A program made the position numbers and the translations under genes. A stretch of DNA of 64,000 nucleotides, taken from positions 930,001 to 994,000 of the forward strand of contig NZ_CP126161.1 in the NCBI RefSeq assembly GCF_030127105.1, written 5' to 3'. Source of the DNA: Haloarcula pelagica. GTDB lineage: Archaea; Halobacteriota; Halobacteria; Halobacteriales; Haloarculaceae. The notes under the pieces were generated by a model. That model had not been told where the DNA came from. It searched no databases and worked only from the letters and a program-made list of their open reading frames with translations. Shown here in pieces: positions 1 to 64,000 of this stretch. Position 1 is the first letter of the stretch. Every line of letters starts with the position of its first letter.

Positions 1-235
1 TGCCGACGATAGTGGCGTCGCTCTCCGAGACCTCCTCTTCGGCCTCCATGACGTGGACATCGCCGTTCGAGAAGGCGGCGACGTTGACTGCCCCCAGTTC
101 CTGGACACGGTCGACATCCGCCTCGTCGACCAGGACCCAGTCGACGCCGGCCTCCAGGCCGGCGGTGATACGGCGCTTCCGTGTCTCCCAGTCGCCGACT
201 TCGTCGTCGGCTTTGAGCCACACGCTTCGTGTCAT
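1..235 (-). CDS. aroB': 3-dehydroquinate synthase II, N-terminal part (cut by window edge)
   Basis: The first 78 codons of a protein beginning MTRSVWLKADDEVGDW are visible, and the gene runs off the left edge. This N-terminus matches my memory of archaeal 3-dehydroquinate synthase II, the NAD-dependent enzyme that deaminates and cyclises 2-amino-3,7-dideoxy-D-threo-hept-6-ulosonate to 3-dehydroquinate in the alternative early shikimate route. The Lys in WLKAD and the acidic strand VDWVLVDEADVDRV fit the family. Its pathway partner aroA' lies about 1.3 kb upstream on the same strand, separated by an oppositely oriented MinD/ParA-like gene. The ATG at 233-235 is the only sensible start. The C-terminal catalytic part is outside the window. 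Confidence 0.85.
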   Translation of the reverse strand, partial: MTRSVWLKADDEVGDWETRKRRITAGLEAGVDWVLVDEADVDRVQELGAVNVAAFSNGDVHVMEAEEEVSESDATIVG

Positions 236-418
236 ACCGCGACGTGCGCGACGCCGGGGCTTGAACGTGGCGGATTCAGCAACGCCCGGGGACGCGGTCG
301 GCCGGTGCGCCGATACCGGTCGGTTTCGTGCCGTTAGGCCATGCTTACTGCCGTGATAAGCCGATCCATAACAATGCCCGTTCGGGTGGATGCAGGGGAC
401 ACAGGGGTTCGGGAGTAG

Positions 419-1504
419 ATGACAACAGTAAGCAACGTGTACGCAGTCGCAGGCGCGAAAGGTGGCGTGGGAAAGACGACGACGAGTATCAACCTGGGTG
501 CCGCGCTGTCGGCCGAGGGGTACGATGTCGCCGTCGTCGAACTCGACCTGGCCATGGCCAACCTCGTCGACTTCCTGGATGTCGATATCGATGTCACGGT
601 CGCGACGACGCTCCACGATGTCCTCGGGGCCGAGACGGCCGTCGAGGACGCGACGTATCCGGCCGTCGACGGCCTCGACGTGGTCCCGAGCGGGACGGAG
701 CTCGACGGGTACGCTCGAACGGACCTCGCCCGGCTCCCGGCGGTCGTCGAGACGCTACGGGAGCAGTACGACGCCGTCCTGATGGACACACCGGCGGGAC
801 TGAGCGAGGAGACGCTCCGGCCGATGCAACTGGCCGACGCGGTCGTGCTGGTCTCGACGCCCCGCGTGTCGTCGATCCGGAACGCCGACAACACCCGCGA
901 ACTGGCCGATCGCGTCGAGACCGAGGTCCGTGGGCTCGTCCTGACGATGTCGGGGACCGGCAGTTCCCCGGGTGCCGACCGGATCGCGTCGTTTCTCGAT
1001 GTCGACCTGCTCGGACACGTCCCCGACGACGACGCGGTGCCACACGCACAGGACCGGGGGTCACCGGTCGTCGAGGACGCGCCACGCAGCGGGGCGGCTG
1101 TCGCGTACCGGAAGATCGCTCGTCGGCTCGTCGGAGCAACCTCGACGGCCGAGCCACGTCCCGACACCGAACCGGGACCGGCGGCGACGGCCGACCGCAT
1201 GGGCCAGCGGACCGACGGCGGGCACGTCTCCAAAGTGGCCGAGGAGACGGCACAGGTCGCAGACACTGACTCGGTGGCCTCCGGGACGACCGACGAGTCG
1301 GTGCCGCCCACAGAGACGACAGCACCGGACCGAACGGGCTCGGACGGGAGCGACGACACGGTCCCGGACGGTCGACCGAACGAACGGATGGGTGACCGAG
1401 AGGACGAACCGACGGCCGGTCGAGAGGACGAACCGACGGCCGACCGGGACGGCGACGCCTCGCGGTCGTTCGGACAGAAGATCCGCGCGGTGTTTGGTTT
1501 CTAG
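419..1504 (+). CDS. MinD/ParA-family P-loop ATPase with acidic tail and C-terminal amphipathic end
   Basis: The protein has 361 residues. A deviant Walker A, KGGVGKTT, sits at residues 14-21, and switch motifs DLAMANLVDF and DTPAGLSEET follow, so residues 1-240 form a MinD/ParA-type ATPase. Residues 245-345 are a low-complexity acidic region containing a near-exact repeat (REDEPTAG/REDEPTAD). The last residues, FGQKIRAVFGF, could form a short amphipathic helix like the membrane-targeting tail of MinD. Haloarchaea carry several MinD paralogues, some linked to polar positioning of motility and surface structures; which one this is cannot be told. It converges with aroA', and the two stop codons share the palindrome CTAG at 1501-1504. 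A TATA-like CCATAAC near 364-370 lies about 50 nt upstream. No ParB or MinE partner is adjacent. Confidence 0.85.
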   Translation: MTTVSNVYAVAGAKGGVGKTTTSINLGAALSAEGYDVAVVELDLAMANLVDFLDVDIDVTVATTLHDVLGAETAVEDATYPAVDGLDVVPSGTELDGYARTDLARLPAVVETLREQYDAVLMDTPAGLSEETLRPMQLADAVVLVSTPRVSSIRNADNTRELADRVETEVRGLVLTMSGTGSSPGADRIASFLDVDLLGHVPDDDAVPHAQDRGSPVVEDAPRSGAAVAYRKIARRLVGATSTAEPRPDTEPGPAATADRMGQRTDGGHVSKVAEETAQVADTDSVASGTTDESVPPTETTAPDRTGSDGSDDTVPDGRPNERMGDREDEPTAGREDEPTADRDGDASRSFGQKIRAVFGF

Positions 1505-2304
1505 GCTTCGACGGCCAGGCCCGCCTCGTGGAGCGCGTCGACGGCACCGGCGTCGTCGTGGACGACGGCGGCGACGGCCCGGGCGATCTTCTCCGGTTCG
1601 TCGTGCTGGAAGATCGAGCGGCCCATCGAGATCCCCGACGCGCCCGCGTCCATCGCGCCACGGACCATGTTCAGGGTCTCCTCGTCGGTGCCTTTCGCGC
1701 CGCCGGCGATGACGACCGGCAGCGCCGTCGACTCGACGACGTGTTGGAAGCTCTCGGCGTCGCCGGTGTACCCCGTCTTGACCACGTCCGATCCCAGTTC
1801 CTCGGCCAGCCGTACCGCGTGGCCGACCGCCTGGTTGTAGTCGTCGGCCGCCGGGTCGATGTCGGGTCCGCGGGCGTAGGCCATCGCCAGGACCGGCAGT
1901 CCGTAGCGGTCGGCCTCGCTGGTCAGTGCTGCCAGCTCCTCGATCTGTTCGCGCTCGTAGGTGCTACCGACGTTGATGTGGAAGGAGACGGCGTCGGCAC
2001 CGGCGCGGATGGCGTCCTCGACGGTGCCGGTGGTGCGCTTGTCGTTCTCGTCCGGGCCGATGGTCGTCGAGCCGTTGAGGTGGGCGATGTAGCCGGCGTC
2101 GTTCTTGTTCGGGTGGACGCGGTCGGCGATCCCCCGCTGGGTGAGAACGGCGTCGGCACCGCCGCGTGTCACCGCGTCGATCGTCGATTCGATGTCTTTC
2201 AGTCCTTTGACGGCCCCCATCGTGATCCCGTGGTCCATCGGGACGATGACGTACTGCCCGTCTGTCCCGATGCGTGTGAGCCGTGCGTGTTTCCCTGTGT
2301 TCAT
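1501..2304 (-). CDS. aroA': 2-amino-3,7-dideoxy-D-threo-hept-6-ulosonate synthase (class I aldolase family)
   Basis: This 267-residue TIM-barrel enzyme performs the first step of the archaeal DAHP-independent shikimate pathway, a transaldolase-type condensation giving ADH. The N-terminal motif VPMDHGITMG, the mid-barrel SFHINVGS and the Schiff-base region DVVKTGYTG are those of archaeal class I aldolase/ADH synthase proteins, and GGAKGTDEETL is the phosphate-binding end. The gene is downstream of trpCBA on the same strand but has its own TATA overlapping the trpA stop codon. The next same-strand gene is aroB'. Class I fructose-bisphosphate aldolase is the main alternative, but the trp/aroB' context favours ADH synthase. 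Confidence 0.9.
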   Translation of the reverse strand: MNTGKHARLTRIGTDGQYVIVPMDHGITMGAVKGLKDIESTIDAVTRGGADAVLTQRGIADRVHPNKNDAGYIAHLNGSTTIGPDENDKRTTGTVEDAIRAGADAVSFHINVGSTYEREQIEELAALTSEADRYGLPVLAMAYARGPDIDPAADDYNQAVGHAVRLAEELGSDVVKTGYTGDAESFQHVVESTALPVVIAGGAKGTDEETLNMVRGAMDAGASGISMGRSIFQHDEPEKIARAVAAVVHDDAGAVDALHEAGLAVEA

Positions 2305-2325
2305 GATATGAGACAGTGTGGCAAG

Positions 2326-2335
2326 TACAATTATG
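2326..2335 (-). promoter_or_regulatory. TATA box of aroA'
   Basis: On the minus strand this reads CATAATTGTA, centred about 26 nt upstream of the aroA' ATG, which predicts a nearly leaderless mRNA. It overlaps the TAA stop of trpA, so aroA' can be transcribed separately from the trp genes despite the 26-nt spacing. Confidence 0.5.
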
Positions 2336-3164
2336 TGCGTTCCGGTTGCGGCCGGTTCTGTGCCCCACGGTGGGCCCCCTCGGTCAGTTCGCGCGCCTTC
2401 GCCTCCAGTCGGTCGGCGACCGTCTCGACTGACTCGTCGTTCTCGTGGCCCTCGGCCACGATGTCGACCAGCGCCGATCCGACGATGATGCCGTCGGCGC
2501 CCGCCGAGACGATCCGTTCGGCGTGGTCGCCGGTCTTGATGCCGAAGCCGACGGCCTTGGGCACGTCCCAGTCGGACAGTCGGGCCAGCGAGTCCTCGGT
2601 GGCGTCGTCCACGTCGTCGCGAGCGCCGGTCACGCCCAGGCGAGCCTGGACGTAGACGTAGCCCGACACCTGTGCTTTCATGCTGTCCAGCCGGTCGCCC
2701 TCGGTCGTCGGCGCGACGATAAAGACCAGGTCCAGTCCGAACTCGTCACAGGCCGCCCGGAGCGGGCCGGCCTCCTCGGCTGGGAGGTCGACGACGACGA
2801 ACCCCTCGATGCCGACCTCGGCGGCCTTCTGGACGAACGGCCGCGGACCGGCCTCCTCGCCGTACTGGAAGACCAGGTTGTAGTAGGTCATACAGACCAG
2901 CGGTACGTCCACGTCCAGTTCCTCGACGAACTCGAAGTACCGCTCGACGGTCATGCCCGCCTTCAGGGATCGGACCACGGCGTCCTGGATGGTCTTGCCC
3001 TCGGCGATCGGTTCCGAGAACGGCAGCCCGAGTTCGATCAGGTCCGCGCCGCCCCGTTCGAGGGCCTCGACGTAGGCCTGTGAGGCCTCGTAGTCGGGGT
3101 CGCCCGCAGCCAGATACGGGACGAACGCTGGGTCGTCGCCCGCGAAGACTCGCTCCAGTCCCAT
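2331..3164 (-). CDS. trpA: tryptophan synthase alpha subunit
   Basis: TrpA cleaves indole-3-glycerol phosphate to indole and glyceraldehyde 3-phosphate within the alpha2-beta2 tryptophan synthase. The 277-residue protein is of family length. The catalytic Glu lies in [16 protein letters not shown] (Glu44). The second acid, usually Asp in the bacterial sequence ADG, is Glu55 here, a conservative change that may be a clade feature. Phosphate-binding segments GFGIKTGDH and GIIVGSALV are present. Its ATG shares one base with the trpB stop (TGATG at 3162-3166), indicating translational coupling. The tail after about residue 260 is variable and low-complexity. Confidence 0.95.
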
Positions 3165-4495
3165 CAGTGCTCACCCCCCGCGCCGCCGGGGCTCATCATC
3201 CCGCCGGTGTCGAACACCGACATGTCGGGCGCGATCGAGAGGTCACGCTTGCTCGTCTCCTCGATGACCGTCTCCAGGTCCTTGTCCCCGCGGCCCGAGA
3301 CGTTGACGACGACGGTGTCGCCGACCTCGTCGTGGTGTTCGTCTCGCGGCTCCGCCGCTCGACCGTCCGTGGCGGGTCCCGCCACGCGCTCCAGGTAGCC
3401 GAAGGCGTGAGCCGTCTCCAGTGCCGGGATGATCCCCTCGTCCTGGGAGAGGCGGTGGAACGCCTCCAGGGCGCTGTCGTCGTCGACGTTGACCGGCGTC
3501 ACCCGCCCCTCGTCGACCAGGTGTGCGAGTTCCGGTCCGACGCCGGCGTAGTCGAGCCCCGCAGAGACGGAGTGCGATTCCATGATCTGGCCGTCCGAGT
3601 CCTGCAGGAGCTTCGTCCGGGCGCCGTGGAGGACGCCCTCGTCGCCCGTCGAGAGGGTCGCGGAGTTGGGCGCGACGCCGCGGTCCTCGTCGACGGCCAG
3701 CGAGGAGCCGCCGGCCTCGACGGCGTACAGCGCTACCTCCTCGTCGGACACGAACTCCGCGAACGTCCCCATCGTGTTCGACCCGCCGCCGGCGCAGGCG
3801 ATCACCGAGTCCGGGAGCCCGCCGGTCTGCTCGATGGCCTGCTCGCGGGCCTCCTCGGAGATGACCGACTGGAAGTCCCGGACCATCTTCGGGAACGGGT
3901 GCGGACCGACGACGCTGCCGATGACGTAGTGGGTGTTCTCGACGGTGGTCGCCCAGTCCCGCATCGTCTCGGAGATAGCCTCCTTGAGCGTCCCGCGACC
4001 GACCGTCACCGGGTTCACGTCGGCCCCGTTGATCCGCATTCGGAAGACGTTGGGCCGCTGGCGGGCGATGTCCGTCTCGCCCATGTAGATCTCACAGGGC
4101 ATATCGAGGTGGGCGGCGGCCATCGCCGTCGCGGTGCCGTGCTGGCCGGCGCCCGTCTCGGCGATGATGCGCTCTTTGCCCATGTACTTCGCCAGCAGGA
4201 CCTGTCCGAGCGCGTTGTTGAGCTTGTGTGCGCCGCCGTGGAGCAGGTCCTCACGTTTCAGGTACACGTCGGTGTCGTACCGCTCGGACAGTTGCTCGGC
4301 GTACTGCAGGGGGGTCGGTCGGCCGCCGAAGTCGGCCAGTCGGTCCCTGAACTCGTCCATGAAACCGTCCTCGTTCTCGATGACGTACCGCTCGTAGGCG
4401 TCGGCCAACTCCTCGATGGCCGGCATCAGCGCCTCGGGTACGTACTGTCCGCCGTACTCGCCGAACTTGGGGTCGTGTGCGTCGTCCGTGCTCAT
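3164..4495 (-). CDS. trpB: tryptophan synthase beta subunit with an in-frame insertion
   Basis: TrpB condenses indole with serine using pyridoxal phosphate. The 443-residue protein has the PLP lysine in HKLNNALG (Lys91), the phosphate-binding loop CAGGGSN (234-240) and the end motif [12 protein letters not shown]. It is of the TrpB1 type that pairs with TrpA. An extra segment of about 22 residues, at 371-392 ([19 protein letters not shown]), interrupts the loop just before the final beta strand, where family members normally have a short turn. The DNA of this insert is GC-rich, partly palindromic and related to a linker segment in the siroheme decarboxylase fusion at 42.37 kb. The gene overlaps trpC by 4 nt (ATGA). 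Confidence 0.95.
3343..3386. repeat. coding palindromic insert, copy 1 (in trpB)
   Basis: The first 30 bp (3343-3372) match 26 of 30 positions of 42366-42395, in the same orientation and the same reading frame of a minus-strand gene. The segment includes an inverted repeat around GTGGCGGGTCCCGCCAC (3370-3386) and encodes the peptide DGRAAEPR. It falls in a surface loop of TrpB, as expected for a tolerated insertion. Confidence 0.55.
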
Positions 4496-5292
4496 GTCTG
4501 TGTCTCCGTCTCCGCGTTCGTCAGTCGCCGCGTGTTCGCTGCCACGTCGGTGTCCGCGCCGTGGTCCATGATCGCCGAGCCGACCAACAGCGCGTCGGCA
4601 CCGGCCCGGCGCATCCGTCGCACGTCCTCCGGCGTGTGTATGCCGCTTTCGGCAATGAGGGTAACGCTCTCGGGCACCGCCTCGCTCACCCGCTCGAAGG
4701 TTCCCAGGTCGACTTCGAGTTGCGCCAGGTCGCGGTTGTTGACGCCGACGATGTCGGCCCCCGCTTCGATGGCCCGCTCGACTTCGGCCTCGGTGTGAGT
4801 CTCGACGAGGACCTGGAACCCGCGGTCGCGGGCCGCCGCCACCAGATCGCCCAGGTCGTCGGTCCCCTCGGCCTCCAGGAACCGGACGATCAGGAGGATC
4901 ACGTCCGCCTCGACAACGTCCAGTTGCGCCTCGTGCAGGACGAAATCCTTCCGCAGGACGGGCACGTCGACGGCCTCGCGGACCCGTTCGAGCGTCCGTG
5001 CGGAGCCGCCGAAGTGGTCCGGTTCGGTCAACACCGACAGCGCCGCCGCGCCGCCCTCGACCATCCGCTCCGCGAGCGCGACCGGGTCGTCGGTCCGCGC
5101 GCCCTCGGTCGTCGGGCTGGTCGGTTTGATCTCGGCGATCAGCGGGACCCGTCCCTCGCTCTCGGCCCGCTCGAAGGCCGCCGGCAGCGAGCGCGCGTCG
5201 GCAGCGACCCGCTCGCCACCACCGCCGCGCTCACGCGCCGCCGCGAGTATCGACGCCACTTCCGGTGCGATCGCACCCACACTGTCGTCCAT
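4492..5292 (-). CDS. trpC: indole-3-glycerol phosphate synthase
   Basis: This 266-residue (beta/alpha)8 enzyme closes the ring of CdRP to indole-3-glycerol phosphate. Signature segments are [15 protein letters not shown] (catalytic Lys, phosphate loop), [15 protein letters not shown] (second Lys), IVGVNNRDL and [13 protein letters not shown]. It is the first gene of trpC-trpB-trpA and overlaps trpB by 4 nt. The anthranilate branch genes (trpE, G, D, F) are absent from this window. The start at 5292 lies about 29 nt downstream of a TATA-like element, and the short intervening sequence contains a GTACA/TGTAC dyad that may regulate the operon. Confidence 0.95.
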
Positions 5293-5306
5293 TACTGAAC
5301 ACTAAC

Positions 5307-5325
5307 GTACAGAAGTGTACATAAG
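5307..5325 (-). promoter_or_regulatory. trpCBA promoter with GTACA-N4-TGTAC dyad
   Basis: The minus strand reads CTTATGTAC at 5317-5325, a TATA-like box about 29 nt from the trpC ATG. The perfect dyad GTACA-GAAG-TGTAC (5307-5320) overlaps its downstream edge, a position where a bound repressor would block TBP or polymerase. The half-site also occurs near the aroA' TATA (AAGTACAA at 2323-2330). No regulator gene is adjacent. Confidence 0.4.
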
Positions 5326-5434
5326 AGTTGCCTTCGGCGCCGGGGCTGTCGGACCTGGCACGGGGACTCTCGGGACCCGCTCCGTCCCGGACGGTAGCCG
5401 AACGTTGAAGGCACGACCCGTCGTCTGTCCGCGC

Positions 5435-5905
5435 ATGGAGACGCCGAGCGACGACGCGGGCATCTACGCCCGCGAGTCGGAGTATCTCGACCGGTACGTC
5501 CAGTTCGGGGCGGCTGGCGACCGGATCATCTCGCTGTCGTTCCCGACCCACCCCGAGGATGTCACCAGCGACGACCACGCCCTGCTGGATCGAATCGACG
5601 AGTACCTCGCCGGGGCGGAAGACGACTTCCGGGACGTAGCCCTCGGGCTGACGGTCCCGACCGACCAGCGACGCGTGCTGGAGGCCGTCCGGGAGATCCC
5701 GTACGGCGAGAACGCCACCGTCGAGCAGGTCGCCCGGATGACGCCCGATCTGGATTCGACCGAACAGGAAGATCTGACTGCGGTCCGTGAGGCGCTCGCG
5801 GCCAACCCGGTCCCGCTCCTCATCCCGGACCACCGCGTGCGCGACGGCCCCAGTGCCGCGCCGCCACCCGTCGAACAGAAGTTGCGGTCGCTGGAAGGCC
5901 TATAG
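5435..5905 (+). CDS. MGMT-family DNA-binding protein lacking the acceptor cysteine (ATL-like)
   Basis: The 156-residue product carries the C-terminal domain of O6-alkylguanine-DNA alkyltransferase. LTVPTDQRRVLEAVREIPYG corresponds to the helix before the wing, and NPVPLLIPDHRVRDG to the active-site loop. The reactive Cys of the PCHR motif is Asp132 (PDHR), so alkyl transfer should be impossible. Cys-less relatives (alkyltransferase-like proteins, usually with Trp or Ala) bind O6-alkylguanine and recruit other repair, and a similar role is inferred. The ATG at 5435 is chosen over an upstream in-frame ATG at 5315 because the upstream codons look non-coding. It converges with the CPBP protease gene and the two stops abut as CTATAG. 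Confidence 0.75.
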   Translation: METPSDDAGIYARESEYLDRYVQFGAAGDRIISLSFPTHPEDVTSDDHALLDRIDEYLAGAEDDFRDVALGLTVPTDQRRVLEAVREIPYGENATVEQVARMTPDLDSTEQEDLTAVREALAANPVPLLIPDHRVRDGPSAAPPPVEQKLRSLEGL

Positions 5906-6748
5906 GGACAGTCGATCGATCCCCAGCCCCTCGTGGACGACCAGTTCCAGCGCGTTGACGAGGTAGTGAGCGACGACGACGGCCAGCAGGCTGTCGGTGA
6001 CGACGAACAGGCCGGCCAGTCCCAGGCCGAGCGTCCCGGTGACGACGATCCCGACGCGACCCTGGGCGCCGTGGCCCAGCGCGAACGCCACTGAGGAGAC
6101 GAGCGCCATCGCCCACGCCGGCGCACCGAGGCCGGCGACGGGGACGCCGATCGCCGCCGCGCGGAAGAGCAGTTCCTCGACGACGGCAATGGTCGGCAGG
6201 ATGACCCCCAGGAGGACGACCCACCCGGTAAGCGAGTCCGGCGCCAGTAGTTCGCGGACCGACTCGTCGAAGGCCATGTCGAACCCCGCCGCGAGCGACG
6301 CCGCGGCTTCGTTGCCCAGCCAGAACCCGACGCCGGCGGCGACGCCCACGGCGACCGCGGGCAGGCCGGTCGAGAGCGGCGCCGCGGTGACGCCGAAGGC
6401 GCTGGCCGGGATCTGGTAGTAGAACGCGCCGGCGAGCAGGAGCGCCCCGAACAGCCCCTGTGTGAGCGCGACGTTCGCCAGTAAGGCCCCCGTCGAGAAA
6501 TCCTCGGGGGTCGTGGACTGTCGGCGTTCGACCCAGCGCCGCCGCCGGGCGGTCTCGGGCGTCTCGAACCGCGGGACGACGGGATCGGGGGTCGCCGTGT
6601 CGGCGTGGCCCTCGACGGACGGGACGCCTTCGGCGGTCGCCGGGAGACCGCTCTGCTCGTCGGCGACTCCCTGCGAAAGGCGTGCGAGCGCGAGTAACGC
6701 GGTCAGAAGGAGCCCCGTCAGGCCGACGAAGGCGGCCCAACCGGGCAC
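5900..6748 (-). CDS. CPBP-family intramembrane metalloprotease
   Basis: The 282-residue membrane protein has the CPBP (CAAX/Abi) motifs: EELLFR with Glu191, Glu192 and Arg196; His226 in GHGAQG; and His261/Asn265 in AHYLVN, all inside predicted transmembrane helices. One N-terminal helix is followed by a charged cytoplasmic stretch (about residues 27-85), then six or so helices. The GTG start at 6748 lies 4 nt after the lonB stop, so it is probably co-transcribed and coupled with LonB. A role in membrane-protein cleavage or quality control beside LonB is inferred; the substrate is unknown. Confidence 0.85.
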   Translation of the reverse strand: MPGWAAFVGLTGLLLTALLALARLSQGVADEQSGLPATAEGVPSVEGHADTATPDPVVPRFETPETARRRRWVERRQSTTPEDFSTGALLANVALTQGLFGALLLAGAFYYQIPASAFGVTAAPLSTGLPAVAVGVAAGVGFWLGNEAAASLAAGFDMAFDESVRELLAPDSLTGWVVLLGVILPTIAVVEELLFRAAAIGVPVAGLGAPAWAMALVSSVAFALGHGAQGRVGIVVTGTLGLGLAGLFVVTDSLLAVVVAHYLVNALELVVHEGLGIDRLSL

Positions 6749-6752
6749 GGTT

Positions 6753-8849
6753 TTACTGCGGGCTCGGGCTGCCGCCCTGGCGGCCGACCTCGTGTTCGAG
6801 GGCCTTGCCCGTGATGGACTTCAGGCGGTCGACCAGCGAGTCCTTCTCGGTCTCGCCCGACAGCGCGACCTCCAGGACCTCCGAGATGTGGGAGACGGGG
6901 ACGATCTCGATCATGTCCTCGTACTCCTCTTCGATCATCACGTCCTGGGTGTTGGCCTCGGGGATGATGACCGTATCCAGACCGGCCTTGGCGGCGGCCT
7001 CGATCTTGTGGGTGACACCGCCGACCGGGAGCACGTCACCCCGCACGGAGAGCGAGCCGGTCATCGCGATGTTCTGCTCGACCGGGGCGTCCTCCAGCGC
7101 GGAGATGACGGCCGTCGCGACGGTGATCGAGGCGGAGTCGCCGTCGACACCGCCCTCCCCGGCCTGGACGAACTGGATGTGCACGTCCTTCTCGGAGATG
7201 TCCTCGTCGCTGAACTTCTTGATGATCGCCGAGACGTTCTGGACGGCCTCCTCGGCCATCTCCTGGAGCTGGCCGGTCGCGATGACCTGGCCCGGACCCT
7301 GCGAGGGCGTGACCTCGGCCATCACGGGGAGGACGATCCCGCTGTCCTCGCCCATCACGGCCAGGCCGTTGACGCGACCGACGACATCGCCCTGGTTGAC
7401 CGTCAGCTCGTAGTCCTTGCGGCGCTCGATGTAGTTGTCCGCGAGCTGTTGCTCGATGGAGCGCGAGCGGCGCTTGGCCTGGAGCACGTCGGCGCGCGTG
7501 GTGTTGTCCTTGTCCTCGGCGCGAGCGATGTCGCCCGCGACCCGAACGAGGCCACCCAGGTCACGGAACTTCAGGGTGAGGTGGCCCTTCCGGCCCGCGC
7601 GGCGGCGGGCTTCGAGGATGAGCTCCTCGACTGCCTGCTCGGTGAAGTGGGGGAGCCGCCCGTCGTTCTCGACCTCCTGGGCGACGAACCGAGCGTACTT
7701 CCGGCGCATCTCGGGGTCGTCCTCGATGGTGTCGTCCATGTACACCTCGTAGCCGTACCCCTTGATCCGGGAGCGCAGCGCCGGGTGCATGTTCTCCATC
7801 GCGTCTAGGTTCCCGGCCGCGATCATGATGAAGTCACAGGGGACGGGCTCGGTCTGGACCATCGCGCCCGAGGAGCGCTCGGACTGGCCCGTGATCGAGA
7901 ACTCGCCCTCCTGGATCGCCGTCATCAGCTTCTGCTGGCTGCGGATGTCCAGGGTGTTGATCTCGTCGACGAACAGGACACCCTTGTTGGCCTTGTGGAT
8001 GGCGCCGGCCTCCACGCGGTCGTGGCTGGGGGTCTCCATGCCGCCGGACTGGAACGGGTCGTGGCGCACGTCGCCCAGCAGCGCACCCGCGTGGGCACCG
8101 GTCGCGTCCTCGAAGGGCGCGGTCTTCTGGCTGGCGTTGCTGATCAGGAGGTTCGGGATCATCGCGTCGCTGCCCCGCGAGCCGTAGCGGAACGCGAGGT
8201 AGATGACACCCGCCGCCAGGATACCCAGCAGGATCTGCTGGGCGATGATCAGCGAGTAGCCGATGACGATGGCGATGATGATCCACATCAGGAAGGTCCG
8301 CATCTGGTTGCGCTTGCGGGCTTCCTCCTTGTGGGCGTCGACGATCTGTTCGCCCTTCCCGCTTGGCACGGTCCGGACCTTGGGCTCGTTGCCGTCGTCG
8401 GGGTTGTGATAGACCAGAACGTCCTGTAGCTCCTCGCGGGGGAGCAACTGACTCATCGCTTTGGCCAGCATCGACTTGCCCGTCCCGGGCGAGCCGATCA
8501 TCATGACGTGCCGGCGCTGTTTGGCTGCTTTCTTGATCACGTCTCGGGCGTGGTCCTGCCCGATGACCTGATCGACGAGACGGTCGGGGACCTCGATATC
8601 GGCGGTCGAATCGATGTCGAGACCACCGAGCAGGTCTTCCTCCTCGCCGTCGAGGTTGCTCTCTCCCTCGACTTCGACATCGCTCCCGAGGGTCGTCCCC
8701 TCGTCGTCGCTACCTGGCTCGTCGACGGTCGGCTCTGACACCTGCTCGTCGCTCGCCTCGGCAGGGCTGTCGGCCGCCGTGGCCTCGCCGGCATCGGCGT
8801 CCTCCCGGCCGGCGTCGGGAGCCGCGTCGTGTTCGGTATTGTCGCTCAT
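6753..8849 (-). CDS. lonB: membrane-anchored archaeal Lon protease
   Basis: LonB is an ATP-dependent serine protease that degrades misfolded and regulatory proteins at the inner face of the membrane. The 698-residue chain has an acidic N-terminus, Walker A GSPGTGKS (119-126), a two-helix membrane hairpin (about 186-221) inserted in the AAA+ module, Walker B VLFVDE (291-296), and a C-terminal protease domain with the Ser572 (GDSAS) and Lys615 (THK) dyad. The start at 8849 is chosen because the frame upstream is only the antisense of nadM. A TATA box lies about 45 nt upstream. Confidence 0.95.
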   Translation of the reverse strand: MSDNTEHDAAPDAGREDADAGEATAADSPAEASDEQVSEPTVDEPGSDDEGTTLGSDVEVEGESNLDGEEEDLLGGLDIDSTADIEVPDRLVDQVIGQDHARDVIKKAAKQRRHVMMIGSPGTGKSMLAKAMSQLLPREELQDVLVYHNPDDGNEPKVRTVPSGKGEQIVDAHKEEARKRNQMRTFLMWIIIAIVIGYSLIIAQQILLGILAAGVIYLAFRYGSRGSDAMIPNLLISNASQKTAPFEDATGAHAGALLGDVRHDPFQSGGMETPSHDRVEAGAIHKANKGVLFVDEINTLDIRSQQKLMTAIQEGEFSITGQSERSSGAMVQTEPVPCDFIMIAAGNLDAMENMHPALRSRIKGYGYEVYMDDTIEDDPEMRRKYARFVAQEVENDGRLPHFTEQAVEELILEARRRAGRKGHLTLKFRDLGGLVRVAGDIARAEDKDNTTRADVLQAKRRSRSIEQQLADNYIERRKDYELTVNQGDVVGRVNGLAVMGEDSGIVLPVMAEVTPSQGPGQVIATGQLQEMAEEAVQNVSAIIKKFSDEDISEKDVHIQFVQAGEGGVDGDSASITVATAVISALEDAPVEQNIAMTGSLSVRGDVLPVGGVTHKIEAAAKAGLDTVIIPEANTQDVMIEEEYEDMIEIVPVSHISEVLEVALSGETEKDSLVDRLKSITGKALEHEVGRQGGSPSPQ

Positions 8850-8887
8850 ACAAACGTTGCTAACATCGGATTTCAAGGGCTGTCTAC

Positions 8888-8898
8888 TGATATACTTT
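8888..8898 (-). promoter_or_regulatory. lonB promoter
   Basis: The minus strand reads AAAGTATATCA, a strong archaeal TATA box. Transcription would start near 8866, giving a leader of about 15-20 nt before the lonB ATG. The region is shared with the divergent nadM promoter. Confidence 0.5.
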
Positions 8899-8990
8899 CT
8901 CCCCGTGACCGGCCCCGAGACACCCCGAAAACCGCAAGAAGGCGACCCGATACCATCGAGAGCTGCCGTCCATTCGGAGCCGTCGTCGGG

Positions 8991-8996
8991 TTTATC
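8991..8996 (+). promoter_or_regulatory. nadM promoter
   Basis: TTTATC is centred 27 nt upstream of the nadM ATG at 9021, which predicts a leaderless transcript and supports that start over the upstream in-frame ATG at 8829. Confidence 0.45.
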
Positions 8997-9020
8997 AAAC
9001 CACCAAGCACACAGTGGGGT

Positions 9021-9593
9021 ATGCGTGGGTTCTACATCGGTCGGTTCCAGCCCTATCACGACGGCCATCACGCGATGGTCGATCGGATCACCGACGAGGT
9101 CGACGAACTGGTCCTCGGGATCGGGAGCGCCGACGACTCGCACACGACACACGACCCGTTTACCGCCGGCGAGCGGATCATGATGATCACGAAGGCCGTC
9201 GCCGAGTTCGACCTGACGACGTACGTCGTTCCCTTGGAGGACATCAACCGCAACGCCGTCTGGGTGAGCCACGTCCAGAGCATGTGCCCGGACTTCGACG
9301 TTGCTTACTCGAACAACCCGCTCGTGGTCAGGCTGTTCGAGGAGGGCGGGATCGAGGTGCGCCAGTCGCCGATGTTCGATCGGGACCGCCTCGAAGGCAG
9401 CGAGATCCGCCAGCGGATGATCCACGACGAGTCCTGGCGCGACCGGGTGCCGAGCCCGGTCGTCGACGTTATCGAGGAGATCCACGGCGTCAAGCGCCTC
9501 CAGCACGTCTCGGACACCGATTCGTTGCGGCGCTACACCGCCGAAAGCGAGGACCTCGACGAGCCAGAGGTCGGTGACCCGGCGGACCAATGA
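9021..9593 (+). CDS. nadM: nicotinamide-nucleotide adenylyltransferase
   Basis: NadM joins NMN and ATP to give NAD+. The 190-residue protein begins MRGFYIGRFQPYHDGHH, where GRFQPYHDGH is the nucleotidyltransferase (T/H)xGH signature. The C-terminal segment GSEIRQRM corresponds to the ISSTxxR-like ATP-binding motif of archaeal NadM. The last codons overlap the next gene by 4 nt (ATGA), indicating translational coupling with the SAM hydrolase. An acidic tail extends past the conserved core. Confidence 0.93.
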   Translation: MRGFYIGRFQPYHDGHHAMVDRITDEVDELVLGIGSADDSHTTHDPFTAGERIMMITKAVAEFDLTTYVVPLEDINRNAVWVSHVQSMCPDFDVAYSNNPLVVRLFEEGGIEVRQSPMFDRDRLEGSEIRQRMIHDESWRDRVPSPVVDVIEEIHGVKRLQHVSDTDSLRRYTAESEDLDEPEVGDPADQ

Positions 9594-10345
9594 TCACCCT
9601 CGCGTCGGACTTCGGCACGCCGTACCCGGCCGCCATGCGCGGCGTGATCTGCCAGCGGACCGACGCCCGGATCGAGGACATCGCTCACGACTTCCCCCGG
9701 CAGAACGTCCGTACCGCGGCGTTCTGGCTGACACAGACGCTGCCGTACTTCCCGCCGGCCGTCCACTGCGTGGTCGTCGACCCCGGCGTCGGCACGGACC
9801 GGGACGCGGTCGTCGTCCGCGCAGATGACCACGCCCTCGTGGCGCCCGACAACGGCGTCGTCCTCCCGGCGGCCCGCGAACTGGCCGACACCGTCGAGGT
9901 GTTCACGTGGGCCTACGACGACCCGGCCAGTTCGACGTTCCATGGACGTGATGTCTTCGCGCCCGCGGCGGCCGCGGTCCACGACGCCGGCGTCGACGCC
10001 CTCGGGGATCTGGACCGGACGACGCCCACCGACGACTACGCCGACTTGCGCTTTCCGACGGCCGAGACCGACGACGACGGCGCGACGGGCGAAGTGCTGG
10101 TCGTCGACGGCTTCGGCAACGTCGTCACGAACATCCCTGGATCGGTGCTGGAGGGACGTTTCGGCGACACCGTCCGCGTTGACGGCGAGTCAGTGCCGGT
10201 CCGCCGGGCCTACGCCGCTCTGGACCCCGGCGAGCGGCTGGTGACCGTCGGCAGCCACGGCAACGTCGAACTCGCGGTCAATCGGGGGCGGGGCGACGAG
10301 GCGTTCGGCGTCGGCGTCGGCGACCCGGTCTCCCTGTCGCTGTAG
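9590..10345 (+). CDS. S-adenosyl-L-methionine hydrolase (adenosine-forming), DUF62 family
   Basis: The 251-residue protein is a member of the SAM hydroxide adenosyltransferase family, which hydrolyses SAM to adenosine and methionine and is related to fluorinase and chlorinase. Typical segments are ITLASDFGTPYP at the N-terminus, DPGVGTDRDAVVV, ALVAPDNGVV, FHGRDVFAPAAA and, in the C-terminal barrel, VVDGFGNVVTNIP. A halogenase-specific loop is not apparent. It is coupled to nadM by a 4-nt overlap; adenosine and methionine recycling next to NAD synthesis is a plausible but unproven link. Confidence 0.88.
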   Translation: MITLASDFGTPYPAAMRGVICQRTDARIEDIAHDFPRQNVRTAAFWLTQTLPYFPPAVHCVVVDPGVGTDRDAVVVRADDHALVAPDNGVVLPAARELADTVEVFTWAYDDPASSTFHGRDVFAPAAAAVHDAGVDALGDLDRTTPTDDYADLRFPTAETDDDGATGEVLVVDGFGNVVTNIPGSVLEGRFGDTVRVDGESVPVRRAYAALDPGERLVTVGSHGNVELAVNRGRGDEAFGVGVGDPVSLSL

Positions 10346-10369
10346 CCGAACGATTTCTGCCTGTCACTT

Positions 10370-10385
10370 TTTAGGCAAGACTAAA
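10370..10385. promoter_or_regulatory. DtxR/SirR-type operator, site 1
   Basis: TTTAGGCAAGACTAAA is a 16-bp imperfect dyad (TTTAGG / ACTAAA) of the kind bound by metal-dependent DtxR-family regulators (Idr, SirR) in haloarchaea. It lies 34 bp centre-to-centre from site 2. Confidence 0.5.
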
Positions 10386-10403
10386 ATCGATGGTTTTTTG
10401 TGT

Positions 10404-10419
10404 TTTAGGGTAGCCTAAA
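10404..10419. promoter_or_regulatory. DtxR/SirR-type operator, site 2
   Basis: TTTAGGGTAGCCTAAA is a perfect 6-bp dyad with a 4-bp spacer, matching the general TTAGG-N4-CCTAA form of DtxR-family boxes. No recognisable metal-uptake gene lies on either side, so the pair looks orphaned. Confidence 0.6.
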
Positions 10420-10592
10420 CAGTTGTATGCCGAGTCACCGAGCGGGCTGGCACGCGGCCGAGCGTCGCCGGGGAGAGAGCGTGTCATGCGTAGCCGGCCG
10501 CCCGTTCGCCGCACTCGGACCGAGTTCGACGACAGGGGGTGTCGATCAGGCGCTGTAGTCGTCCAGACTCGGTTCATGGCTGCGCGGCGGTG

Positions 10593-10730
10593 CTACCGTG
10601 GGCACGGTCTGCCGCCGCACACACGAGTGCCGACTCGTGTCTGTCCCATCTTCTCGCCCGCGAACGCGGGCAGCCCGGACTCTCCCAGCAGTTTTCCGTC
10701 GTCGACGTGGACGCCGATCAGACGTGTGTC
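10593..10730 (-). pseudogene. decayed reading frame, unknown origin
   Basis: Read on the minus strand, this segment encodes LIGVHVDDGKLLGESGLPAF followed by a short tail and a TAG at 10593-10595. The composition looks like a halophilic protein, unlike the surrounding frames, but there is no start and the frame opens inside a stretch with stops. It may be the continuation of the fragment at 10751-10924 after a frameshift. I recognise no family. Confidence 0.25.
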
Positions 10731-10750
10731 TCGACAGTGGGGGCCCCGTC

Positions 10751-10924
10751 CTAGATCGTCTCCCGCTCGAAGTCCGGGAGAGCGACATCGTCGTCAGATG
10801 CCACAGCAGAGTCGGGCCGAACGCCGCCGATCCTCCCGCCGAGACCGATCGCCGCCGCCTCGCTCGATCCCAGTTGCTCCTCGCTCGTGGCACCCTGGAC
10901 CTTCCGGAGACAGCCAGGTATACG
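10751..10924 (-). pseudogene. fragment resembling the N-terminus of an APC-type permease
   Basis: Between in-frame stops at 10925 and 10751 the minus strand encodes 57 residues including SEEQLGSSEAAAIGLGGRIG. This resembles the start of amino-acid/polyamine/cation permeases, where a segment like AIGLGGMIGGGIF opens the first helix; compare AIGLGTMIAAGIF in the intact gene at 47.1-49.4 kb. After the Gly-rich turn the hydrophobic helix is lost and the frame soon ends. It is interpreted as a relic; the similarity is short and not conclusive. Confidence 0.3.
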
Positions 10925-11009
10925 CTACGGAGGCCACTGGCAGTTCGATTCGCCGATAAAAAGTCGGGTGGTGAACGCGAATCGTCGGTCGGCGACGCGC
11001 TGTGCCGGC

Positions 11010-12590
11010 TTACGACGACGAGATCACGTCGTCGATACGGACGATCATCGTCGCGGCCTCGGTCGCCGAGTCGACGGCTTCGCGCTTGACCGCGGCGGGG
11101 TCGAGGATGCCGTACTCGACGGGGTCACCGACGACGCCCGTCTGGCCCTCGCTGATGATGCCGGCGATGCCCTCGCTCTCGTGTTCCGAGCGGAGGTCGA
11201 CGAGCGCGTCGATGGCGTCCAGGCCGGTGTTCTCCGCGAGCGTGCGGGGGAGCACGTCGACGGCGTCGGCGAAGGCCTCGACGGCCAGCTGCTTGCGGCC
11301 CTCGATGGACGCGGCTTCGCTGCGGATCTCGTCGGCGATCGCGATCTCGGTCGCACCCGCGCCGGGGACGACGCCGCCCTTGTCCAGGGCTGCGACGACG
11401 ACATCCAGCGCGTCGGTCAGCGCGCGCTCGATCTCGTCAACCACGTGGTCGGTCGAGCCGCGAGCGAAGACGGTGACGGACTTGGCCGCGGCGCCGCCGC
11501 GGATGAACGTCACGTCGTCGTCACCGTGTTTCTCGACGGTGACGCTGTCGGCATGGCCCAGTGCGTCCTCGGTCAGGTCCTCGACGGAGCCGACCCGCTT
11601 TGCGCCGGTCGTCTCGACGATGTCTTTCGCGGTCGAGGAGTCGACGCTCTTTGCGGCGAAGACGCCCTCCTTGGCGAGGGTCGACGCGACCAGGTCGGAG
11701 ACGCCGTCGGTGACGAAGACCACGTCGGCCCCGCTGTCGACGATCGCTTTCGCGTAGCCCTGGAGTTCCTGCTGCTCGGCGTCCAGCGCGGCGTTGAGCT
11801 CGTCGACGTTCGTGACGTTGTAGCTGGCGTCGATGTTGCTCTCCCGAACTTCGAGCTCGGCGTCGACGACGGCGATCTCGGCGTCCTCGACCGAGGTCGG
11901 CATGTTGTCGTGGACCGGCGTCTCGTCGATGATGACGCCCTCGACCAGTTCCGTCGCCGAGGAAGCCGCACCCGTCTGGGTGTGGATCTCGATGTTGTCA
12001 CGGACGACGCCGTTGTCGGTCTTGGCGTGGCGGACGGCGTCGACGACGACCTCGGCCAGTCGGTGAGCCTCGACATCGCCGGTGCCTTTGCCGGTCATCG
12101 AGGACTCGGCGACTTCGACGAGTGTGTCGTCGTCCAGGTCGACATCGAGGACGTTCTCCTCGATGGATTCCTGGGCGAGCTGGGCCGCGGCGTGATAGCC
12201 CTCGACGATCGTCGTCGGGTGGACATCGTCGTCGAGCAGGTCCTCTGCCTTCGCCAGCAGTTCGCCGGCCAGCACAGACGCGGTCGTCGTGCCGTCGCCG
12301 ACCTCGTCCTCCTGGGTCTGGGCGACTTCGACGATCATCTGTGCCGCGGGGTGTTCGATGTCCATCTCCGAGAGGATGGTCGCGCCGTCGTTGGTGATGA
12401 CGACATCCCCGTCGTCGGAGACGAGCATCTTGTCCATTCCGCGGGGGCCAAGCGTCGTACGTACCGACTCGCTGACGGCCTTCCCGGCGGAGATGTTCGA
12501 CGACTGTGCGTCCTTGCCGTGTGTGCGCTGGGCGTCCTCGTCGAGAATGAAGAGGGGCTGGCCGCCCATGCGTCGCTGGCCAGATGACAT
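11010..12590 (-). CDS. thermosome (group II chaperonin) subunit without a GGM tail
   Basis: The 526-residue subunit of the archaeal CCT-type chaperonin folds proteins in a double ring using [33 protein letters not shown], the nucleotide motif GDGTTT near residue 100 and [12 protein letters not shown] are family hallmarks. It ends at IDDVISSS, without the Gly/Met-rich C-terminal repeats common in haloarchaeal subunits, and is shorter than those, so it resembles the tailless third subunit type (such as CCT3 of Haloferax). The promoter has a heat-shock-like CGAA element. The minus strand here is the true coding strand; the long frame opposite is a shadow. Confidence 0.95.
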
Positions 12591-12627
12591 ATGTGGGTTA
12601 CCTCACCTAAGACATCGCAAGCGGTTC

Positions 12628-12642
12628 TATATAAATCCTTCG
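12628..12642 (-). promoter_or_regulatory. thermosome promoter with heat-shock-like CGAA element
   Basis: The minus strand reads CGAAGGATTTATATAG: a TATA box (12628-12637) preceded by CGAA (12639-12642). In the Haloferax cct1 promoter a CGAA element beside the TATA box contributes to heat induction, so stress induction is likely here. The predicted start is about 15-20 nt upstream of the ATG. Confidence 0.55.
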
Positions 12643-12735
12643 AACAGGACCGTCCCGACACCCCCGGACGACGGCGGTTCGACCGCCACCGACCCCGGCG
12701 ATGGTTTAATGCGGCGGTGCCCGTACCGTTCGGTG

Positions 12736-13539
12736 ATGCTCGAACTGGAGCACGGGTTCCGCATCGTCGACGTGGCGGGGCGGATCGAACCCGAGGAGAG
12801 TCGCCGTCCGCGGCCCGGGATCGGCGGCGCCGAGCAGTTCGAGCGGGAGATGCGCCAGGCAGGCATCACGCGGGCGCTGGTCCACCCGAGCACGCGCGAG
12901 GGGAGCTACCTGAAGGTAAACAACGCCGTCGCCAGGACGACCGTCGGCCGCCCGCTGGTCGCGCTCGCCCGGCTGAACGGCGTCCGCGCGGTCGGAGACG
13001 GGCCGACTGCGGCGCTCCGGAACTTCACGAGCAGCCGCGGCCCCGACCACGTCTCGCCCGAGGACATCGAGCAGTTCGCGTACGACGAGCGGTTCGGCGG
13101 CTTCGCCCTCGATCCGGCCGAGGACGGCCTCCCCGACGAGGCGGTGCTGGCGGAACTCTCGGCCGTCTCACAGCCGATACTGGTCCACGGCGGCGAGCGG
13201 TTCCCCCCGTCGGCGGTCGCCGAGTCGCTGCTTGACGGGGCCGTTCCGGTCGTCCTGGCCCACTTCGGGGCCCACCCGTTGCGGCGGGACCTGATGGCCG
13301 AGGCGATCGACCTGCTCGACAGCTACGAGGGGCTCTATCTCGACACGAGCGTCGTCCGGTACCGTGACCCGTTGGAGCGCGCAATCCGCGAACACCCGGA
13401 TCGGGTGTGTTTCGGCAGCGGCGCACCCGACACCCATCCCAACGTCGCGGTGATGGAGATTCTCACGCTGGACGTGCCCGAAGACGCCATGAAGAAGGTC
13501 TTCTCGAACAACCCCGCGCGGGTCTTCGACCCACTCTAG
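12736..13539 (+). CDS. amidohydrolase-2-family TIM-barrel hydrolase
   Basis: The 267-residue protein has an amidohydrolase-like barrel. [12 protein letters not shown] and [14 protein letters not shown] resemble metal-binding strands, [10 protein letters not shown] and [12 protein letters not shown] the substrate-side strands, and [13 protein letters not shown] is the usual end helix of the ACMSD/amidohydrolase-2 family. The first metal-site HxH is not obvious ([12 protein letters not shown] at the N-terminus), so catalytic competence is uncertain. The ATG at 12736 is chosen because the long upstream extension is antisense to the thermosome gene. It converges with the next gene and shares the stop palindrome CTAG (13536-13539). 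Confidence 0.75.
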
Positions 13540-13811
13540 GCGTCGAGGGCGTCGGCGATCGCTTCGAGTTCTCCCTTGCGGAACGGTCGCTCGCTCTCGC
13601 TTGGGTCGTCCGTGTCGAGTACACCGATCGCGGAGAGGGCGCCCGCCCGCATCTGTGGTTTCGACGGCAGCGATCCCGTATCGATGTCGTAGCCGACCGC
13701 CTCACACAGCGCCGCGAGGTCCTCTTTGGTGAACGTGGCGGAGATCTCGCGCTCGAACCGCCCCGTGGCCGCTCTGATGTCGTTCCTGAGTTCGTCGACA
13801 GTCCGTGTCAC
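13536..13811 (-). CDS. small uncharacterised haloarchaeal protein
   Basis: From a GTG at 13811 this gives about 91 residues starting [20 protein letters not shown]. It looks largely helical and acidic ([20 protein letters not shown]), with a pattern reminiscent of small haloarchaeal domains of unknown function. An upstream GTG (13835) or the open frame to 13874 would add residues with non-coding-like composition, so the shorter start is preferred. No catalytic or metal motif is seen. It is convergent with the amidohydrolase and downstream of the glycosyltransferase on the same strand. Confidence 0.6.
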
Positions 13812-13880
13812 ACCGTCGAGAGGGGCCAGCGCCACCTGTCGGTTCCGGTTCCGCCGCGGGGACGGCCCGCACACACGCCG

Positions 13881-14783
13881 TCAGCGCCAGTCGTAGACGG
13901 TCACGGCCCGGTCGGCCCGCTCCGAGCGCCCGTTCGGGTTGCGGCGGCTGGTGCGGTCCCGGACCGAGGCGAGCAGTCCGTCTTTGATCCCAACGCCGAC
14001 ACCGCCAAGCACCGACCGCCCGGTGCCAAGCCACTCCGAGAGCGTCGTTTCGTTTCTGAGGACGCCGGTGAGCGCGTCCGCTCCGTCCCGGCCCGCGTGG
14101 CTGGCGATCCGCCGGACGACGGTCGGCCGGAGGCCGTAGTTTTTCACCAGCCGATAGGTCAGAGAGCGGTACTTGCTCCCCCAGTCGGTCGCGAGCATGC
14201 CGCCGTCGGACTCGAACTCCCGGCTGGCGGTCATCGAAGCGTCCCAGATGACCTCGCGACCGGTTCCCGAGAGCCGGTGTGCCAGATCGCGGGCACCGCC
14301 GACAGTGAGGTACTCGTCGAAGCCGTCCAGCGCGTTCAGTACCTCCCGACGGAACGCGACGTTGCCCGGGTTGAAGTAGGTCACTTGCCGGCCGGCGATC
14401 GTCCGCATCTCCTTGCTGTCGGTCGTCAGGCCGGCCGTGAGGCGTTCGTGTGTCGGCCCGGTAACGACCGCGCCGGCGGCGAGGCCGGAGCGAACAGCCT
14501 CGGCCCAGCCGTCGCCGACCGAGAGGGTCTGATCGACCAGTGCGACCGCGTCCCCGGTGACCCTGTCGAGCCCGGCGTTCCGTGCGGTGTTGACCGACCG
14601 GTCGGCGATCTCGACCAGCACCGACACGTCGTCGCGGTCCCTGACCATCCCGGTCGTCCCGTCGGCCGAGGGGCCGTTGACGACGATCACCTCCGCGTCC
14701 GGGACGTGCTCGGCGAGTGCGTCCAGACAGCCGGCGAGTTCCTCCCGGCCGTTCAGTGTCGGGACCACCACCGATAGCTCCAT
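13881..14783 (-). CDS. family 2 glycosyltransferase (GT-A fold)
   Basis: The 300-residue protein begins MELSVVVPTLNGREELAGCL, the classical GT2 nucleotide-sugar entry, followed by EVIVVNGPSADGT and ARNAGLDRVTGDAVALVDQ, in which the DxD-like position is VDQ. FNPGNVAFRREVLNALDGFDEYL and the GARDLAHRL segment are the acceptor-side motifs. No transmembrane anchor is seen. It probably transfers a sugar to a lipid or protein glycan. It lies downstream of a methyltransferase on the same strand with an 86-bp gap. The longer open frame reaching 15581 is antisense or shadow sequence and is not used. Confidence 0.88.
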   Translation of the reverse strand: MELSVVVPTLNGREELAGCLDALAEHVPDAEVIVVNGPSADGTTGMVRDRDDVSVLVEIADRSVNTARNAGLDRVTGDAVALVDQTLSVGDGWAEAVRSGLAAGAVVTGPTHERLTAGLTTDSKEMRTIAGRQVTYFNPGNVAFRREVLNALDGFDEYLTVGGARDLAHRLSGTGREVIWDASMTASREFESDGGMLATDWGSKYRSLTYRLVKNYGLRPTVVRRIASHAGRDGADALTGVLRNETTLSEWLGTGRSVLGGVGVGIKDGLLASVRDRTSRRNPNGRSERADRAVTVYDWR

Positions 14784-14869
14784 GGTATCCGGTAGTTCGC
14801 CGGAACCGCATAAACCCCGCGGGCGACCTGCCACCGACGCGCGAGCGCGCCACCTCCGGTAACCGCGGC

Positions 14870-15574
14870 CTAGACGTGTGTGTTCCAGTACGAGACCGAC
14901 GCGATCTTCTCGCCCAGCGGCGTCCCGCCGATGACGGTGTCGATCGAGCGGAACGAGGCGGCGAGTTCGTTGGGGATCTTCCGGTAGAAACCGTAGGGAA
15001 GCACCCAGTCGTGGGTCGCCTCGGTCAGTTCCAGCCCGGCGCCGTCGAGCAGCCGGTCGACCTCCCACCGGGAGTAGAGCCGCGACCCCATCGGGAGCGC
15101 CCAGTTGTAGGTCGAGCGGGTCGAGAACCGGTTGAACGTGTCGAAGACCACTTGCTCTTTGGCGACGCGGCGCATCTCGGCGAGGAAGGCCGCGGGCGTG
15201 TCCGCCAGGTGGAAAAACCGCATCGCGAGCACCGCGTCGAAGTGGTCGTCGGGGAACGGGAGGCGGGCGGCGTCGCCGCGCATGAACTCGACGTGGTCGT
15301 CGACCCCGGCCGCGGCGGCCTTCTGGCGTCCCTGCTGGAGCATCGGCCCGGAGATGTCCAGGCCGACGATGTCGGCGCCTCGCTCGGCGAGCATGACGGT
15401 AAACCGTCCGGTACCACAGGCCACTTCGAGGATGCTCCGGTCGTCGACCGGCCCGAGCGCGTCGAGGACAGCCTGTTTCTCGCGGCGGTCGATGAGCCGG
15501 CCACCGCGGGAGAACCGCTTGTCGTCGTACTCCTCGGCGACGTTGTCGGCCTGGTACCACTCCTGCCCTTTCAC
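14870..15574 (-). CDS. class I SAM-dependent methyltransferase
   Basis: The 234-residue protein has the Rossmann motif I ILEVACGTGRFT, motif II acid in IVGLDISGPML, motif III FMRGDAARLPFPDDHFDAV and motif IV MRFFHLADTP, typical of methyltransferase type 11. The C-terminal half (SRWEVDRLLDGAGL) is the common lid. The substrate cannot be told; its position next to a GT2 glycosyltransferase suggests modification of a lipid or glycan. A TTTTATTC box about 25 nt upstream (near 15600) is a plausible promoter. Confidence 0.87.
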   Translation of the reverse strand: MKGQEWYQADNVAEEYDDKRFSRGGRLIDRREKQAVLDALGPVDDRSILEVACGTGRFTVMLAERGADIVGLDISGPMLQQGRQKAAAAGVDDHVEFMRGDAARLPFPDDHFDAVLAMRFFHLADTPAAFLAEMRRVAKEQVVFDTFNRFSTRSTYNWALPMGSRLYSRWEVDRLLDGAGLELTEATHDWVLPYGFYRKIPNELAASFRSIDTVIGGTPLGEKIASVSYWNTHV

Positions 15575-15743
15575 GTCTCAATCGTCCCCACTGGGGGAAT
15601 AAAACGATACTGGAATCGACGGTCGGTCGTCAACCGTTGTAGGGGACGCGTGTATAAGGATTCATTATACAGTCAATACTCTCTGTATTGTTTGGTCACA
15701 CACATAGCCAACTTTTACCAGGATGTTTGTGATTCTGTCCAGT

Positions 15744-16013
15744 ATGAGCACGATTTCCGATGAAACGCTGGCAACCCCCTTCGCGACCGAGGAGTTTCGC
15801 GAGCGGCTCCGTGACCTGCCGCCGAGCGCGAAACTCGTCGCGAAGGTGCTCGAAGACGAGGCGCCGCTCTCCCAGGGGCAGCTCGCGGACGCCTCTCTGC
15901 TCCCCGACCGCACCGTCCGCTACGCGCTGAACAGGCTCGAAGACTCGGAGCTCGTCGAGTCCCGGTACAGTTTCACCGACGCTCGCAAACAGGTGTACTT
16001 TTTGTCGACCTGA
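15744..16013 (+). CDS. MarR-like winged-helix regulator (small)
   Basis: The 89-residue single-domain protein has LPPSAKLVAKVLEDEAPLSQ (first helices), GQLADASLLPDRTVRYALNR (recognition helix) and a beta wing LVESRYSFTDARKQVYFL. This is the winged-helix pattern of small haloarchaeal MarR-type regulators. The ATG at 15744 follows a region with ACTTTTACC (about 15712), consistent with a short leader; a start at 15723 would add seven residues. It probably binds DNA as a dimer. The target is unknown. Confidence 0.8.
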   Translation: MSTISDETLATPFATEEFRERLRDLPPSAKLVAKVLEDEAPLSQGQLADASLLPDRTVRYALNRLEDSELVESRYSFTDARKQVYFLST

Positions 16014-16026
16014 CCGACGCTACCGC

Positions 16027-16797
16027 ATGGACTGGACGCGGGTCGACGTGCCCGTGGCGACGCGCGCACCGACCGGGCAGACGGCCGCGTATCTGATCGG
16101 CGGGTCGCTGCTGATCGACCCCGCAGCCAGAACCGACGCGCTCGACGCGCTCGTACCGGATATCGAGCACGTCGCCGTCACCCACCACCATCCCGACCAC
16201 ACGGGCGCCGTCGCCGACTACGCTGCCGAGGCCGGCGCGACCGTCTGGGCTCGGACCGGCCGCACGGCGGCCTTCGAGCGGGCGACCGGCGTCACGCCGG
16301 ACCGGACGTTTGCCGAGGGGACACGGATTCCGACCCGCGGGGGCGACGTGGCGGTTCTGGACACGCCCGGCCACGCGCCCGAACACGTCGCGTTCGTGGC
16401 CGGCGACGCCGTCGTCTCCGGTGATCTGGCCATCGCGGCGGGCAGCGTCGTCGTCGGCGCGCCGGAGGGGGACATGCGGGCGTATCTGACCTCGTTGCGG
16501 CGACTGGCGGCCCGGTCCCCGACTCGGCTCCTGCCGGCTCACGGTCCGATCATCGACGAGCCACGGGCGACGTGTGAGCGCCTGCTCGCGCATCGACTCG
16601 AACGCGAGCGTCGGGTCCGGGCGGCGGTCGCGGACGGCGCGGCGACCGTCGACGCGATACTCGACGCCGCCTACGAGAAGGACCTCTCGGGCGTCCGGGA
16701 CCTCGCCGCCGCGACGGTCCGGGCGCACCTGAAGAAACTCGCGGTCGAGGGCGCGCTGGCCTGGGACGGCGAGCGCGCGACCGTCGCCGGCCCGTGA
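16027..16797 (+). CDS. MBL-fold metallo-hydrolase, LACTB2-like
   Basis: The 256-residue protein has the metallo-beta-lactamase motif THHHPDHTG (metal ligands of the HxHxDH type) near residue 53, the His ligand in LDTPGHAPEHV, the Asp in VSGDLAI and the last His in LLPAHGP. A C-terminal winged-helix-like segment (VDAILDAAYEKDLSGVRDLA and on) is typical of LACTB2/glyoxalase-II-like hydrolases. It starts 13 nt after the small MarR regulator, so the two may be co-transcribed. Confidence 0.88.
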   Translation: MDWTRVDVPVATRAPTGQTAAYLIGGSLLIDPAARTDALDALVPDIEHVAVTHHHPDHTGAVADYAAEAGATVWARTGRTAAFERATGVTPDRTFAEGTRIPTRGGDVAVLDTPGHAPEHVAFVAGDAVVSGDLAIAAGSVVVGAPEGDMRAYLTSLRRLAARSPTRLLPAHGPIIDEPRATCERLLAHRLERERRVRAAVADGAATVDAILDAAYEKDLSGVRDLAAATVRAHLKKLAVEGALAWDGERATVAGP

Positions 16798-16833
16798 CGC
16801 GTACTTTTTCCCCGTCCACGCGTACGAGTTCGC

Positions 16834-17589
16834 ATGGAGTCGCTCGAAACCGAACTCGACCGCGCCAGGGACCTCGACGTGGCCGAGTTGGCCGACGCGA
16901 TCGAGACGATCGGGTTCGAGTGTACGCGCTGTGGCGCCTGCTGCAAGGCCGAGACGGGGTGTGGGGGCGCCGACGGGACCGCAGCCGACGACGATGGATC
17001 GAAGAGCGCCGACCCACACACGGCGACCGTCTTCCCCGACGAGATCCGCCGGCTCCAGGCGTCGGACGGGACCGACTACGATTTCCGGGATGTCGCCCGA
17101 CCGATGCCCTACGGGCTGACCGAGGGTCCCGACGGCCCCGAGGGCGAGACCTTCGAGTGGGCGCTCCAGACTGACGGCTGCGGCGACTGCACCTTCTACG
17201 AGGAGACGGGCGGCACCGGCGCCTGTACGGTCCACGAGGACCGGCCGCTCATCTGTCGGACCTACCCGTTCAGCGTCGCGCTCGGCGGGACGACACAGCC
17301 GATGGGCGAGGTCGTCGACAGCGTTGCCCCGGAGGGGGACGGCGAAGCCGACGAACCCGACGACGGCTCGGGGATGGTCCGCGCCCACGAGTGTGAAGGG
17401 CTCGGGCGTGACATCTCGCGGGCGGACGCGAAAGAACTGGCAGCGGCACTCAAAGAGCGAGCGGTCCGTGAGTTAGAAGAAGCCATCGGCGTCCGCGAGC
17501 AGTACCAGCCGGTGGAGACGGCCCCTGGCGAAGTCGTCGTCCACGACTCCGAGGGCCAGAAACGACCCGATGGGACGCCGAGAGAGTAG
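16834..17589 (+). CDS. YkgJ-family cysteine-cluster protein
   Basis: The 251-residue protein starts a Cys cluster at CTRCGACC (Cys30, 33, 36, 37) with further Cys in GDCTFY and RPLICRTYPF, the pattern of the YkgJ/CxxCxxCC family that binds zinc or an Fe-S cluster. An acidic insert (residues 44-60) lies between the first Cys group and the body, and the C-terminus is helical and charged. The function is unknown. It begins 36 nt after the MBL hydrolase and may share its transcript. Confidence 0.85.
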   Translation: MESLETELDRARDLDVAELADAIETIGFECTRCGACCKAETGCGGADGTAADDDGSKSADPHTATVFPDEIRRLQASDGTDYDFRDVARPMPYGLTEGPDGPEGETFEWALQTDGCGDCTFYEETGGTGACTVHEDRPLICRTYPFSVALGGTTQPMGEVVDSVAPEGDGEADEPDDGSGMVRAHECEGLGRDISRADAKELAAALKERAVRELEEAIGVREQYQPVETAPGEVVVHDSEGQKRPDGTPRE

Positions 17590-17601
17590 GCCAGACGCTG
17601 T

Positions 17602-18003
17602 TCAGACGCTTTCGTCGATGATCTCGCCGACCGCGAAGTTCGATTTGACTTCCGTCACTTCGATCTTGACGCGCTCGCCGATCTCGGCACCGGGGACGAT
17701 GATGACGTAGCCCCGTTCGACGCGGGCGATCCCGTCGCCCTGCTTGCCGATGTCCTCGATCTCGACGTAGCGTGTCTCACCGGGTTCGACCGGCGGTTGG
17801 GGCTGGTCCGGCGGCGTCTCGCTCACCGACGCCTCGTCCTCGGTGCTCTCGTCGTCGGCGGAGATGAGTGCGACGCGGTAGGTGCCACCGGCCTCGACGG
17901 CCCCCGTCTCGACCTCGCGGCGCGGGACCTCGACGACGTACCTGTCACCCTCGTCGGTCACGTCAGCGCTGAACAGACACAGGAGTTTCTCCGAGATTTC
18001 CAA
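17602..18003 (-). CDS. TRAM-domain protein (TTG start, strong Shine-Dalgarno)
   Basis: The 133-residue protein ends in a TRAM domain (about residues 75-131): ETRYVEIEDIGKQGDGIARV, GYVIIVPGAEIGERVKIEV and FAVGEIID. This is a small OB-like RNA-binding fold that in archaea is proposed to act as an RNA chaperone or tRNA-related factor. The N-terminal half is an acidic extension. The start must be TTG at 18003: an in-frame stop lies just upstream, no ATG is available, and GGAGGT is correctly spaced in front. Confidence 0.85.
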   Translation of the reverse strand: MEISEKLLCLFSADVTDEGDRYVVEVPRREVETGAVEAGGTYRVALISADDESTEDEASVSETPPDQPQPPVEPGETRYVEIEDIGKQGDGIARVERGYVIIVPGAEIGERVKIEVTEVKSNFAVGEIIDESV

Positions 18004-18011
18004 TGTAGTAG

Positions 18012-18017
18012 ACCTCC
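18012..18017 (-). promoter_or_regulatory. Shine-Dalgarno deciding the TTG start of the TRAM gene
   Basis: The minus strand reads GGAGGT eight bases before the TTG codon, a full match to the anti-SD. This is notable because most genes here look leaderless. A TATA-like CTATAGT lies about 25 nt farther upstream (near 18040). Confidence 0.55.
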
Positions 18018-18218
18018 GTTTGCGCTACTGTTCGCCCACCACTATAGAACTGCCGGACGCAGCAGTCGCTGTTTTCGCCCTGTACCAACCACCGATGTGA
18101 GCCGCCCGTCGCCGTGTCGGTTCCGCGACTCGCTGCGACAAAACCGCAAGACAGCGGCGTGTTAACCGACTGTACCAAACCCCCTAAGGGAGTTTCGGTG
18201 CTACCCCGTACTGTACCA

Positions 18219-18461
18219 ATGAGCGCGACCGTACAGGCGACTGACGCCCCACTCTCGGACAAGCAGCGTCGCATCCTGGAGTACCTCGAAGCCAACGCCG
18301 ACAGCCAAACCTACTTCAAGTCGCGGCTCATCGGCGACGAGCTGGACATGTCCGCCAAAGAGGTCGGCGCCAACATGACCGCGATTGCCAACAGCGCCAC
18401 CACCGTCGATGTCGAGAAGTGGGGCTACTCGTCGTCGACGACGTGGATGGTCGAAACGTAA
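18219..18461 (+). CDS. small winged-helix-like protein, DUF7123 type
   Basis: The 80-residue protein (LSDKQRRILEYLEANADSQT, then DELDMSAKEVGANMTAIAN and a terminal SSSTTWMV strand) is a conserved small haloarchaeal protein that folds as a winged-helix-like DNA-binding domain by its helix-strand pattern. The ATG at 18219 lies within the third of three CTGTACCAA repeats in its upstream region. A CCCTAAGGG element about 33 nt upstream is a likely TATA-box variant. The function is unknown. Confidence 0.75.
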   Translation: MSATVQATDAPLSDKQRRILEYLEANADSQTYFKSRLIGDELDMSAKEVGANMTAIANSATTVDVEKWGYSSSTTWMVET

Positions 18462-18498
18462 GTTCGCGCCTGCGGGCAGACGTGGCGTTTCGCCCTTC

Positions 18499-19113
18499 TC
18501 ACGCCGGATCGTACCGCACCAGCGAGTCCGCTTCGCCCGCCAGCGCGGCGGCGTCGTCGCCGAACGAGTCCGCGTAGCGGATCAGCAGCGTCAACACCGT
18601 CTCCGGGTTCGTGATCGCGTAGCCGTCGGCCCGCGACAGCAGGCCCGCCGCTTCCAGGTCGCCGGCGTAGTTGCTCACTGTCGGCCGCGAGACATCCAGT
18701 TCATCGGCCAGTTCGGCGGCCGACACTGCCGGGTTCCGGAGGAGCGTCACGAGCATCCCGCGGGCGGTCTCCCGGCGGAGAAATCCGAGGATCACCTGCT
18801 CGGTTTCGGAGAACTGCCCGGCCGGGAAATACCGGCGGTAGTCGCCGTCCTTGCGCGAGGCGACGACGTTCTCGGACTCCAGACGGTGGAGGTGGTGCTG
18901 TGTCTCGCCGGTCCCCAGTTTGAGATCGTCACGGAGCTTCGAGAAGTGGGTACCAGGGTGGGCCGAGACGTAGCCGGCGATGGCACCGGGGGCATCACTG
19001 TCGCTGTCCCCACTGTCCTCGCCGAATCGGGCGAACGGGCTCGCCGCACCGAGGGCGGCAAAGCGGCGGAGCGTCGCCCGCTTGTCCTCGTCGACTGTCC
19101 CATCCCGACCCAT
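18499..19113 (-). CDS. two-domain winged-helix transcription regulator
   Basis: The 204-residue protein appears to carry two winged-helix domains. The first is HPGTHFSKLRDDLKLGTGET / HHLHRLESENVVASRKDGDY (about residues 50-95), similar to archaeal regulators related to ArsR/MarR. The second is NPAVSAAELADELDVSRPTV / LEAAGLLSRADGY (about 125-165). The C-terminal residues may mediate dimerisation. It is monocistronic with a TTTTTACAG box about 30 nt upstream. The target is unknown. Confidence 0.8.
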   Translation of the reverse strand: MGRDGTVDEDKRATLRRFAALGAASPFARFGEDSGDSDSDAPGAIAGYVSAHPGTHFSKLRDDLKLGTGETQHHLHRLESENVVASRKDGDYRRYFPAGQFSETEQVILGFLRRETARGMLVTLLRNPAVSAAELADELDVSRPTVSNYAGDLEAAGLLSRADGYAITNPETVLTLLIRYADSFGDDAAALAGEADSLVRYDPA

Positions 19114-19161
19114 AACTATGTCAGGGGAAGCGATTCTGCTGTAAAAAGGCTTCGGCCTTGA

Positions 19162-20337
19162 TCAGGAGGACTTCTCGCTGCCGTCGTCGTCCGGGCCGCC
19201 GGCAACGTCGGTCTGGCCGCCGTTGTCGATCTCGGCGTCCATCTGTTCGATGACCTCGTCTGCGCTGTCGACGCCGGCGTCCTCGCCGTGTTTGATCTTC
19301 TGGGCTTCCTCCTCCATCGCCTCTACGTCGACCTCGGCCTCCTCGTCGATCTGGCCGAGGATCTCCTCGATGTCGTCCAGTCCGAGCATCTCGCGGGTCT
19401 CGGCGTCGAACTCCAGTCCTTCGAGGACGCTGCCGTTCTCCTTGACATCGGACCCCTGGAGGTGTTTGCCGTACCGGCCGACCAGCGACGTGAGTTCCTG
19501 CGGGAGGATGAACTTCGTCGACTCGCCCTGCCCGATCTCGGCCAGCGTCTCCATCCCCTTGTCGATGACGGCGCGTTCGCCCATCGACTCGGCGGATTTC
19601 GCGCGCAGCACGGTCGAGATCGCGTCACCCTGGGCTTCCAGGATCTGGCTCTGCTTCTCACCCTGTGCGCGGATGATGTTGGACTGCTTGTCACCTTCCG
19701 CGGTCTCGATCGCGGAACGCCGTTCACCCTGGGCCTCCAGGATCATCGCACGGCGTTTCCGCTCGGCGGAGGTCTGTTGCTCCATGGCCTGCTGAACGTC
19801 CTTGGAGGGGTTGACCTCGCGGACCTCGACGCTCTCGACGCGGACACCCCACTCGTCGGTGGGTTCGTCCAGTTCCTTCCGGATGCGGGAGTTGATCTCC
19901 TGGCGTTTGTTGAGCGTGTCGTCCAGTTCCATGTCACCCAGGACGGCACGGAGGGTCGTCTGTGCGAGGTTCGAGACGGCGCGCTCGTAGTTGTCGACTT
20001 CGAGGAACGCCTTCTTGGGGTCCATCACCTTGATGTAGACGACGGCGTCGGCGGTCACCGGCGAGTTGTCGCGGGTGATCGCTTCCTGCCGTGGCACGTC
20101 TAACGTCTGAGTCCGCATGTCGAAGCGGGTAACGTCCGAGACGAAGGGATAGATGAAGTGGATCCCCTGGTCGAGCAGGCCACGGTAGGTCCCGAGCACG
20201 GTGTAGGCACCCTGCTGATAGGGCCTGATGATGACGACGCTGGAGTACACCAGCGCGATGGCGATGAGCAGGAACACGACGGCGACGAAGCCGATGATGC
20301 CGCCCAGAATCTGCAGCGGTACTAACGCGGGGAGCAT
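19162..20337 (-). CDS. SPFH/band 7 (stomatin-like) membrane scaffold protein
   Basis: The 391-residue protein has an N-terminal transmembrane helix (residues 10-33), an SPFH domain (VVIIRPYQQGAYTVLGTY, DVPRQEAITRDNSPVTADAV, RVESVEVREVNPSKDVQ) and a long coiled coil with repeated EAQGE/EAEGDKQ units (about 195-260). An acidic tail follows. Stomatin/paraslipin proteins assemble on membranes and often pair with an NfeD protein, and here nfeD lies immediately upstream on the same strand (65-bp gap). It probably organises membrane domains or controls a membrane protease. Confidence 0.92.
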   Translation of the reverse strand: MLPALVPLQILGGIIGFVAVVFLLIAIALVYSSVVIIRPYQQGAYTVLGTYRGLLDQGIHFIYPFVSDVTRFDMRTQTLDVPRQEAITRDNSPVTADAVVYIKVMDPKKAFLEVDNYERAVSNLAQTTLRAVLGDMELDDTLNKRQEINSRIRKELDEPTDEWGVRVESVEVREVNPSKDVQQAMEQQTSAERKRRAMILEAQGERRSAIETAEGDKQSNIIRAQGEKQSQILEAQGDAISTVLRAKSAESMGERAVIDKGMETLAEIGQGESTKFILPQELTSLVGRYGKHLQGSDVKENGSVLEGLEFDAETREMLGLDDIEEILGQIDEEAEVDVEAMEEEAQKIKHGEDAGVDSADEVIEQMDAEIDNGGQTDVAGGPDDDGSEKSS

Positions 20338-20402
20338 AACGCCTCCAACTCGGTCTCCCTGAAAGAAAAGCCTTCGGTGTCTGTGTCACACACTAACGCG
20401 AG

Positions 20403-20978
20403 TCACGCTTTCTCCGATTCGGTCGACCGCTCGCGGTCCCGTTCCAGCGCGCGGTCGATGTCGTCGTCGGTCCCCGAGACGCGTTCGACCTTGAGGACGT
20501 TGCCGCCGCCGGGGTCGACTACCATCACCTCTTCGCCCTCCTCGATGGTCCCGTCGATACTCCGGGCCTGATAGTAGGGGTTGAAGCCGCCGTCTTCGAG
20601 TTTGACCTCGCCGTCGGACGTGGTGACCCGCTCGGTGACGACGCCGAACTGGCCTTTCAGGGAGTCCGAACTGAGTGTCTGGCCGCGTCCGGGGGCGGCG
20701 AAGTCCAGTTTCCGGTACCCCCACAGCGTCACCGCTGTCGTCGCGAGGACGACAACGGTGAGGACGATGGGTGCGAAGATACCCAGGCTCGCGGGGATGA
20801 ACAGGCCGACGAGCCCGGCAGTCAGGAGCGCGACGCCGAGCACGAAGAAGTGCGTTCCCGGTGCCAGCGCCTCCGCGACGATGAGGCCGGCGCCGGCCAG
20901 AAACAGCAGTACCGAGAGGGACAGCCCGAACAGTGGATCGACCTGGGCGGGGGCGAGGACGGCCAGCGAGCCTACCAT
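20403..20978 (-). CDS. NfeD-family membrane protein
   Basis: The 191-residue protein has three to four hydrophobic helices (about residues 17-85: LSVLLFLAGAGLIVAEAL, FFVLGVALLTAGLVGLF, FAPIVLTVVVLATTAV) followed by a soluble OB-fold domain (LKGQFGVVTERVTTSDGEVK, IEEGEEVMVVDPGGGNVLKV). This is the short NfeD form that partners with stomatin/SPFH proteins such as its downstream neighbour. It lacks the ClpP-like protease part of long NfeD proteins. Confidence 0.9.
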   Translation of the reverse strand: MVGSLAVLAPAQVDPLFGLSLSVLLFLAGAGLIVAEALAPGTHFFVLGVALLTAGLVGLFIPASLGIFAPIVLTVVVLATTAVTLWGYRKLDFAAPGRGQTLSSDSLKGQFGVVTERVTTSDGEVKLEDGGFNPYYQARSIDGTIEEGEEVMVVDPGGGNVLKVERVSGTDDDIDRALERDRERSTESEKA

Positions 20979-21003
20979 ACCACCCAGTAGGGGCGGAGCA
21001 GGA

Positions 21004-21381
21004 TTAAGTGTCCGGGTTGGTCCGGACGAACAGTCCGTACAGCACTGCTGCGCCGACGGCGACGGCGGCGGTCATCCCGCCGAGGACGGTCGGCGAGGCC
21101 AGTGCCGGTCCGGCGAACATCCCGCCGATCGCCAACAGCCCGATGTACACGCCCAGCGCGACGAAGACGACACTCTCCACGCTGGGGCGCCCGGGTGTCA
21201 CTTCCACGTCGGGGGAGAACGTCCCGGCCTCGCTCCCGTCATCGTAGGGGTTCTCCGCGTCCTCGGTGTCGTCGACCCTGATAACGTCGGCCTCGGTGGC
21301 GTTGTCGTACTCCTCGACGAACCGGTCGCCGCCGTCGGTGTCGTCGCGCCGTCGCGGTCCGGGCGCGTCACCATCGTCCAT
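21004..21381 (-). CDS. small two-helix membrane protein, DUF7312-like
   Basis: The 125-residue protein has an acidic cytosolic N-terminus (residues 1-60), a connecting VTPGRPSVESVVFVALGVY segment and two hydrophobic helices ending at LYGLFVRTNPDT. The proline-containing entry to the first helix is seen in several small haloarchaeal proteins. It lies 25 bp upstream of nfeD on the same strand and may belong to that unit. The function is unknown. Confidence 0.7.
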   Translation of the reverse strand: MDDGDAPGPRRRDDTDGGDRFVEEYDNATEADVIRVDDTEDAENPYDDGSEAGTFSPDVEVTPGRPSVESVVFVALGVYIGLLAIGGMFAGPALASPTVLGGMTAAVAVGAAVLYGLFVRTNPDT

Positions 21382-21420
21382 GTCAGTCGGTAGTCGGCGA
21401 GCCTACAAAAGGGCTTGTGA

Positions 21421-23148
21421 CTACGTGCGCTCGGTCGTCTCGACGCCGCCGAAGACGAACCGGGCGCCGTCGTGGTCCTCGTCGAGTTCGACGGTCCAGC
21501 CGTGTGAGTGGGCGACGGTCCGGACGATCGCCAGGCCGAGGCCGGTGCCGTCGTCGCTGGTCGTGTAGCCGTACTCGAAGACATCCGTGGCGTGGTCGGC
21601 CGGGACGCCCGGGCCGTCGTCGGCGACCGCGAACCCACCCGGGAACAGTTCTGCGGTGACCGTGACCGGCGACACGTCCCCGTCCGGTGGTTCGTCGTCG
21701 GCAGCGGGGCCGTGTTCGACGCTGTTCCGAATCAGGTTTTCGAGCAGGGTGAGCAGTCGCGTCCGGTCGGCGTGGACGGTCCCGCTGCCCTGGACCGACA
21801 GCGTCGCCGTGCCCGTCTCCACGTTCTTCCAGGCCGCCTCGACGACGGCCCCGAAGTCGAGCGGTTCCTGCTCGGTCATGTCGTCGCCCTGTCTGGCCAG
21901 CGTGAGCACGTCCTCGATGATCTCGTCCATCCGCTCGTGGGACTCCGAGATCGACGCCACGTAGCCGGTCAGTTCGGGGTCGTCGAGTTCCTCCGCCAGG
22001 ACGTTCGTGTATCCGTCGGCGACCTGGAGCGGGTTCCGCAGGTCGTGACTGACCGTCGCGGCGACCTGGTCGAGGCGGTCGTTTTTCGCTTCGAGGCGGC
22101 GGCGTGACCGTTCGAGCGGCGTCACGTCCCGCAGGAGCAGTGAGTGACCGATCCGGTGTGCGGTGTCGCGCTCCTCGATCGGCGTCGTCCGAAGCGAGTA
22201 GTACCGGGTTTCCCCGTCGACCGTCAGCGTGATCCGGGTCGTCTGGTCCGCCGGGACGGGGAGCGTGACCTGGCTCGCCAGCTCCGGACACACTGTGGTG
22301 AACTCCCCGCCCTCGCTGTCGGCCAGGCCAGGCCACAGCGAGCGTGCCTCCCGGTTGTAATCGACCACACGCGCCTCGTCGTCGAGGACGACGACGGCGT
22401 CCGAGAGCGTCTCGACCAACCGCGTGCGAGCGACGGGTGCGATGTCGAACAGCCCCATCCCGAACACGCCGACCGTCGTCGCGAGGATGAACGGCAACGC
22501 ACCGTAGCCGCCGTACTGAAAGGTTTCGACCGGGCCGAGTTCCAGGATCGACGCGATGTTCGCCGTCCCGACACCGATGGCACCGGTGTACAGCAGCGCC
22601 GTCCGGATCCGGTTCCCCCGCCGGGTCCGCCCGATGAACTGCGAGAGCACGAGCACGCCGATCAGGACGAACGCGTAGGTGATGGTCAGGAACAGGTAGT
22701 ACACCGGCCCGCGGACCGCGCTGCCGTGGAAGAACGGCGTCTGGACGCGCACGACATCGGTCAACAAGAGGTGGTGTGTGCCGTTTGTCACCGCGAGCAC
22801 GGCGTAGCCCCCGACGACGAGGGCCGAGACCACCTGGACCCATCGCTGTCGGTGGAGGTCGCTGTCGGTGTAGGCCGCGACGAAGGCGACCCAGAGGAAG
22901 CTCGCGAGAAACCCCGTGAACTTCTCGCTGATCACGAGCGCGCGGGCCAGTCGCCACTCCGTCGTGAGGACCAGCGCGACGAGCTGGAGCTGCCAGAGGA
23001 TCCCCGCGACGAACACCACTGCGAGGTACAACCTGACGCCGCGGACCTCGTTCTGTGTCCGCCAGAGCACGCCGCCGACGGCCAGCGAGAGGAAAACGGT
23101 GAGCACTGGCGGGACGACGTGCGCGACCACGACGGGTGGAACCGCCAC
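21421..23148 (-). CDS. sensor histidine kinase with N-terminal 7TM domain and PAS
   Basis: The 575-residue protein has seven hydrophobic helices in residues 1-235 (the histidine-kinase-associated 7TM type), a PAS-like domain (about 243-345), a dimerisation domain with the phospho-acceptor His368 in VSHDLRNPLQ, and an HATPase domain with Asn475 (NLIRNSVEHG) and DGPGVP at 511-516. No response regulator is adjacent. The GTG start at 23148 sits about 30 nt below a TATA box (GGTATATTG), and the upstream in-frame extension overlaps the asparaginase gene. The stimulus is unknown. Confidence 0.87.
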   Translation of the reverse strand: MAVPPVVVAHVVPPVLTVFLSLAVGGVLWRTQNEVRGVRLYLAVVFVAGILWQLQLVALVLTTEWRLARALVISEKFTGFLASFLWVAFVAAYTDSDLHRQRWVQVVSALVVGGYAVLAVTNGTHHLLLTDVVRVQTPFFHGSAVRGPVYYLFLTITYAFVLIGVLVLSQFIGRTRRGNRIRTALLYTGAIGVGTANIASILELGPVETFQYGGYGALPFILATTVGVFGMGLFDIAPVARTRLVETLSDAVVVLDDEARVVDYNREARSLWPGLADSEGGEFTTVCPELASQVTLPVPADQTTRITLTVDGETRYYSLRTTPIEERDTAHRIGHSLLLRDVTPLERSRRRLEAKNDRLDQVAATVSHDLRNPLQVADGYTNVLAEELDDPELTGYVASISESHERMDEIIEDVLTLARQGDDMTEQEPLDFGAVVEAAWKNVETGTATLSVQGSGTVHADRTRLLTLLENLIRNSVEHGPAADDEPPDGDVSPVTVTAELFPGGFAVADDGPGVPADHATDVFEYGYTTSDDGTGLGLAIVRTVAHSHGWTVELDEDHDGARFVFGGVETTERT

Positions 23149-23174
23149 AGGCTGTGTCTCGTGTCGACGATTAT

Positions 23175-23183
23175 CAATATACC
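23175..23183 (-). promoter_or_regulatory. histidine kinase promoter
   Basis: The minus strand reads GGTATATTG, centred about 30 nt before the GTG start, predicting a leaderless or near-leaderless mRNA. It supports the GTG start choice. Confidence 0.45.
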
Positions 23184-23274
23184 GTCGGTTCGCCCGGCAC
23201 GCCCGGTCCCGCCTCCGCTGCCGGACTAGCGCCGCGGTGCAAGCGCCTTTCGGGCTGGCAGTGTGAGAACCGGT

Positions 23275-24125
23275 ATGCACGTGATCGTCCACGGCGGCGC
23301 CGGGAGCGCACCCGACCAGCCGACCGAGCGCCGCGAGACCCTCGACGAGGCAGCCACGAGGGCCGCGACGCGGCGACACCGATCGAGGCCGTCCGCGCGG
23401 CGGTTCGCCCGCTGGAACGCGAGCCGGCGTTCAACGCCGGCGTGGGTGGGGCCGTCCAGAGCGACGGCGTGGTCCGGACGGACGCCGGCCTGATGACCGC
23501 CGACGGGACCGCCGGCGCGGCCTGCTCGATGCCGGGCGTCGCCCACGCCGTCGATGTCGCACACGCCGTCGCCACGGAGACGCCACACCTCCTCGTCGCC
23601 GGCCAGCAAGCGGTCGACCTCGCAGGGGTGTGTGGCGTCGACACCGACGAATCGCTCCTGACCGACGAGACCCGGCGTCGCTGGACCGACGCCGACCCGC
23701 CGGGACCGCTGGACGAGGCCCACCTCCAGTGGGTCCGGGACCGATTTGGCGGCCACGACACCGTCGGCGCGGTGGCCACCGACGGCGACCGCCTGGCGAC
23801 GGCGACCTCGACAGCCGGCCGGTGGTTCGCGCTGGCCGGCCGCGTCGGCGACGTTCCGCACCTGGGCGCGGGGTTCTACGCGGACGAGCGCGGCGGCGCG
23901 AGCGCGACCGGCGAGGGCGAGGCGATCGCGCGGTTCGGCCTCGCCCGGCGAGCCGTCGAGTCGCTCGACACCTACGGCCCCCGGCAGGCCGCCAGCGAGG
24001 CGATCGACGAGTTCGCCGCCGAGACGGACGGCCGCGCCGGCGTGATCGTCATGGACCGAGCCGGTCACGCCGGCGCGGAGTTCAACAGCCAGGCGATGCA
24101 GACGGCACGCGCCGGTCCGGAGTGA
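23275..24125 (+). pseudogene. isoaspartyl peptidase/asparaginase (Ntn family) with a -1 frameshift
   Basis: Two frames together give a type-2 asparaginase-like enzyme. The first (from ATG 23275) encodes MHVIVHGGAGSAPDQP to about DEAAT. The second continues EGRDAATPIEAVRAAV, FNAGVGGAVQSDG, the nucleophile region GHDTVGAVATDG and LGAGFYADERGG. The join needs one extra base near 23357/23358, so a single-base deletion has occurred; the restored reading (AAT-EGRD) matches family length with nothing missing. All catalytic motifs remain. Either the gene is newly inactivated or the sequence has an error here. Confidence 0.8.
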
Positions 24126-24158
24126 ACGTTTATCCCCGAGAGGGGCGAATCTCGGTCC

Positions 24159-24470
24159 GTGACTCCCGTCTATCTCGCCCTCGCGTCCGTCTGTGCCCTC
24201 CTCGCGGCCGCGGTCGCCGGCCACGACGCGGCCACCAGAGATCGCCCCTGGGGCCGTGTCGCCGTCGGGGTCGGCGGCGCGACCGCTGTCGGCTGTGGTG
24301 GCGCCCTCCTGAGCAGTGACTGGCTCGTGACCAGCTACGCCGCCGTGACCGGTGGTCCCCTCGTCGTTACGTCGCCCCGGGAGGTGTTCGCGCTCGTGGT
24401 CGGTGTCGTCGCGCTCGTCGCCGTCCTGTCGGGATACGGCGCCCTCTCGCGGTTCCGGCCGACCGGCTGA
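24159..24470 (+). CDS. small membrane protein, unknown function
   Basis: The 103-residue protein has about three hydrophobic helices (YLALASVCALLAAAVAG; VAVGVGGATAVGCGGALL; VFALVVGVVALVAVLSGYG). The GTG start at 24159 follows a TTTATCC box by about 25 nt, as for leaderless genes. I recognise no family. It lies between the frameshifted asparaginase and map, all on the same strand. Confidence 0.6.
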   Translation: MTPVYLALASVCALLAAAVAGHDAATRDRPWGRVAVGVGGATAVGCGGALLSSDWLVTSYAAVTGGPLVVTSPREVFALVVGVVALVAVLSGYGALSRFRPTG

Positions 24471-24514
24471 GTCCAACGGCAAACGCTTTCACCCACAGCG
24501 CACAACGACGGGGC

Positions 24515-25411
24515 ATGAGCGACGTGGACCTCCAGGCCGAGCAGTACGAGCAGTGCCGCGAGGCCGGTGAGATTCTCGCACAGGTACGCGACGAGGCCGC
24601 CCAGCGGGTCGAGGTCGGCGCCAGCCACCTCGAACTCGCGGAGTGGGCCGAAGACCGCATCCGGGAGCTGGGCGGCGAACCGGCGTTCCCGGTCAACATC
24701 TCGATCGACGAGGAGGCCGCCCACGCGACCCCCTCGCGTGACGACGACGCCACCTTCGGCGAGGAGATGATCAACCTCGACATCGGCGTCCACGTCGACG
24801 GCTGGCTGGCCGACACGGCCGTCACCGTCGACCTCTCGGGACACGACGACCTGGCCGCGGCCTCCGAGGAGGCGCTAGACGCCGCCCTCGAGGTCGCCGG
24901 CCCGGGCGTCGATGTCGGACAGATCGGTGCCGCCGTCGAGGATGTCATCGAGGGGTACGGCTTCAACCCCGTTGTCAACCTCACCGGTCACGGACTGGGC
25001 CACTGGGAACAGCACACGGCCCCGAACATCCCCAACCGCGAGGTCCAGCAGGGCGCCGTCCTGGAGACCGGTGACGTGGTCGCCATCGAACCGTTCGCGA
25101 CCGACGGCGGCGGCAAGGTCCAGGAGGGCGCCGAGGAGGAGATCTTCGCGCTCGAACGGGAAGGCAACGTCCGGAACCGCCAGGCGCGGCAGGTGCTCGA
25201 CCAGATCGCCGAGGAGTTCCGGACGCTGCCCTTCGCCGCCCGCTGGCTCGACTCCTCGCGGGCCGAGATGGCGCTTCGCCGCCTCCAGCAACAGGGGATC
25301 GTCCACGGCTATCCCGTCCTCAAGGAACAGGACGGCTACTACGTCAGCCAGAAAGAACACACCGTCATCATCACCGAGGACGGCTGTGAAGTGACGACTC
25401 GCTCGCGGTAA
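24515..25411 (+). CDS. map: methionine aminopeptidase (type II)
   Basis: Map removes the initiator methionine. The 298-residue enzyme is of archaeal type II. Metal ligands lie in NLDIGVHVDGWLADTA (two Asp), GHGLGHW (His), IEPFAT (Glu) and SQKEHTVI (Glu). The roughly 60-residue helical insertion typical of type II enzymes is present after IEPFAT (AEEEIFALEREGNVRNRQAR and on). Its stop codon is immediately followed by the stop of the convergent zinc-ribbon gene. Confidence 0.95.
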   Translation: MSDVDLQAEQYEQCREAGEILAQVRDEAAQRVEVGASHLELAEWAEDRIRELGGEPAFPVNISIDEEAAHATPSRDDDATFGEEMINLDIGVHVDGWLADTAVTVDLSGHDDLAAASEEALDAALEVAGPGVDVGQIGAAVEDVIEGYGFNPVVNLTGHGLGHWEQHTAPNIPNREVQQGAVLETGDVVAIEPFATDGGGKVQEGAEEEIFALEREGNVRNRQARQVLDQIAEEFRTLPFAARWLDSSRAEMALRRLQQQGIVHGYPVLKEQDGYYVSQKEHTVIITEDGCEVTTRSR

Positions 25412-25609
25412 TCAGGCGTTGTTCATCCGGATCTTCGTCGTGGTGCCACAGACCTGGCACTCGCTGACCCGGTAGGGTTCCCGTGAGAAGGCTGCGTTCT
25501 CGGGCTGGGAGCTCTCGGTCAGGATCTCGACCCTGACCGCGTGGGGCGTCTCGCGGTCACACGTGGAACAGGGCTCGGCCATGTCCGGATCGTGGGGTGT
25601 CGTTGCCAT
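25412..25609 (-). CDS. small zinc beta-ribbon protein, DUF7835 type
   Basis: The 65-residue protein has two CxxC knuckles, CSTC near the N-terminus and CQVC near the C-terminus, separated by a beta-rich segment (AVRVEILTESSQPENAAFSR) and ending RMNNA. This is a conserved haloarchaeal zinc ribbon. The start at 25609 is preferred because a TTTTTATG box lies about 30 nt upstream. The role is unknown; nucleic-acid or protein binding is plausible. Confidence 0.8.
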   Translation of the reverse strand: MATTPHDPDMAEPCSTCDRETPHAVRVEILTESSQPENAAFSREPYRVSECQVCGTTTKIRMNNA

Positions 25610-25851
25610 CGTACCCGAAACGAGGGCGATAGACCGCATAAAAACCCAGTTCGGTTCCACACCGTTCAGATCGTTTATCGCGGGACGGCAGCGGGAAAAT
25701 CGGAACGGCGTCGCTCGTTGCCCCGAGAGACTTTATCGACCGTTCTCCTGCCGTTTTCACCCCATTTCACGGATGAACGGCCGATAGTTTTATATCCCTG
25801 TTTTCGAGGTGTGCGAAGCGGTTTAGGGGCCGCTGGACGGAGTGTCGGCGC

Positions 25852-26391
25852 ATGGATCAGGTGTTTGCGCCGTGGCGGATCGAGTGGGTCGAACGCGAGG
25901 AGTCGGACCCGGGCGTCGACTGCGTGTTCTGTGCGTTCCGGGACGACGACGCCGACCGCGAGAACCGGGTGGTCGCCCGGAGCGATCGGTCGTTCGTGCT
26001 GTTGAACAACTACCCGTACAACCCCGGGCACGTGATGGTCATCCCCCACGACCACACCGGGGAGTACGGCGAGCTTACCGAGGCGGCCCTGCTGGACCAC
26101 GCCCGGCTGAAACAGCGGGCCTTCGACGCGCTGGAGACCGCGATGGGGCCGGACGCGTTCAACGCGGGACTGAACCTCGGCGGGTCCGCCGCCGGGGGGT
26201 CGATCGACGACCACCTCCACACCCACGTCGTCCCCCGGTGGGACGGCGACACGAACTTCATGCCGGTCGTCAGCGACACGAAGGTGATCGTCGAGGCGGT
26301 CGACGACACCTACGAGCGGCTACACGACGCGTTCGCCGAACAGGACGGGGCCGACGTGTCGGGGCCGGACAGCGCCGTTCGGTTCGCCTGA
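25852..26391 (+). CDS. HIT-family nucleotide hydrolase/transferase
   Basis: The 179-residue protein has CVFCAF near the N-terminus (a zinc-binding CxxC with downstream His), NNYPYNPGHVMVIPHDH and the catalytic histidine triad DDHLHTHVVPRW. This is the HIT branch related to diadenosine tetraphosphate hydrolase/phosphorylase and human FHIT. A TTTTATATC box lies about 60 nt upstream, giving a short leader. It probably removes Ap4A or adenylated nucleotides. Confidence 0.9.
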   Translation: MDQVFAPWRIEWVEREESDPGVDCVFCAFRDDDADRENRVVARSDRSFVLLNNYPYNPGHVMVIPHDHTGEYGELTEAALLDHARLKQRAFDALETAMGPDAFNAGLNLGGSAAGGSIDDHLHTHVVPRWDGDTNFMPVVSDTKVIVEAVDDTYERLHDAFAEQDGADVSGPDSAVRFA

Positions 26392-26471
26392 GCCCGAGCC
26401 GATTTCCGGATTCTGGAAACCACGCCCACCCGTCTTTACCGTGGCACCGGCAGCCACGGGTGTGGTCTCCG

Positions 26472-27359
26472 ATGGCTGATACACCCCCTCCAACCGACGG
26501 ACAGTCTGACAAATACCCGCCCCAGTCCGGGCGACGACGCTTCGTCAAGGGCATGGTCGGTGCCAGCGCACTGGCGGGCGCCGCGACTGCCGGCGGACTG
26601 GCGGTCGACGCGACGACCGATCAGAGCGGCGTCGGTGGCGGCGGCGCCACCTACGTCGGGATCAACAACATCGACGGTCCCGCCGGTCGGCCGATGCCGC
26701 TGTTGCCGATCGAGATCGACGACGGGGCGCTGAAAGGCGTCTGGCCGGCGGTCGTCGAGAAGACGAAAGGCGAGCGGACCTACCGCGTCGCCGAGGAGGA
26801 ACTGGGCGGCCTGACCTACTCCCAGCGGTGGTTCCAGTACTGCGGCCTGGAGGTCACCGAGGGGTTACACCCGAACCCCGACCGGGACCCCTACCTCCGA
26901 TCGGCCGGTCGCTACGACTGGCAGTCCGGTCTCGACGACGGGGCGAAACTCCGGGTCGAGCAGTTCCGGGACTACGAGGAGTGGGGCAACGGAATCGGGC
27001 GGGACGGCCTGGGCAAGCCCGCGCTGGCGACCTGGCGCTCGCAGGGCGACGTGACCACGCCGATCCAGGTGCTGGTGTTTCGTACCCCCGAACTCCCGAA
27101 GATGATCGCCGGCGAGGGCGAGTACGCCGAACTGTCACAGCGAGTGCGGACCTTCCTGGAAGCCGCGACCGCCGAGGAGTTCATGGCCTGGGTCAACAAG
27201 TGTACCCACCTCTGCTGTAACCCCGGCTACAAGACGATCCCCGGCAGCGCCGACTTCGGCGCCGAGAACCAGGTGTACTGTAACTGTCACCAGTCGGTCT
27301 ACGATCCCTTCCGCCCGATCGAGAAGACCTTCGTCGCCCGCCCCCGCCCGCTGGGCTGA
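26472..27359 (+). CDS. Rieske [2Fe-2S] protein with Tat signal
   Basis: The 295-residue protein has a Tat-type N-terminus (RRRFVKG, followed by a hydrophobic stretch ASALAGAATAGGLAV) that probably also anchors it to the membrane. It has a C-terminal Rieske domain with cluster motifs CTHLCC and CNCHQSVYDP. It resembles haloarchaeal quinol-oxidising complex Rieske proteins but has no cytochrome b gene beside it. The ATG at 26472 is chosen because codons upstream are antisense-like and extend into the HIT gene. Confidence 0.88.
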   Translation: MADTPPPTDGQSDKYPPQSGRRRFVKGMVGASALAGAATAGGLAVDATTDQSGVGGGGATYVGINNIDGPAGRPMPLLPIEIDDGALKGVWPAVVEKTKGERTYRVAEEELGGLTYSQRWFQYCGLEVTEGLHPNPDRDPYLRSAGRYDWQSGLDDGAKLRVEQFRDYEEWGNGIGRDGLGKPALATWRSQGDVTTPIQVLVFRTPELPKMIAGEGEYAELSQRVRTFLEAATAEEFMAWVNKCTHLCCNPGYKTIPGSADFGAENQVYCNCHQSVYDPFRPIEKTFVARPRPLG

Positions 27360-27405
27360 TCGAGTGGCGAAGCGGCTTTGACGGGGGGCCGTCTACAGAC
27401 GGCCG

Positions 27406-28320
27406 ATGTCACGCCGTGCGACGCTCCGACGGGTCGGCCTCCTGGTCCTCGGTGTGAACCTCGTGCTGGCACTGCTGAAAGGCGGTGTCTGGGCCGTGAC
27501 CGGCAGCTTCGCCGTCCAGTCCGAAGCCGTCAACAGCGCCGCCGACACCGCCTACTCGCTGGTCATCGTCGCCGGCCTCTATCTGACGACCCAGCCGCCC
27601 GACTTCGAACATCCACACGGCCACGAGCGGATCGAGCCGTTCGTCTCGCTGTTCGTCGCCGCGGGCATCTTCGTGGCCGGCGGCGTCGTCTTCTGGCAGG
27701 CCGGAACCGTCCTGCTCTCGGGCGATGTCGCCGTCACGCGCGGCCCGGCGGCGGTCTCGGTGCTGGTCCTCTCGGGGGTCGCCAAGTACGGCCTCTACCG
27801 CTACTGTCTGGCCGTCGGCCGGGACCGTAACTCGCCGGCGCTGGTCGCGACGGCGACGGACAACCGCAACGACATCCTCACCGCAGGGGCGGCGCTGGTC
27901 GGCGTCGCCGGCGCCCTGCTTGGGTTCCCGCTTGCGGACCCGCTGGCTGCGCTGGTCGTCGCCGTCGGCATCCTCTACACCGGCGTCGAGGTGGTCCAGG
28001 ACAACGTCGCGTACCTCGTCGGCGCCGCACCGCCGGAGGACCTGCGCAAAGAGATCCTCAAGCGGGCGCTCTCACACCCGGAGGTCCGGGGCGCACACGA
28101 CGTGATCGCTCACTACGTCGGCCCCGAGATCGACGTGAGCCTCCACATCGAGGTCGAGGGTGATCTCACCCTGCGGGAGGCCCACGACATCGAGACGGCC
28201 GTCATCAAGTCGGTCCAGGCCCTCCCCGAAGTCGACGACGTGTTCGTCCACGTCGACCCGAAGGAACTGGGCGAGTGGAAAGCCGACGACGAGGTCGAGC
28301 GACTCGCCGACCTGGAGTGA
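27406..28320 (+). CDS. cation diffusion facilitator family transporter
   Basis: The 304-residue protein has a typical CDF layout: six transmembrane helices (about residues 9-200) and a C-terminal ferredoxin-like metal-sensing domain (APPEDLRKEILKRALSHPEV to HVDPKELGEW). The helix-2 site is SEAVNSAADT, the loop after it HPHGHERIEP, and the helix-5 site ATDNRNDIL; these Asp/His/Glu positions bind zinc, manganese or iron for export. The exact metal cannot be assigned. Confidence 0.92.
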   Translation: MSRRATLRRVGLLVLGVNLVLALLKGGVWAVTGSFAVQSEAVNSAADTAYSLVIVAGLYLTTQPPDFEHPHGHERIEPFVSLFVAAGIFVAGGVVFWQAGTVLLSGDVAVTRGPAAVSVLVLSGVAKYGLYRYCLAVGRDRNSPALVATATDNRNDILTAGAALVGVAGALLGFPLADPLAALVVAVGILYTGVEVVQDNVAYLVGAAPPEDLRKEILKRALSHPEVRGAHDVIAHYVGPEIDVSLHIEVEGDLTLREAHDIETAVIKSVQALPEVDDVFVHVDPKELGEWKADDEVERLADLE

Positions 28321-28348
28321 GCGTGGTTGGCCGGCGCGTCCAACAGGC

Positions 28349-28906
28349 TCAGCCGGACTCGTCGTCGGCGGGCCGCTCGTACGTCCGGACGAACCGCTGG
28401 CTGGCGACGGTCGCGGCGCTGATCGCGTCCAGCGCGTCGTCGTTCGCGGTCCCGCCCGCCAGTTCGAGCGGGGCGTCGAGGCCGTACACCTGGAAGCGAT
28501 ACTCCTCGGTCCCACCGGTGGCCGGACAGGGCGGATCGTAGCCGGGCGGCCCGCCCGACCGTCCTTGTCGCGCGCCCCCCAGGTCGTCGACCGTCGCCGT
28601 CCGCGGGAGGCCGGCGGGGATCTCGGTTCGGTCTGCGGGGACGTTCCAGAGCGTCCAGTGAACGGGCTCGATGATCGCGTCCCGGTTGGACTCGGCGGTC
28701 ACGGCCAGCGCCGACACTGGCTCGGGGACCGACTCGACGGTGATCGGCGGTGACTCCCCCGCGCCGTCACAGGTGTACCGGGTCGGGAGCCGCCCGTCAC
28801 TCCCGGGCAGCGAGACCCGCAGCGGCCGGCCGGGGCTCGACGAGCCGACACAGCCGGCGGTCCCGAGCGCTGTCCCCACTGCCGCCAGGAGCGAGCGGCG
28901 TCGCAT
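28349..28906 (-). CDS. YbhB/YbcL (PEBP/RKIP-like) lipoprotein
   Basis: The 185-residue protein has a lipoprotein signal MRRRSLLAAVGTALGTAGC with a Tat-like Arg cluster and lipobox Cys19. It is followed by a phosphatidylethanolamine-binding-like domain: LPTRYTCDGAGESPPI, PVHWTLWNVPADRTEIP and GPPGYDPPCPATGGTEEYRF are the ligand-pocket signatures of YbhB. It would be anchored outside the cytoplasmic membrane. The ligand is unknown. Confidence 0.9.
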   Translation of the reverse strand: MRRRSLLAAVGTALGTAGCVGSSSPGRPLRVSLPGSDGRLPTRYTCDGAGESPPITVESVPEPVSALAVTAESNRDAIIEPVHWTLWNVPADRTEIPAGLPRTATVDDLGGARQGRSGGPPGYDPPCPATGGTEEYRFQVYGLDAPLELAGGTANDDALDAISAATVASQRFVRTYERPADDESG

Positions 28907-28972
28907 ACCACAACTGACGGCGTCGCGTACTTCCCCCCTTCGGTGCCGGTCGTCCTCGCGGGCCGTCCCCGA

Positions 28973-29182
28973 TCACTGTTCGTACTCGGCGACGACGGCG
29001 TCGAAGTCCCGACCGAGAAACTCCCCGACGTACGCCGCCCAGCACTCCGGACAGAGTCGGTCGATCTGTGACGGACGAGGCCTGTCGACGAAGTCCCGAC
29101 GGACGAGTTCGGTGTGGTTCGCTGTCCCCGGGAACGGCTCCCGACACCGGCCACACTCGTAGGTAGGCGTTTCGTCCGGCAT
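28973..29182 (-). CDS. small zinc-ribbon protein
   Basis: The 69-residue protein has CGRC near the N-terminus and CPEC (Cys44/Cys47) in the middle, forming a presumed zinc site, plus a C-terminal helix FLGRDFDAVVAEYEQ. It is acidic and probably cytosolic. A TATACTTACC-like sequence lies 20-30 nt upstream on the minus strand. I do not recognise a named family. Three other small Cys-pair proteins occur in this window. Confidence 0.75.
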   Translation of the reverse strand: MPDETPTYECGRCREPFPGTANHTELVRRDFVDRPRPSQIDRLCPECWAAYVGEFLGRDFDAVVAEYEQ

Positions 29183-29236
29183 ACGTACGGCTACGGGCTC
29201 GGTAAGTATAGTTGTACGCCAAGCCGAGACAATCCG

Positions 29237-30520
29237 TCAGTCGGCGGCGAGCCGTGTTTCGATCGGTTCGCCGAAGGCGTACACCGTGTTGTGGCTCGTC
29301 ACCTCGACATCGACCACGTCGCCCAGTTCCAGCCCGCGCTCCTGGGCGTCGGCGATGACGACCTGCCGGTACGCCTCGTCGTAGCCCACCAGCGACTCCT
29401 CGGTACCGTCCTCGACGAGCAACACGGAGGACTCCCGGCCGATCATCTCCTCGTAGGCCCCGCCGGTCACCTCCATCTTCAGTTCGGTCATGGCCTTCGA
29501 GCGGTCCTTCTTCGTCTGGCCCCCCAGTCCCTTCATGTCGGCGGCGTCGGTGCCGGGCCGCTTCGAGAACCGCGTGACGTTGATCTTCTCGGGGCGAGTC
29601 TCCCGGAGCAACGCCAAAGACTGCTCGTGGTCCTCGGGTTCCTCGGTGGGGAACCCGACGATGAAGTCCGTCGACAGCGTCCAGTAGTCCAGCGCGTCGT
29701 CGAAGGCCTCAACGACCTCGACGTACTCGGAGACGGCGTGCTGGCGGCGCATGTCCGCGAGCACGTCGTCGCTGCCCGACTGGACCGGCGCGTGGATGAA
29801 GTTGTACAGTTCGTCGTGCTCGGCGAACACCCGAGCGAGTTCCTCCCGGACCCCGTGGAGCCCCTTCGGGTTCGCCATTCCCACGCGGACCCGGAACTCG
29901 CCGTCGATCTCGGTGCAGATGCGCTCTAGCAGTTCGGGCAGCAGGCTCGTCCCCTGGTTGGTGTCCCAGCCGTAGACGCCGGTGTCCTGGCCCGTGATCC
30001 GGAGTTCCTTCGCGCCGGCGTGGACCAGCGCCCGGGCCTTCCGGACGTTCTCCTCGACGGAGGGGGAGTCGATGCGGCCCGTCGCCTGCTTGGTGATACA
30101 GTACGAGCAGTCCGACATGCACCCGCGGGCGATCGGGAGGATGCCGACGACGCCGTTGAGGACCGTCTCGGTGTCGGGCGTCACCGTCGGACACTCGCCG
30201 TTGAGGACGTGCTGGGGCACGTCGTCCCAGTGGAGGATCTCGGCGTCGACGCCGGCCTCGCGGAACTCGTCGCCCTGGGCCAGCGCCATACAGCCGGTCA
30301 CGACGAGATCGGCCGGCGTCTCCGCGTCGAGTTCTTTGGCCCGTTCGAGCATGTTGCGCTCGGTCTTTTCGAGCACCGTGCAGGTGTTGAGGATCGCCAC
30401 GTCCGCCGCTTCGGGGCCGTCGGCGGGGTGGTGGCCGCCCTCGCGGAGCGTCTGCTCGATCTGCTGGGTCTCACCTCTGTTGGAGGTACACCCGTACGTC
30501 TCGATGTGATAGCGGGCCAT
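29237..30520 (-). CDS. tRNA t6A37 methylthiotransferase (e-MtaB/CDKAL1 type)
   Basis: The 427-residue radical-SAM enzyme converts t6A37 to ms2t6A37 in tRNAs. The N-terminal UPF0004 domain has Cys11, Cys47 and the Cys in VVTGCMA. The radical-SAM motif is CMSDCSYC and the C-terminal TRAM domain is ESSVLLVEDGT to VDVEVTSHNTVYAFGEP. The start ATG at 30520 follows a normal haloarchaeal spacing. It lies downstream of deoC on the same strand with a 58-bp gap. Confidence 0.93.
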   Translation of the reverse strand: MARYHIETYGCTSNRGETQQIEQTLREGGHHPADGPEAADVAILNTCTVLEKTERNMLERAKELDAETPADLVVTGCMALAQGDEFREAGVDAEILHWDDVPQHVLNGECPTVTPDTETVLNGVVGILPIARGCMSDCSYCITKQATGRIDSPSVEENVRKARALVHAGAKELRITGQDTGVYGWDTNQGTSLLPELLERICTEIDGEFRVRVGMANPKGLHGVREELARVFAEHDELYNFIHAPVQSGSDDVLADMRRQHAVSEYVEVVEAFDDALDYWTLSTDFIVGFPTEEPEDHEQSLALLRETRPEKINVTRFSKRPGTDAADMKGLGGQTKKDRSKAMTELKMEVTGGAYEEMIGRESSVLLVEDGTEESLVGYDEAYRQVVIADAQERGLELGDVVDVEVTSHNTVYAFGEPIETRLAAD

Positions 30521-30578
30521 CTGCGGTCACGACATACTTCTCCCGGGCGGGCAAAAGCGCGACGGTTGGACCGCGAGG

Positions 30579-31232
30579 TCACCACTCCCGACCGGCCTGC
30601 TCCTGTGTCTCGCGCCACTCGCCGACGATCACGTCCCCGCTGGAGGCGCCGATCCGCTCGGCGCCGGCCTCGAACAGCGCCTTCGCGTCCGCCCACGAAC
30701 CGACGCCGCCGCTGGCTTTGACCGGGAGGTAGTTGCTCAAGAGTTCCACGTCCGGGACCGTCGCGCCGCCCTCCGAGAACCCCGTCGCGGTCTTGAGGAA
30801 GGCGGCGTCGGCCTCGACGGCCAGGTCGCCGACGCGGTGCAGTTCGGCCTCGGTCAGCAGCGGCGCCTCGACGATGACCTTCACCGGGATCGGGACGGCG
30901 GCGACGACCTCGGCGATCTTCTCGCGGACGGCCTCGTCCTCGCCGGCTTGCAGGCGTCCGACGTTACAGACGAGGTCCAGTTCGTCGGCCCCGTCGTCCC
31001 AGGCCTGTCTGGCCTCGCTACAGGCCGCGTCCGGGCTCCCCTGGCCGTGCGGGAAGTCGATCACCGTCGACAGCGTGACGTTGGCGTAGTCGGTCGCCAG
31101 CGGGAGGTAACACGGCGGGATGCAGGCTCGTGTACCGTACTGGATGGCCTCGTCGAGACAGGTCCGCACGTCCTCGGGGGTCGTCGTCGGCCCCAGCACG
31201 GTGTGTTCGATCCGGTCGGGAACGTCGTCCAT
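30579..31232 (-). CDS. deoC: deoxyribose-phosphate aldolase
   Basis: DeoC cleaves 2-deoxyribose 5-phosphate to glyceraldehyde 3-phosphate and acetaldehyde. The 217-residue barrel has the Schiff-base Lys147 ([11 protein letters not shown]), the proton-relay Lys172 ([11 protein letters not shown]) and the DELDLVCN strand. It fits a nucleoside-salvage role together with the phosphorylase at 34.1 kb, though the two are not adjacent. Confidence 0.93.
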
Positions 31233-31317
31233 ACGCCCGGCAACGACTGGCCGGCACGTAAACGTCTCGGCGCCCCGGGCCGGAACCTTTTCCCGCCCCC
31301 GGGTCCCCCGCTGGGGT

Positions 31318-32154
31318 ATGGTACTGCCGTCGGGGTTCGGGTTGCCACCGTTGCCCTACCTGATCGCGCTCGTCTCCGGGGTCCTGTTGGTGACGGCGCT
31401 GTTGTACGCCGTCGAGCCACCGATCGACCAGCGCACGGTCGCCGCGCTGGCCCCGTGGATGGCCGTCGGCGGCGCGCTCCACGCGTTCAATCAACCGCCC
31501 ATCGAGGCCTACGACGCGGTCTACCGGCCGCTGTTCGGGACGCCGTCGGTGTATCTCACGACCTACATCGTCCTGGGGACCGCCTGGATCGCCGCGTCGC
31601 TGTTCGGGGTTCGTAGCGGTCACGACGAGACCGTCACCCGTAACCTCGGACTCATCGGAACCGGTGTGTTCACCGTCCTCCTGGTGATCGGCGTCGCGAT
31701 GGCGCTCGAATCAGGACTGCTGTCGCTCCTGTGGCCGACCGTTGCCGTCGTCGCGAGCGTCGTCGTCGCCGCGGTCGTCGTCCTCGTCGTCGCGCTGTGG
31801 CGGACCCCGGTGATGGTCCGCGCTCGCTACGCCGCGCCCGTCGTCGTGTTCGCGCACACGTTCGACGGTATCTCGACGGCCATCGGGACCGACATCCTCG
31901 GGATCGGCGAGCGCTCGCCGGTCCCGCGGGCGATCATGGAGTTCGCCGGCAGTCTCGAAGCCGCGTCGCTGATCGGGAGCGGGTGGCTGTTCGTGGTCGT
32001 CAAGCTGGTCGTCGCCGTCGGCGTCGTCCTCCTGATGCACCAGTACCTCGACGAGGAACCCGTCGAAGGCGGACTCTTGCTGTCGCTGATCGCCGCCGTC
32101 GGACTCGGGCCGGCGACGAACAACTTCGTCCTGTTCCTGTTTCTGGCGCCCTGA
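31318..32154 (+). CDS. DUF63-family membrane protein
   Basis: The 278-residue protein has about eight hydrophobic segments. The central [20 protein letters not shown] and the terminal [15 protein letters not shown] segments match the archaeal DUF63 membrane family. The start at 31318 is taken because it follows a CTTTTCCC box by about 28 nt, and the long upstream frame overlaps deoC antisense. The function is unknown. Confidence 0.85.
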
Positions 32155-32194
32155 CCGTCCGTTCGGGGTCGTCCGCTCGCCGGTCCCTCACGAA

Positions 32195-32205
32195 TTTTTA
32201 TTATC
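32195..32205 (+). promoter_or_regulatory. TATA box of the alcohol dehydrogenase gene
   Basis: TTTTTATTATC is centred about 27 nt upstream of the ATG at 32227, a canonical haloarchaeal leaderless promoter. Confidence 0.5.
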
Positions 32206-32226
32206 TAACCGACCCGACTACGAACG

Positions 32227-33267
32227 ATGCGCGCCGCACGACTCCACGAGTACACACACGACATGTCCGCGGGTCTGTCGCTCGACGAAGTCGACGAACC
32301 GCAGGTATCGACGCCAACAGAGGTGGTCGTCTCCGTCGAGGGCGCAGGGTGGTGTCAGACCGACAACCACATCATCGAGGGGATGTGGGAGCAGTACGTC
32401 GAGCAGCCGCTCCCGATGACGCTGGGCCACGAGAACGCCGGGACCGTCGTCGAGACGGCCGAGGAGGTCGAACTCGTCTCCGAGGGCGATCAGGTGATCT
32501 GTCACCCGGTCCAGACCTGTGGCACCTGCCGGCCCTGTCGGCAGGGCGAGACGATGTACTGCGAGAACCAGTCGTTCAACGGGCTGACGACCGACGGGGG
32601 CTTCGCTAACGAGTTGCTCACGAGCGAGCGGGCGGTGATCCCGCTGCCCGACGGCGTCGACCCGGTCGACATCGCGCCCCACGCCGACGCCGGGATCACG
32701 GCCTACCACGCCGTCAAGAAGGCCGTCGACGGGCTCAACCCCGGTGACACCGCCGTCGTCATCGGAGTCGGCGGGCTGGGGCACATCGGCCTCCAGTGTC
32801 TGGACGCGATGAGCGCGGCCGACATCGTCGCCGTCGATCTCAAGGAGTCCGCCCGCGACCTCGCGGCCGATCTCGGCGCTCGCTACACGCTCGATCCCGA
32901 GAACGAGGACATCGCGAGCGAGGTCGCCGACATCAGCGACGGGGTCGGCGCGGCCCAGGTGCTCGATTTCGTCGGCGCCGACGAGACGACCGCGCTGGCG
33001 CCGGACCTGTGTGCCGCCGGCGGCGACCACCACATCATCGGCTACGGCGGCCACATCCACGAGCCGGCCCAGGCCCTGGTCAACGGCGAGTTCAGCTATC
33101 GGGGCAACATCGTCGGGCGGTACACCGAACTCCAGGAACTGGTCGCGCTGGTCGAGCGCGGCGAGGTCGACCTCCACACGACCCGGTACGACCTGAGCGA
33201 GGTCAACGACGTGGCGGTGGCGCTGGAAGCGCGGGAGATCGACGGCCGGGCGGTCATCACTCCCTGA
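32227..33267 (+). CDS. zinc-dependent alcohol dehydrogenase (MDR family)
   Basis: The 346-residue enzyme has the catalytic-zinc region GWCQTDNHI, the GHENAGTV motif, the structural-zinc cysteines in CGTCRPCRQGETMYC, and the Rossmann motif VIGVGGLGHIG. The NAD-side acidic residue is in VAVDLKE. The enzyme probably oxidises or reduces a small alcohol or aldehyde with NAD(H). It is transcribed alone from a clear TATA box. The substrate is not deducible. Confidence 0.92.
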   Translation: MRAARLHEYTHDMSAGLSLDEVDEPQVSTPTEVVVSVEGAGWCQTDNHIIEGMWEQYVEQPLPMTLGHENAGTVVETAEEVELVSEGDQVICHPVQTCGTCRPCRQGETMYCENQSFNGLTTDGGFANELLTSERAVIPLPDGVDPVDIAPHADAGITAYHAVKKAVDGLNPGDTAVVIGVGGLGHIGLQCLDAMSAADIVAVDLKESARDLAADLGARYTLDPENEDIASEVADISDGVGAAQVLDFVGADETTALAPDLCAAGGDHHIIGYGGHIHEPAQALVNGEFSYRGNIVGRYTELQELVALVERGEVDLHTTRYDLSEVNDVAVALEAREIDGRAVITP

Positions 33268-33315
33268 CCGGATCGGTCCGCAACGCCCTTTGTGCTGCCC
33301 GTCACACCGGACGGT

Positions 33316-33795
33316 ATGCTCGCCCTCCCGCTCGGGCAGTGGGTGCTCGTCTGTCTCGCCTCCGGTGCCATGGCAGCGGCGCTGATGAACATCCCCATGT
33401 ACGTCCAGCCACAGGGGTATCAGCCGGCCTCCGTCGCCGCTGCCGGGCTCCGCCGGTGTGATCCCACCGAGGTGAGCCAGCCCCTCGCTGTCGCGGTCCA
33501 CCAGGTGACCGGGACGGTGGCGACCCTGCTGTACGGCGGCGTCGCCCTCGCGCTGTCGGTACTGCCGAGCCCGCTGTCGCTCAACGGCGTCCCGGTGATC
33601 CCCCACCTCGTCGGTGTCGCGGTGCTCACGCTGTTCATCTACTACTTCTTCGAACGGATCGCGATGCCACGCGCCGGCGGGAGTCTCCGCGAGGAGGCGA
33701 CGCCGATCGTCCGCCAGTGGGCGCTGTCGGCGTTCATCTACGGTGTGACACTCGCGCTGTTGGTCCCGGTGATGGTCCGCCTACTCTCCTTCTGA
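33316..33795 (+). CDS. four-helix membrane protein, unknown function
   Basis: From the ATG at 33316 the 159-residue protein has about four transmembrane helices (WVLVCLASGAMAAALMNI; AVHQVTGTVATLLYGGVALAL; LVGVAVLTLFIYYFFERI; ALSAFIYGVTLALLVPVMV). A GTG at 33292 could add eight residues. It overlaps the convergent small membrane gene by 15 nt at their 3' ends. I recognise no family. Confidence 0.7.
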   Translation: MLALPLGQWVLVCLASGAMAAALMNIPMYVQPQGYQPASVAAAGLRRCDPTEVSQPLAVAVHQVTGTVATLLYGGVALALSVLPSPLSLNGVPVIPHLVGVAVLTLFIYYFFERIAMPRAGGSLREEATPIVRQWALSAFIYGVTLALLVPVMVRLLSF

Positions 33796-34005
33796 GGCGA
33801 CTCGACGCGAGAGGTTGCGGTACATCACGGCGTACAGCGCCACTGCCGCGAGCAGGCCGGCGGGGAGTCCGGCGGCCCAGGTCGGGCCGGTTCCGCCCTG
33901 TCGTGCGGTGATGACCGCCAGGCCCGCGAGGCCGAGTCCGACGCCGAGGGCGAACACGCCGGGCCAGAACATCCGCCGATCCAGTGGCGAGAGGTCGTCG
34001 CTCAT
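33781..34005 (-). CDS. small two-helix membrane protein
   Basis: The 74-residue protein has MSDDLSPLDRRMFWPGVFAL at the N-terminus and two hydrophobic helices (about 14-33 and 44-62) with a cytosolic basic end. The 3' end overlaps the neighbouring convergent membrane gene. The function is unknown. The ATG at 34005 is chosen because the upstream extension overlaps the udp promoter region and lacks a protein-like composition. Confidence 0.65.
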   Translation of the reverse strand: MSDDLSPLDRRMFWPGVFALGVGLGLAGLAVITARQGGTGPTWAAGLPAGLLAAVALYAVMYRNLSRRVASEGE

Positions 34006-34084
34006 AGCCCACCCAGGCGCTCCGCGCACCTCACTGTTGTGGCGAACCCCCGCCGTTTTTCGCCCCGCCAGTGCAACCGCGGAT

Positions 34085-34810
34085 ATGGCAAAACAGCCCC
34101 ACCTGCTCGTCGAACCGGGCGATCTGACCGACATCGCGCTCATCCCGGGCGACCCGGGCCGGGTCGACCGCATCGCGAGCCACTGCGAGGACGCGGAGAC
34201 GGTGGCACAGAACCGCGAGTACAAGGTCGTCAACGCGACCTACGAGGGCCGGGAGCTGACGATCTGTTCGACCGGGATCGGCTCCCCGTCGGCGGCCATC
34301 GCCGTCGAGGAACTGGCCGCCGTCGGCGTCGAGACGTTCATCCGCGTCGGCACCACCGGTGCGCTCCAGTCGGACATCGAGATCGGTGACATGGTGGTCG
34401 CGACCGGGGCCGCGAAAGACGAGGGGACCAGCGAGCGCTACGAGGCCGTGACCGTCCCGGCGGTCCCGGACTACGACGTGCTCTCGGCGCTGGTCGACGC
34501 CGCCGAGGCCAACGACGAGGCCGTCCACGTCGGCCCGATCGCCACCGACGACGCCTTCTACGCCGAGACGGACGCGTACGTCAGCGACTGGGAGGACGCC
34601 GGCCTGCTGGCCGTCGAGATGGAGGCGTCGGCGGTGTTCACCCTGGCCCGCCGGAAGGGGCTGGCCGCCGGCGCGATCTGTACCGTCGACGGCAACCTCG
34701 TCGAGGGGACACAGAAAGGCGAGACCGACGCCGACGAACTGCCCGAGAAGGCACGGAACAACGTCGAGCGGGCGATCGAACTCGGCCTGACAGCCGCAGC
34801 GTCGCTGTAG
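34085..34810 (+). CDS. udp: nucleoside phosphorylase (uridine phosphorylase type)
   Basis: The 241-residue phosphorylase of the PNP/UDP family has IPGDPGRVDRI (phosphate), ICSTGIGSPSAAIAVEEL, RVGTTGAL and VEMEASAVFTLA (ribose, catalytic Glu). The pattern fits uridine phosphorylase more than purine phosphorylase, but specificity is not certain. It releases ribose 1-phosphate and a free base, so it can work with deoC in nucleoside breakdown. Confidence 0.9.
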   Translation: MAKQPHLLVEPGDLTDIALIPGDPGRVDRIASHCEDAETVAQNREYKVVNATYEGRELTICSTGIGSPSAAIAVEELAAVGVETFIRVGTTGALQSDIEIGDMVVATGAAKDEGTSERYEAVTVPAVPDYDVLSALVDAAEANDEAVHVGPIATDDAFYAETDAYVSDWEDAGLLAVEMEASAVFTLARRKGLAAGAICTVDGNLVEGTQKGETDADELPEKARNNVERAIELGLTAAASL

Positions 34811-34860
34811 TCGCCGTCGGGGAGTGAAGGGCCTATGTACGCCCGGGGCCGACGACCGGT

Positions 34861-36480
34861 ATGGACGAGTTCGCGGCGGAGACGAAAGTCGAGTGGCGCG
34901 AGTGGGGCGCCGAGGCCTTCGAGGCGGCCGCCGACAGCGGCCGGCCGGTCCTGCTTGCCCTGACCGTGCCCTGGAGCGAGGAGTGTCGGGCCATGGACCA
35001 CGGGACCTACGGCGAGCCCCGTATCGCGGCCAACATCAACGACGGGTTCGTCCCCGTCCGGGTCGACGCCGACCGTAACCCCCGCGTCCGGGAGCGGTAC
35101 ACCATGGGCGGGTTCCCGTCGACCGTGGTTCTCACCCCCGACGGCGAGGTCATCACCGGCGCGACGTATCTCGGCCCGGACGGCTTCCGGGGCATCCTCG
35201 ATAGCGTCCGCGAGGCCTGGGACTCCCGAGGGGTCGAGGCGGGCTCGATCCCCAGACAGCTTCAGGACGAGGCCCCGCCGGCGGGCGAGTTGCGCCCCCG
35301 GATCGAGGAGCACATGGTCGAACAGTTGCTGGGCGCCTACGACGACGAGTTCGGCGGCTGGGGCACCGACGTGAAGTTCCCGCTCGCCCGGACCGTCGAG
35401 TTCGCGCTGGTCCGGGCCCGCGACCAGGCGACCCGGACGCTCGAAGCGATCCACACCCACCTGTTCGACACCTACGACGGCGGCTTCTTCCGGTACGCGA
35501 CCGACCGGAGCTGGGCGAGCCCCCGTCGGGAGAAACTGCTCGACGAGAACGCCGCGCTGGTCCGGGCGTTCGCCCACGGCTACCGGTACACCGGGACCGA
35601 GACCTACCGCGACGCCGCCCAGCGGACCGCCGAGTATCTCACGACGACGCTGTGGGCCGACGACGCCGACGCCTTCGCCGGCAGCCAGGCCGGCGTCGAC
35701 GACTACTACCGGCTCGAACCCAGCGAGCGCGAGGAGGCCGACCCGCCGTACGTCGACGGGACGGTGTTCGCCGACCGGAACGGCCTGGCGGTCGACGGCC
35801 TGCTGTGGCTCGCGGCCTACACCGACGACGAGCGCGCCCGGCGGTACGCCGAGCGGGCCAGGGACAGCGTCTGCGAGCAGTTGGTCGAGGACGGCGCGGT
35901 CGCCCACTACGACGGGGCCGACAGCGAGCGCGGCCTCCTCGGGGACCAGGCCGGCCTGCTCCAGGGGCTGACGACCAGTTGGCAGGTGACCGGCGAGGCC
36001 GGGCCGGCCCAGGCGGTCGCCGACTGGACTATCGAGCACCGCCAGGAGGACAACGGCGCGTTCCGGGACGGCCCCGACAGCGGCGCCGGCCTCTGCGGGC
36101 GCTCGTTGCACCCCCTCGACACGACGGTCGAACTGGCCGACGCCCTGGTCGACCTCGCCGCGCTGACCGGCGACGACCGGTACCGACAGGCCGCGACCGA
36201 GGCGGTCGAGGCGTTCGCCGGGGCCGCGGAACGGATGGGCGTCGAGGTGGCCGGCTACGCCGCCGTGGCGGCCCGGCTCCGCGACCCCCAGGCAGTCGTC
36301 GTCGGGACCGAGGCGGGAACCGACCTCCACCGCGCGGCGCTGCGACTGGCCGACCACGAGACGACGGTCGTCCCGGACCCCGAGGGCGACGGCGTCGCGC
36401 GACGCCGGGAAGCCGGGACCGTCACGGCCGAGGCCGAGACGCCGGCCGCACTGGAGACGGCACTGACCGGCGGGGAGTAG
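34861..36480 (+). CDS. DUF255 thioredoxin-like / N-acylglucosamine-2-epimerase-like protein
   Basis: The 539-residue protein belongs to the YyaL/spermatogenesis-associated protein 20 family: an N-terminal thioredoxin-like domain (residues 1-115: KVEWREWGAEAFEAA, RVRERYTMGGFPSTVVL) and an (alpha/alpha)-barrel resembling sugar epimerases. The usual CHWCH active-site motif is WSEECR here, keeping only the second Cys, so classical disulfide redox activity is unlikely. The helix-barrel part lacks an assigned substrate. It starts 50 nt after udp and may be co-transcribed. Confidence 0.85.
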   Translation: MDEFAAETKVEWREWGAEAFEAAADSGRPVLLALTVPWSEECRAMDHGTYGEPRIAANINDGFVPVRVDADRNPRVRERYTMGGFPSTVVLTPDGEVITGATYLGPDGFRGILDSVREAWDSRGVEAGSIPRQLQDEAPPAGELRPRIEEHMVEQLLGAYDDEFGGWGTDVKFPLARTVEFALVRARDQATRTLEAIHTHLFDTYDGGFFRYATDRSWASPRREKLLDENAALVRAFAHGYRYTGTETYRDAAQRTAEYLTTTLWADDADAFAGSQAGVDDYYRLEPSEREEADPPYVDGTVFADRNGLAVDGLLWLAAYTDDERARRYAERARDSVCEQLVEDGAVAHYDGADSERGLLGDQAGLLQGLTTSWQVTGEAGPAQAVADWTIEHRQEDNGAFRDGPDSGAGLCGRSLHPLDTTVELADALVDLAALTGDDRYRQAATEAVEAFAGAAERMGVEVAGYAAVAARLRDPQAVVVGTEAGTDLHRAALRLADHETTVVPDPEGDGVARRREAGTVTAEAETPAALETALTGGE

Positions 36481-36541
36481 CGGCGCGGAGAAACGGTAAA
36501 CACACAGCTAGTTTTTTGGGACGGCCAGTTCATATGCGGAT

Positions 36542-37348
36542 ATGGCGAGCCTACGCGACCTCGGTCTCTCTGAATACGAGGCACGGGCCTACAGATCGCT
36601 GCTGGAGACTGGCCCGACCACGGCCAAGGAGTTGTCCCGTGCCAGTGACGTGCCGATGGGGCGGATCTACGACGTACTCAACAGTCTGGTGACCTACAAC
36701 CTCGTCCGGAGCCAGACGGCGAGTCGGCCGAAGAAGTACGTCGCCGTCGAACCGGAGACGGCGCTCGATCGGCTGCTGGAGGACAAGAAACGGGAACTCG
36801 AAGAGAAGTCCCAGCAGTACGAGAGCATCGTCGACGACCTCGCAGAGCAGTTAGAGAGCGCCGACCCGGTCGAGGAGCCGTTCTGGACGGCCGCGGTCGG
36901 GCCCGAGGACTCGCTCGACCTCCTGTTGGAGCGACTGGCTGCCGCCGACCACCGGATCGTCATGGTCGGCTCCTCGCCGGCCCGGCAGGTCGACATCCGG
37001 GCCGGGACCGAACGGATCGTCGACGAGCTAGAGGCGGCCCTGGAGCGTGGCGTCGACGTGTCGCTACTGGTCCGGCCGGACCTCTTCGAGAACCTCCCCG
37101 AGTCGGCCAACCAGGAGTACTACGACCGGCTTGCGCCGTACGACAACTACACCGCCCGCGCCAGTTCGAACATCACGACGACGTTCGAACTCATCGACGA
37201 TATCGAGGTGTGCATCGAGGTTCCCCACCCCCTCGGACTGGAGGAGACCTTCGGCGTCATCGATCTCAAAGACCCCGACTTCACCGAGGACATCAGCGAG
37301 GCGTTCGTCGACCACTGGGAGTCGGCGACGCCGATTCGGCCGCCCTGA
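36542..37348 (+). CDS. TrmB-family transcription regulator
   Basis: The 268-residue protein has an N-terminal winged helix (LRDLGLSEYEARAYRSLLET, AKELSRASDVPMGRIYDVLN, LVTYNLVRSQ), a coiled linker (LLEDKKRELEEKSQQYESIV) and a C-terminal sugar-binding/PLD-like domain (MVGSSPARQVDIRAGTERIV). TrmB regulators repress sugar and metabolic genes. It lies upstream of two beta-propeller lipoproteins, but no transporter is next to it. Confidence 0.9.
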   Translation: MASLRDLGLSEYEARAYRSLLETGPTTAKELSRASDVPMGRIYDVLNSLVTYNLVRSQTASRPKKYVAVEPETALDRLLEDKKRELEEKSQQYESIVDDLAEQLESADPVEEPFWTAAVGPEDSLDLLLERLAAADHRIVMVGSSPARQVDIRAGTERIVDELEAALERGVDVSLLVRPDLFENLPESANQEYYDRLAPYDNYTARASSNITTTFELIDDIEVCIEVPHPLGLEETFGVIDLKDPDFTEDISEAFVDHWESATPIRPP

Positions 37349-37419
37349 GCGAGTCGACCGGTCCGGCGGCGGGCGTCGCACCCCGACATAATTTGTGTCC
37401 CGTCGCCGACGAGCCGTGT

Positions 37420-38607
37420 ATGGACGGCACGCGGACGGACCGTCGGACGTTCCTCCGAGCGGCAGCAGGCGTCGTCGGCCTGGGATCGACCGGTGGCTGT
37501 CTGACCCTGCAGGAACCCGACGACGGGCCGAGCACGGCTGTCTCGACACCGACACGGCAGACGGACGCACAAACCACGTCGCCGCCGGCCACGGCCACAG
37601 TCTCCGCGGACGTTCCGGGGCCGGCCCGGTGGGTCCGCCGGACGCGCGCACCGGTCCGACAGCGGCCGGTCGCCGCGAACGGCCTGGTCCTCGTCGGCAG
37701 CACCGACCGGCACCTGTACGCGTTCGACGCTGCGGACGGTTCCCGGGAGTGGGTCGTCGAGTTCGAGACCGAACCGCTGTTCACCGTCGCCGGGGACACC
37801 GCTGTCGTGCTGGGCGACTTTCGTGTCTACGCGATCGACGTGACGACGGGGGCGATACGGTGGGAGAAGGCCTCGACGGCCACCAGCTATCGGCCCCTCG
37901 CCGTCGACGACACCGTCTTCCTGGGCGCCCGGTCGCGGATCGGGGTCCGCGTCGTCGCCCGGTCGCTGTCCTCGGGAGACGTACAGTGGCTCTTCACCGA
38001 GCGCGACACCGACGAGCGGACCTTCGTCGTCGCGCAACCGGCCTACGAGGACGGCCTCGTCTGTGTCGTCGCGGGGAAGGGCGGACAGCGCCCTAGCACA
38101 CACAGCGCGGCGTACGGAATCGACGCCGAGACAGGCGAGAAGCGCTGGCAGACCGCCGTCAACGCGAACGTCGGCGAGTTGAACGTCGCTTCGGCCGACG
38201 GGTACGCTGTCAGCGGCGGGCACGACGGGACCCTCCACGCGTTCGACACCGAGACCGGCGACCACGCGTGGCAACGCGACGATCTGGACGCGTACTTCGT
38301 CACCGCGATCGGAGAGAGGATCTACACCGGGGGCGATCGGTTTCGCGCGATCGATCCGGCGACCGGTCGGACGGAGTGGGCGTTCAGCGGTCACGAGACG
38401 GACTCGTTTGCCGCCCCGGCCGTCCACGACGGCGCTTTCCTCGTTCCGTCGGACGGACGGCTGTACGAACTGGGCGCGGACGGGCAGCGCCGCGGCGCGG
38501 TCGAGATGATCGACGAGGTGTCGACCGGCGCCGCCGCCGACAGCGCTGGCGTCTACGTCGGTGCCGAGGACGCGAGCGTCTACGCGTACCGACACCCCGA
38601 TACGTGA
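37420..38607 (+). CDS. secreted PQQ-type beta-propeller lipoprotein
   Basis: The 395-residue protein has a Tat lipoprotein signal (DRRTFLRAAAGVVGLGSTGGC, lipobox Cys27), a low-complexity Thr/Pro linker (about 28-66) and a propeller of repeated blades of the form LYAFDAADGSREWVVEF / TTGAIRW / AETGEKRW / ETGDHAW. This is the PQQ-like/BamB-like WD repeat pattern, here without an obvious catalytic site. It probably acts as an extracellular binding or assembly protein. It is convergent with a second such lipoprotein 13 bp away. Confidence 0.88.
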   Translation: MDGTRTDRRTFLRAAAGVVGLGSTGGCLTLQEPDDGPSTAVSTPTRQTDAQTTSPPATATVSADVPGPARWVRRTRAPVRQRPVAANGLVLVGSTDRHLYAFDAADGSREWVVEFETEPLFTVAGDTAVVLGDFRVYAIDVTTGAIRWEKASTATSYRPLAVDDTVFLGARSRIGVRVVARSLSSGDVQWLFTERDTDERTFVVAQPAYEDGLVCVVAGKGGQRPSTHSAAYGIDAETGEKRWQTAVNANVGELNVASADGYAVSGGHDGTLHAFDTETGDHAWQRDDLDAYFVTAIGERIYTGGDRFRAIDPATGRTEWAFSGHETDSFAAPAVHDGAFLVPSDGRLYELGADGQRRGAVEMIDEVSTGAAADSAGVYVGAEDASVYAYRHPDT

Positions 38608-38620
38608 TCCGCCCGCGCCG

Positions 38621-39844
38621 TCAGGTCTCGACGCGGTACGCTCGCACGCCATCCGCGCCCAACACGACGACCTGCCGGTCGAGGGCGAAGACGAGGTCGG
38701 CCGACAGCGGCAGGTCCCGTTCGACGTGGACCGTCCCGGTCACGGCGTCGATCCCGAGCAGCGTCCGGCCCCGCGCCGTCCAGACGACGCCGCGCGCTGC
38801 CGAGACGGGCGAGAGCCGGTCGTCGCGCTGGACGCGCCAGCGACGGTCCCCAGTGGTGCGGTCGAGTCCGTAGACGGCGTTGTCACTCGCGGTGAACGCC
38901 AGGGTCTCACCCCAGGCAGTAACGGAGCGAAGGTCGCCGAACGGTTCGTACCGCCAGCGGACCTCGTTGGCCACCGGGTCGTAGGCGACGATCGGGTCGG
39001 CCGTCCGTGGTTCCGGGAGGTACACCGTCCCCTCGTGGACGAACAGGAGCCGCCCGTGTGGGAACCACCCGGTACTGACTCCCGGAACGGAGGACGGTTG
39101 CTGTCCGGGCGGGAGCGGTCGGCCGTCGATCGCCGTGTAGCCCCGGAAACTGTCGCTGAAGCCGAGATAGAACCGGCCGTCGACGACCGGCGAGATCGAG
39201 TTTGGCCGATCGATCCCGTCGACACGCCACTGTCGCTCGCCACTCGCCAGCGATACCGCGTCGACCACCCCGGACCGATCGCTGTCGAACCGGACGGGAA
39301 GCAGTACCGTTCCGGCGTCCGGGCCGGCGACCGGGAGTACCAACAGGTCCCCGTCTGTCTCGTAGCGCCACCGCTCGCTCCCGTCCGAGAGCGCGAGCGC
39401 GTGGAGCGTCCCCGCCGTCGTCCCCACGAGCACCGTCGATCCGACGACCCGCGGCGGGAGCGTGACACCGGCGTCGAGAGTCGTTCGCCACTGCTCGCTC
39501 CCGTCCCCGAGCGACCGCGCGACGTAGGTCTGCCTGCCGGGTCGCTGCGTGAGGACCGTCTCGGCCGCCACCAGGCCGGCCTGGGAGAACTCCAGTTCCG
39601 GCTCCGTCTCCCACACGACCGAGAGCGAGGAAGGATCGAGCCCCCCGTCGGCGGGCGACGTGGACGTGCGCTGTGTCGCCCCACCGGCGTCGGCCGTCGG
39701 TCGGTCGTCGGGTGTCACGTCCCCGTCAGACGGCGACTGGCCGGTCTCAGTCGTGGCTCGGAGACACCCGGAAGTCAGGGCGGTTCCGAGCGTCGTCAGC
39801 AGGCGGCGGCGGTTCGGTCCGGACACGACTCCTCGTCGGTTCAA
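38621..39844 (-). CDS. secreted PQQ-type beta-propeller lipoprotein, second copy
   Basis: The 407-residue protein has a Tat lipoprotein signal (NRRRLLTTLGTALTSGC, lipobox Cys27), a disordered Asp/Thr-rich linker and propeller blades such as ARSLGDGSEQWRTTL, ALSDGSERWRYETD, DAVSLASGERQW and LDRTTGDRRWRV. It is a paralogue of its convergent neighbour but only moderately similar in sequence. Both lack dehydrogenase active-site motifs. A role in cell-surface protein assembly or sensing is inferred. Confidence 0.88.
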   Translation of the reverse strand: MNRRGVVSGPNRRRLLTTLGTALTSGCLRATTETGQSPSDGDVTPDDRPTADAGGATQRTSTSPADGGLDPSSLSVVWETEPELEFSQAGLVAAETVLTQRPGRQTYVARSLGDGSEQWRTTLDAGVTLPPRVVGSTVLVGTTAGTLHALALSDGSERWRYETDGDLLVLPVAGPDAGTVLLPVRFDSDRSGVVDAVSLASGERQWRVDGIDRPNSISPVVDGRFYLGFSDSFRGYTAIDGRPLPPGQQPSSVPGVSTGWFPHGRLLFVHEGTVYLPEPRTADPIVAYDPVANEVRWRYEPFGDLRSVTAWGETLAFTASDNAVYGLDRTTGDRRWRVQRDDRLSPVSAARGVVWTARGRTLLGIDAVTGTVHVERDLPLSADLVFALDRQVVVLGADGVRAYRVET

Positions 39845-39918
39845 CGGTTACGCGCAGTGGGTCATAACGGTACTGCCACGCCGGACGACTCAACTGGATC
39901 GAGTCCCAACGGGACGCC

Positions 39919-40062
39919 GTGACACACGACACACCGAACGGCGCGCCGGACCGGCGTGTGTGGTGCCGGAACTGCCGGCTCAGCGTCGTCCCGGAGACGC
40001 CGGACGGAGAACCGACGTGTCCGGCCTGTGGTGGCACACTGGACGCTCTGAGCACCGAGTGA
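39919..40062 (+). CDS. 47-residue zinc-ribbon microprotein (short ORF)
   Basis: From GTG at 39919 this encodes VTHDTPNGAPDRR, then CRNC, a 16-residue loop, and CPAC before GGTLDALSTE and a TGA stop. The two CxxC knuckles form a rubredoxin-like zinc ribbon of a type common in small haloarchaeal proteins. Composition is acidic and protein-like, and frame and spacing fit a real gene between the lipoprotein start and mptA. No function can be given. Start uncertainty is small because a longer N-terminus would be non-coding-like. Confidence 0.6.
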   Translation: MTHDTPNGAPDRRVWCRNCRLSVVPETPDGEPTCPACGGTLDALSTE

Positions 40063-40085
40063 ACGACTGTCCCGGCCGACTGCCC

Positions 40086-41033
40086 TCAGTCGTCCGCCGC
40101 GGCAGCGTCGGCCGTGATCTCGCCGCGGAGGGCGCCCAGTTTCGCCACCCGCTCGGCGTGGGCGTTGTGCTGGTGGATCGACTCGTCGTTGGACTGTTTC
40201 ATCGTGACGACGGCCTCGTCGTCCAGATCGGGGAACCGCTCGACGACGCCCTCAGCGAGCGCCCGAACGCAGTCCTCGACGAACTTGGCGTCCTTGTGTG
40301 CCTCGTAGGTCATGTGGTCCTCGTCAGGCCGTTTCGCGAGGTTGTAGATCCGCGCGCTCATCGAGTCCCGAGCGACCTCGATGAGTTCGTTGAGATCGAC
40401 CTCGGGCGCGCCGTCGCTCTCGACGGTCAGCGTGGCGTGACCGCGCTGTGAGTGGCCCGCCTGGGGCATCGCTTCGAGGAACTCGTCGATGACCTCGTCC
40501 TCGACGTTCATCCCGCGCAGCGTCTGGCGGGCGCGGGCCGCGGACATCCCCTGTGAACAGGGACAGACCGTCATGCCGGTGACGCGGGCACCGATCTCCT
40601 CGCTGGTCCCGTCCTCGGTCGCGGTGGCCGAGGCGATGATGTCGGCCGTCGACTGGGTCGCCACGTCCGACTGTGGCGTCCGCTCGTGGGTGACGTACTC
40701 CGCTTCCATGCGGACCTCCGCTTTGGTCGTGTAGTCGTGTTTCTGCAGGAGGAGTTCCGCGGCGTCGCCACAGACATCCTCCACGCGGTAGGCTTCCTCG
40801 GAGACGGCCGTCTCCAGCGTCTCGTCGATGACCTCCATGTTGCGGGACATGTCGGCCCCCTTTCGCCAGGACGGGAGGTCGACGAACACCTCGAACTCCG
40901 CCATCAGGACGATCGGATCGCGGTCGCGTCGCCCCAGCTTGACAAGCTTCTCGACACCTGTCACACCGACGCGGTTGAGGCCGACGGTGACATCCGGACT
41001 CGACGCCTGTACGTCCGGGAGTTGCTGACTCAT
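40086..41033 (-). CDS. mptA: GTP cyclohydrolase IV (MptA)
   Basis: The 315-residue enzyme of the FolE2/COG1469 family opens GTP for methanopterin-type or tetrahydrofolate pterin synthesis. The hallmark is [20 protein letters not shown] (metal/active-site cysteine region). The core also includes [20 protein letters not shown] and the end region [20 protein letters not shown]. In haloarchaea it supplies the pterin for tetrahydrofolate and molybdopterin-related cofactors. It is transcribed alone. Confidence 0.94.
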
Positions 41034-41120
41034 TGACCGTCCTAGGGAAGAGACACCGTTAGTGCTTTCGGAAGGGTAGCCCGGGAGAACCGACAGGAAA
41101 CCGGGGCGTGCGGGACGGTC

Positions 41121-41714
41121 TCACTCGTTGTCGAGCCACTCGCGGTCGGACCCGATATCGGCGAACATCTTCTGGAAGTCCCGGTTGTCAAGCGACGAGG
41201 TGAGGTCGTCGAGTTCGTCCCGTTTCTCGGTCATGTCCGACTCCAGTGCCTCGAACTCCTCGCTGGTTTCGAGTTCCTCGACGGGCTTGCTCGACCGCAG
41301 AGCGGCGTACTTGGCCGTCAACGAGTAGTACTCCCGGAGTTGGTCCTCGTAGTCGACACACTTGTAGAGGCGTTCGATGGTCTCAAACAGCGCCTCGGGG
41401 GACACCGGCTTGACGATGTAGTCGTCGAAGGGCATCTCGATGATGTCCAGGTCGGGGTCGACCGCCGTCACCATGGCGACCCGTGCCTCGATCCCGCGGT
41501 CACGGACCTCTTCGAGCACCTCGTCGCCGGAGATGTCCGGCATCCGACGGTCGAGCAGGACGACATCGATCGCCGCGGACAGTTTCTCCAGTGCCTCGGC
41601 ACCGCTGTAGGCGACCTCGACCTCGTATCGCTGGTCGACAGTCTCGGCGTACGCATCGGCGACGGCCGACTCGTCGTCGACGACCAACACCGTCAGCTTC
41701 CCCTGGTGTGTCAT
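41121..41714 (-). CDS. HalX-type response regulator
   Basis: The 197-residue protein has a receiver domain (acidic pocket Asp13/Asp14, phospho-acceptor Asp55 in LLDRRMPD, conserved Lys102 in IVKP) followed by a HalX helical output domain (about residues 125-197: EDQLREYYSLTAKYAALRSS, EEFEALESDMTEKRDELDDL). HalX regulators are typical of haloarchaea. No sensor kinase is adjacent; the 7TM kinase at 21-23 kb is distant. Confidence 0.9.
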   Translation of the reverse strand: MTHQGKLTVLVVDDESAVADAYAETVDQRYEVEVAYSGAEALEKLSAAIDVVLLDRRMPDISGDEVLEEVRDRGIEARVAMVTAVDPDLDIIEMPFDDYIVKPVSPEALFETIERLYKCVDYEDQLREYYSLTAKYAALRSSKPVEELETSEEFEALESDMTEKRDELDDLTSSLDNRDFQKMFADIGSDREWLDNE

Positions 41715-41817
41715 CTGGTACCAGTATAAGTACCCCCACGACGGACAAAAACGTTCCGGCGTCCACGACGGCGAAGCAAACCCCCGGTCCGGCCGCCGTC
41801 GCCGATTCGTCGCTGGA

Positions 41818-42912
41818 CTACTCTCCGACGATGTCGTCGTACCGTGCCCCGGTCTGTTTCAGCGTCGCCGTCGAGTACAGGCGGTCGTGGTCGTACGGCA
41901 GGTGGTCGGTCGCCAGGTCGTCGATCTTCGCGTCGACGGCCTCGCTCTCCCGCCCGTGGATCATCGTAAACAGGTTGTACGGCCAGTTCTGGTCGGGCCG
42001 CCGTGGCCGGTGGTAACAGAGCGTCACGTAGGGCAGTTCGCCGACGGCCTGGCCGCGCCGGTCCAGGTCGTCGTCTGGCACGTCCCAGACGACCATGCAG
42101 TTGCTGTCGAAGCCGGTGACGATGTGGTTGACCACGCAGCCGATCCGCTTGATACAGTTGTCGGCGCGCAGAGCCTCGATAGCCGAGAGAACGTCCGCGA
42201 CATCGGCGTCGACGGCCGCCGCGACATCCCGATACGGGGTCGCCGTCAGCGGAACCCCCTCCTGGATCTCAAGGAGCAATCGCCGGTCGAGCGCCGAGAG
42301 GTCCGCGGCGGCGTCCTCGCTGATCCGGGTCGCGCTGGCGTCGGTCTCCTCCAGGCCCTCTCCGGCTCGCGGGTCCCCCGCTCGCCCGTCCGGGGACCCG
42401 CTCTCCGGGCGCGTCTCCCTCGCGAATCGGTCCCCGTTGACGACCGGGAACTCCAAGTCGATGTAGTAGTCCGTCAGCATCGGGAGCACGAGCACGTCAC
42501 AGCCGGTCCGGGCTTCGATGTCGGCGATGATCTCGTCGCGTTTCGCTCGCGAGCCGGCCGTGACGACGAACCACATGTTCCACTCGTGGTCGCGGGCGTA
42601 GTTGTGGTTGACCTGCCGGTAGCCGTTGATCACCTCGGCGACCTCGTCGAAGCGGTCCTCCGATACGCTGACGGCGGCGAGTGTCGACGAGCCGATCACC
42701 GGTGGGTTGAGGACGGGGCCGAACCGCCGGAAGACTCCCTCCTCGCGGAGCCGTTCGACGCGGGCGAGCGCGTCGGCGGGGTCGACGCCGAGTGCCTGGC
42801 CGACCGCCTCGAAAGGCCGTTCTTCGATCGGGAAGTCGCTCTGGAACCCGTCGATGAGAGCGGCGTCCACGTCGTCGATGCGCTCGCGCCAGTCACCCGA
42901 CTGGAGGCTCAT
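41818..42912 (-). CDS. ahbAB: fused siroheme decarboxylase (AhbA-AhbB) with palindromic linker insert
   Basis: Siroheme decarboxylase converts siroheme to 12,18-didecarboxysiroheme in the archaeal alternative heme pathway; the subunits are Lrp/AsnC-like. This 364-residue protein carries two such modules. Residues 1-158 (ERPFEAVGQALGVDP, FRRFGPVLNPPVIGSSTLAA, NHNYARDHEWNMWFVVT) and 200-364 (IEALRADNCIKRIGCVVN, LCYHRPRRPDQNWPYNLFTM) correspond to the two subunits. The linker holds a DGRAGDPRAGEG segment encoded by DNA related to the trpB insert. It could be misread as a Lrp regulator, but the paired conserved histidines argue for the enzyme. Confidence 0.85.
   Translation of the reverse strand: MSLQSGDWRERIDDVDAALIDGFQSDFPIEERPFEAVGQALGVDPADALARVERLREEGVFRRFGPVLNPPVIGSSTLAAVSVSEDRFDEVAEVINGYRQVNHNYARDHEWNMWFVVTAGSRAKRDEIIADIEARTGCDVLVLPMLTDYYIDLEFPVVNGDRFARETRPESGSPDGRAGDPRAGEGLEETDASATRISEDAAADLSALDRRLLLEIQEGVPLTATPYRDVAAAVDADVADVLSAIEALRADNCIKRIGCVVNHIVTGFDSNCMVVWDVPDDDLDRRGQAVGELPYVTLCYHRPRRPDQNWPYNLFTMIHGRESEAVDAKIDDLATDHLPYDHDRLYSTATLKQTGARYDDIVGE
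42366..42420. repeat. coding palindromic insert, copy 2 (in ahbAB linker)
   Basis: The first 30 bp (42366-42395) share 26 of 30 positions with 3343-3372. A perfect 10-bp inverted repeat (GCGGGTCCCC at 42369-42378 with GGGGACCCGC at 42392-42401) lies in it, and the peptide DGRAGDPR is encoded in the same frame as the trpB copy's DGRAAEPR. Confidence 0.55.
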
Positions 42913-43021
42913 TGGCTGTCGTTAGGAGTCGAGGGGTGTATCCCTTTCGTCCGGCCCGAGCGTTCCCAGCGGATGGGAACGAAACGCAGGGGCTTTTGAA
43001 CTCGCGCCCGAACGGGTTCCC

Positions 43022-44107
43022 ATGGCTCAAGCGACCCGGGAGTACGGCGAATGGCCGCTCAAGCGACTGATGACCGAAGTCGTCGGCTCCGGCCACAAGT
43101 CCGCCGACGACATGACACGCGACCAGGCCCGGGAGGCGTTCCAGCGCATCCTCGACGACGAGCCCGACCACACCACACTCGGGGCGTTCTGGCTCGCCAA
43201 CCGCTGGAAGCGAAACACCCCCGAGGAACTGGGCGCCTACGTCGACGTGATGCACGAGGAGTCGGTCGTCACCGCCGAACCCGACGCCGATCCGGTCGAC
43301 TGTGGCGCGAACTACGACGGCAAAGGGCGTTCGGCGATCCTCGGCGTCGCTGCCGGCCTGGTCGCCGCCGCCGCAGGGACACCCGTCGTCGTCCACTCGG
43401 GCGACCGGGTCCCGACACAGAAACAGGACGCCTACAAGCACGTCCTGGACGAACTGGGCGTCCGCACCGAGATCGACCCTCAGGAGAGTGCCGACATGGT
43501 CGACGACGTGGGCTTTGGCTTCTACTACCAGCCCGAGTTCAACCCCGGGATCGACGCCCTGTTCGACCGGCGTGACAACATGGGCGTGCGGTCGTTCGTC
43601 AACACCGTCGAGACGCTCGCCAACCCCGCCGGCGCCGATGTCCACCTGGGCAGTTTCTATCACCTCCCGTTCGCCAAGAAGATGGTCCGGACGCTCACCA
43701 ACTCCACGGAGAGCACCGTCTCGCGGGCCCTGTTCTTCCAGGGGATGGAGGGGTACGACGACGTGCGCCCCGGCGAGACCATCGTCGCCGAGTGGCCCGT
43801 CGAGGGCGCCGACTCGGACGACGAGGACATCGCGGACTTCGAGATCCGCACGGCGGAGTACGGGATGGATCTGGTCAGCGAAGACCTCCAGGTCGAGAAC
43901 GTCGCCGAGGAGTCCGCCGAGATCACCGAGGCGGTCCTGACCGGCGAGCGTGAGGACGGCTTCGCGGACGCCGTCGCGCTCAACGCCGCCCTCCGAATCT
44001 ACGCCCGCGAGGACGCCGACAGCATCGAGGACGGCCTCGAACAGGCCCGCGCGGCGATCGAGGACGGAAGCGCCGCCGACGCGCTGGAGGACCTCCGGGC
44101 GTTCTGA
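43022..44107 (+). CDS. TrpD2/YbiB-like glycosyl-transferase-family protein
   Basis: The 361-residue protein has the two-domain fold of anthranilate phosphoribosyltransferase (N-terminal helical part with LKRLMTEVVGSGHKSADDMT, C-terminal alpha/beta part with VDCGANYDGKGRSAILGVAA, VVHSGDRVPTQKQDAYKHVL). The anthranilate/PRPP motif GTGGD of true TrpD is replaced by NYDGKGRS, like the TrpD2/YbiB branch. Such proteins are often mis-annotated as trpD. The function is unknown, and nucleic-acid binding has been reported for YbiB. It is unlikely to be the missing trpD of the trpCBA set. Confidence 0.8.
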   Translation: MAQATREYGEWPLKRLMTEVVGSGHKSADDMTRDQAREAFQRILDDEPDHTTLGAFWLANRWKRNTPEELGAYVDVMHEESVVTAEPDADPVDCGANYDGKGRSAILGVAAGLVAAAAGTPVVVHSGDRVPTQKQDAYKHVLDELGVRTEIDPQESADMVDDVGFGFYYQPEFNPGIDALFDRRDNMGVRSFVNTVETLANPAGADVHLGSFYHLPFAKKMVRTLTNSTESTVSRALFFQGMEGYDDVRPGETIVAEWPVEGADSDDEDIADFEIRTAEYGMDLVSEDLQVENVAEESAEITEAVLTGEREDGFADAVALNAALRIYAREDADSIEDGLEQARAAIEDGSAADALEDLRAF

Positions 44108-44113
44108 ACTGGG

Positions 44114-44419
44114 TTACTCCTCGGCCGCTCGGGCGGCCGCGACGTGCCGGCGCGCTTCCTCTGGCGTCATCCCGCGGACGCCACACGCACAGGCGAGCAG
44201 TTCCGGGTCCCGGAGTTCGTCGACCTGTTCGCGCTCGGCGCGTTCCAGTTCGTCCGCCTCGGCGTCGTAGTCGAAGTACACCCGATAATTGACCTGTGTG
44301 ACCCCCTCGATCCGGTGGTCCGCGCCGGGGTCGGGGTCGGCGATGGCCTCGGCGTGTTCTGCTTGCATCGTCTCTTTCCACTCCTGGAGGCTGGCTTCGG
44401 GATCTCGCTCGTCGGTCAT
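44114..44419 (-). CDS. small uncharacterised haloarchaeal protein
   Basis: The 101-residue acidic protein begins MTDERDPEASLQEWKETMQA. It has a beta strand GVTQVNYRVYFDYDAEADEL and a terminal CACGVRGMTPEEARRHV with a Cys pair that might bind metal. The ATG at 44419 is preferred over an upstream start at 44446. It is convergent with the TrpD2-like gene, 6 bp apart. I recognise no family. Confidence 0.65.
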   Translation of the reverse strand: MTDERDPEASLQEWKETMQAEHAEAIADPDPGADHRIEGVTQVNYRVYFDYDAEADELERAEREQVDELRDPELLACACGVRGMTPEEARRHVAAARAAEE

Positions 44420-44499
44420 GTCCGGTCGCTCGCGCCCGACCGGCAAAAGCCCGGTGTCACCGCCGCGAGCGCTATCCGTCCGGACGGCGTAGGCCGACC

Positions 44500-45080
44500 A
44501 TGCGAATCGGTATCATCGGGACCGGCAGCGTCGGAACGGCACTGGCCACTGGCTTCGCCGAGACGGGTCACGACGTGGTCCTCGGCTCGCGGTCGCCCGC
44601 GGACGCGACTGGACCGGCGGGCGTGTCCGTCGACTCCCAGCGGGCCGCGGCCGCCCACGGCGAAGTGGTCGTGCTGGCGGTCCCCGGCGGCGCCGCCCCG
44701 AAGTCGCGGCCGGCCTGGCCGACGAACTGGCAGGCACGACGCTGGTCGACGCCACGAACGAGTACCCCGAACCGACCGCGGACCGGTCGCTCGCCGAGCG
44801 GATCGCCGACGCCGCCCCCGAGGCCCGCGTCGTCAAGGCGTTCAACACTATCGGCGCCAACCGGATGACAGATCCCGTGATCGACGGCGAGCGGGCGACG
44901 ATGTTCGTGGCCGGCAGCGGCACCGACACCGTGGCCGACCTGGCCGCCGACCTCGGGTTCGAGCCGGTGATCGCCGGCGACCTCGGGGCCGCCGACCGGC
45001 TGGAACACCTCGCTCGGCTGTGGATCGACCTGAGCCGGGAGTACGGTCGGGACATCGCCTTCCGCTTGTTGCGGGCGTAG
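44500..45080 (+). pseudogene. NAD(P)/F420 oxidoreductase-like protein with a -1 frameshift
   Basis: The first frame gives the Rossmann start MRIGIIGTGSVGTALATGFA / TGHDVVLGSR and EVVVLAVPGGAAP; after a shift at about 44699 the sequence continues EVAAGLADELAG, LVDATNEYPEPTADRSLAER, VVKAFNTIGANRMTD and AADLGFEPVIAGDL. The restored reading is an F420-dependent NADP reductase (Fno)-like/NADPH-binding oxidoreductase of normal length. The shift sits in a run of C residues (GCCGCCCCGAAG), a common place for a lost C, so it may be a slippage mutation or a sequence error. Confidence 0.8.
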
Positions 45081-45147
45081 CGAGAGACGGATTCCATCGA
45101 ACCACGCGACCAGTAGGCCCATCCTTTCCCGGCCCGAACTGGTGGCG

Positions 45148-46080
45148 ATGGCAACGACGCCACCCGACGGCGACGACTGGACGGTCCCCGCCGACGGCCA
45201 GGTGTGGACACACGGGACGGCAGAGACCAACGGGATACGGCTCCACACGGTGACGGCCGGCCCCGAAGACGGCGAGTTGGTCGTCCTGTTGCACGGCTTC
45301 CCGGAGTTCTGGTACGCCTGGCACCACCAGATCGAGCCCCTGGCCGACGCGGGCTACCGGGTCGTGGCGCCGGACCTCCGGGGGTACAACTGTTCGGAGA
45401 AACCGACGGGCGTCGCCGCCTACGACATCGACGAACTCGTCGCGGACGTGGCCGGGCTCGTCGAGGGTACCGGCCGCGAGTCAGCACACGTCGTCGGCCA
45501 CGACTGGGGCGGACTGGTGGCCTGGTACGTCGGCGCGCGCCGACCGGACGTGGTCGACCGGCTGGCAGTGTTGAACGCGCCACACCCCTCGGCGTACGAG
45601 CGGGCGCTGCGAGCCTCGCCCACACAGCTTCTCAAATCGTGGTACGTGTTCTTCTTCCAGCTCCCGGTGGTTCCCGAGGCCGTCCTCCGAGCCCGTGACT
45701 ACCGGGCGCTCGACGGGCTGTTGACCGACCAGCCCGTCACCCCCGGCGCGTTCAGCGAGACGGATATCCGGTACTACAAGACCGCACTGAGCCGGCCCGG
45801 TGCACTGACCGCGGCGGTGAACTACTACCGTGCGATGGGTCGCCGGAGCGCCACCCGCACGCTCACGATGCGCGGCGTCGAGGACCTGCGCGTGGCGCGG
45901 CCGACGCTGCTACTCTGGGGCGAGCAAGACCGGATGCTCGACGTGTCGCTTTCCGAGGGACTCGACCGGTGGGTGCCCGACATCCAAGTCGAGCGGTTCC
46001 CCGACGCGAGCCACTGGGTGCAGTTCGACGCGCCCGAGGACGTGACCGAGCGTCTGCTGGCGTTTCTGCCCCCGGCGTAA
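45148..46080 (+). CDS. alpha/beta hydrolase, epoxide-hydrolase type
   Basis: The 310-residue alpha/beta-fold enzyme has the oxyanion motif LLHGFPEFWYAW, the nucleophile elbow VVGHDWGGLVAW (Asp, as in epoxide hydrolases and haloalkane dehalogenases), the cap region SWYVFFFQLPVVPEA, and the catalytic His in FPDASHWVQFDAPE. The acid is probably in LLLWGEQDRML. The epoxide hydrolase branch is most likely given HGFPE and DWGG. The ATG at 45148 is preferred to an in-frame GTG at 45142. Confidence 0.88.
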   Translation: MATTPPDGDDWTVPADGQVWTHGTAETNGIRLHTVTAGPEDGELVVLLHGFPEFWYAWHHQIEPLADAGYRVVAPDLRGYNCSEKPTGVAAYDIDELVADVAGLVEGTGRESAHVVGHDWGGLVAWYVGARRPDVVDRLAVLNAPHPSAYERALRASPTQLLKSWYVFFFQLPVVPEAVLRARDYRALDGLLTDQPVTPGAFSETDIRYYKTALSRPGALTAAVNYYRAMGRRSATRTLTMRGVEDLRVARPTLLLWGEQDRMLDVSLSEGLDRWVPDIQVERFPDASHWVQFDAPEDVTERLLAFLPPA

Positions 46081-46087
46081 CTCACGT

Positions 46088-46423
46088 TCACTCCGACTCC
46101 GTGATATCCCGGATCCACGACCGGGCGGCCATCGCCTTCGGGAACCCCAGCGTCGTGGTCGCCAGCACCGCGACGTGGTCCAGCGCCGCGGGGTCGACTC
46201 CCTCGTCGAGGGCGCGACGGGTGTGAGAGTGAACCGCGCCCTCGGACTGCGCGCCGACCGCGAGCGCGAGTTTCACGAGCCGTTTCGTCTCGCCGTCGAG
46301 CGGGCCGGCCTCCGAACAGGCCTTCCCGAGGTCGGCGTACTGTGTCCAGACCTCGGGATAGGCATCGGCGAAGTCGCTGGCCGTCGCAGGCAGTTCGTCC
46401 GTGTCGTCGACCGTATCAGACAT
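46088..46423 (-). CDS. carboxymuconolactone decarboxylase-fold protein without the redox CxxC
   Basis: The 111-residue helical protein matches the CMD/AhpD fold: DFADAYPEVWTQYADLGKAC, LDGETKRLVKLALAVGAQSE, AVHSHTRRALDEGVD and AVLATTTLGFPKAMAARSWI. AhpD-type peroxidases have CxxC in the third segment; here it reads AVHSH, so no thiol peroxidase activity is expected. The function is unknown, possibly ligand binding. The start at 46423 is chosen by family length. Confidence 0.8.
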   Translation of the reverse strand: MSDTVDDTDELPATASDFADAYPEVWTQYADLGKACSEAGPLDGETKRLVKLALAVGAQSEGAVHSHTRRALDEGVDPAALDHVAVLATTTLGFPKAMAARSWIRDITESE

Positions 46424-46521
46424 GACGGGCGAGTGGTCGAACCGAGGGGTAACAGCGCTTGTGGTACCACACCACACGACCAGTGAGCAGGCTTTTCCCC
46501 GGGGGACGCCTCTGGCCGGGC

Positions 46522-47070
46522 ATGAGCGACCTGACGGCGACACTGCACACGACAGAAGGCGACATCGAGATCGAACTGTACGACGAGCGTGCGCCCAAGA
46601 CCGTCGAGAACTTCGTCGGTCTGGCGGAGGGCGCGAACGACTACGAGGGGACCGAGGTCGGCCGTGGCACCGGCGCCTGGGAGGACCCCGAGAGCGGCGA
46701 GAAGCGCATCGACCCCCTCTATACGGACATCGAGATCCACCGGATCATCGACGACTTCATGATCCAGATGGGCGACCCGACCGGCACCGGCCGGGGTGGC
46801 CCGGGCTACCAGTTCGACGACGAGTTCCACGACGACCTGACTCACGACGGCGCTGGCGTCGTCAGCATGGCCAACGCCGGCCCGAACACCAACGGCTCGC
46901 AGTTCTTCATCACGCTGGACGCCCAGCCCCACCTCGACGGGAAACACGCCGTCTTCGGCCGCGTGGTCGACGGGATGGATGTCGTCGAGGCGATCGGGAA
47001 CGCCGACACGGACCGCAACGACGCACCCAAATCGGAACTGCTGCTCGAATCCGTCGACATCGACCAGTAA
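46522..47070 (+). CDS. peptidyl-prolyl cis-trans isomerase, cyclophilin type
   Basis: The 182-residue cyclophilin has the active-site features IHRIIDDFMIQMGDPTGTGR, GVVSMANAGPNTNGSQFFIT and LDGKHAVFGRVVDGMDVV. A short insertion (TEVGRGTGAWEDPESGEKRI) lies in the loop before the catalytic strand, as in several haloarchaeal cyclophilins. No signal peptide is seen, so it is cytosolic. The start at 46522 fits the expected N-terminus. Its stop is immediately followed by the stop of the convergent transporter gene. Confidence 0.93.
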   Translation: MSDLTATLHTTEGDIEIELYDERAPKTVENFVGLAEGANDYEGTEVGRGTGAWEDPESGEKRIDPLYTDIEIHRIIDDFMIQMGDPTGTGRGGPGYQFDDEFHDDLTHDGAGVVSMANAGPNTNGSQFFITLDAQPHLDGKHAVFGRVVDGMDVVEAIGNADTDRNDAPKSELLLESVDIDQ

Positions 47071-49413
47071 TCAGCCCCAGTCCGGGCTGGACCCGCCGGT
47101 CTTGCCGGCCCGCGAGAGCCGTTTTCTGAGGTAGCGTGCGACCGGGAACAGCCGTTCGGTCACCCGATCGGAGACGCCCGTCTGGCTGGCGTAGACGAGT
47201 ACCGGCACGTCACGCTCGGCGGCCAGCGCGACGACTTCGTCGGGCGTGCTACCGAACAGCGCCTGTCGCAGCCAGCGGTCCCGCGAGGCCCCGATGATCA
47301 ACACGCCGCCGTTGTCGGCGGCCGTCTCGACCAGGCCGTCGGCGACCGACCCGGCGGTGACGTTGTGGACCTGCGTGGTCTCGACGCCCTCCAGCGCGTC
47401 CATCGTCACACCCGATGTCTCGTCGGTCCCGCGTTCGCCGGCCGAGACGTTGATCAGGTGGAGTTCGCTCCCGTGCTGACCCAGCGCGTTCACGAGCGGG
47501 AGCAGCGCTTTGTGATGTGGCCCGCCGCCCGCGCCGATGTTGATGACATCCAGATCGGCCTCGTCGACGGTCTTGTCGGCGAAGAACACGTCACAGGGCG
47601 CTTCCCGCTCGACGGTCTCGGTGACCTCTCGATGGCGCTCGGGATAGCCCATCAACACGAGGTCGGCCTCGTCGTCCCGGGCCGTCTGGAGGATGTCGAA
47701 GGCGATGTCGCGGCAGGTGTGGCCCTCGACGAGGTAGTCCACGTCGATGTCGGTGCTGGCCAGTTCGTCCTGGATGCGCTCGGTCCGGGCGCGGGCCGTG
47801 TCCTGGACCGTCTCCCAGGGAGTCTGGTCGGGGATCTGAGTGACGTTCAGGACGTGGACGACGGCCTCCTTGTCCGAGACGCGGGCAAGCGCCGCGGCGA
47901 GGCGGACGTACCGGAGCGTGCGGTCGGGCCGGGCGATCGGAACGAGGACGCGGAACTGCTCGCTCGCCGGGGCCTCCGTCTCGGCTTCCGAGACGATCCC
48001 CGACGCGGGTTCCTCGCCGGGTTCGGGTGGGACGACCCGCTTGACGAGTTCCGCCTGGTCGGGGGCGCCGCCCCAGACGAGGTACGCCACGACCAGGGCA
48101 GCCGTCAGGACCAGCCCCGCGACGACGCCTTTGGGCGGGAGGTTGTAGATCAGCCCAAGGTTCGCGAGGACGCCGACGACCGGGACGAGTGGGACCCCCG
48201 GAACCCGAAAGCCCCGCGTGATGTCGGGGAACTTCCGGCGGGAGAAGACGAGCGCGACGTTGACGACCGCGAGCGGGAGGAGGAGGTTCAGCGTCGCGAA
48301 CCCGGTCAGCGGCGTCAGCCCGAGCGTGAGCCCGATCGGCGCGCCCAGACCACCCTCGGCCGGGAAGACGCCGATGAAGAGGACGATGAGCGCGACGATG
48401 GTCGCCGTCGCCGTCATCACGCTCCAGAACGGCGTGCCGTACTCCCGGTGGATGCGTGCGAACCGCCGTGGGGCCTGACCCTGTCGGCCCATCAGCGAGC
48501 CGATGCTGCTCGCGGCCAGGATCGACGCGTTCGAGGCAGACACCATCGAGAAGATGGCGCCGGCGACGATGAGCGACTCGCCGATGCTCCCGAGGAAGCC
48601 CGCGGCGACCCGGCCCATCGCCGTCTCGCCCTGCTCGGCGATGACCTCCGGCGGGACCGGGGAGTTGACCATCGCGACGATGACAAGCGCGTAGAGGATC
48701 GTGACCGTCACCATGCTGGCCGCGATTGCCCGGGGGACCGTCCGCTGGGGGTCGATGATCTCGCCGGCACTGGCCGCGATCGCGGAGAAGCCGAAGAACG
48801 TGATGAAAGCCAGCGCCGAGATGGTGAGGATACCGACCGCGTCGCCGCCGAAGCTGCCGGCAAAGGTCGAGACGGCGGTGCCGGGCCCGCGGAAGGCGAA
48901 GGCGCCGCCGATAAAAGCAAAGAGGACGGCCACCTTCGCGCCGGTGACGATCAACTGGAAGCCGCCGCTCTCCTCGGTCCCGCGGGCGTTGAGCACGCCG
49001 AGCAACAGGGCCGCGACGACCCCGGTCGTCCCGTGGGGGAGGACGTGGAGCCACTCGGGCAGGACGAACTCGAAGAACCACTCGTCCATCGTCGCCAGGT
49101 AGAACGCCGTCGTCCCGGTGTAACCCAAGAAGAGCGACATCCCGATGGCGTAGGTCAGCAGGTCCCGGTCCTCGAAGGTCCGGGAACAGAAGAGATAGCC
49201 CCCGCCGTTCTCGGAGTAGACCGACGCGAACTCGGAGTAGGCCGCCGCGGTGACGCCGGCGACCAGCGCGGCGATGACGAACGCGATCACCGCGCTCGAC
49301 CCGATGGCGGCGACCGCCGTCCCGGACAGAGAGAAGATCCCGGCCGCGATCATGGTCCCGAGGCCGATGGCGAAGGCGATCTTGAAATCCAGGGTTCGGG
49401 TGTGCTCGACCAT
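47071..49413 (-). CDS. APC-superfamily amino acid permease fused to two UspA domains
   Basis: The 780-residue protein is a fusion. Residues 1-450 are a twelve-helix APC transporter (FKIAFAIGLGTMIAAGIFSL at helix 1, GFSAIAASAGEIIDPQRTVP, IFSMVSASNASILAASSIGS). A linker follows, then two universal-stress-protein domains (QFRVLVPIARPDRTLRYVRL / ADLVLMGYPERHREVTET, and DVINIGAGGGPHHKALLPLV / GGVLIIGASRDRWLRQALFG). The UspA ATP motif (G2xG9GS) appears degenerate. Such APC-Usp fusions occur widely in haloarchaea. Substrate is probably an amino acid or related cation; the Usp part may regulate transport. Confidence 0.9.
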   Translation of the reverse strand: MVEHTRTLDFKIAFAIGLGTMIAAGIFSLSGTAVAAIGSSAVIAFVIAALVAGVTAAAYSEFASVYSENGGGYLFCSRTFEDRDLLTYAIGMSLFLGYTGTTAFYLATMDEWFFEFVLPEWLHVLPHGTTGVVAALLLGVLNARGTEESGGFQLIVTGAKVAVLFAFIGGAFAFRGPGTAVSTFAGSFGGDAVGILTISALAFITFFGFSAIAASAGEIIDPQRTVPRAIAASMVTVTILYALVIVAMVNSPVPPEVIAEQGETAMGRVAAGFLGSIGESLIVAGAIFSMVSASNASILAASSIGSLMGRQGQAPRRFARIHREYGTPFWSVMTATATIVALIVLFIGVFPAEGGLGAPIGLTLGLTPLTGFATLNLLLPLAVVNVALVFSRRKFPDITRGFRVPGVPLVPVVGVLANLGLIYNLPPKGVVAGLVLTAALVVAYLVWGGAPDQAELVKRVVPPEPGEEPASGIVSEAETEAPASEQFRVLVPIARPDRTLRYVRLAAALARVSDKEAVVHVLNVTQIPDQTPWETVQDTARARTERIQDELASTDIDVDYLVEGHTCRDIAFDILQTARDDEADLVLMGYPERHREVTETVEREAPCDVFFADKTVDEADLDVINIGAGGGPHHKALLPLVNALGQHGSELHLINVSAGERGTDETSGVTMDALEGVETTQVHNVTAGSVADGLVETAADNGGVLIIGASRDRWLRQALFGSTPDEVVALAAERDVPVLVYASQTGVSDRVTERLFPVARYLRKRLSRAGKTGGSSPDWG

Positions 49414-49652
49414 TCGTTGGAACAGCGGTTGTTTCAGTTCGCTTGTAACTGTGTCGCTTCCACGAACGAACCGTGAGCGGGCCGGAACGGCCCTGTCGAA
49501 CCGCTCGACCGAGCGCGCTCCCGGGCGTCATGCACTGGACAGGCGCGTGTGCCGACGACCCCACGGTTGCGGTTCCGACCCGGGTGCGGCCGGAAACAGG
49601 GGTATCCGCCTTCGCTCGGGGACCGACCCCAGAGTGAGCGTCCCCGTTGGTA

Positions 49653-49668
49653 GGACGTTTTTACGTCC
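49653..49668 (+). promoter_or_regulatory. DUF502 promoter within a GGACGT-TTTT-ACGTCC dyad
   Basis: GGACGT, four T and ACGTCC form a perfect inverted repeat that encloses a TTTTTA TATA-like core about 25 nt upstream of the ATG at 49687. A protein binding this dyad would directly compete with TBP. The rest of the 273-bp gap to the transporter gene shows no gene. Confidence 0.4.
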
Positions 49669-49686
49669 GCCAGCCGGTTCCCTCGC

Positions 49687-50445
49687 ATGAAGCAGTCTGA
49701 CGATATCGGCGTTACGCTCGGACGGGTTCGGAAGTGGTTGCTCAGCGGTGCCGCGCTGACGATTCCGCTCGTGATCACGATACTCGTCCTGGGAGTGGTC
49801 GTGAACTTCCTGTTCAACGTCGTCTCGCCGGTCGTGACGCTGGTCGAGATAATCCCCGGGGTGACACCCGTCGTCGAGGGTTTTCTCATCCAGCTCACCA
49901 GTCTCCTCTCACTGCTCGGTCTCGTGATCGCGATCGGTGCCGTCGCCGACCTGACCGAGGACAACTACGCGCCGACGTTTCACTCGGCGGTCGAGGCGGT
50001 CCCCGTCGCCGGAGATGTCTACCGCAGCTTTCGCCGGATGAGCGACGTGTTCGTCGAGAGTGACATCGAGACCTTCCGGGACGTGAAACTCGTGGAGTTC
50101 CCCCACGAAGGGGCGTACTCGATCGCCTTCGTCACCGCGGACACGCCGGGGAAGATCCAGGCCGCGGCGGGCGAGATCGAGATGCAGACGCTGTTCGTGC
50201 CGCTGGCGCCGAACCCGGTGATGGGTGGCTTTCTCGTCAACTTCACGGCCGAACAGATCCACGAGGTCGACCTCACCGTCGAGGAAGCGGTGCAATCGAT
50301 CGTCACGAGCGGTGTCTCCGTCGAGGTCGCCGACCGCGACCGCGACCGGCCGATGTCGATGGACGAACTCAGCGACATGACGATGGATCCGATCAACGAC
50401 GCGTTCGACGGCGACCGGGCGACGGACGAGGACAGAGAGCCGTGA
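49687..50445 (+). CDS. DUF502-family membrane protein
   Basis: The 252-residue protein has two hydrophobic helices near the N-terminus (LLSGAALTIPLVITILVLGV and LIQLTSLLSLLGLVIAIGAV). A soluble domain follows with FHSAVEAVPVAGDVYRSFRR, FPHEGAYSIAFVTADTPG and PNPVMGGFLVNFTAEQI, the DUF502 signature. DUF502 proteins are conserved in bacteria, plants and archaea, with unknown function. The acidic C-terminal tail is variable. Confidence 0.9.
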   Translation: MKQSDDIGVTLGRVRKWLLSGAALTIPLVITILVLGVVVNFLFNVVSPVVTLVEIIPGVTPVVEGFLIQLTSLLSLLGLVIAIGAVADLTEDNYAPTFHSAVEAVPVAGDVYRSFRRMSDVFVESDIETFRDVKLVEFPHEGAYSIAFVTADTPGKIQAAAGEIEMQTLFVPLAPNPVMGGFLVNFTAEQIHEVDLTVEEAVQSIVTSGVSVEVADRDRDRPMSMDELSDMTMDPINDAFDGDRATDEDREP

Positions 50446-50553
50446 TGCCGGCCCGTACCGACGCGATCGGGTTCCGGCGGATCGTCCCATCGCTGTCACA
50501 GTCCCCGTGGTGACAGAGCCCGCAGACACACGGCCGAGCCAGTCGAGACAACT

Positions 50554-50562
50554 GATTTATCC
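50554..50562 (+). promoter_or_regulatory. TATA box of the MOSC gene
   Basis: GATTTATCC is centred about 27 nt before the GTG at 50585 and fits leaderless initiation. It is the reason for choosing that start over an upstream in-frame GTG at 50507. Confidence 0.45.
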
Positions 50563-50584
50563 GCTCGCCGCCACCCGTCCGGTA

Positions 50585-51361
50585 GTGGCACACATCGAGC
50601 GACTCACCGTCTATCCGGTCAAGGCACTGGACGGCATGGACCGCGAGGAGAGCGAGATACTGCCGGGCGGGACCCTCGCGTTCGACCGCGAGTTCGCCCT
50701 CCACGACGCCGACGGGGCGGCCTACAACGGGAAACAGGCCGCCGCGGTCCACGACCTGTCGACGGCGTTCGAGCCGGCGACCCGGGGGCTGACGGTCGAT
50801 GCACCCGACGAGCGCCAGGAGTTCGCGCTCGGAACCGAGGACGGCCGAGCGCGGGCGGGTGCGTGGTTCAGCGACTTCTTCGGCGTCGACCTGACCGTCG
50901 TCCGTGACACCGACCGCGGCTACGTCGACCGCCGTGAGATGGGGCCGTCGGTGATCAGCACGGCCACGCTGGAGACGGTCGCCTCGTGGTTCGCGGACGT
51001 GACCGTCGACGGTGCGCGGCGGCGCCTGCGTGCGAACATCGAGGTCGGCGGAGTGCCGGCGTTCTGGGAGGACCGCTTCGTCGGGGCCGACGCGCCGGCG
51101 TTCGAGGCCGGCGGCGTCCGGATCGAGGGCGTGACCCCCTGTGGCCGCTGTGTCGTCCCGGAGCGAGACCCCGATACAGGCGAGCCCACACCGGAGTTCC
51201 GCGAGCAGTTCGTCCGGCGCCGCCGGGAGACGTTTCCCGACTGGGCCGACCGGGACGCGTTCGATCACTTCTACACGCTGATGCTCATCGCCCGGATTCC
51301 CGAGCGCGACCGCGGGAAGACGATCGCTGTCGGCGACGAAGTCGAGGTCGTCGACGGGTAG
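50585..51361 (+). CDS. MOSC-domain protein (molybdenum cofactor sulfurase-like C-terminal domain)
   Basis: The 258-residue protein has the MOSC N-terminal beta-barrel (AHIERLTVYPVKALDGM, FALHDADGAAYNGKQ), and the C-terminal MOSC core RLRANIEVGGVPAFWEDRFV and GVTPCGRCVVPERDPDTGE, with the conserved Cys in PCGRCVVP. MOSC proteins handle sulfur for the molybdenum cofactor or transfer sulfur to other groups, and some are N-hydroxylated-base reductases (mARC-like). The GTG start gives the expected length. Confidence 0.88.
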   Translation: MAHIERLTVYPVKALDGMDREESEILPGGTLAFDREFALHDADGAAYNGKQAAAVHDLSTAFEPATRGLTVDAPDERQEFALGTEDGRARAGAWFSDFFGVDLTVVRDTDRGYVDRREMGPSVISTATLETVASWFADVTVDGARRRLRANIEVGGVPAFWEDRFVGADAPAFEAGGVRIEGVTPCGRCVVPERDPDTGEPTPEFREQFVRRRRETFPDWADRDAFDHFYTLMLIARIPERDRGKTIAVGDEVEVVDG

Positions 51362-51379
51362 CCAGCCCGCTCCCAGCGG

Positions 51380-52690
51380 TCAGTCGTCCTCGACGGCGAC
51401 GATCTGTCGATCGGGGAGCGATGGGTCCGGTTCTCTGCCCAGCGTGAGCAGCCGCTCCGTCCGCGTGAGTTCCTCGGCGCTGGGGTTCGGTTTGTCGATC
51501 CCCTGGTAGTCGACGACGATGCCGTCCTCGCCAGCCGTCATGCGGACGGCACAGAGCTGGTACGACGGGTAAAACACCGGTGGAAGCCGGCCGGCGATAA
51601 CGTCCCGGCGGTGGAGGCGCTTCAGCCACGTACCGGTGTTGACGAGCAGTCGCCCGTCGACCTCGGTCGTCCGTGGCCGGTGTGTGTGCCCGTAGCAGTA
51701 GATCGCCGTCTCGGGGTGTTCGTCGAACACCTCCCTGGCGGCGTCTTCGTACGGCTCACTGGGATCGACAGTCAGGTCGGTCTCGAAGACACCGAACCGG
51801 TCGATCGTCTTCCTGGCATCCCGTATCAGGAACGAGACGGGGATACCGACGATCAACAGCAGGCCGGCGATCGTGACGTTGACCGACAGTATCAGGTACA
51901 CCGTCGCGCCGGCCTGACCGAACTGTCCCAGGAACGCCTCGGTCTGGGTGACCGGGAGCGACCAGAGCCCCACGAGATCCAATCCGGCGAGGACCGCGAG
52001 GACCGCACTGACGTTGAACAGGAACAGGAACGGGATCGCGGCGTACCGGATCAAGGGGTTCATCTCGCGGTAGAAGTACTTCGAGACGATCCAGTTGGGC
52101 ATCCGTTCGGTCGGCGTCACCGCCTGTACGTCTTTCAGCCAGTTGAACCGCCCCCGGTCGGAGAGCTTCCCGGCTCGACTGGTCACGAGCGTGTTGTAGT
52201 AGTAGCCAAGCGGCGTCGCGTCCGGATTCCCGAAGTCCTCGATCCGGTTGTTCGGGTCCTGTTGGTGGCCGTGTTCGAACCAGATCGTCCGATCGCCGAC
52301 CGGCCGGGTGGTCGATTCTGTCTGCACCAGTTCGACGTTGTACTCGGCGAACCGCTCGACGTACTCGTCGTAGGCCGCCAACTCGTGGTCGTGGTTCCCG
52401 GGAAGCAGTGTAATCGGGATCGCCTCACCGGTCGCCCGGAGTTGTTCGAACAGTTCGGGATACGTCTCGACGAGGATGTCGAACTTCTCGGGCCCGTCGG
52501 CCCCGGTAAACTCCCAGAGGCCGAAGGCGTCACCGTTGATGAGCAGCTCCGCGTCCTCGTCGGTCGTCTCCAGTCGCTCCAGAAAGGCCAGGAGTTCGTC
52601 GAGGAACTCGACGTGTTCCAGTTGCTCGTCGCCGCCGATGTGGAGGTCACTGATGACGTAGTAGACCGCATCGTCGGCCGCGTCTGGCAT
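51380..52690 (-). CDS. membrane-associated metallophosphoesterase
   Basis: The 436-residue protein has the calcineurin-like phosphatase motifs: YVISDLHIGGDEQLEHVEFL (D-H pair), NGDAFGL, LLPGNHDHEL, WFEHGHQQDP and IYCYGHTHRPR at the metal centre. Two central hydrophobic helices (about residues 240-310) interrupt the phosphatase domain, so the enzyme is probably tied to the membrane. The substrate is unknown (lipid or nucleotide phosphates are possible). The start at 52690 excludes an upstream frame that overlaps the ferredoxin gene. Confidence 0.88.
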   Translation of the reverse strand: MPDAADDAVYYVISDLHIGGDEQLEHVEFLDELLAFLERLETTDEDAELLINGDAFGLWEFTGADGPEKFDILVETYPELFEQLRATGEAIPITLLPGNHDHELAAYDEYVERFAEYNVELVQTESTTRPVGDRTIWFEHGHQQDPNNRIEDFGNPDATPLGYYYNTLVTSRAGKLSDRGRFNWLKDVQAVTPTERMPNWIVSKYFYREMNPLIRYAAIPFLFLFNVSAVLAVLAGLDLVGLWSLPVTQTEAFLGQFGQAGATVYLILSVNVTIAGLLLIVGIPVSFLIRDARKTIDRFGVFETDLTVDPSEPYEDAAREVFDEHPETAIYCYGHTHRPRTTEVDGRLLVNTGTWLKRLHRRDVIAGRLPPVFYPSYQLCAVRMTAGEDGIVVDYQGIDKPNPSAEELTRTERLLTLGREPDPSLPDRQIVAVEDD

Positions 52691-52847
52691 TGTCCGTCTC
52701 TTTTTTCCGACGGTAATAGGTGTTGTCACGGCGCCGTCGGCCCCGGAACCGGACCCAGCCGTGTGGCCGCCGTCGAGTCGACAGTGGGACGGCGACTGAC
52801 CGCGCCCAACCGACAGCGGAAAGAGCGTCGACCGCCAACCGGCGTGC

Positions 52848-53189
52848 ATGGCAGACGAAGACGGTCCCGTGGACCCCAGCGAGTTCGGGGACCAGGACGG
52901 TCCCCCGATCGAGGACAAGCCGTACAAGATCATCTTCGAGGCAAACAAGTGCTTCGGCGCGGGCAAGTGCGCGGAGGTCTCGGAGACGTGGTCGCTGGAT
53001 CTGGATACCGGCATCGCCAGGCCCGAGACCTACTACATCGACGAGGCCGACCTCGACCACAACGTCGCCGCCGCGGAGGTCTGTCCGGCCAAGAAAGACC
53101 GCGGCGTGATCCACGTCGTCGACCGCCGGACGAACGAGGAGATCGCCCCCGACCCCAACGGCGACGGGACGCTCTCGGTCGACTGGTAA
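52848..53189 (+). CDS. ferredoxin with three cluster cysteines
   Basis: The 113-residue ferredoxin has CFGAGKC (Cys35, Cys41) and EVCP (Cys79), an arrangement that gives three cysteine ligands, as in [3Fe-4S] ferredoxins. It carries an acidic N-terminal extension, which is common in halophiles. Residues before and after the cluster, AEVSETWSLDLDTGIARPET and GVIHVVDRRTNEEIAPDPNG, are typical of a conserved haloarchaeal subfamily. It probably carries electrons to a P450 or other redox partner not located here. Confidence 0.88.
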   Translation: MADEDGPVDPSEFGDQDGPPIEDKPYKIIFEANKCFGAGKCAEVSETWSLDLDTGIARPETYYIDEADLDHNVAAAEVCPAKKDRGVIHVVDRRTNEEIAPDPNGDGTLSVDW

Positions 53190-53229
53190 CCGAAACCCGT
53201 TTTCCCGAGGGGCGTAGAGAGGGGACTGG

Positions 53230-53314
53230 GCGAGGGTAGCCGAGCTTGGCCAAAGGCGGTGGGCTTAAGACCCGCTCCCGTAGGGGTCCATGGGTTCGAA
53301 TCCCATCCCTCGCA
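53230..53314 (+). tRNA. tRNA-Leu(UAA)
   Basis: The 85-nt cloverleaf has acceptor GCGAGGG / CCCTCGC, anticodon loop CTTAAGA (53274-53280) with anticodon TAA (53276-53278), a long variable arm of the Leu class and T-arm GGGTTCGAATCCC. The discriminator A is encoded but no CCA, and there is no intron. The 3' 23 bp recur downstream as palindromic copies. Confidence 0.95.
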
Positions 53315-53356
53315 TTTTCCGACTCGAACGGACGTGAGAGTCGTGAAAATCTAACC

Positions 53357-53426
53357 GATGGGATTCGAAGTACGGAAACGCGAGCGAAGCGAGCGTTTGC
53401 ATCGGGTTCGAATCCCATCCCTCGCA
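53357..53426. repeat. tRNA-Leu 3'-end palindromic unit A
   Basis: GATGGGATTCGAA (53357-53369) is the exact inverse of TTCGAATCCCATC (53407-53419), so the unit folds into a long hairpin. An inner stem AAACGC/GCGTTT (53376-53381 / 53393-53398) encloses GAGCGAAGCGA. The last 23 bp (53404-53426) are identical to the 3' end of the tRNA-Leu gene. Confidence 0.65.
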
Positions 53427-53466
53427 TGAGTGCGCGGCGCGGTTCCGCGCCGCGCCGAATCGTCTG

Positions 53467-53537
53467 GATGGCGATTCGAACTACGGCAGACCGAACGCAG
53501 TGAGGTCTGGCATCGAGTGAGAATCCCATCCCTCGCA
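53467..53537. repeat. tRNA-Leu 3'-end palindromic unit B
   Basis: This copy is more degenerate: GATGGCGATTCGAA (53467-53480) opens it, CAGACC/GGTCTG (53487-53492 / 53504-53509) forms the inner stem, and the last 17 bp (53521-53537) are identical to the tRNA end. It is followed by an AT-rich island. Confidence 0.55.
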
Positions 53538-53590
53538 TTTTGCGGCGAACAGATCGTGAGCCGCAACTACAGTTGTTTGGGATAGTCCGG

Positions 53591-53797
53591 TCACGTTGTG
53601 TTGCTACCGAATGCTCTGTCCAAAATTGGAGTGATGATTACAAACCCGAGGAAGATTGTGATTACGTACGAGATGGAATTGAGGGCAATCGTAAGCGGAT
53701 CAGCAATACCGTCGATAGAGATGTTGTAAAGCGTGAAGATCACCGCAGCGACCACGGCGTTTGGGAGGTGAGCGGAGATTAATTCTCGTAATTCCAT
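53591..53797 (-). CDS. small AT-rich two-helix membrane protein
   Basis: The 68-residue protein has two hydrophobic segments (LPNAVVAAVIFTLYNI and SISYVITIFLGFVIITPIL), lies within an AT-rich island and uses AT-rich codons (Ile, Asn) unlike its neighbours. ATG 53797 is preferred because a TATA-like AAATATTT (53823-53830) lies 26-30 nt upstream; ATG 53806 or TTG 53824 are alternatives. It looks like horizontally acquired DNA. I recognise no family. Confidence 0.5.
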   Translation of the reverse strand: MELRELISAHLPNAVVAAVIFTLYNISIDGIADPLTIALNSISYVITIFLGFVIITPILDRAFGSNTT

Positions 53798-53904
53798 GTA
53801 AAACATTGCCCACCGTTGTTTCAAATATTTGTCAGTTAGAGCTAAATCGGCAAACAGATGTGAGGGGAACTCGATACACTCTTAGCTTTTATTTTATGTT
53901 TTAT

Positions 53905-53923
53905 ATAGTACTATTAGTACTAT
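53905..53923. promoter_or_regulatory. ATAGTACT-ATT-AGTACTAT palindrome near a TATA-like run
   Basis: A perfect 8-bp inverted repeat with a 3-bp spacer follows TTTTATAT (53899-53906). The layout resembles an operator over a promoter in the AT-rich island, but no clear gene lies to the right, and the minus-strand small gene lies 100 bp to the left. Confidence 0.35.
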
Positions 53924-53991
53924 CCGGGTGCTGTATTGGTCCTCTGTATCTCGCACACCAGTTCTATCGGGTCTGGAGGGAGTCAACAGGG

Positions 53992-54003
53992 CCCATCCCT
54001 CGC
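53992..54003. repeat. truncated tRNA-Leu 3' end (island boundary)
   Basis: CCCATCCCTCGC matches the last bases of the tRNA-Leu gene. It marks the right edge of the AT-rich insert and the start of unit C, whose sequence (CTTCCGACCCGAACAG) resembles the DNA right after the tRNA. Confidence 0.45.
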
Positions 54004-54043
54004 GTCTTCCGACCCGAACAGATGAGAGGCGTGAAGATCCACC

Positions 54044-54115
54044 CGATGTCGATTCGAGACACGAGAGACCCGACGCAGTGAGGTCTGGCATCGGGTTCGA
54101 GCCCCATCCCTCACA
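54044..54115. repeat. tRNA-Leu 3'-end palindromic unit C
   Basis: GATGTCGATTCGA (about 54045-54057), an inner AGACC/GGTCT stem (54066-54070 / 54082-54086) and a final segment GGGTTCGAGCCCCATCCC (54093-54110), in all 20 of 23 bp matching the tRNA end, form a third hairpin unit. Confidence 0.55.
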
Positions 54116-54141
54116 TCCACGACCGTCTCGTGAGTTGTCGC

Positions 54142-54789
54142 TTACTCCCAGGACCCACCCAGCAGATAGCCGCCGAAGGCGAGCACCCACAGGACGATCG
54201 GATACGCCACCCAGCGTTCGATCCCGCCAGCGCCCAGCGGCGCAAGCGGACTGGGACCGCCGAGGAACAGTCCGTAGACGAAGACGCTGACCAGCACGGT
54301 CAGGGAGATGGCGCCGAAGAGGCCACAGAGGAACGAGAACGGCCGGTCGGCGACACGCGCGGAGAGGACGGCGGTGACGCCGCCGCTGAAGAACGTCAGC
54401 AGCGCGAACAGGCCGTGCCACGGCGTCACGTTGCCGGGGAAGACACCGACGCCGAACGCGCCGGCCCCGAAGACGGCGAGTGCGACCGGGAAACCACGCC
54501 GGTCGGCGGTCCTGGCGACGAAGTAGGCGGCGACCAGAACCAGCGCGCCCGTGGCCAGCATCGTGCTGTTGAAGATCGTCGCCGAGGGCTCGTGCATGAT
54601 CGGGTTCGGCGGGACCGTCGACCCCAGGTCGCTGATCTCCTGGCGCGTCGAGTAGTCGGGGTAGAGCACTTCGGCGGTGATGATCCCCATGAAACCGACG
54701 AACCCCGCGAGGACCAGACTGAACCCTGCGACCGACGCGTCCGGGTAGCCGAGCCGTTCTGAGCGTGTGCGATCGTTCGTGTTGTCCAT
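54142..54789 (-). CDS. DUF998-family membrane protein
   Basis: The 215-residue protein has six hydrophobic helices, starting with VAGFSLVLAGFVGFMGIITA and including the DUF998-type SDLGSTVPPNPIMHEPSATI loop and FPGNVTPWHGLFALLTFF. The start ATG at 54789 lies after a short charged N-terminus. DUF998 is a conserved membrane family of unknown function. It sits just right of the tRNA-derived repeats on the minus strand. Confidence 0.87.
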   Translation of the reverse strand: MDNTNDRTRSERLGYPDASVAGFSLVLAGFVGFMGIITAEVLYPDYSTRQEISDLGSTVPPNPIMHEPSATIFNSTMLATGALVLVAAYFVARTADRRGFPVALAVFGAGAFGVGVFPGNVTPWHGLFALLTFFSGGVTAVLSARVADRPFSFLCGLFGAISLTVLVSVFVYGLFLGGPSPLAPLGAGGIERWVAYPIVLWVLAFGGYLLGGSWE

Positions 54790-54915
54790 ACTATAGGTAC
54801 TCGGAGGTAGGGGTTAACAGCTCGGTCCCGTCGGCTATGGACCGGTCGAGCGACGACGCTGGCCTTGGGCACCGATACGACGCGTTTTTCCGGCGCACCG
54901 GCCTAGAGACGGCCA

Positions 54916-55428
54916 ATGACCGACGTGCCAGACGACGTTGCGGACGTGTTCGAGCGCCGCGACACCTTCGTCGCGGGCGGTGACGGCTACGCGGTAGAGA
55001 CGACCAGTTTCGAGGGTCACGTGACCGCGAGCGAGGGCGAGAAGTGGCGGACCGACTACGAGGTGACGGTGCGAGCGCCGACGCTACAGGCCGCGACCGC
55101 CGACGAGGTCGGCGGGGCCGTCGCCGGCGGGTGGTTCGACACGTTCGAGCGCCGGCTAGAGGACGCCCCCAAGTCGACGCGGGCAACGGTAGAACTGGAC
55201 GAGTACACCGTCGAACGCGACGGCGAGGAGGTCGTCGTCACCTATCGGTTCAGCCTGGGCAGCGAGAGCCAGGCCGCCGACGTGGCGAAGGCGTTCGTCG
55301 AGTACGTCGAGGGGACCTACGTCGAAGGGATCGTCCCGGGCTACAGCTACGTCGGCGTCGTGGCCGACCTGATGGACTCCGCGAGTACCGGCGGCAGCGA
55401 GGGGACTCGCGGCGGGACGCCGCTGTAG
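54916..55428 (+). CDS. DUF5813-family protein
   Basis: The 170-residue protein has an N-terminal helical part (VADVFERRDTFVAGGDGYAV), a beta-rich middle (VTVRAPTLQAATADEVGGAV, WFDTFERRLEDAPKSTRATV) and a C-terminal AFVEYVEGTYVEGIVPGYSY. It matches the haloarchaeal DUF5813 family. The function is unknown. It converges with the Lrp-type gene across a region full of repeats and hairpins. Confidence 0.82.
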   Translation: MTDVPDDVADVFERRDTFVAGGDGYAVETTSFEGHVTASEGEKWRTDYEVTVRAPTLQAATADEVGGAVAGGWFDTFERRLEDAPKSTRATVELDEYTVERDGEEVVVTYRFSLGSESQAADVAKAFVEYVEGTYVEGIVPGYSYVGVVADLMDSASTGGSEGTRGGTPL

Positions 55429-55453
55429 CGGAGCCGCGCCGTTTGCTGTTGCG

Positions 55454-55535
55454 GGGCGGTGCTGTAGCGGGGGCGGTGCGGTGGCCGGGCGGTGCTGTAA
55501 CGGGGGCGGTGCGGTGGCCGGGCGGTACTGTGGCC
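55454..55535. repeat. 33-bp direct repeat, two and a half copies
   Basis: Unit GGGCGGTGCTGTAGCGGG followed by GGCGGTGCGGTGGCC is present at 55454-55486 and 55487-55519, and a partial third at 55520-55535. The copies differ by one base (G to A at the AGC/AAC site). No gene is seen here. Confidence 0.7.
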
Positions 55536-55589
55536 GTTCGCGGCCTCCGTGCCGCGAAGACGGGGGAGGGCAGGCTGACCATGGAGCGT

Positions 55590-55639
55590 ACCGCGAGCGA
55601 AGCGAGCGGTTTCACGGGACCGAGCGAAGCGACGGTCCC
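55590..55639. repeat. GAGCGAAGCGA-type hairpins (two)
   Basis: ACCGC...GCGGT (55590-55610) and GGGACCG...CGGTCCC (55616-55639) each enclose the loop GAGCGAAGCGA. The same loop word is found in the palindromic tRNA-Leu unit A (about 53383-53393). This is a dispersed haloarchaeal intergenic hairpin family. Confidence 0.55.
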
Positions 55640-55653
55640 GCCTTTTCCCCACG

Positions 55654-55709
55654 TTTTTGCGCGGGGGTTGAGGCGAGCGCGCCGCGCTCGCCGAACCCCC
55701 GCGTAAAAA
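55654..55709. terminator. 56-nt near-perfect hairpin between convergent genes
   Basis: TTTTTGCGCGGGGGTT pairs with AACCCCCGCGTAAAAA, with an inner stem GGCGAGCGC/GCGCTCGCC. It lies between the 3' ends of the DUF5813 and Lrp-type genes, where it can end transcripts from both sides or protect their ends. Confidence 0.5.
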
Positions 55710-55716
55710 GTGGTTG

Positions 55717-55947
55717 CTAGTCCATCGCGATGTACGTCTGTGTGCTCTCGACCCCGTTGATCCCCTGGATGTGGGTCGCCGCCACGTCCTTGACGGCGGC
55801 GGGGCTGTCGACCTGGACCTTCGCGATGAGGTCGACATCGCCGGCGACGATGTGGGCCTCCAGCACCCCCTCGACGGCCTCGATCTCGTCTCGTAGTCGA
55901 TCGGCGTCTCCCGTGTTCGCTTTGATCATGATGTAGGCAGTAACCAT
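55717..55947 (-). CDS. stand-alone Lrp/AsnC ligand-binding (RAM) domain protein
   Basis: The 76-residue protein (MVTAYIMIKANTGDADRLRD, GVLEAHIVAGDVDLIAKVQV) is a RAM/ACT-like domain without DNA-binding helix, as in the SMC/Lrp-type small ligand sensors. The ATG at 55947 lies one base after the stop of the TrkA-type gene, so the two are coupled in one operon. A near-twin lies divergently at 56785. Confidence 0.85.
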   Translation of the reverse strand: MVTAYIMIKANTGDADRLRDEIEAVEGVLEAHIVAGDVDLIAKVQVDSPAAVKDVAATHIQGINGVESTQTYIAMD

Positions 55948-55948
55948 C

Positions 55949-56635
55949 TTAGGCACCTCCGAGTGCGGTCGCGCGGTCGGTCTCGCCGACGACGAGGCTC
56001 CGGACATCCCCGAGGACATCGAAGTCGGCGAGGACGACCAGGCTGTCGTCGAGTTCGAGCGTCTGGTCGGGGTCCGGGACGGCCAGCGGGCCGTCGCCTT
56101 TCCCGTGAGCGAGCAGTCGCGATTTGGCGGGTAACTCCAGTTCCGACAGGGAGTACCCACGCATGGGTGAGGAGTCGGTGATCGCCAGTTCGACCAACTG
56201 GAGGTTGTGGGCGATATCGGCGACGGCCCGGATGTTCCCCCCCAGGAGCGCGTTCTTGGCGGCGATGGCGCCCAGCCGTTCGGGGTAGATGACCTCGTCG
56301 ACATCCTGGGCGTAGCGCTTGTAGATCTCCTCGCGGTAGTCCTCGTCGATCCGCATGACGGTGCGACAGCCGTGTTCTTTCGCCACCATGCAGGCGACGA
56401 AGTTGTCGTTGAGGTCGCCGGTCAGCGCCGCCAGCGCGTCCGCCGCGCCGAGGTCGGCCTCCCCGAGTGTGTCTTCGAGCGCGCCGTCGCCAGCGATCAC
56501 CTCGAACCCGGCGTTGCGGGCCCGCTCGACCGCACTGTCGTCGTGCTCGATGAGGACGACCTCGTGGTCGCTCTCACGCAAGACGCGTGCGGTGCGCAGT
56601 CCGACGCGACCTGCACCCACGATAACGAATCGCAT
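55949..56635 (-). CDS. TrkA-family potassium-transport regulatory protein
   Basis: The 228-residue protein has an RCK_N NAD(H)-binding domain (MRFVIVGAGRVGLRTARVLR, EVVLIEHDDSAVERARN, DLNDNFVACMVAKEHG, MRIDEDYREEIYKRYAQDVD) followed by an RCK_C domain (LVELAITDSSPMRGYSLSEL). It is the cytosolic regulator of a Trk-type potassium system whose membrane subunit TrkH is not here. It is followed by a stand-alone RAM domain and has a second RAM domain upstream on the other strand. Confidence 0.9.
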   Translation of the reverse strand: MRFVIVGAGRVGLRTARVLRESDHEVVLIEHDDSAVERARNAGFEVIAGDGALEDTLGEADLGAADALAALTGDLNDNFVACMVAKEHGCRTVMRIDEDYREEIYKRYAQDVDEVIYPERLGAIAAKNALLGGNIRAVADIAHNLQLVELAITDSSPMRGYSLSELELPAKSRLLAHGKGDGPLAVPDPDQTLELDDSLVVLADFDVLGDVRSLVVGETDRATALGGA

Positions 56636-56754
56636 GTGCTGTCGTATGGCACGGGGGTGGATAAAGCTAGCCCGTCGTGAGGGCCCCGGAAGAGTGGGTG
56701 ACGACGGGGGGATCGGTGGCTGCGACCGGCGGCGACGTGACACCGCAGCAAACG

Positions 56755-56760
56755 TTTTTA
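56755..56760 (+). promoter_or_regulatory. TATA box of the second RAM-domain gene
   Basis: TTTTTA is centred about 27 nt upstream of the ATG at 56785 and predicts a leaderless message. The same 150-bp gap must also hold the divergent TrkA-type promoter. Confidence 0.45.
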
Positions 56761-56784
56761 CCATGTGTATCGTTAGCAAGTAAT

Positions 56785-57012
56785 ATGGTCGACGCGTTCA
56801 TCATGCTCAAGACCGACACCGGCAAGTCCGACGAACTCCTGGCGGAGGTTCAGGCACTCCCGGGTATCTCCGAGGCACACATCGTCGCGGGCCAGTACGA
56901 TATCGTCGCGGAGGCGAGTGGGGAGGTGTACGACGTGATGCAGTCAGTCGCGACGCAGGTCCGGGATATCGAGGGGGTGTTGGACACGCGGACCTACGTC
57001 TGCCTGGAGTAG
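56785..57012 (+). CDS. stand-alone Lrp/AsnC ligand-binding (RAM) domain protein, second copy
   Basis: The 75-residue protein (MVDAFIMLKTDTGKSDELLA, AHIVAGQYDIVAEASGEVYD, GVLDTRTYVCLE) is a paralogue of the domain at 55717-55947, divergently arranged around the TrkA-type gene. It has no DNA-binding helix. Members of this family sense small molecules, often amino acids, and form ring multimers. Confidence 0.85.
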   Translation: MVDAFIMLKTDTGKSDELLAEVQALPGISEAHIVAGQYDIVAEASGEVYDVMQSVATQVRDIEGVLDTRTYVCLE

Positions 57013-57062
57013 CGACGGCGGGGTTCCGATACGGCAAAGAGTGTCGGTCACCTACTGGTGGT

Positions 57063-57383
57063 ATGGTCGCCGTCGTCGATGTCATCGGACTGCTCGTCAT
57101 CGTGTTGGCAAACAGCGTGGTGACCGCGCTGATGACACGCTTCTTCCGGGTTCGCCTGGACACCAGGTGGGGGAGTCTCGCCTACGCGGTCCTCCTCTGC
57201 CCGGTCGTCATGTTCGTGATCGTCCTCGTGCTCAGTGGCGTGTTCAGTCTCGGCGGAAACCTCGGCAGTCGGTCGCTGGCGCTGTTGGTGACAATCGCCG
57301 TACCGCTGGCTGTCGGGATGACCTTCGACTACGTCTGGATGCCCTCGCCCGACGAGGTCGAACTGCCCCAGTCGACGAGCTAG
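57063..57383 (+). CDS. small three-helix membrane protein, DUF7991-like
   Basis: The 106-residue protein has three hydrophobic helices ([58 protein letters not shown]). It is convergent with tmk and shares the stop palindrome CTAG (57380-57383). The function is unknown. Confidence 0.72.
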
Positions 57384-57973
57384 CGTCGCTCCAGGATCGC
57401 TTCGCGGACGGCCGCGTAGACCGTCTCCGGCGACTGGGTAGCGTCGACCCGGACGAACCGCTCGGGGTCGTCCTCGACCAGGCGCTCGTAGTTCGTCTGT
57501 ACGTCCGCGAGGTAGTCTGCGGTCTCGAACTTGTTCGTCGCGCCGCTTCGTCGGGCCGCCGTCTCCGGGTCGAGATCGAGATACACCGTCAGATCCGGGG
57601 GCCGGGTCCAGGGTGCGTGGACCTCGCGGACGTACGCGAGTGGATCCGGGAGATCCGTCGCGTCCGCGAGCGTCGCGCCCTGGTACGCGTATCGGGAGTC
57701 GCTGTAGCGGTCGGAGACGACGAGTCGCCCCTCGCGCAGCGCCGGGCGGACGGTGTCGGCGAGGTGGGCGGCGTGGTCGGCAGTGTAGAGGAAGAGTTCG
57801 GCCAGCGAGTCGGCGTCGGGGTCGTCGATCGAGCGCTGGACCGCCTCGCCGTACCAGCTCTCGGTCGGTTCCCGGGTGAACACGGTATCGGCGGGAACGG
57901 CGTCGTCGGCCCGGAGCCGATCCCAGACCGTCGTCTTGCCGGTCCCGTCGAGGCCTTCCAGCGTGACGAGCAT
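57380..57973 (-). CDS. tmk: thymidylate kinase
   Basis: Tmk phosphorylates dTMP to dTDP. The 197-residue enzyme has the P-loop [11 protein letters not shown], the DR(Y/H) motif [13 protein letters not shown] and the LID-like segment [10 protein letters not shown]. It is of normal length. The ATG at 57973 is chosen because the frame upstream overlaps the next gene's promoter and looks non-coding. It converges with the DUF7991-like gene. Confidence 0.93.
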
Positions 57974-58073
57974 ACCGTGATGGTACAGTCGGGGGTATGT
58001 AAGGACGCCGACCGGGACCGACCCAAACCAGTTGCGCGCCACGCTTATACCGTATCCGAGAGTTGTCACGTGC

Positions 58074-58976
58074 ATGGACGTACTCGTGGCCGGCGGAACC
58101 GGCTTCATCGGACAGTACCTGTGTCGAGAACTCGACAGTCGGGGACACGACGTGACCGCGCTGGCACGCAACCCACGCGAAGGGTCGCTGCCGGACGGGG
58201 TGACCCGCAAGCAGGGCGATGTCACCGACTACGACAGCATCGAGGGCGCTTTCGAGGGACAGGACGCGGTCGTGTTCCTCGTCGCGCTGTCGCCGCTGTT
58301 CAAGCCAAGCGGCGGCGACGGGATGCACGAGCGGGTCCACCTCGGGGGCACCGAGAACTGCGTCAGAGCCGCCGAGGAACACGGCGTCGACCGGTACATG
58401 CAGATGAGCGCGCTCGGTGCGGACCCGAACGGCGACACCCACTACATCCGCGCGAAGGGGAAAGCGGAGGGCGTCGTCGAGGACTCCGACCTCGACTGGA
58501 CGATCATCCGCCCCTCGATCGTCTTCGGCGACGGTGGCGAGTTCGTCAGCTTCACCAAGCAACTCAAGGGGATGTTCGCGCCCGGGCTGCCGCTGTACCC
58601 GCTTCCCGCGGGCGGGGACACGATGCGTTTCCAGCCCATCTGGGTCGAGGAGTTCGCCCCGATCCTCGGCGACATCCTCGAAGAGGAGGGCCACGCCGGC
58701 CAGACCTACGAGATCGGCGGTCCCGAGATACTCACGCTCCGAGAGGTGACCAACACCGTCTACGACGCCGAAGGCAAGTCGATCACGATCGTCCCGCTCC
58801 CGATGCCGATGGCCAAGATCGGACTCACAGTGCTCGGGAACCTGGGCTTCAAGATGGGGAAAGACCAGTACGAGTCGCTGGACTTCGACAACGTCCCCTC
58901 GGAGAACGACCTCGAAGCACTGGGTCGTGAGCCGGGTGGTCTGACGACACTCGGCGACTACCTCCGGGGCACCTGA
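58074..58976 (+). CDS. NAD-dependent epimerase, complex I NDUFA9-like
   Basis: The 300-residue extended short-chain dehydrogenase has the Rossmann entry [18 protein letters not shown], the acidic VTALARNP region, and atypical SDR-a5/NDUFA9-like segments ([47 protein letters not shown]). The catalytic YxxxK is replaced by [10 protein letters not shown], as in the NDUFA9 group. A TTATACC TATA box lies about 28 nt upstream. The role may be in quinone or complex I biology. Confidence 0.88.
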
Positions 58977-59163
58977 CTCCCGAATACCACCGCCGACAGC
59001 CCGAGCGACGGGAGGCACGCGTATCGCGACCGGGCTGCCTTCGGGGAGAGTTCGTCAGGGAATATCACACAACCGCGCGTTGCGCCCGTAAACACCCGTT
59101 ACCGAGGCATCTTGTGCTTCGTGTCCATCAAGAAGGGTTTCATAGTTGAGATTTGGGGAAAAA

Positions 59164-59172
59164 ACTTATACG
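59164..59172 (+). promoter_or_regulatory. cetZ promoter with Shine-Dalgarno leader
   Basis: ACTTATACG (59164-59172) is a TATA box that predicts a start near 59195. Within the short leader GGAG (59199-59202) sits nine bases before the ATG at 59212, so this gene uses a leadered, SD-type start, unusual here. The rest of the 235-bp gap to the upstream gene holds no gene. Confidence 0.5.
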
Positions 59173-59211
59173 CGCGATACTGCATACCACTTTTAAGCGG
59201 AGTACTCTATA

Positions 59212-60393
59212 ATGAAACTCGCCATGATCGGCTTCGGGCAGGCCGGCGGCAAGATCGTCGATAAATTCCTCGAGTACGACCACAAGACGGGGTCGAACAT
59301 CGTCCGGTCGGCGGTCGCGGTCAACACGGCCAAGGCCGACCTGCTCGGACTCGAGCGCATTCCCCAGGACAACAGGGTCCTCATCGGGCAGGCACGCGTG
59401 AAGGGTCACGGGGTCGGGGCCGACAACGAACTCGGCGCGGAGATCGCCGAGGAGGACATCGACGAGATCCAGGGCGCGATCGACAACATCCCGGTCCACG
59501 AGGTCGACGCGTTCCTCATCGTCGCGGGGCTGGGCGGCGGGACCGGCTCGGGCGGGTCGCCGGTACTGGCGAAACACCTCAAGCGGATCTACACGGAACC
59601 GGTGTACGGGCTCGGGGTCCTGCCGGGCAGTGACGAGGGCGGGATCTACACCCTCAACGCCGCCCGGTCGTTCCAGACGTTCGTCCGCGAGGTCGACAAC
59701 CTGCTCGTGTTCGACAACGACGCCTGGCGCCAGACCGGCGAGTCCGTCGAGGGCGGCTACGACCACATCAACGACGAGATCGTCCGCCGGTTCGGCGTCC
59801 TCTTTGGCGCCGGCGAGGTGGAGGCGGGCGACAACGTCGCCGAGAGCGTCGTCGACTCCTCCGAGATCATCAACACGCTCGACGGCGGCGGCGTCTCGAC
59901 CGTGGGGTATGCCGCCGAGGACGTGGAGCTCTCCGGCGGCGGCGGCCTGCTCTCGCGGTTCAAGGGCGGCGACGACGGCATGGACGACGGGCTGGACACG
60001 GCCAACACGACCAACCGCATCACCTCGCTGGTCCGGAAGGCCGCGCTGGGTCGGCTGACCCTGCCCTGTGAGATCGACGGGTCAGAGCGGGCGCTGCTCG
60101 TGATCGCCGGGCCGCCCGAACACCTCAACCGGAAAGGGATCGAGCGCGGGCGCAAGTGGCTCGAAGAGCAGACCGGATCGATGGAGGTCCGGGGCGGTGA
60201 CTATCCGACCGAGACGCCGAAAGTCGCGGCGTCGATCCTGCTGTCGGGCGTGCACAACGTACCGCGGATCAAGGAACTCCAGCAGGTCGCGATCGAGGCA
60301 CAGGACAATATCGACGAGATTCGACAGCAAAGCGAAGACAACTTGACTGACTTGGTGGAAGACGATGAAGATGAACTCGACCCGTTGTTCTAG
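59212..60393 (+). CDS. cetZ: CetZ, tubulin/FtsZ-superfamily cytoskeletal protein
   Basis: The 393-residue GTPase has the tubulin signature GGGTGSG at residues 108-114, the N-terminal GFGQAGGKI loop and the nucleotide-side VNTAKADL. It has a long C-terminal activation domain, ending in a helical tail IDEIRQQSEDNLTDLVEDDE. It falls in the CetZ group that controls cell shape and motility in haloarchaea; which paralogue it is cannot be told. The 3' end overlaps the next gene by 29 nt, and cofC, cofG follow. Confidence 0.93.
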   Translation: MKLAMIGFGQAGGKIVDKFLEYDHKTGSNIVRSAVAVNTAKADLLGLERIPQDNRVLIGQARVKGHGVGADNELGAEIAEEDIDEIQGAIDNIPVHEVDAFLIVAGLGGGTGSGGSPVLAKHLKRIYTEPVYGLGVLPGSDEGGIYTLNAARSFQTFVREVDNLLVFDNDAWRQTGESVEGGYDHINDEIVRRFGVLFGAGEVEAGDNVAESVVDSSEIINTLDGGGVSTVGYAAEDVELSGGGGLLSRFKGGDDGMDDGLDTANTTNRITSLVRKAALGRLTLPCEIDGSERALLVIAGPPEHLNRKGIERGRKWLEEQTGSMEVRGGDYPTETPKVAASILLSGVHNVPRIKELQQVAIEAQDNIDEIRQQSEDNLTDLVEDDEDELDPLF

Positions 60394-61150
60394 GGGTATC
60401 GCCGCGGTGCTTGGAATCGTGTGTCTGCTCGCCATCGCTGGCCCGGTCAGTGCCTTCACCGTCTCGGCCGACGGCGTGCCCGGCGAGACGGCGGTCGGTG
60501 ACGAGATCTCGGTCACGTACACCATCGACGACCCGTTCACCGACGCGCCCGACGAGTGGACGCTGGCCGGCGAGACCGGCCTCCAGAACGTCAGCTGGAC
60601 GGTGACGGTCCTGCGGGCCGGCAACCCGGTCGAGGACGGCGAGACGACCGCCGGCGGCCAGAACTTCACGCGGGACCTGGCGATCGACAACAACGGCGAC
60701 CAGGTCCGCGTCGAACTGGTCGGGACCGTCCCGGAAGTCGGGAACTACACCTACCAGCCCGAAGAGCAGTTCCTGGTCGCGTCGCTCAGCCGGACGACCG
60801 GGGACAACACCCAGGAGTTCCAGAACGACACCGCCCACCACTACACCGAGGACAGCCGGGCGGCCCGTGAAGCGATCGCGAGCGCCCAGCAGGCCGTCGA
60901 GAACGCGCCGGGCGACAACAGCGACGCACGGGCCGACATCGACCGCGCGATTTCCGCCTACGAGGGCGAGAACTTCGAGAACGCGATCTCGCTGGCAGAG
61001 GAGGCCCAGTCCCAGGCTCAGCAAGCCCAGCAGAGCCAGCAGACCACCCAGACGCTCCTCCTGGTCGGCGGTGCGGTCGTCGTCCTCCTCCTGCTCGGTG
61101 GCGGCGTCTACTGGTGGTCCCAGCAGGGCGACGACTACAGCAAGCTGTAG
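60365..61150 (+). CDS. exported membrane-anchored protein coupled to cetZ
   Basis: The 261-residue protein has a signal peptide (SRGIAAVLGIVCLLAIAGPV), an extracellular beta-type domain (about 30-135), a helical Gln-rich coiled region (RAISAYEGENFENAISLAEE and AQSQAQQAQQSQQTTQ) and a C-terminal transmembrane helix (about 233-251: LLLVGGAVVVLLLLGGGVYW). This places a surface domain and a short cytosolic end. It overlaps cetZ by 29 nt, implying coupled translation. The function is unknown; a link between CetZ and the envelope is inferred. Confidence 0.85.
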   Translation: MKMNSTRCSRGIAAVLGIVCLLAIAGPVSAFTVSADGVPGETAVGDEISVTYTIDDPFTDAPDEWTLAGETGLQNVSWTVTVLRAGNPVEDGETTAGGQNFTRDLAIDNNGDQVRVELVGTVPEVGNYTYQPEEQFLVASLSRTTGDNTQEFQNDTAHHYTEDSRAAREAIASAQQAVENAPGDNSDARADIDRAISAYEGENFENAISLAEEAQSQAQQAQQSQQTTQTLLLVGGAVVVLLLLGGGVYWWSQQGDDYSKL

Positions 61151-61762
61151 ATGCGCGTCGTCGTCCCCGTCTCGGGGTCGGACCCGAAGACCCGCCTCGC
61201 AGACGTTCTCGACGCCGACGAGCGCCTGGCCTTTACCGAGGCGATGCTCGGTGACGTGGTCGAGACCCTCGCTGCGGCCGGCCACGCACCCGAGGTCGTC
61301 GCGACCGCAGCAGTCGACTGTCCGGCGCCGGTGACCGTCGACGAGCGTCCGCTGGACCCGCTTATCAACGGGCTGCTCGCGGACGCCGCTGGCGCCCTGG
61401 CCGTCGTGATGGCAGATCTCCCGCTGCTGAGTGGCGACGCCGTCGAGCGACTGTTCGCACCCGACGCCGACGTGGTGCTGGCCCCGGGACTGGGTGGGGG
61501 AACGAACGCCTTCGTCTGTCGGCACCCCGACTTCCGGGTGGACTACCACGGCGCATCGATCCGCGACCACCGGCGGATCGCCCGCGAGATCGGGGCCGAT
61601 CTTGTCGAGGTGGACTCCCGACGACTGGCGACCGACATCGACGAACCCGCGGACTTGGCGGAGGTGCTGCTACACAGCGACGGCCGGGCGGCCGACTGGC
61701 TCGTCGACGCCGGCGTCGAACTCGCCTTCGAGGACGGCCGCGTCGGCGTCACCCGAAACTGA
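61151..61762 (+). CDS. cofC: 2-phospho-L-lactate guanylyltransferase
   Basis: CofC activates 2-phospho-L-lactate with GTP in coenzyme F420 synthesis. The 203-residue protein shows [40 protein letters not shown] (metal and nucleotide site), [10 protein letters not shown] and the C-terminal [12 protein letters not shown], matching the family. The ATG directly follows the stop of the membrane-protein gene (no gap), supporting an operon with cetZ. Confidence 0.92.
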
Positions 61763-61795
61763 ACCCTTTTGGGCGCGGGGCGCCCAGCCCAGGAC

Positions 61796-62908
61796 GTGAT
61801 TCCCGGCGCCGACGCCTACGACATCGACATCGCGTTCGATCGGCGGGCTGTCGAGCGCCTGCTGTCGATAACGCCCGAAGATGTCGACGCGGCCACGGAG
61901 TTCTCGTACTGTCGGAACGTCTTCGTCCCGCTGACGACGGCCTGCCGGTACACCTGCACGTACTGCACCTACTACGACCCGCCCGGCGAGGCCGACCTCA
62001 TGTCGCCCGAGGAGATCCGCGAGACCTGCCGGCGGGGCGCCGACGCCGGCTGTACGGAGGCGCTGTTCACGTTCGGCGACGACCCGGACGACCGCTACAC
62101 CGCGGTGTACGACCAACTGGCCGAGTGGGGCCACGAGACGATCCACGAGTATCTGCGAGCGGCCTGCGAGATCGCACTGGGGGAAGGGCTGCTCCCCCAC
62201 GCGAACCCGGGCGACCAGACCCGCGAGCAGATGGCGACCGTCGCGGGCCTGAACGCCTCGATGGGCGTGATGCTGGAGACGACCGCGGACGTGCAGGCCC
62301 ACGGCGGGCCGCGGGCGAAGAACCCCGGCCAGCGCCTGGCGACGATCCGGACCGCCGGCGAACTGGGCGTCCCGTTCACGACCGGCATCCTCGTCGGCAT
62401 CGGCGAGGACTGGCGCGACCGAGCCCAGAGCCTGCTGGCGATCCGCGAGCTAGACGAGCGCTACGGCCACGTCCAGGAGGTGATCGTCCAGCCGGTCGCC
62501 GAGAACGAGCGCTGGCGGGACGGCTCACCCGACCTGGCGACGATGCGCCGCGTCACCGCGATGGCGCGGGCGGCCCTGCCCGACTCGGTGTCGGTCCAGG
62601 TCCCGCCGAACCTCGCACCGGCACGCGAACTGGTCGACTGCGGGATCGACGATCTGGGCGGCGTCTCGCCCGTGACGGTCGACCACATCAACCCCGACTA
62701 CGAGTGGCCGGCGCTGGCCGAACTCGACGCTGTCGCCGACCACGCCGGCGTCCCCCTCTCCGAACGACTGCCCGTGTACGACCGCTACGCGACCGACGAG
62801 TGGCTCTCCGAACGGATCGAGACGGCGCTGGCCCGCGAGGACGCCCACGGCGAGCGGTTCCGGGCAGTGCTGGAACGCGGCGAGAACCCGGCCGGTCGGC
62901 GGGCGTAG
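61796..62908 (+). CDS. cofG: 7,8-didemethyl-8-hydroxy-5-deazariboflavin synthase, CofG subunit
   Basis: CofG, a radical-SAM protein, acts with CofH to build the F0 chromophore of F420. The 370-residue protein has the iron-sulfur motif CRYTCTYC near residue 47, followed by PGEADLMSPEEI, HEYLRAACEI, ETTADVQAHGGPRAKNPGQR and DDLGGVSPVTVDHINPDYEW. The GTG at 61796 is preferred to an upstream TTG (61769). It continues the cetZ-membrane protein-cofC run with a 33-bp gap. Confidence 0.93.
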   Translation: MIPGADAYDIDIAFDRRAVERLLSITPEDVDAATEFSYCRNVFVPLTTACRYTCTYCTYYDPPGEADLMSPEEIRETCRRGADAGCTEALFTFGDDPDDRYTAVYDQLAEWGHETIHEYLRAACEIALGEGLLPHANPGDQTREQMATVAGLNASMGVMLETTADVQAHGGPRAKNPGQRLATIRTAGELGVPFTTGILVGIGEDWRDRAQSLLAIRELDERYGHVQEVIVQPVAENERWRDGSPDLATMRRVTAMARAALPDSVSVQVPPNLAPARELVDCGIDDLGGVSPVTVDHINPDYEWPALAELDAVADHAGVPLSERLPVYDRYATDEWLSERIETALAREDAHGERFRAVLERGENPAGRRA

Positions 62909-62952
62909 CCGCTCGGCGACCGCCGAGCCGAAGTCGTCGGCGACGCGGCGGC

Positions 62953-64000
62953 TCACTCCAGCAGCGGCGTCCCGTCGGCCGCTGGTCCGAGTTCCGGGCC
63001 GACAACGTCGGCGTCGGGGTCGACGACACGGCGCTGTTCGTAGTCCGTCGAGCGCTCGACCGGCGTCCGGCCGATCGCCGAGATCATGTCGGCGTACTCG
63101 CGGACCGACCGGAACTCGCCGTACCCCCCGCCGGCGCGTTTCGTGATCTCTTCGGAGAGGATCGTCCCCATGAAGTCGTCGGCGCCACAGGTCAGCATCT
63201 TCAGCCCCTGGGCGTCGCCATATTTGACCCAGGAGGACTGGATGTGGATCACGTTGTCGAGGAACAGCCGCGAGACGGCGATCATCAGTTCGTCCTCGTC
63301 CCGGCTCGCGCCACCCTCGACCAGCCCCCGCTCGTACAGGGGGGTCTCCTCGTGAACGAACGAGAGGGGGACGAACTCCGTGATCGCGCCCGTCCGGTCC
63401 TGGAGCTCTCGAACCCGCTTCAGGTGGAGAAGCCGGTGTTTCGCGTTCTCGACGTGGCCGTACATGATCGTCGCCGTGGTGTCCAGGCCGACGCTTGCGG
63501 CCGCTTCCATCGCGTCGAGCCACTCCCCGGAGTCGATCTTGGCCGGGCAGATGACCTCGCGGACCTCGTCGACGAGGATCTCGGCGGCGGTGCCGGGGAC
63601 GCTGTCCAGGCCGGCCCGCTTCAGCCGGCGGAACACTTCCTCGTAGGACCAGTCGGTCCCCCGGCGGGCGTGGTAGGCCTCCTCGGGCGTCATCGAGTGG
63701 ACGTGGACGCCGCCGACGTTCATGGCCCGAATCTGCTCGCAGTAGGTGCCGGGGTCGACCTCGTACTCGGCCGGCGAGCGGTAGTTCAGGTCTCCTCGGT
63801 CGCTCGCCTCCAGCAGGTCGCGGTGCTCGTCGTCCAGCACGAGCGCCGGGTGGAGCCCGGAGACCGAACAGACCTCGTAGATCCCCCGCTCGACGGCGTC
63901 TGCGACGATCTCGCGGGATTCGGCGGGCGTCTTCGTGAACCCGCCGTGGTCGTCCTGGTAGCTCGTCCGGAACTGCTCGGAGCGGTCCTTGAAGTTACAG
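62953..64000 (-). CDS. cofH: CofH subunit of F0 synthase (5' part cut by window edge)
   Basis: CofH is the second radical-SAM component of F0 synthase. Visible segments are YEVCSVSGLHPALVLDDEHR, AMNVGGVHVHSMTPEEAYHA, TTATIMYGHVENAKHRLLHL and WVKYGDAQGLKMLTCGADDF. The final Cys of the CxxxCxxC motif lies at the right edge (CNF at 63991-63999). The gene is on the opposite strand to cofG, 44 bp away at the 3' ends, and continues past 64000. A methionine at 63840 is internal, not the start. Confidence 0.92.
   Translation of the reverse strand, partial: CNFKDRSEQFRTSYQDDHGGFTKTPAESREIVADAVERGIYEVCSVSGLHPALVLDDEHRDLLEASDRGDLNYRSPAEYEVDPGTYCEQIRAMNVGGVHVHSMTPEEAYHARRGTDWSYEEVFRRLKRAGLDSVPGTAAEILVDEVREVICPAKIDSGEWLDAMEAAASVGLDTTATIMYGHVENAKHRLLHLKRVRELQDRTGAITEFVPLSFVHEETPLYERGLVEGGASRDEDELMIAVSRLFLDNVIHIQSSWVKYGDAQGLKMLTCGADDFMGTILSEEITKRAGGGYGEFRSVREYADMISAIGRTPVERSTDYEQRRVVDPDADVVGPELGPAADGTPLLE

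Follow-up and report, generated by a model that had tools for sequence, protein, structure and literature searches.

Hairpin-bearing units with copies of tRNA 3' ends, candidate micro-elements behind the tRNA genes of Halobacteria

The array behind tRNA-Leu(UAA)

The window, a 64,000-nucleotide stretch of DNA, is part of a 4.46-Mb haloarchaeal genome (G000:C1:930001-994000). It carries a tRNA-Leu(UAA) gene, 3' of which lies an array of four units of ~111 bp each (53315–54115; Table 1). The original prediction placed tRNA-derived direct and inverted repeats here, held that the tRNA sequence itself forms the arms of the palindromes, and took the whole for more than a single att duplication. All of this is borne out: the array is multi-unit, with hairpins, and inverted T-arms are found in units A, B and D. 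The predicted layout, on the other hand, needs correction. Three units had been counted, with an AT-rich island between units B and C; a fourth is recognised by its match to the units at L206 and L207, and the island interrupts this unit rather than separating two others.

Table 1. Features of the tRNA-Leu(UAA) array (window coordinates)
Feature	Position	Strand	Basis or remark
tRNA-Leu(UAA)	53230-53314	+	ARAGORN
T54–N73 block of tRNA-Leu(UAA), the duplicated part	53295-53314	+	limits read from 109 copies
Unit A, 112 bp (full; its four parts are listed below)	53315-53426	+	covariance model R1, E 2.1e-17
Unit A, hairpin 1	53315-53349	+	fold
Unit A, inverted T-arm GATGGGATTCGAA	53357-53369	+	13/13 complementary to 53407-53419
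Unit A, inner hairpin	53376-53398	+	fold; apical motif GAGCGAAGCGAG at 53382-53393
Unit A, direct T54–N73 copy	53407-53426	+	20/20 identical
Unit B, 111 bp (full)	53427-53537	+	R1, E 2.4e-11
Unit B, inverted arm	53467-53480		
Unit B, apical motif	53493-53504		
Unit B, direct copy	53518-53537		TTCG changed to TGAG
Third unit, interrupted	53538-54004	+	resembles intact third-type units of L206 and L207
Third unit, hairpin 1	53538-53572		hairpin 1 and degenerate left arm together ~53538-53590
AT-rich insert inside third unit	about 53575-53965		splits unit matching L206/L207
77-aa hydrophobic ORF in insert	53591-53824	-	relative at G084:C1:72985 (75% DNA identity)
Third unit, right remnant GGTCTGGAGGGAGTCAACAGGGCCCATCCCTCGCG	53970-54004		aligns with right end GGCATCGAGTGAGAATCCCATCCCTCG of L206/L207 units
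Unit D (unit C of the original prediction)	54005-54115	+	R1, E 3.1e-9
Unit D, inverted arm	54045-54058		
Unit D, direct copy	54096-54115		17/20 identical

The hairpin-1 region of unit D is like that of unit A, while hairpin 1 of unit B is unlike it; that of the third unit (TTTTGCGGCGAACAGATCGTGAGCCGCAA, from 53538) resembles the intact third-type units of the congeners L206 and L207. When the last 23 nt of tRNA-Leu are compared with the direct copies, 23 of 23 positions agree in unit A, 20 of 23 in unit B and 20 of 23 in unit D. The predicted count of 17 for unit B is the length of the longest exact run. Folded as single strands, units A and B are better than all of their shuffled counterparts (z -3.5 and z -4.1), whereas the degenerate unit D is not (z -0.7).

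Within the AT-rich insert, the right ~50 bp recurs in the family genomes G268, G238 and G258 and looks like a transposon end; the 77-aa ORF has no Pfam match. We rejected the idea that the insert is an integron-like gene cassette: it interrupts a unit, and its transposon-end-like stretch is common to other genomes.

Read antisense, the tRNA and its units form long spurious ORFs (window 52930-53538 and 53351-53566, both on the minus strand; MRGMGFEPDANARFARVSVLRIPSVRF...). Spurious peptides of this kind may carry hypothetical-protein annotation beside haloarchaeal tRNAs.

Limits and folding of the unit

Each unit consists, in order, of (i) hairpin 1, (ii) an inverted copy of the T-loop and 3' T-stem (11 nt), (iii) an inner hairpin with the apical motif GARCGNAGYGAG, and (iv) a direct copy of T54–N73. 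The period is near-constant, with a median of 111 bp.

The limits of the direct copy were read from 109 copies. Each position from T54 to N73 agrees with the copy's own tRNA in 91–100% of cases; these copies were chosen on block positions 1–18 and not on 19–20, such that the sharp edges are a result and the inner identity is not. Right of N73 agreement falls to about chance, and leftward only G52–G53 agree, two positions common to nearly all tRNAs. The inverted arm (116 units) matches its own tRNA from T54 to about position 64 and then drops to chance. Its match is tRNA-specific at R57 (0.91 versus 0.52 with random tRNAs) and over the final four arm positions, which belong to the 3' T-stem. 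Arms were chosen by a 7-of-10 match to their own tRNA, which slightly favours the first ten positions; position 11, outside the selection, scores 0.48 versus 0.25. Even odd arms fit their own tRNA: tRNA-His units carry GAGAGAATTGAA-like arms for TTCAATTCTCGC, and an Arg-GCG unit carries the arm CGGAGATTTGAG for TTCAAATCTCCG. A variant in which TTCR becomes TGAG recurs in units at Leu, Val and Arg tRNAs. Judged by its bases, the Leu form can still build a helix with its partner arm GAACTAC, by way of a tandem G–A step.

Forty unit cores were placed in one alignment (A1). With the named structure, 88.7% of its cells pair, falling to 49% or less when the structure is slid by 1–3 columns, and 108 cells show double changes versus 50 in shuffles. 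The inner stem is 96.6% paired and draws on several pair types; its loop is mostly GNA, closed by a near-fixed C–G pair. GNA triloops with C–G closure are very stable in DNA. G–T pairs are rare (17 of 680 paired cells). Of 116 units, 79 have the apical motif on the strand of the tRNA and none has it on the opposite strand.

As to the wider sequence context, inverted repeats at both unit ends, by which MITEs are recognised, were not found: the arm is internal, mostly 47 nt before the direct copy. The apical motif was also considered as a genome-wide repeat and rejected as such. It occurs in 70 exact copies, of which tRNA flanks account for about 17, versus 39 copies of the reversed control; outside units it is at about background level.

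Spread, placement and turnover

The original prediction proposed a search beside other tRNA genes, where the unit does recur, each time with the 3' end of the tRNA concerned. A DNA search located a second site in the window's genome, behind tRNA-Arg(UCG) and with that tRNA's own 3' end. Units lie 3' of many further tRNAs in this genome; several are degenerate, and there are subtypes with unlike inner hairpins. On a strict count, 11 of 38 tRNA genes in the window's genome are followed by a copy of their own 3' end, as are 15 of 37 genes in G294 and 22 of 38 genes in G296. In the same flanks of these three congeners the ends of other tRNAs appear in 15/690, 11/632 and 15/670 cases (about 2%). 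Own-tRNA copies are therefore more than 10 times as frequent as those of other tRNAs, which excludes chance as the source of the repeats.

Beyond the genus, the pattern GCATCGGGTTCRAATCCC matches 77 stretches in the genome contig collection. About half are halobacterial, nearly all of which show a unit ~100 bp behind a tRNA; no unit was seen at the bacterial and non-halobacterial archaeal stretches. The covariance model R1 detects units in 244 of 292 Halobacteria genomes (65 of 77 genera), while in a phylum-wide sample of 295 genomes 33 match, all in the window's own order. Every one of the 49 R1 hits inspected lies directly behind a tRNA gene or a tRNA 3' part, on the tRNA's strand, and none contains cargo. 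Placement is not built into this result, since R1 contains no more of the tRNA than its T-arm part. Among the strong loci, 26 of 29 stand directly behind a same-strand tRNA called by ARAGORN, two of the others lie behind tRNA-Glu 3' parts and one behind an interrupted tRNA-Arg; weak hits (E about 1e-6 to 1e-8) lie behind a tRNA in 20 of 20 cases. The tRNA-Arg at L166, which ARAGORN misses and whose anticodon region contains an intron-like insertion, has a unit behind it. A viral or plasmid origin was rejected, the unit core having no match in 50,697 phage and 72,556 plasmid records; viral contigs held no unit. A search of Rfam 15 with L001, L002, L105, L117 and L119 returned only tRNA above the gathering threshold. 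The unit family is absent from the literature searched, outside which subscription papers mostly lay, and looks undescribed.

In haloarchaea, tRNA genes with units have one to four of them. The original prediction proposed a look at tRNA-Leu in related genomes; the unit occurs there, and its number varies: orthologous tRNA-Leu(UAA) loci within the genus hold 0, 1, 2 or 3 units. One downstream flank follows no unit in L211, two in L213 (86% over 280 bp) and one in L209; a second follows one unit in L215 and two in L216 (90% over 270 bp); a third follows three units in L207 and one in L208. The unit in L215 is the same as in L091, a record named Halomicroarcula. The prediction had also named two observations that would speak against it, namely an array of fixed length across relatives with no empty site, and copies produced by local tandem duplication with no inverted arm. 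Given the 0–3 units at this locus and the arms matched to their own tRNA, neither describes what is found, and the units may fairly be called hairpin-based elements tied to tRNA ends. Orthologues with an altered T-stem (GCGCG...CGCGT; L214, L219, L227, L231 and L233) all lack units, as if the target sequence mattered.

Of 31 tRNAs compared between three congeners, 6 have units in every genome, 12 have none in any, and 13 have them in some genomes only. Occupancy correlates positively between congeners (r 0.40–0.54), which fits inheritance or selection as well as it fits target preference. Tandem units are identical in L053 and L165, and these show local duplication. Gly and Leu units from different genomes are 89% alike over 84 bp by BLAST but less so by global alignment, apparently since another unit of the same locus was used there; we give the BLAST likeness moderate weight.

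Comparison of occupied and empty sites in relatives gives boundaries that are partly blurred by hairpin-1 remnants, and several empty flanks start inside such remnants. Gly-GCC and Lys-CTT were dropped as precise empty sites, their aligned flanks being in part hairpin 1 from an additional or decayed unit. Among the empty-site alignments, the cleanest single one belongs to a different object, not an inverted-arm unit: a 229-bp insert at the end of tRNA-Leu(CAA) in G294 (L258), without an inverted arm and with homology reaching further into the T-stem. It is absent from the window's genome, where the flank is clean (81% over 394 bp).

Larger elements use the same tRNA genes. In the window's genome, a 20.7-kb island with a PF00589 integrase lies beside tRNA-Thr(GGU) and ends in a long partial tRNA-Thr, with two units immediately after it; behind tRNA-Ala(GGC), a 33-kb stretch finishes in a 13-bp copy, after which comes a unit. 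With the islands sitting between tRNA and units, the units have stayed with the chromosomal 3' end and been displaced, and were not brought in by the islands. Behind a tRNA-Arg unit of the same genome lies a DUF5615 and DUF433 gene pair (L002:1797-2396), in ~1 kb that runs from this unit to an additional, 14-bp copy of the end of tRNA-Arg; the stretch is probably a small integrated element in its own right. In a congener, ~18 tRNA genes are packed into 5 kb of a secondary contig (G294:C3:237543-242356), a density seen in some viruses or plasmids.

Candidate mechanism, alternatives and known systems

We propose that the units are non-coding micro-elements specific to tRNA ends, which come and go by site-specific recombination in the T-loop through a recombinase supplied in trans, and we give this explanation about an even chance of being right. 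Such elements, ~110 bp long, would live solely at the 3' ends of tRNA genes. The right end of each would be a folding site made up of the 11-nt arm, the inner hairpin with its conserved apical motif and the T54–N73 copy; crossover would occur inside the T-loop, with TTCRAAT as the crossover region, and the tRNA would stay intact through the identical T54–N73 that the unit supplies. Since the units code for nothing, the enzyme would have to act in trans, and would most likely be a tyrosine recombinase. It would recognise the shape of the hairpin, which might be presented as folded single-stranded DNA. Further turnover would come from tandem duplication and from deletions between the 20-bp direct repeats.

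We infer that the units are mobile. A T54–N73 block with variable flanks, a strict location, intact tRNAs and turnover together fit site-specific recombination in the T-loop, and the rare G–T pairs, the triloops and the strand-asymmetric motif (79 to 0) suggest that folded single-stranded DNA is recognised. A circle of ~110 bp would be unusually small for double-stranded recombination, which counts against the proposal, as do the missing phage and plasmid matches, the correlated occupancy of congeners and the blurred empty sites. Crossover in the T-loop of a tRNA is a known type of target, used by mycobacteriophage Ms6 (PMC1762012). More speculatively, the units may be a new class of hairpin element that reaches its target by base pairing: the 11-nt arm would serve as a guide of single-stranded DNA for the T-loop and 3' T-stem of one particular tRNA gene, a shared recombinase would insert or remove units at different tRNA ends, and changes in the arm would retarget the unit; we think this unlikely. 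Alternatively, templated repair that evens out imperfect palindromes could produce the covariation of arm and tRNA, with no function or selection behind it.

Conserved folding might instead mark a structured RNA of the tRNA 3' trailer, acting in termination, in 3' processing or as a small RNA, with an arm that keeps the duplicated T-arm from disturbing the fold of the tRNA proper. Covariation is strong, hairpin-1-like sequence also occurs 3' of some tRNAs that lack units, and the units always stand behind a tRNA, on its strand and with the apical motif never reversed, although a fixed orientation is also expected from site-specific insertion. We nonetheless hold this reading improbable: a trailer RNA sits poorly with a copy number that ranges from 0 to 3 between orthologous loci and with 13 of 31 tRNAs being occupied in only some congeners, a role in termination or processing gives no reason for the T54–N73 copy, the scarcity of G–T pairs is more DNA-like, and Rfam offers no match. 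Quite unlikely, in our judgement, is that the units are scars of ordinary tRNA-integrating islands or viruses, left by repeated integration and loss and then duplicated locally. Islands do use the same tRNA genes in the window's genome, and partial tRNAs are reported beside full copies in Haloferax gibbonsii (PMC7921747); yet a shared two-hairpin core, a median period of 111 bp and tRNA-matched arms at many isotypes across the class are not expected of scars, and the longer partial tRNA end of the Thr island, between tRNA and units, implies a different att block.

The ends of IS200/IS605 elements are ordered as guide, hairpin and cleavage site. The units resemble them in this order and in arm–target pairing, and a HUH-type element of the IS200/IS605 or REP kind, its arm serving as guide for a cleavage site TTCRAAT by the hairpin, would account for the match between each arm and its own tRNA. 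We nevertheless consider such elements a poor candidate, and a Y1 transposase unlikely as the mover: G296, with the most occupied tRNAs (22 of 38), has no match to the Y1 transposase family PF01797, which is absent from 8 of the 13 genomes searched, and the units duplicate 20 bp, whereas IS200/IS605 insertion is not known to make a target duplication. Hardly credible is a host that maintains the units as decoys to draw integrases off the tRNA gene. The units do supply additional copies of the 3' sequence on which integrases act, but both islands were found integrated at the tRNA and not at a unit copy.

If our proposal of T-loop micro-elements is right, a large fraction of the tRNA genes of haloarchaea bear micro-elements that are undescribed and noted at most as tRNA remnants; the units would be among the smallest site-specific elements known and would add a layer to the tRNA gene as an integration site. 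Culturable Haloarcula and its relatives would then be a tractable system for studying how the sequence of a non-coding palindrome is brought into agreement with its target tRNA. The annotators of the H. gibbonsii genome noted partial tRNAs directly beside full ones (PMC7921747), and these remnants are probably some of the same objects; the consulted passages of that account do not describe the unit structure, the inverted arm, the class-wide spread or the turnover.

Among known systems, the tRNA-integrating islands and proviruses (pNOB8, SNJ2 and related tyrosine integrases) likewise target the 3' part of a tRNA, duplicate its 3' end and keep the chromosomal flank. Of the classical marks of tRNA-integrated elements, the units have the direct repeat of the tRNA 3' end flanking the insert but, at ~110 bp and non-coding, no integrase encoded within it; they also differ in being often tandem and in having hairpins and a tRNA-matched inverted arm. 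The reported attP sites of pleolipoviruses, unlike the units, lie inside a coding sequence (PMC7911831).

In size, palindrome layout and a crossover-like box, the units are similar to integron attC and other folded att sites. An attC site is an imperfect palindrome with a paired outer arm, an unpaired internal loop, a variable inner hairpin and a conserved box. The arms of the units, by contrast, are tRNA sequence, cassettes are absent from the 49 loci inspected, and the integron R-box (RYYYAAC / GTTRRRY) does not appear in A1, where the units have TTYGAAC / GTTCRAA. IS200/IS605 ends and REPs share with the units the character of non-coding hairpin repeats with guide-like pairing by a hairpin, and the PATEs of Haloquadratum are also non-coding hairpin repeats (PMC3119063). 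What distinguishes the units from all three is the duplicated block of 20 bp and the strict location at tRNA genes.
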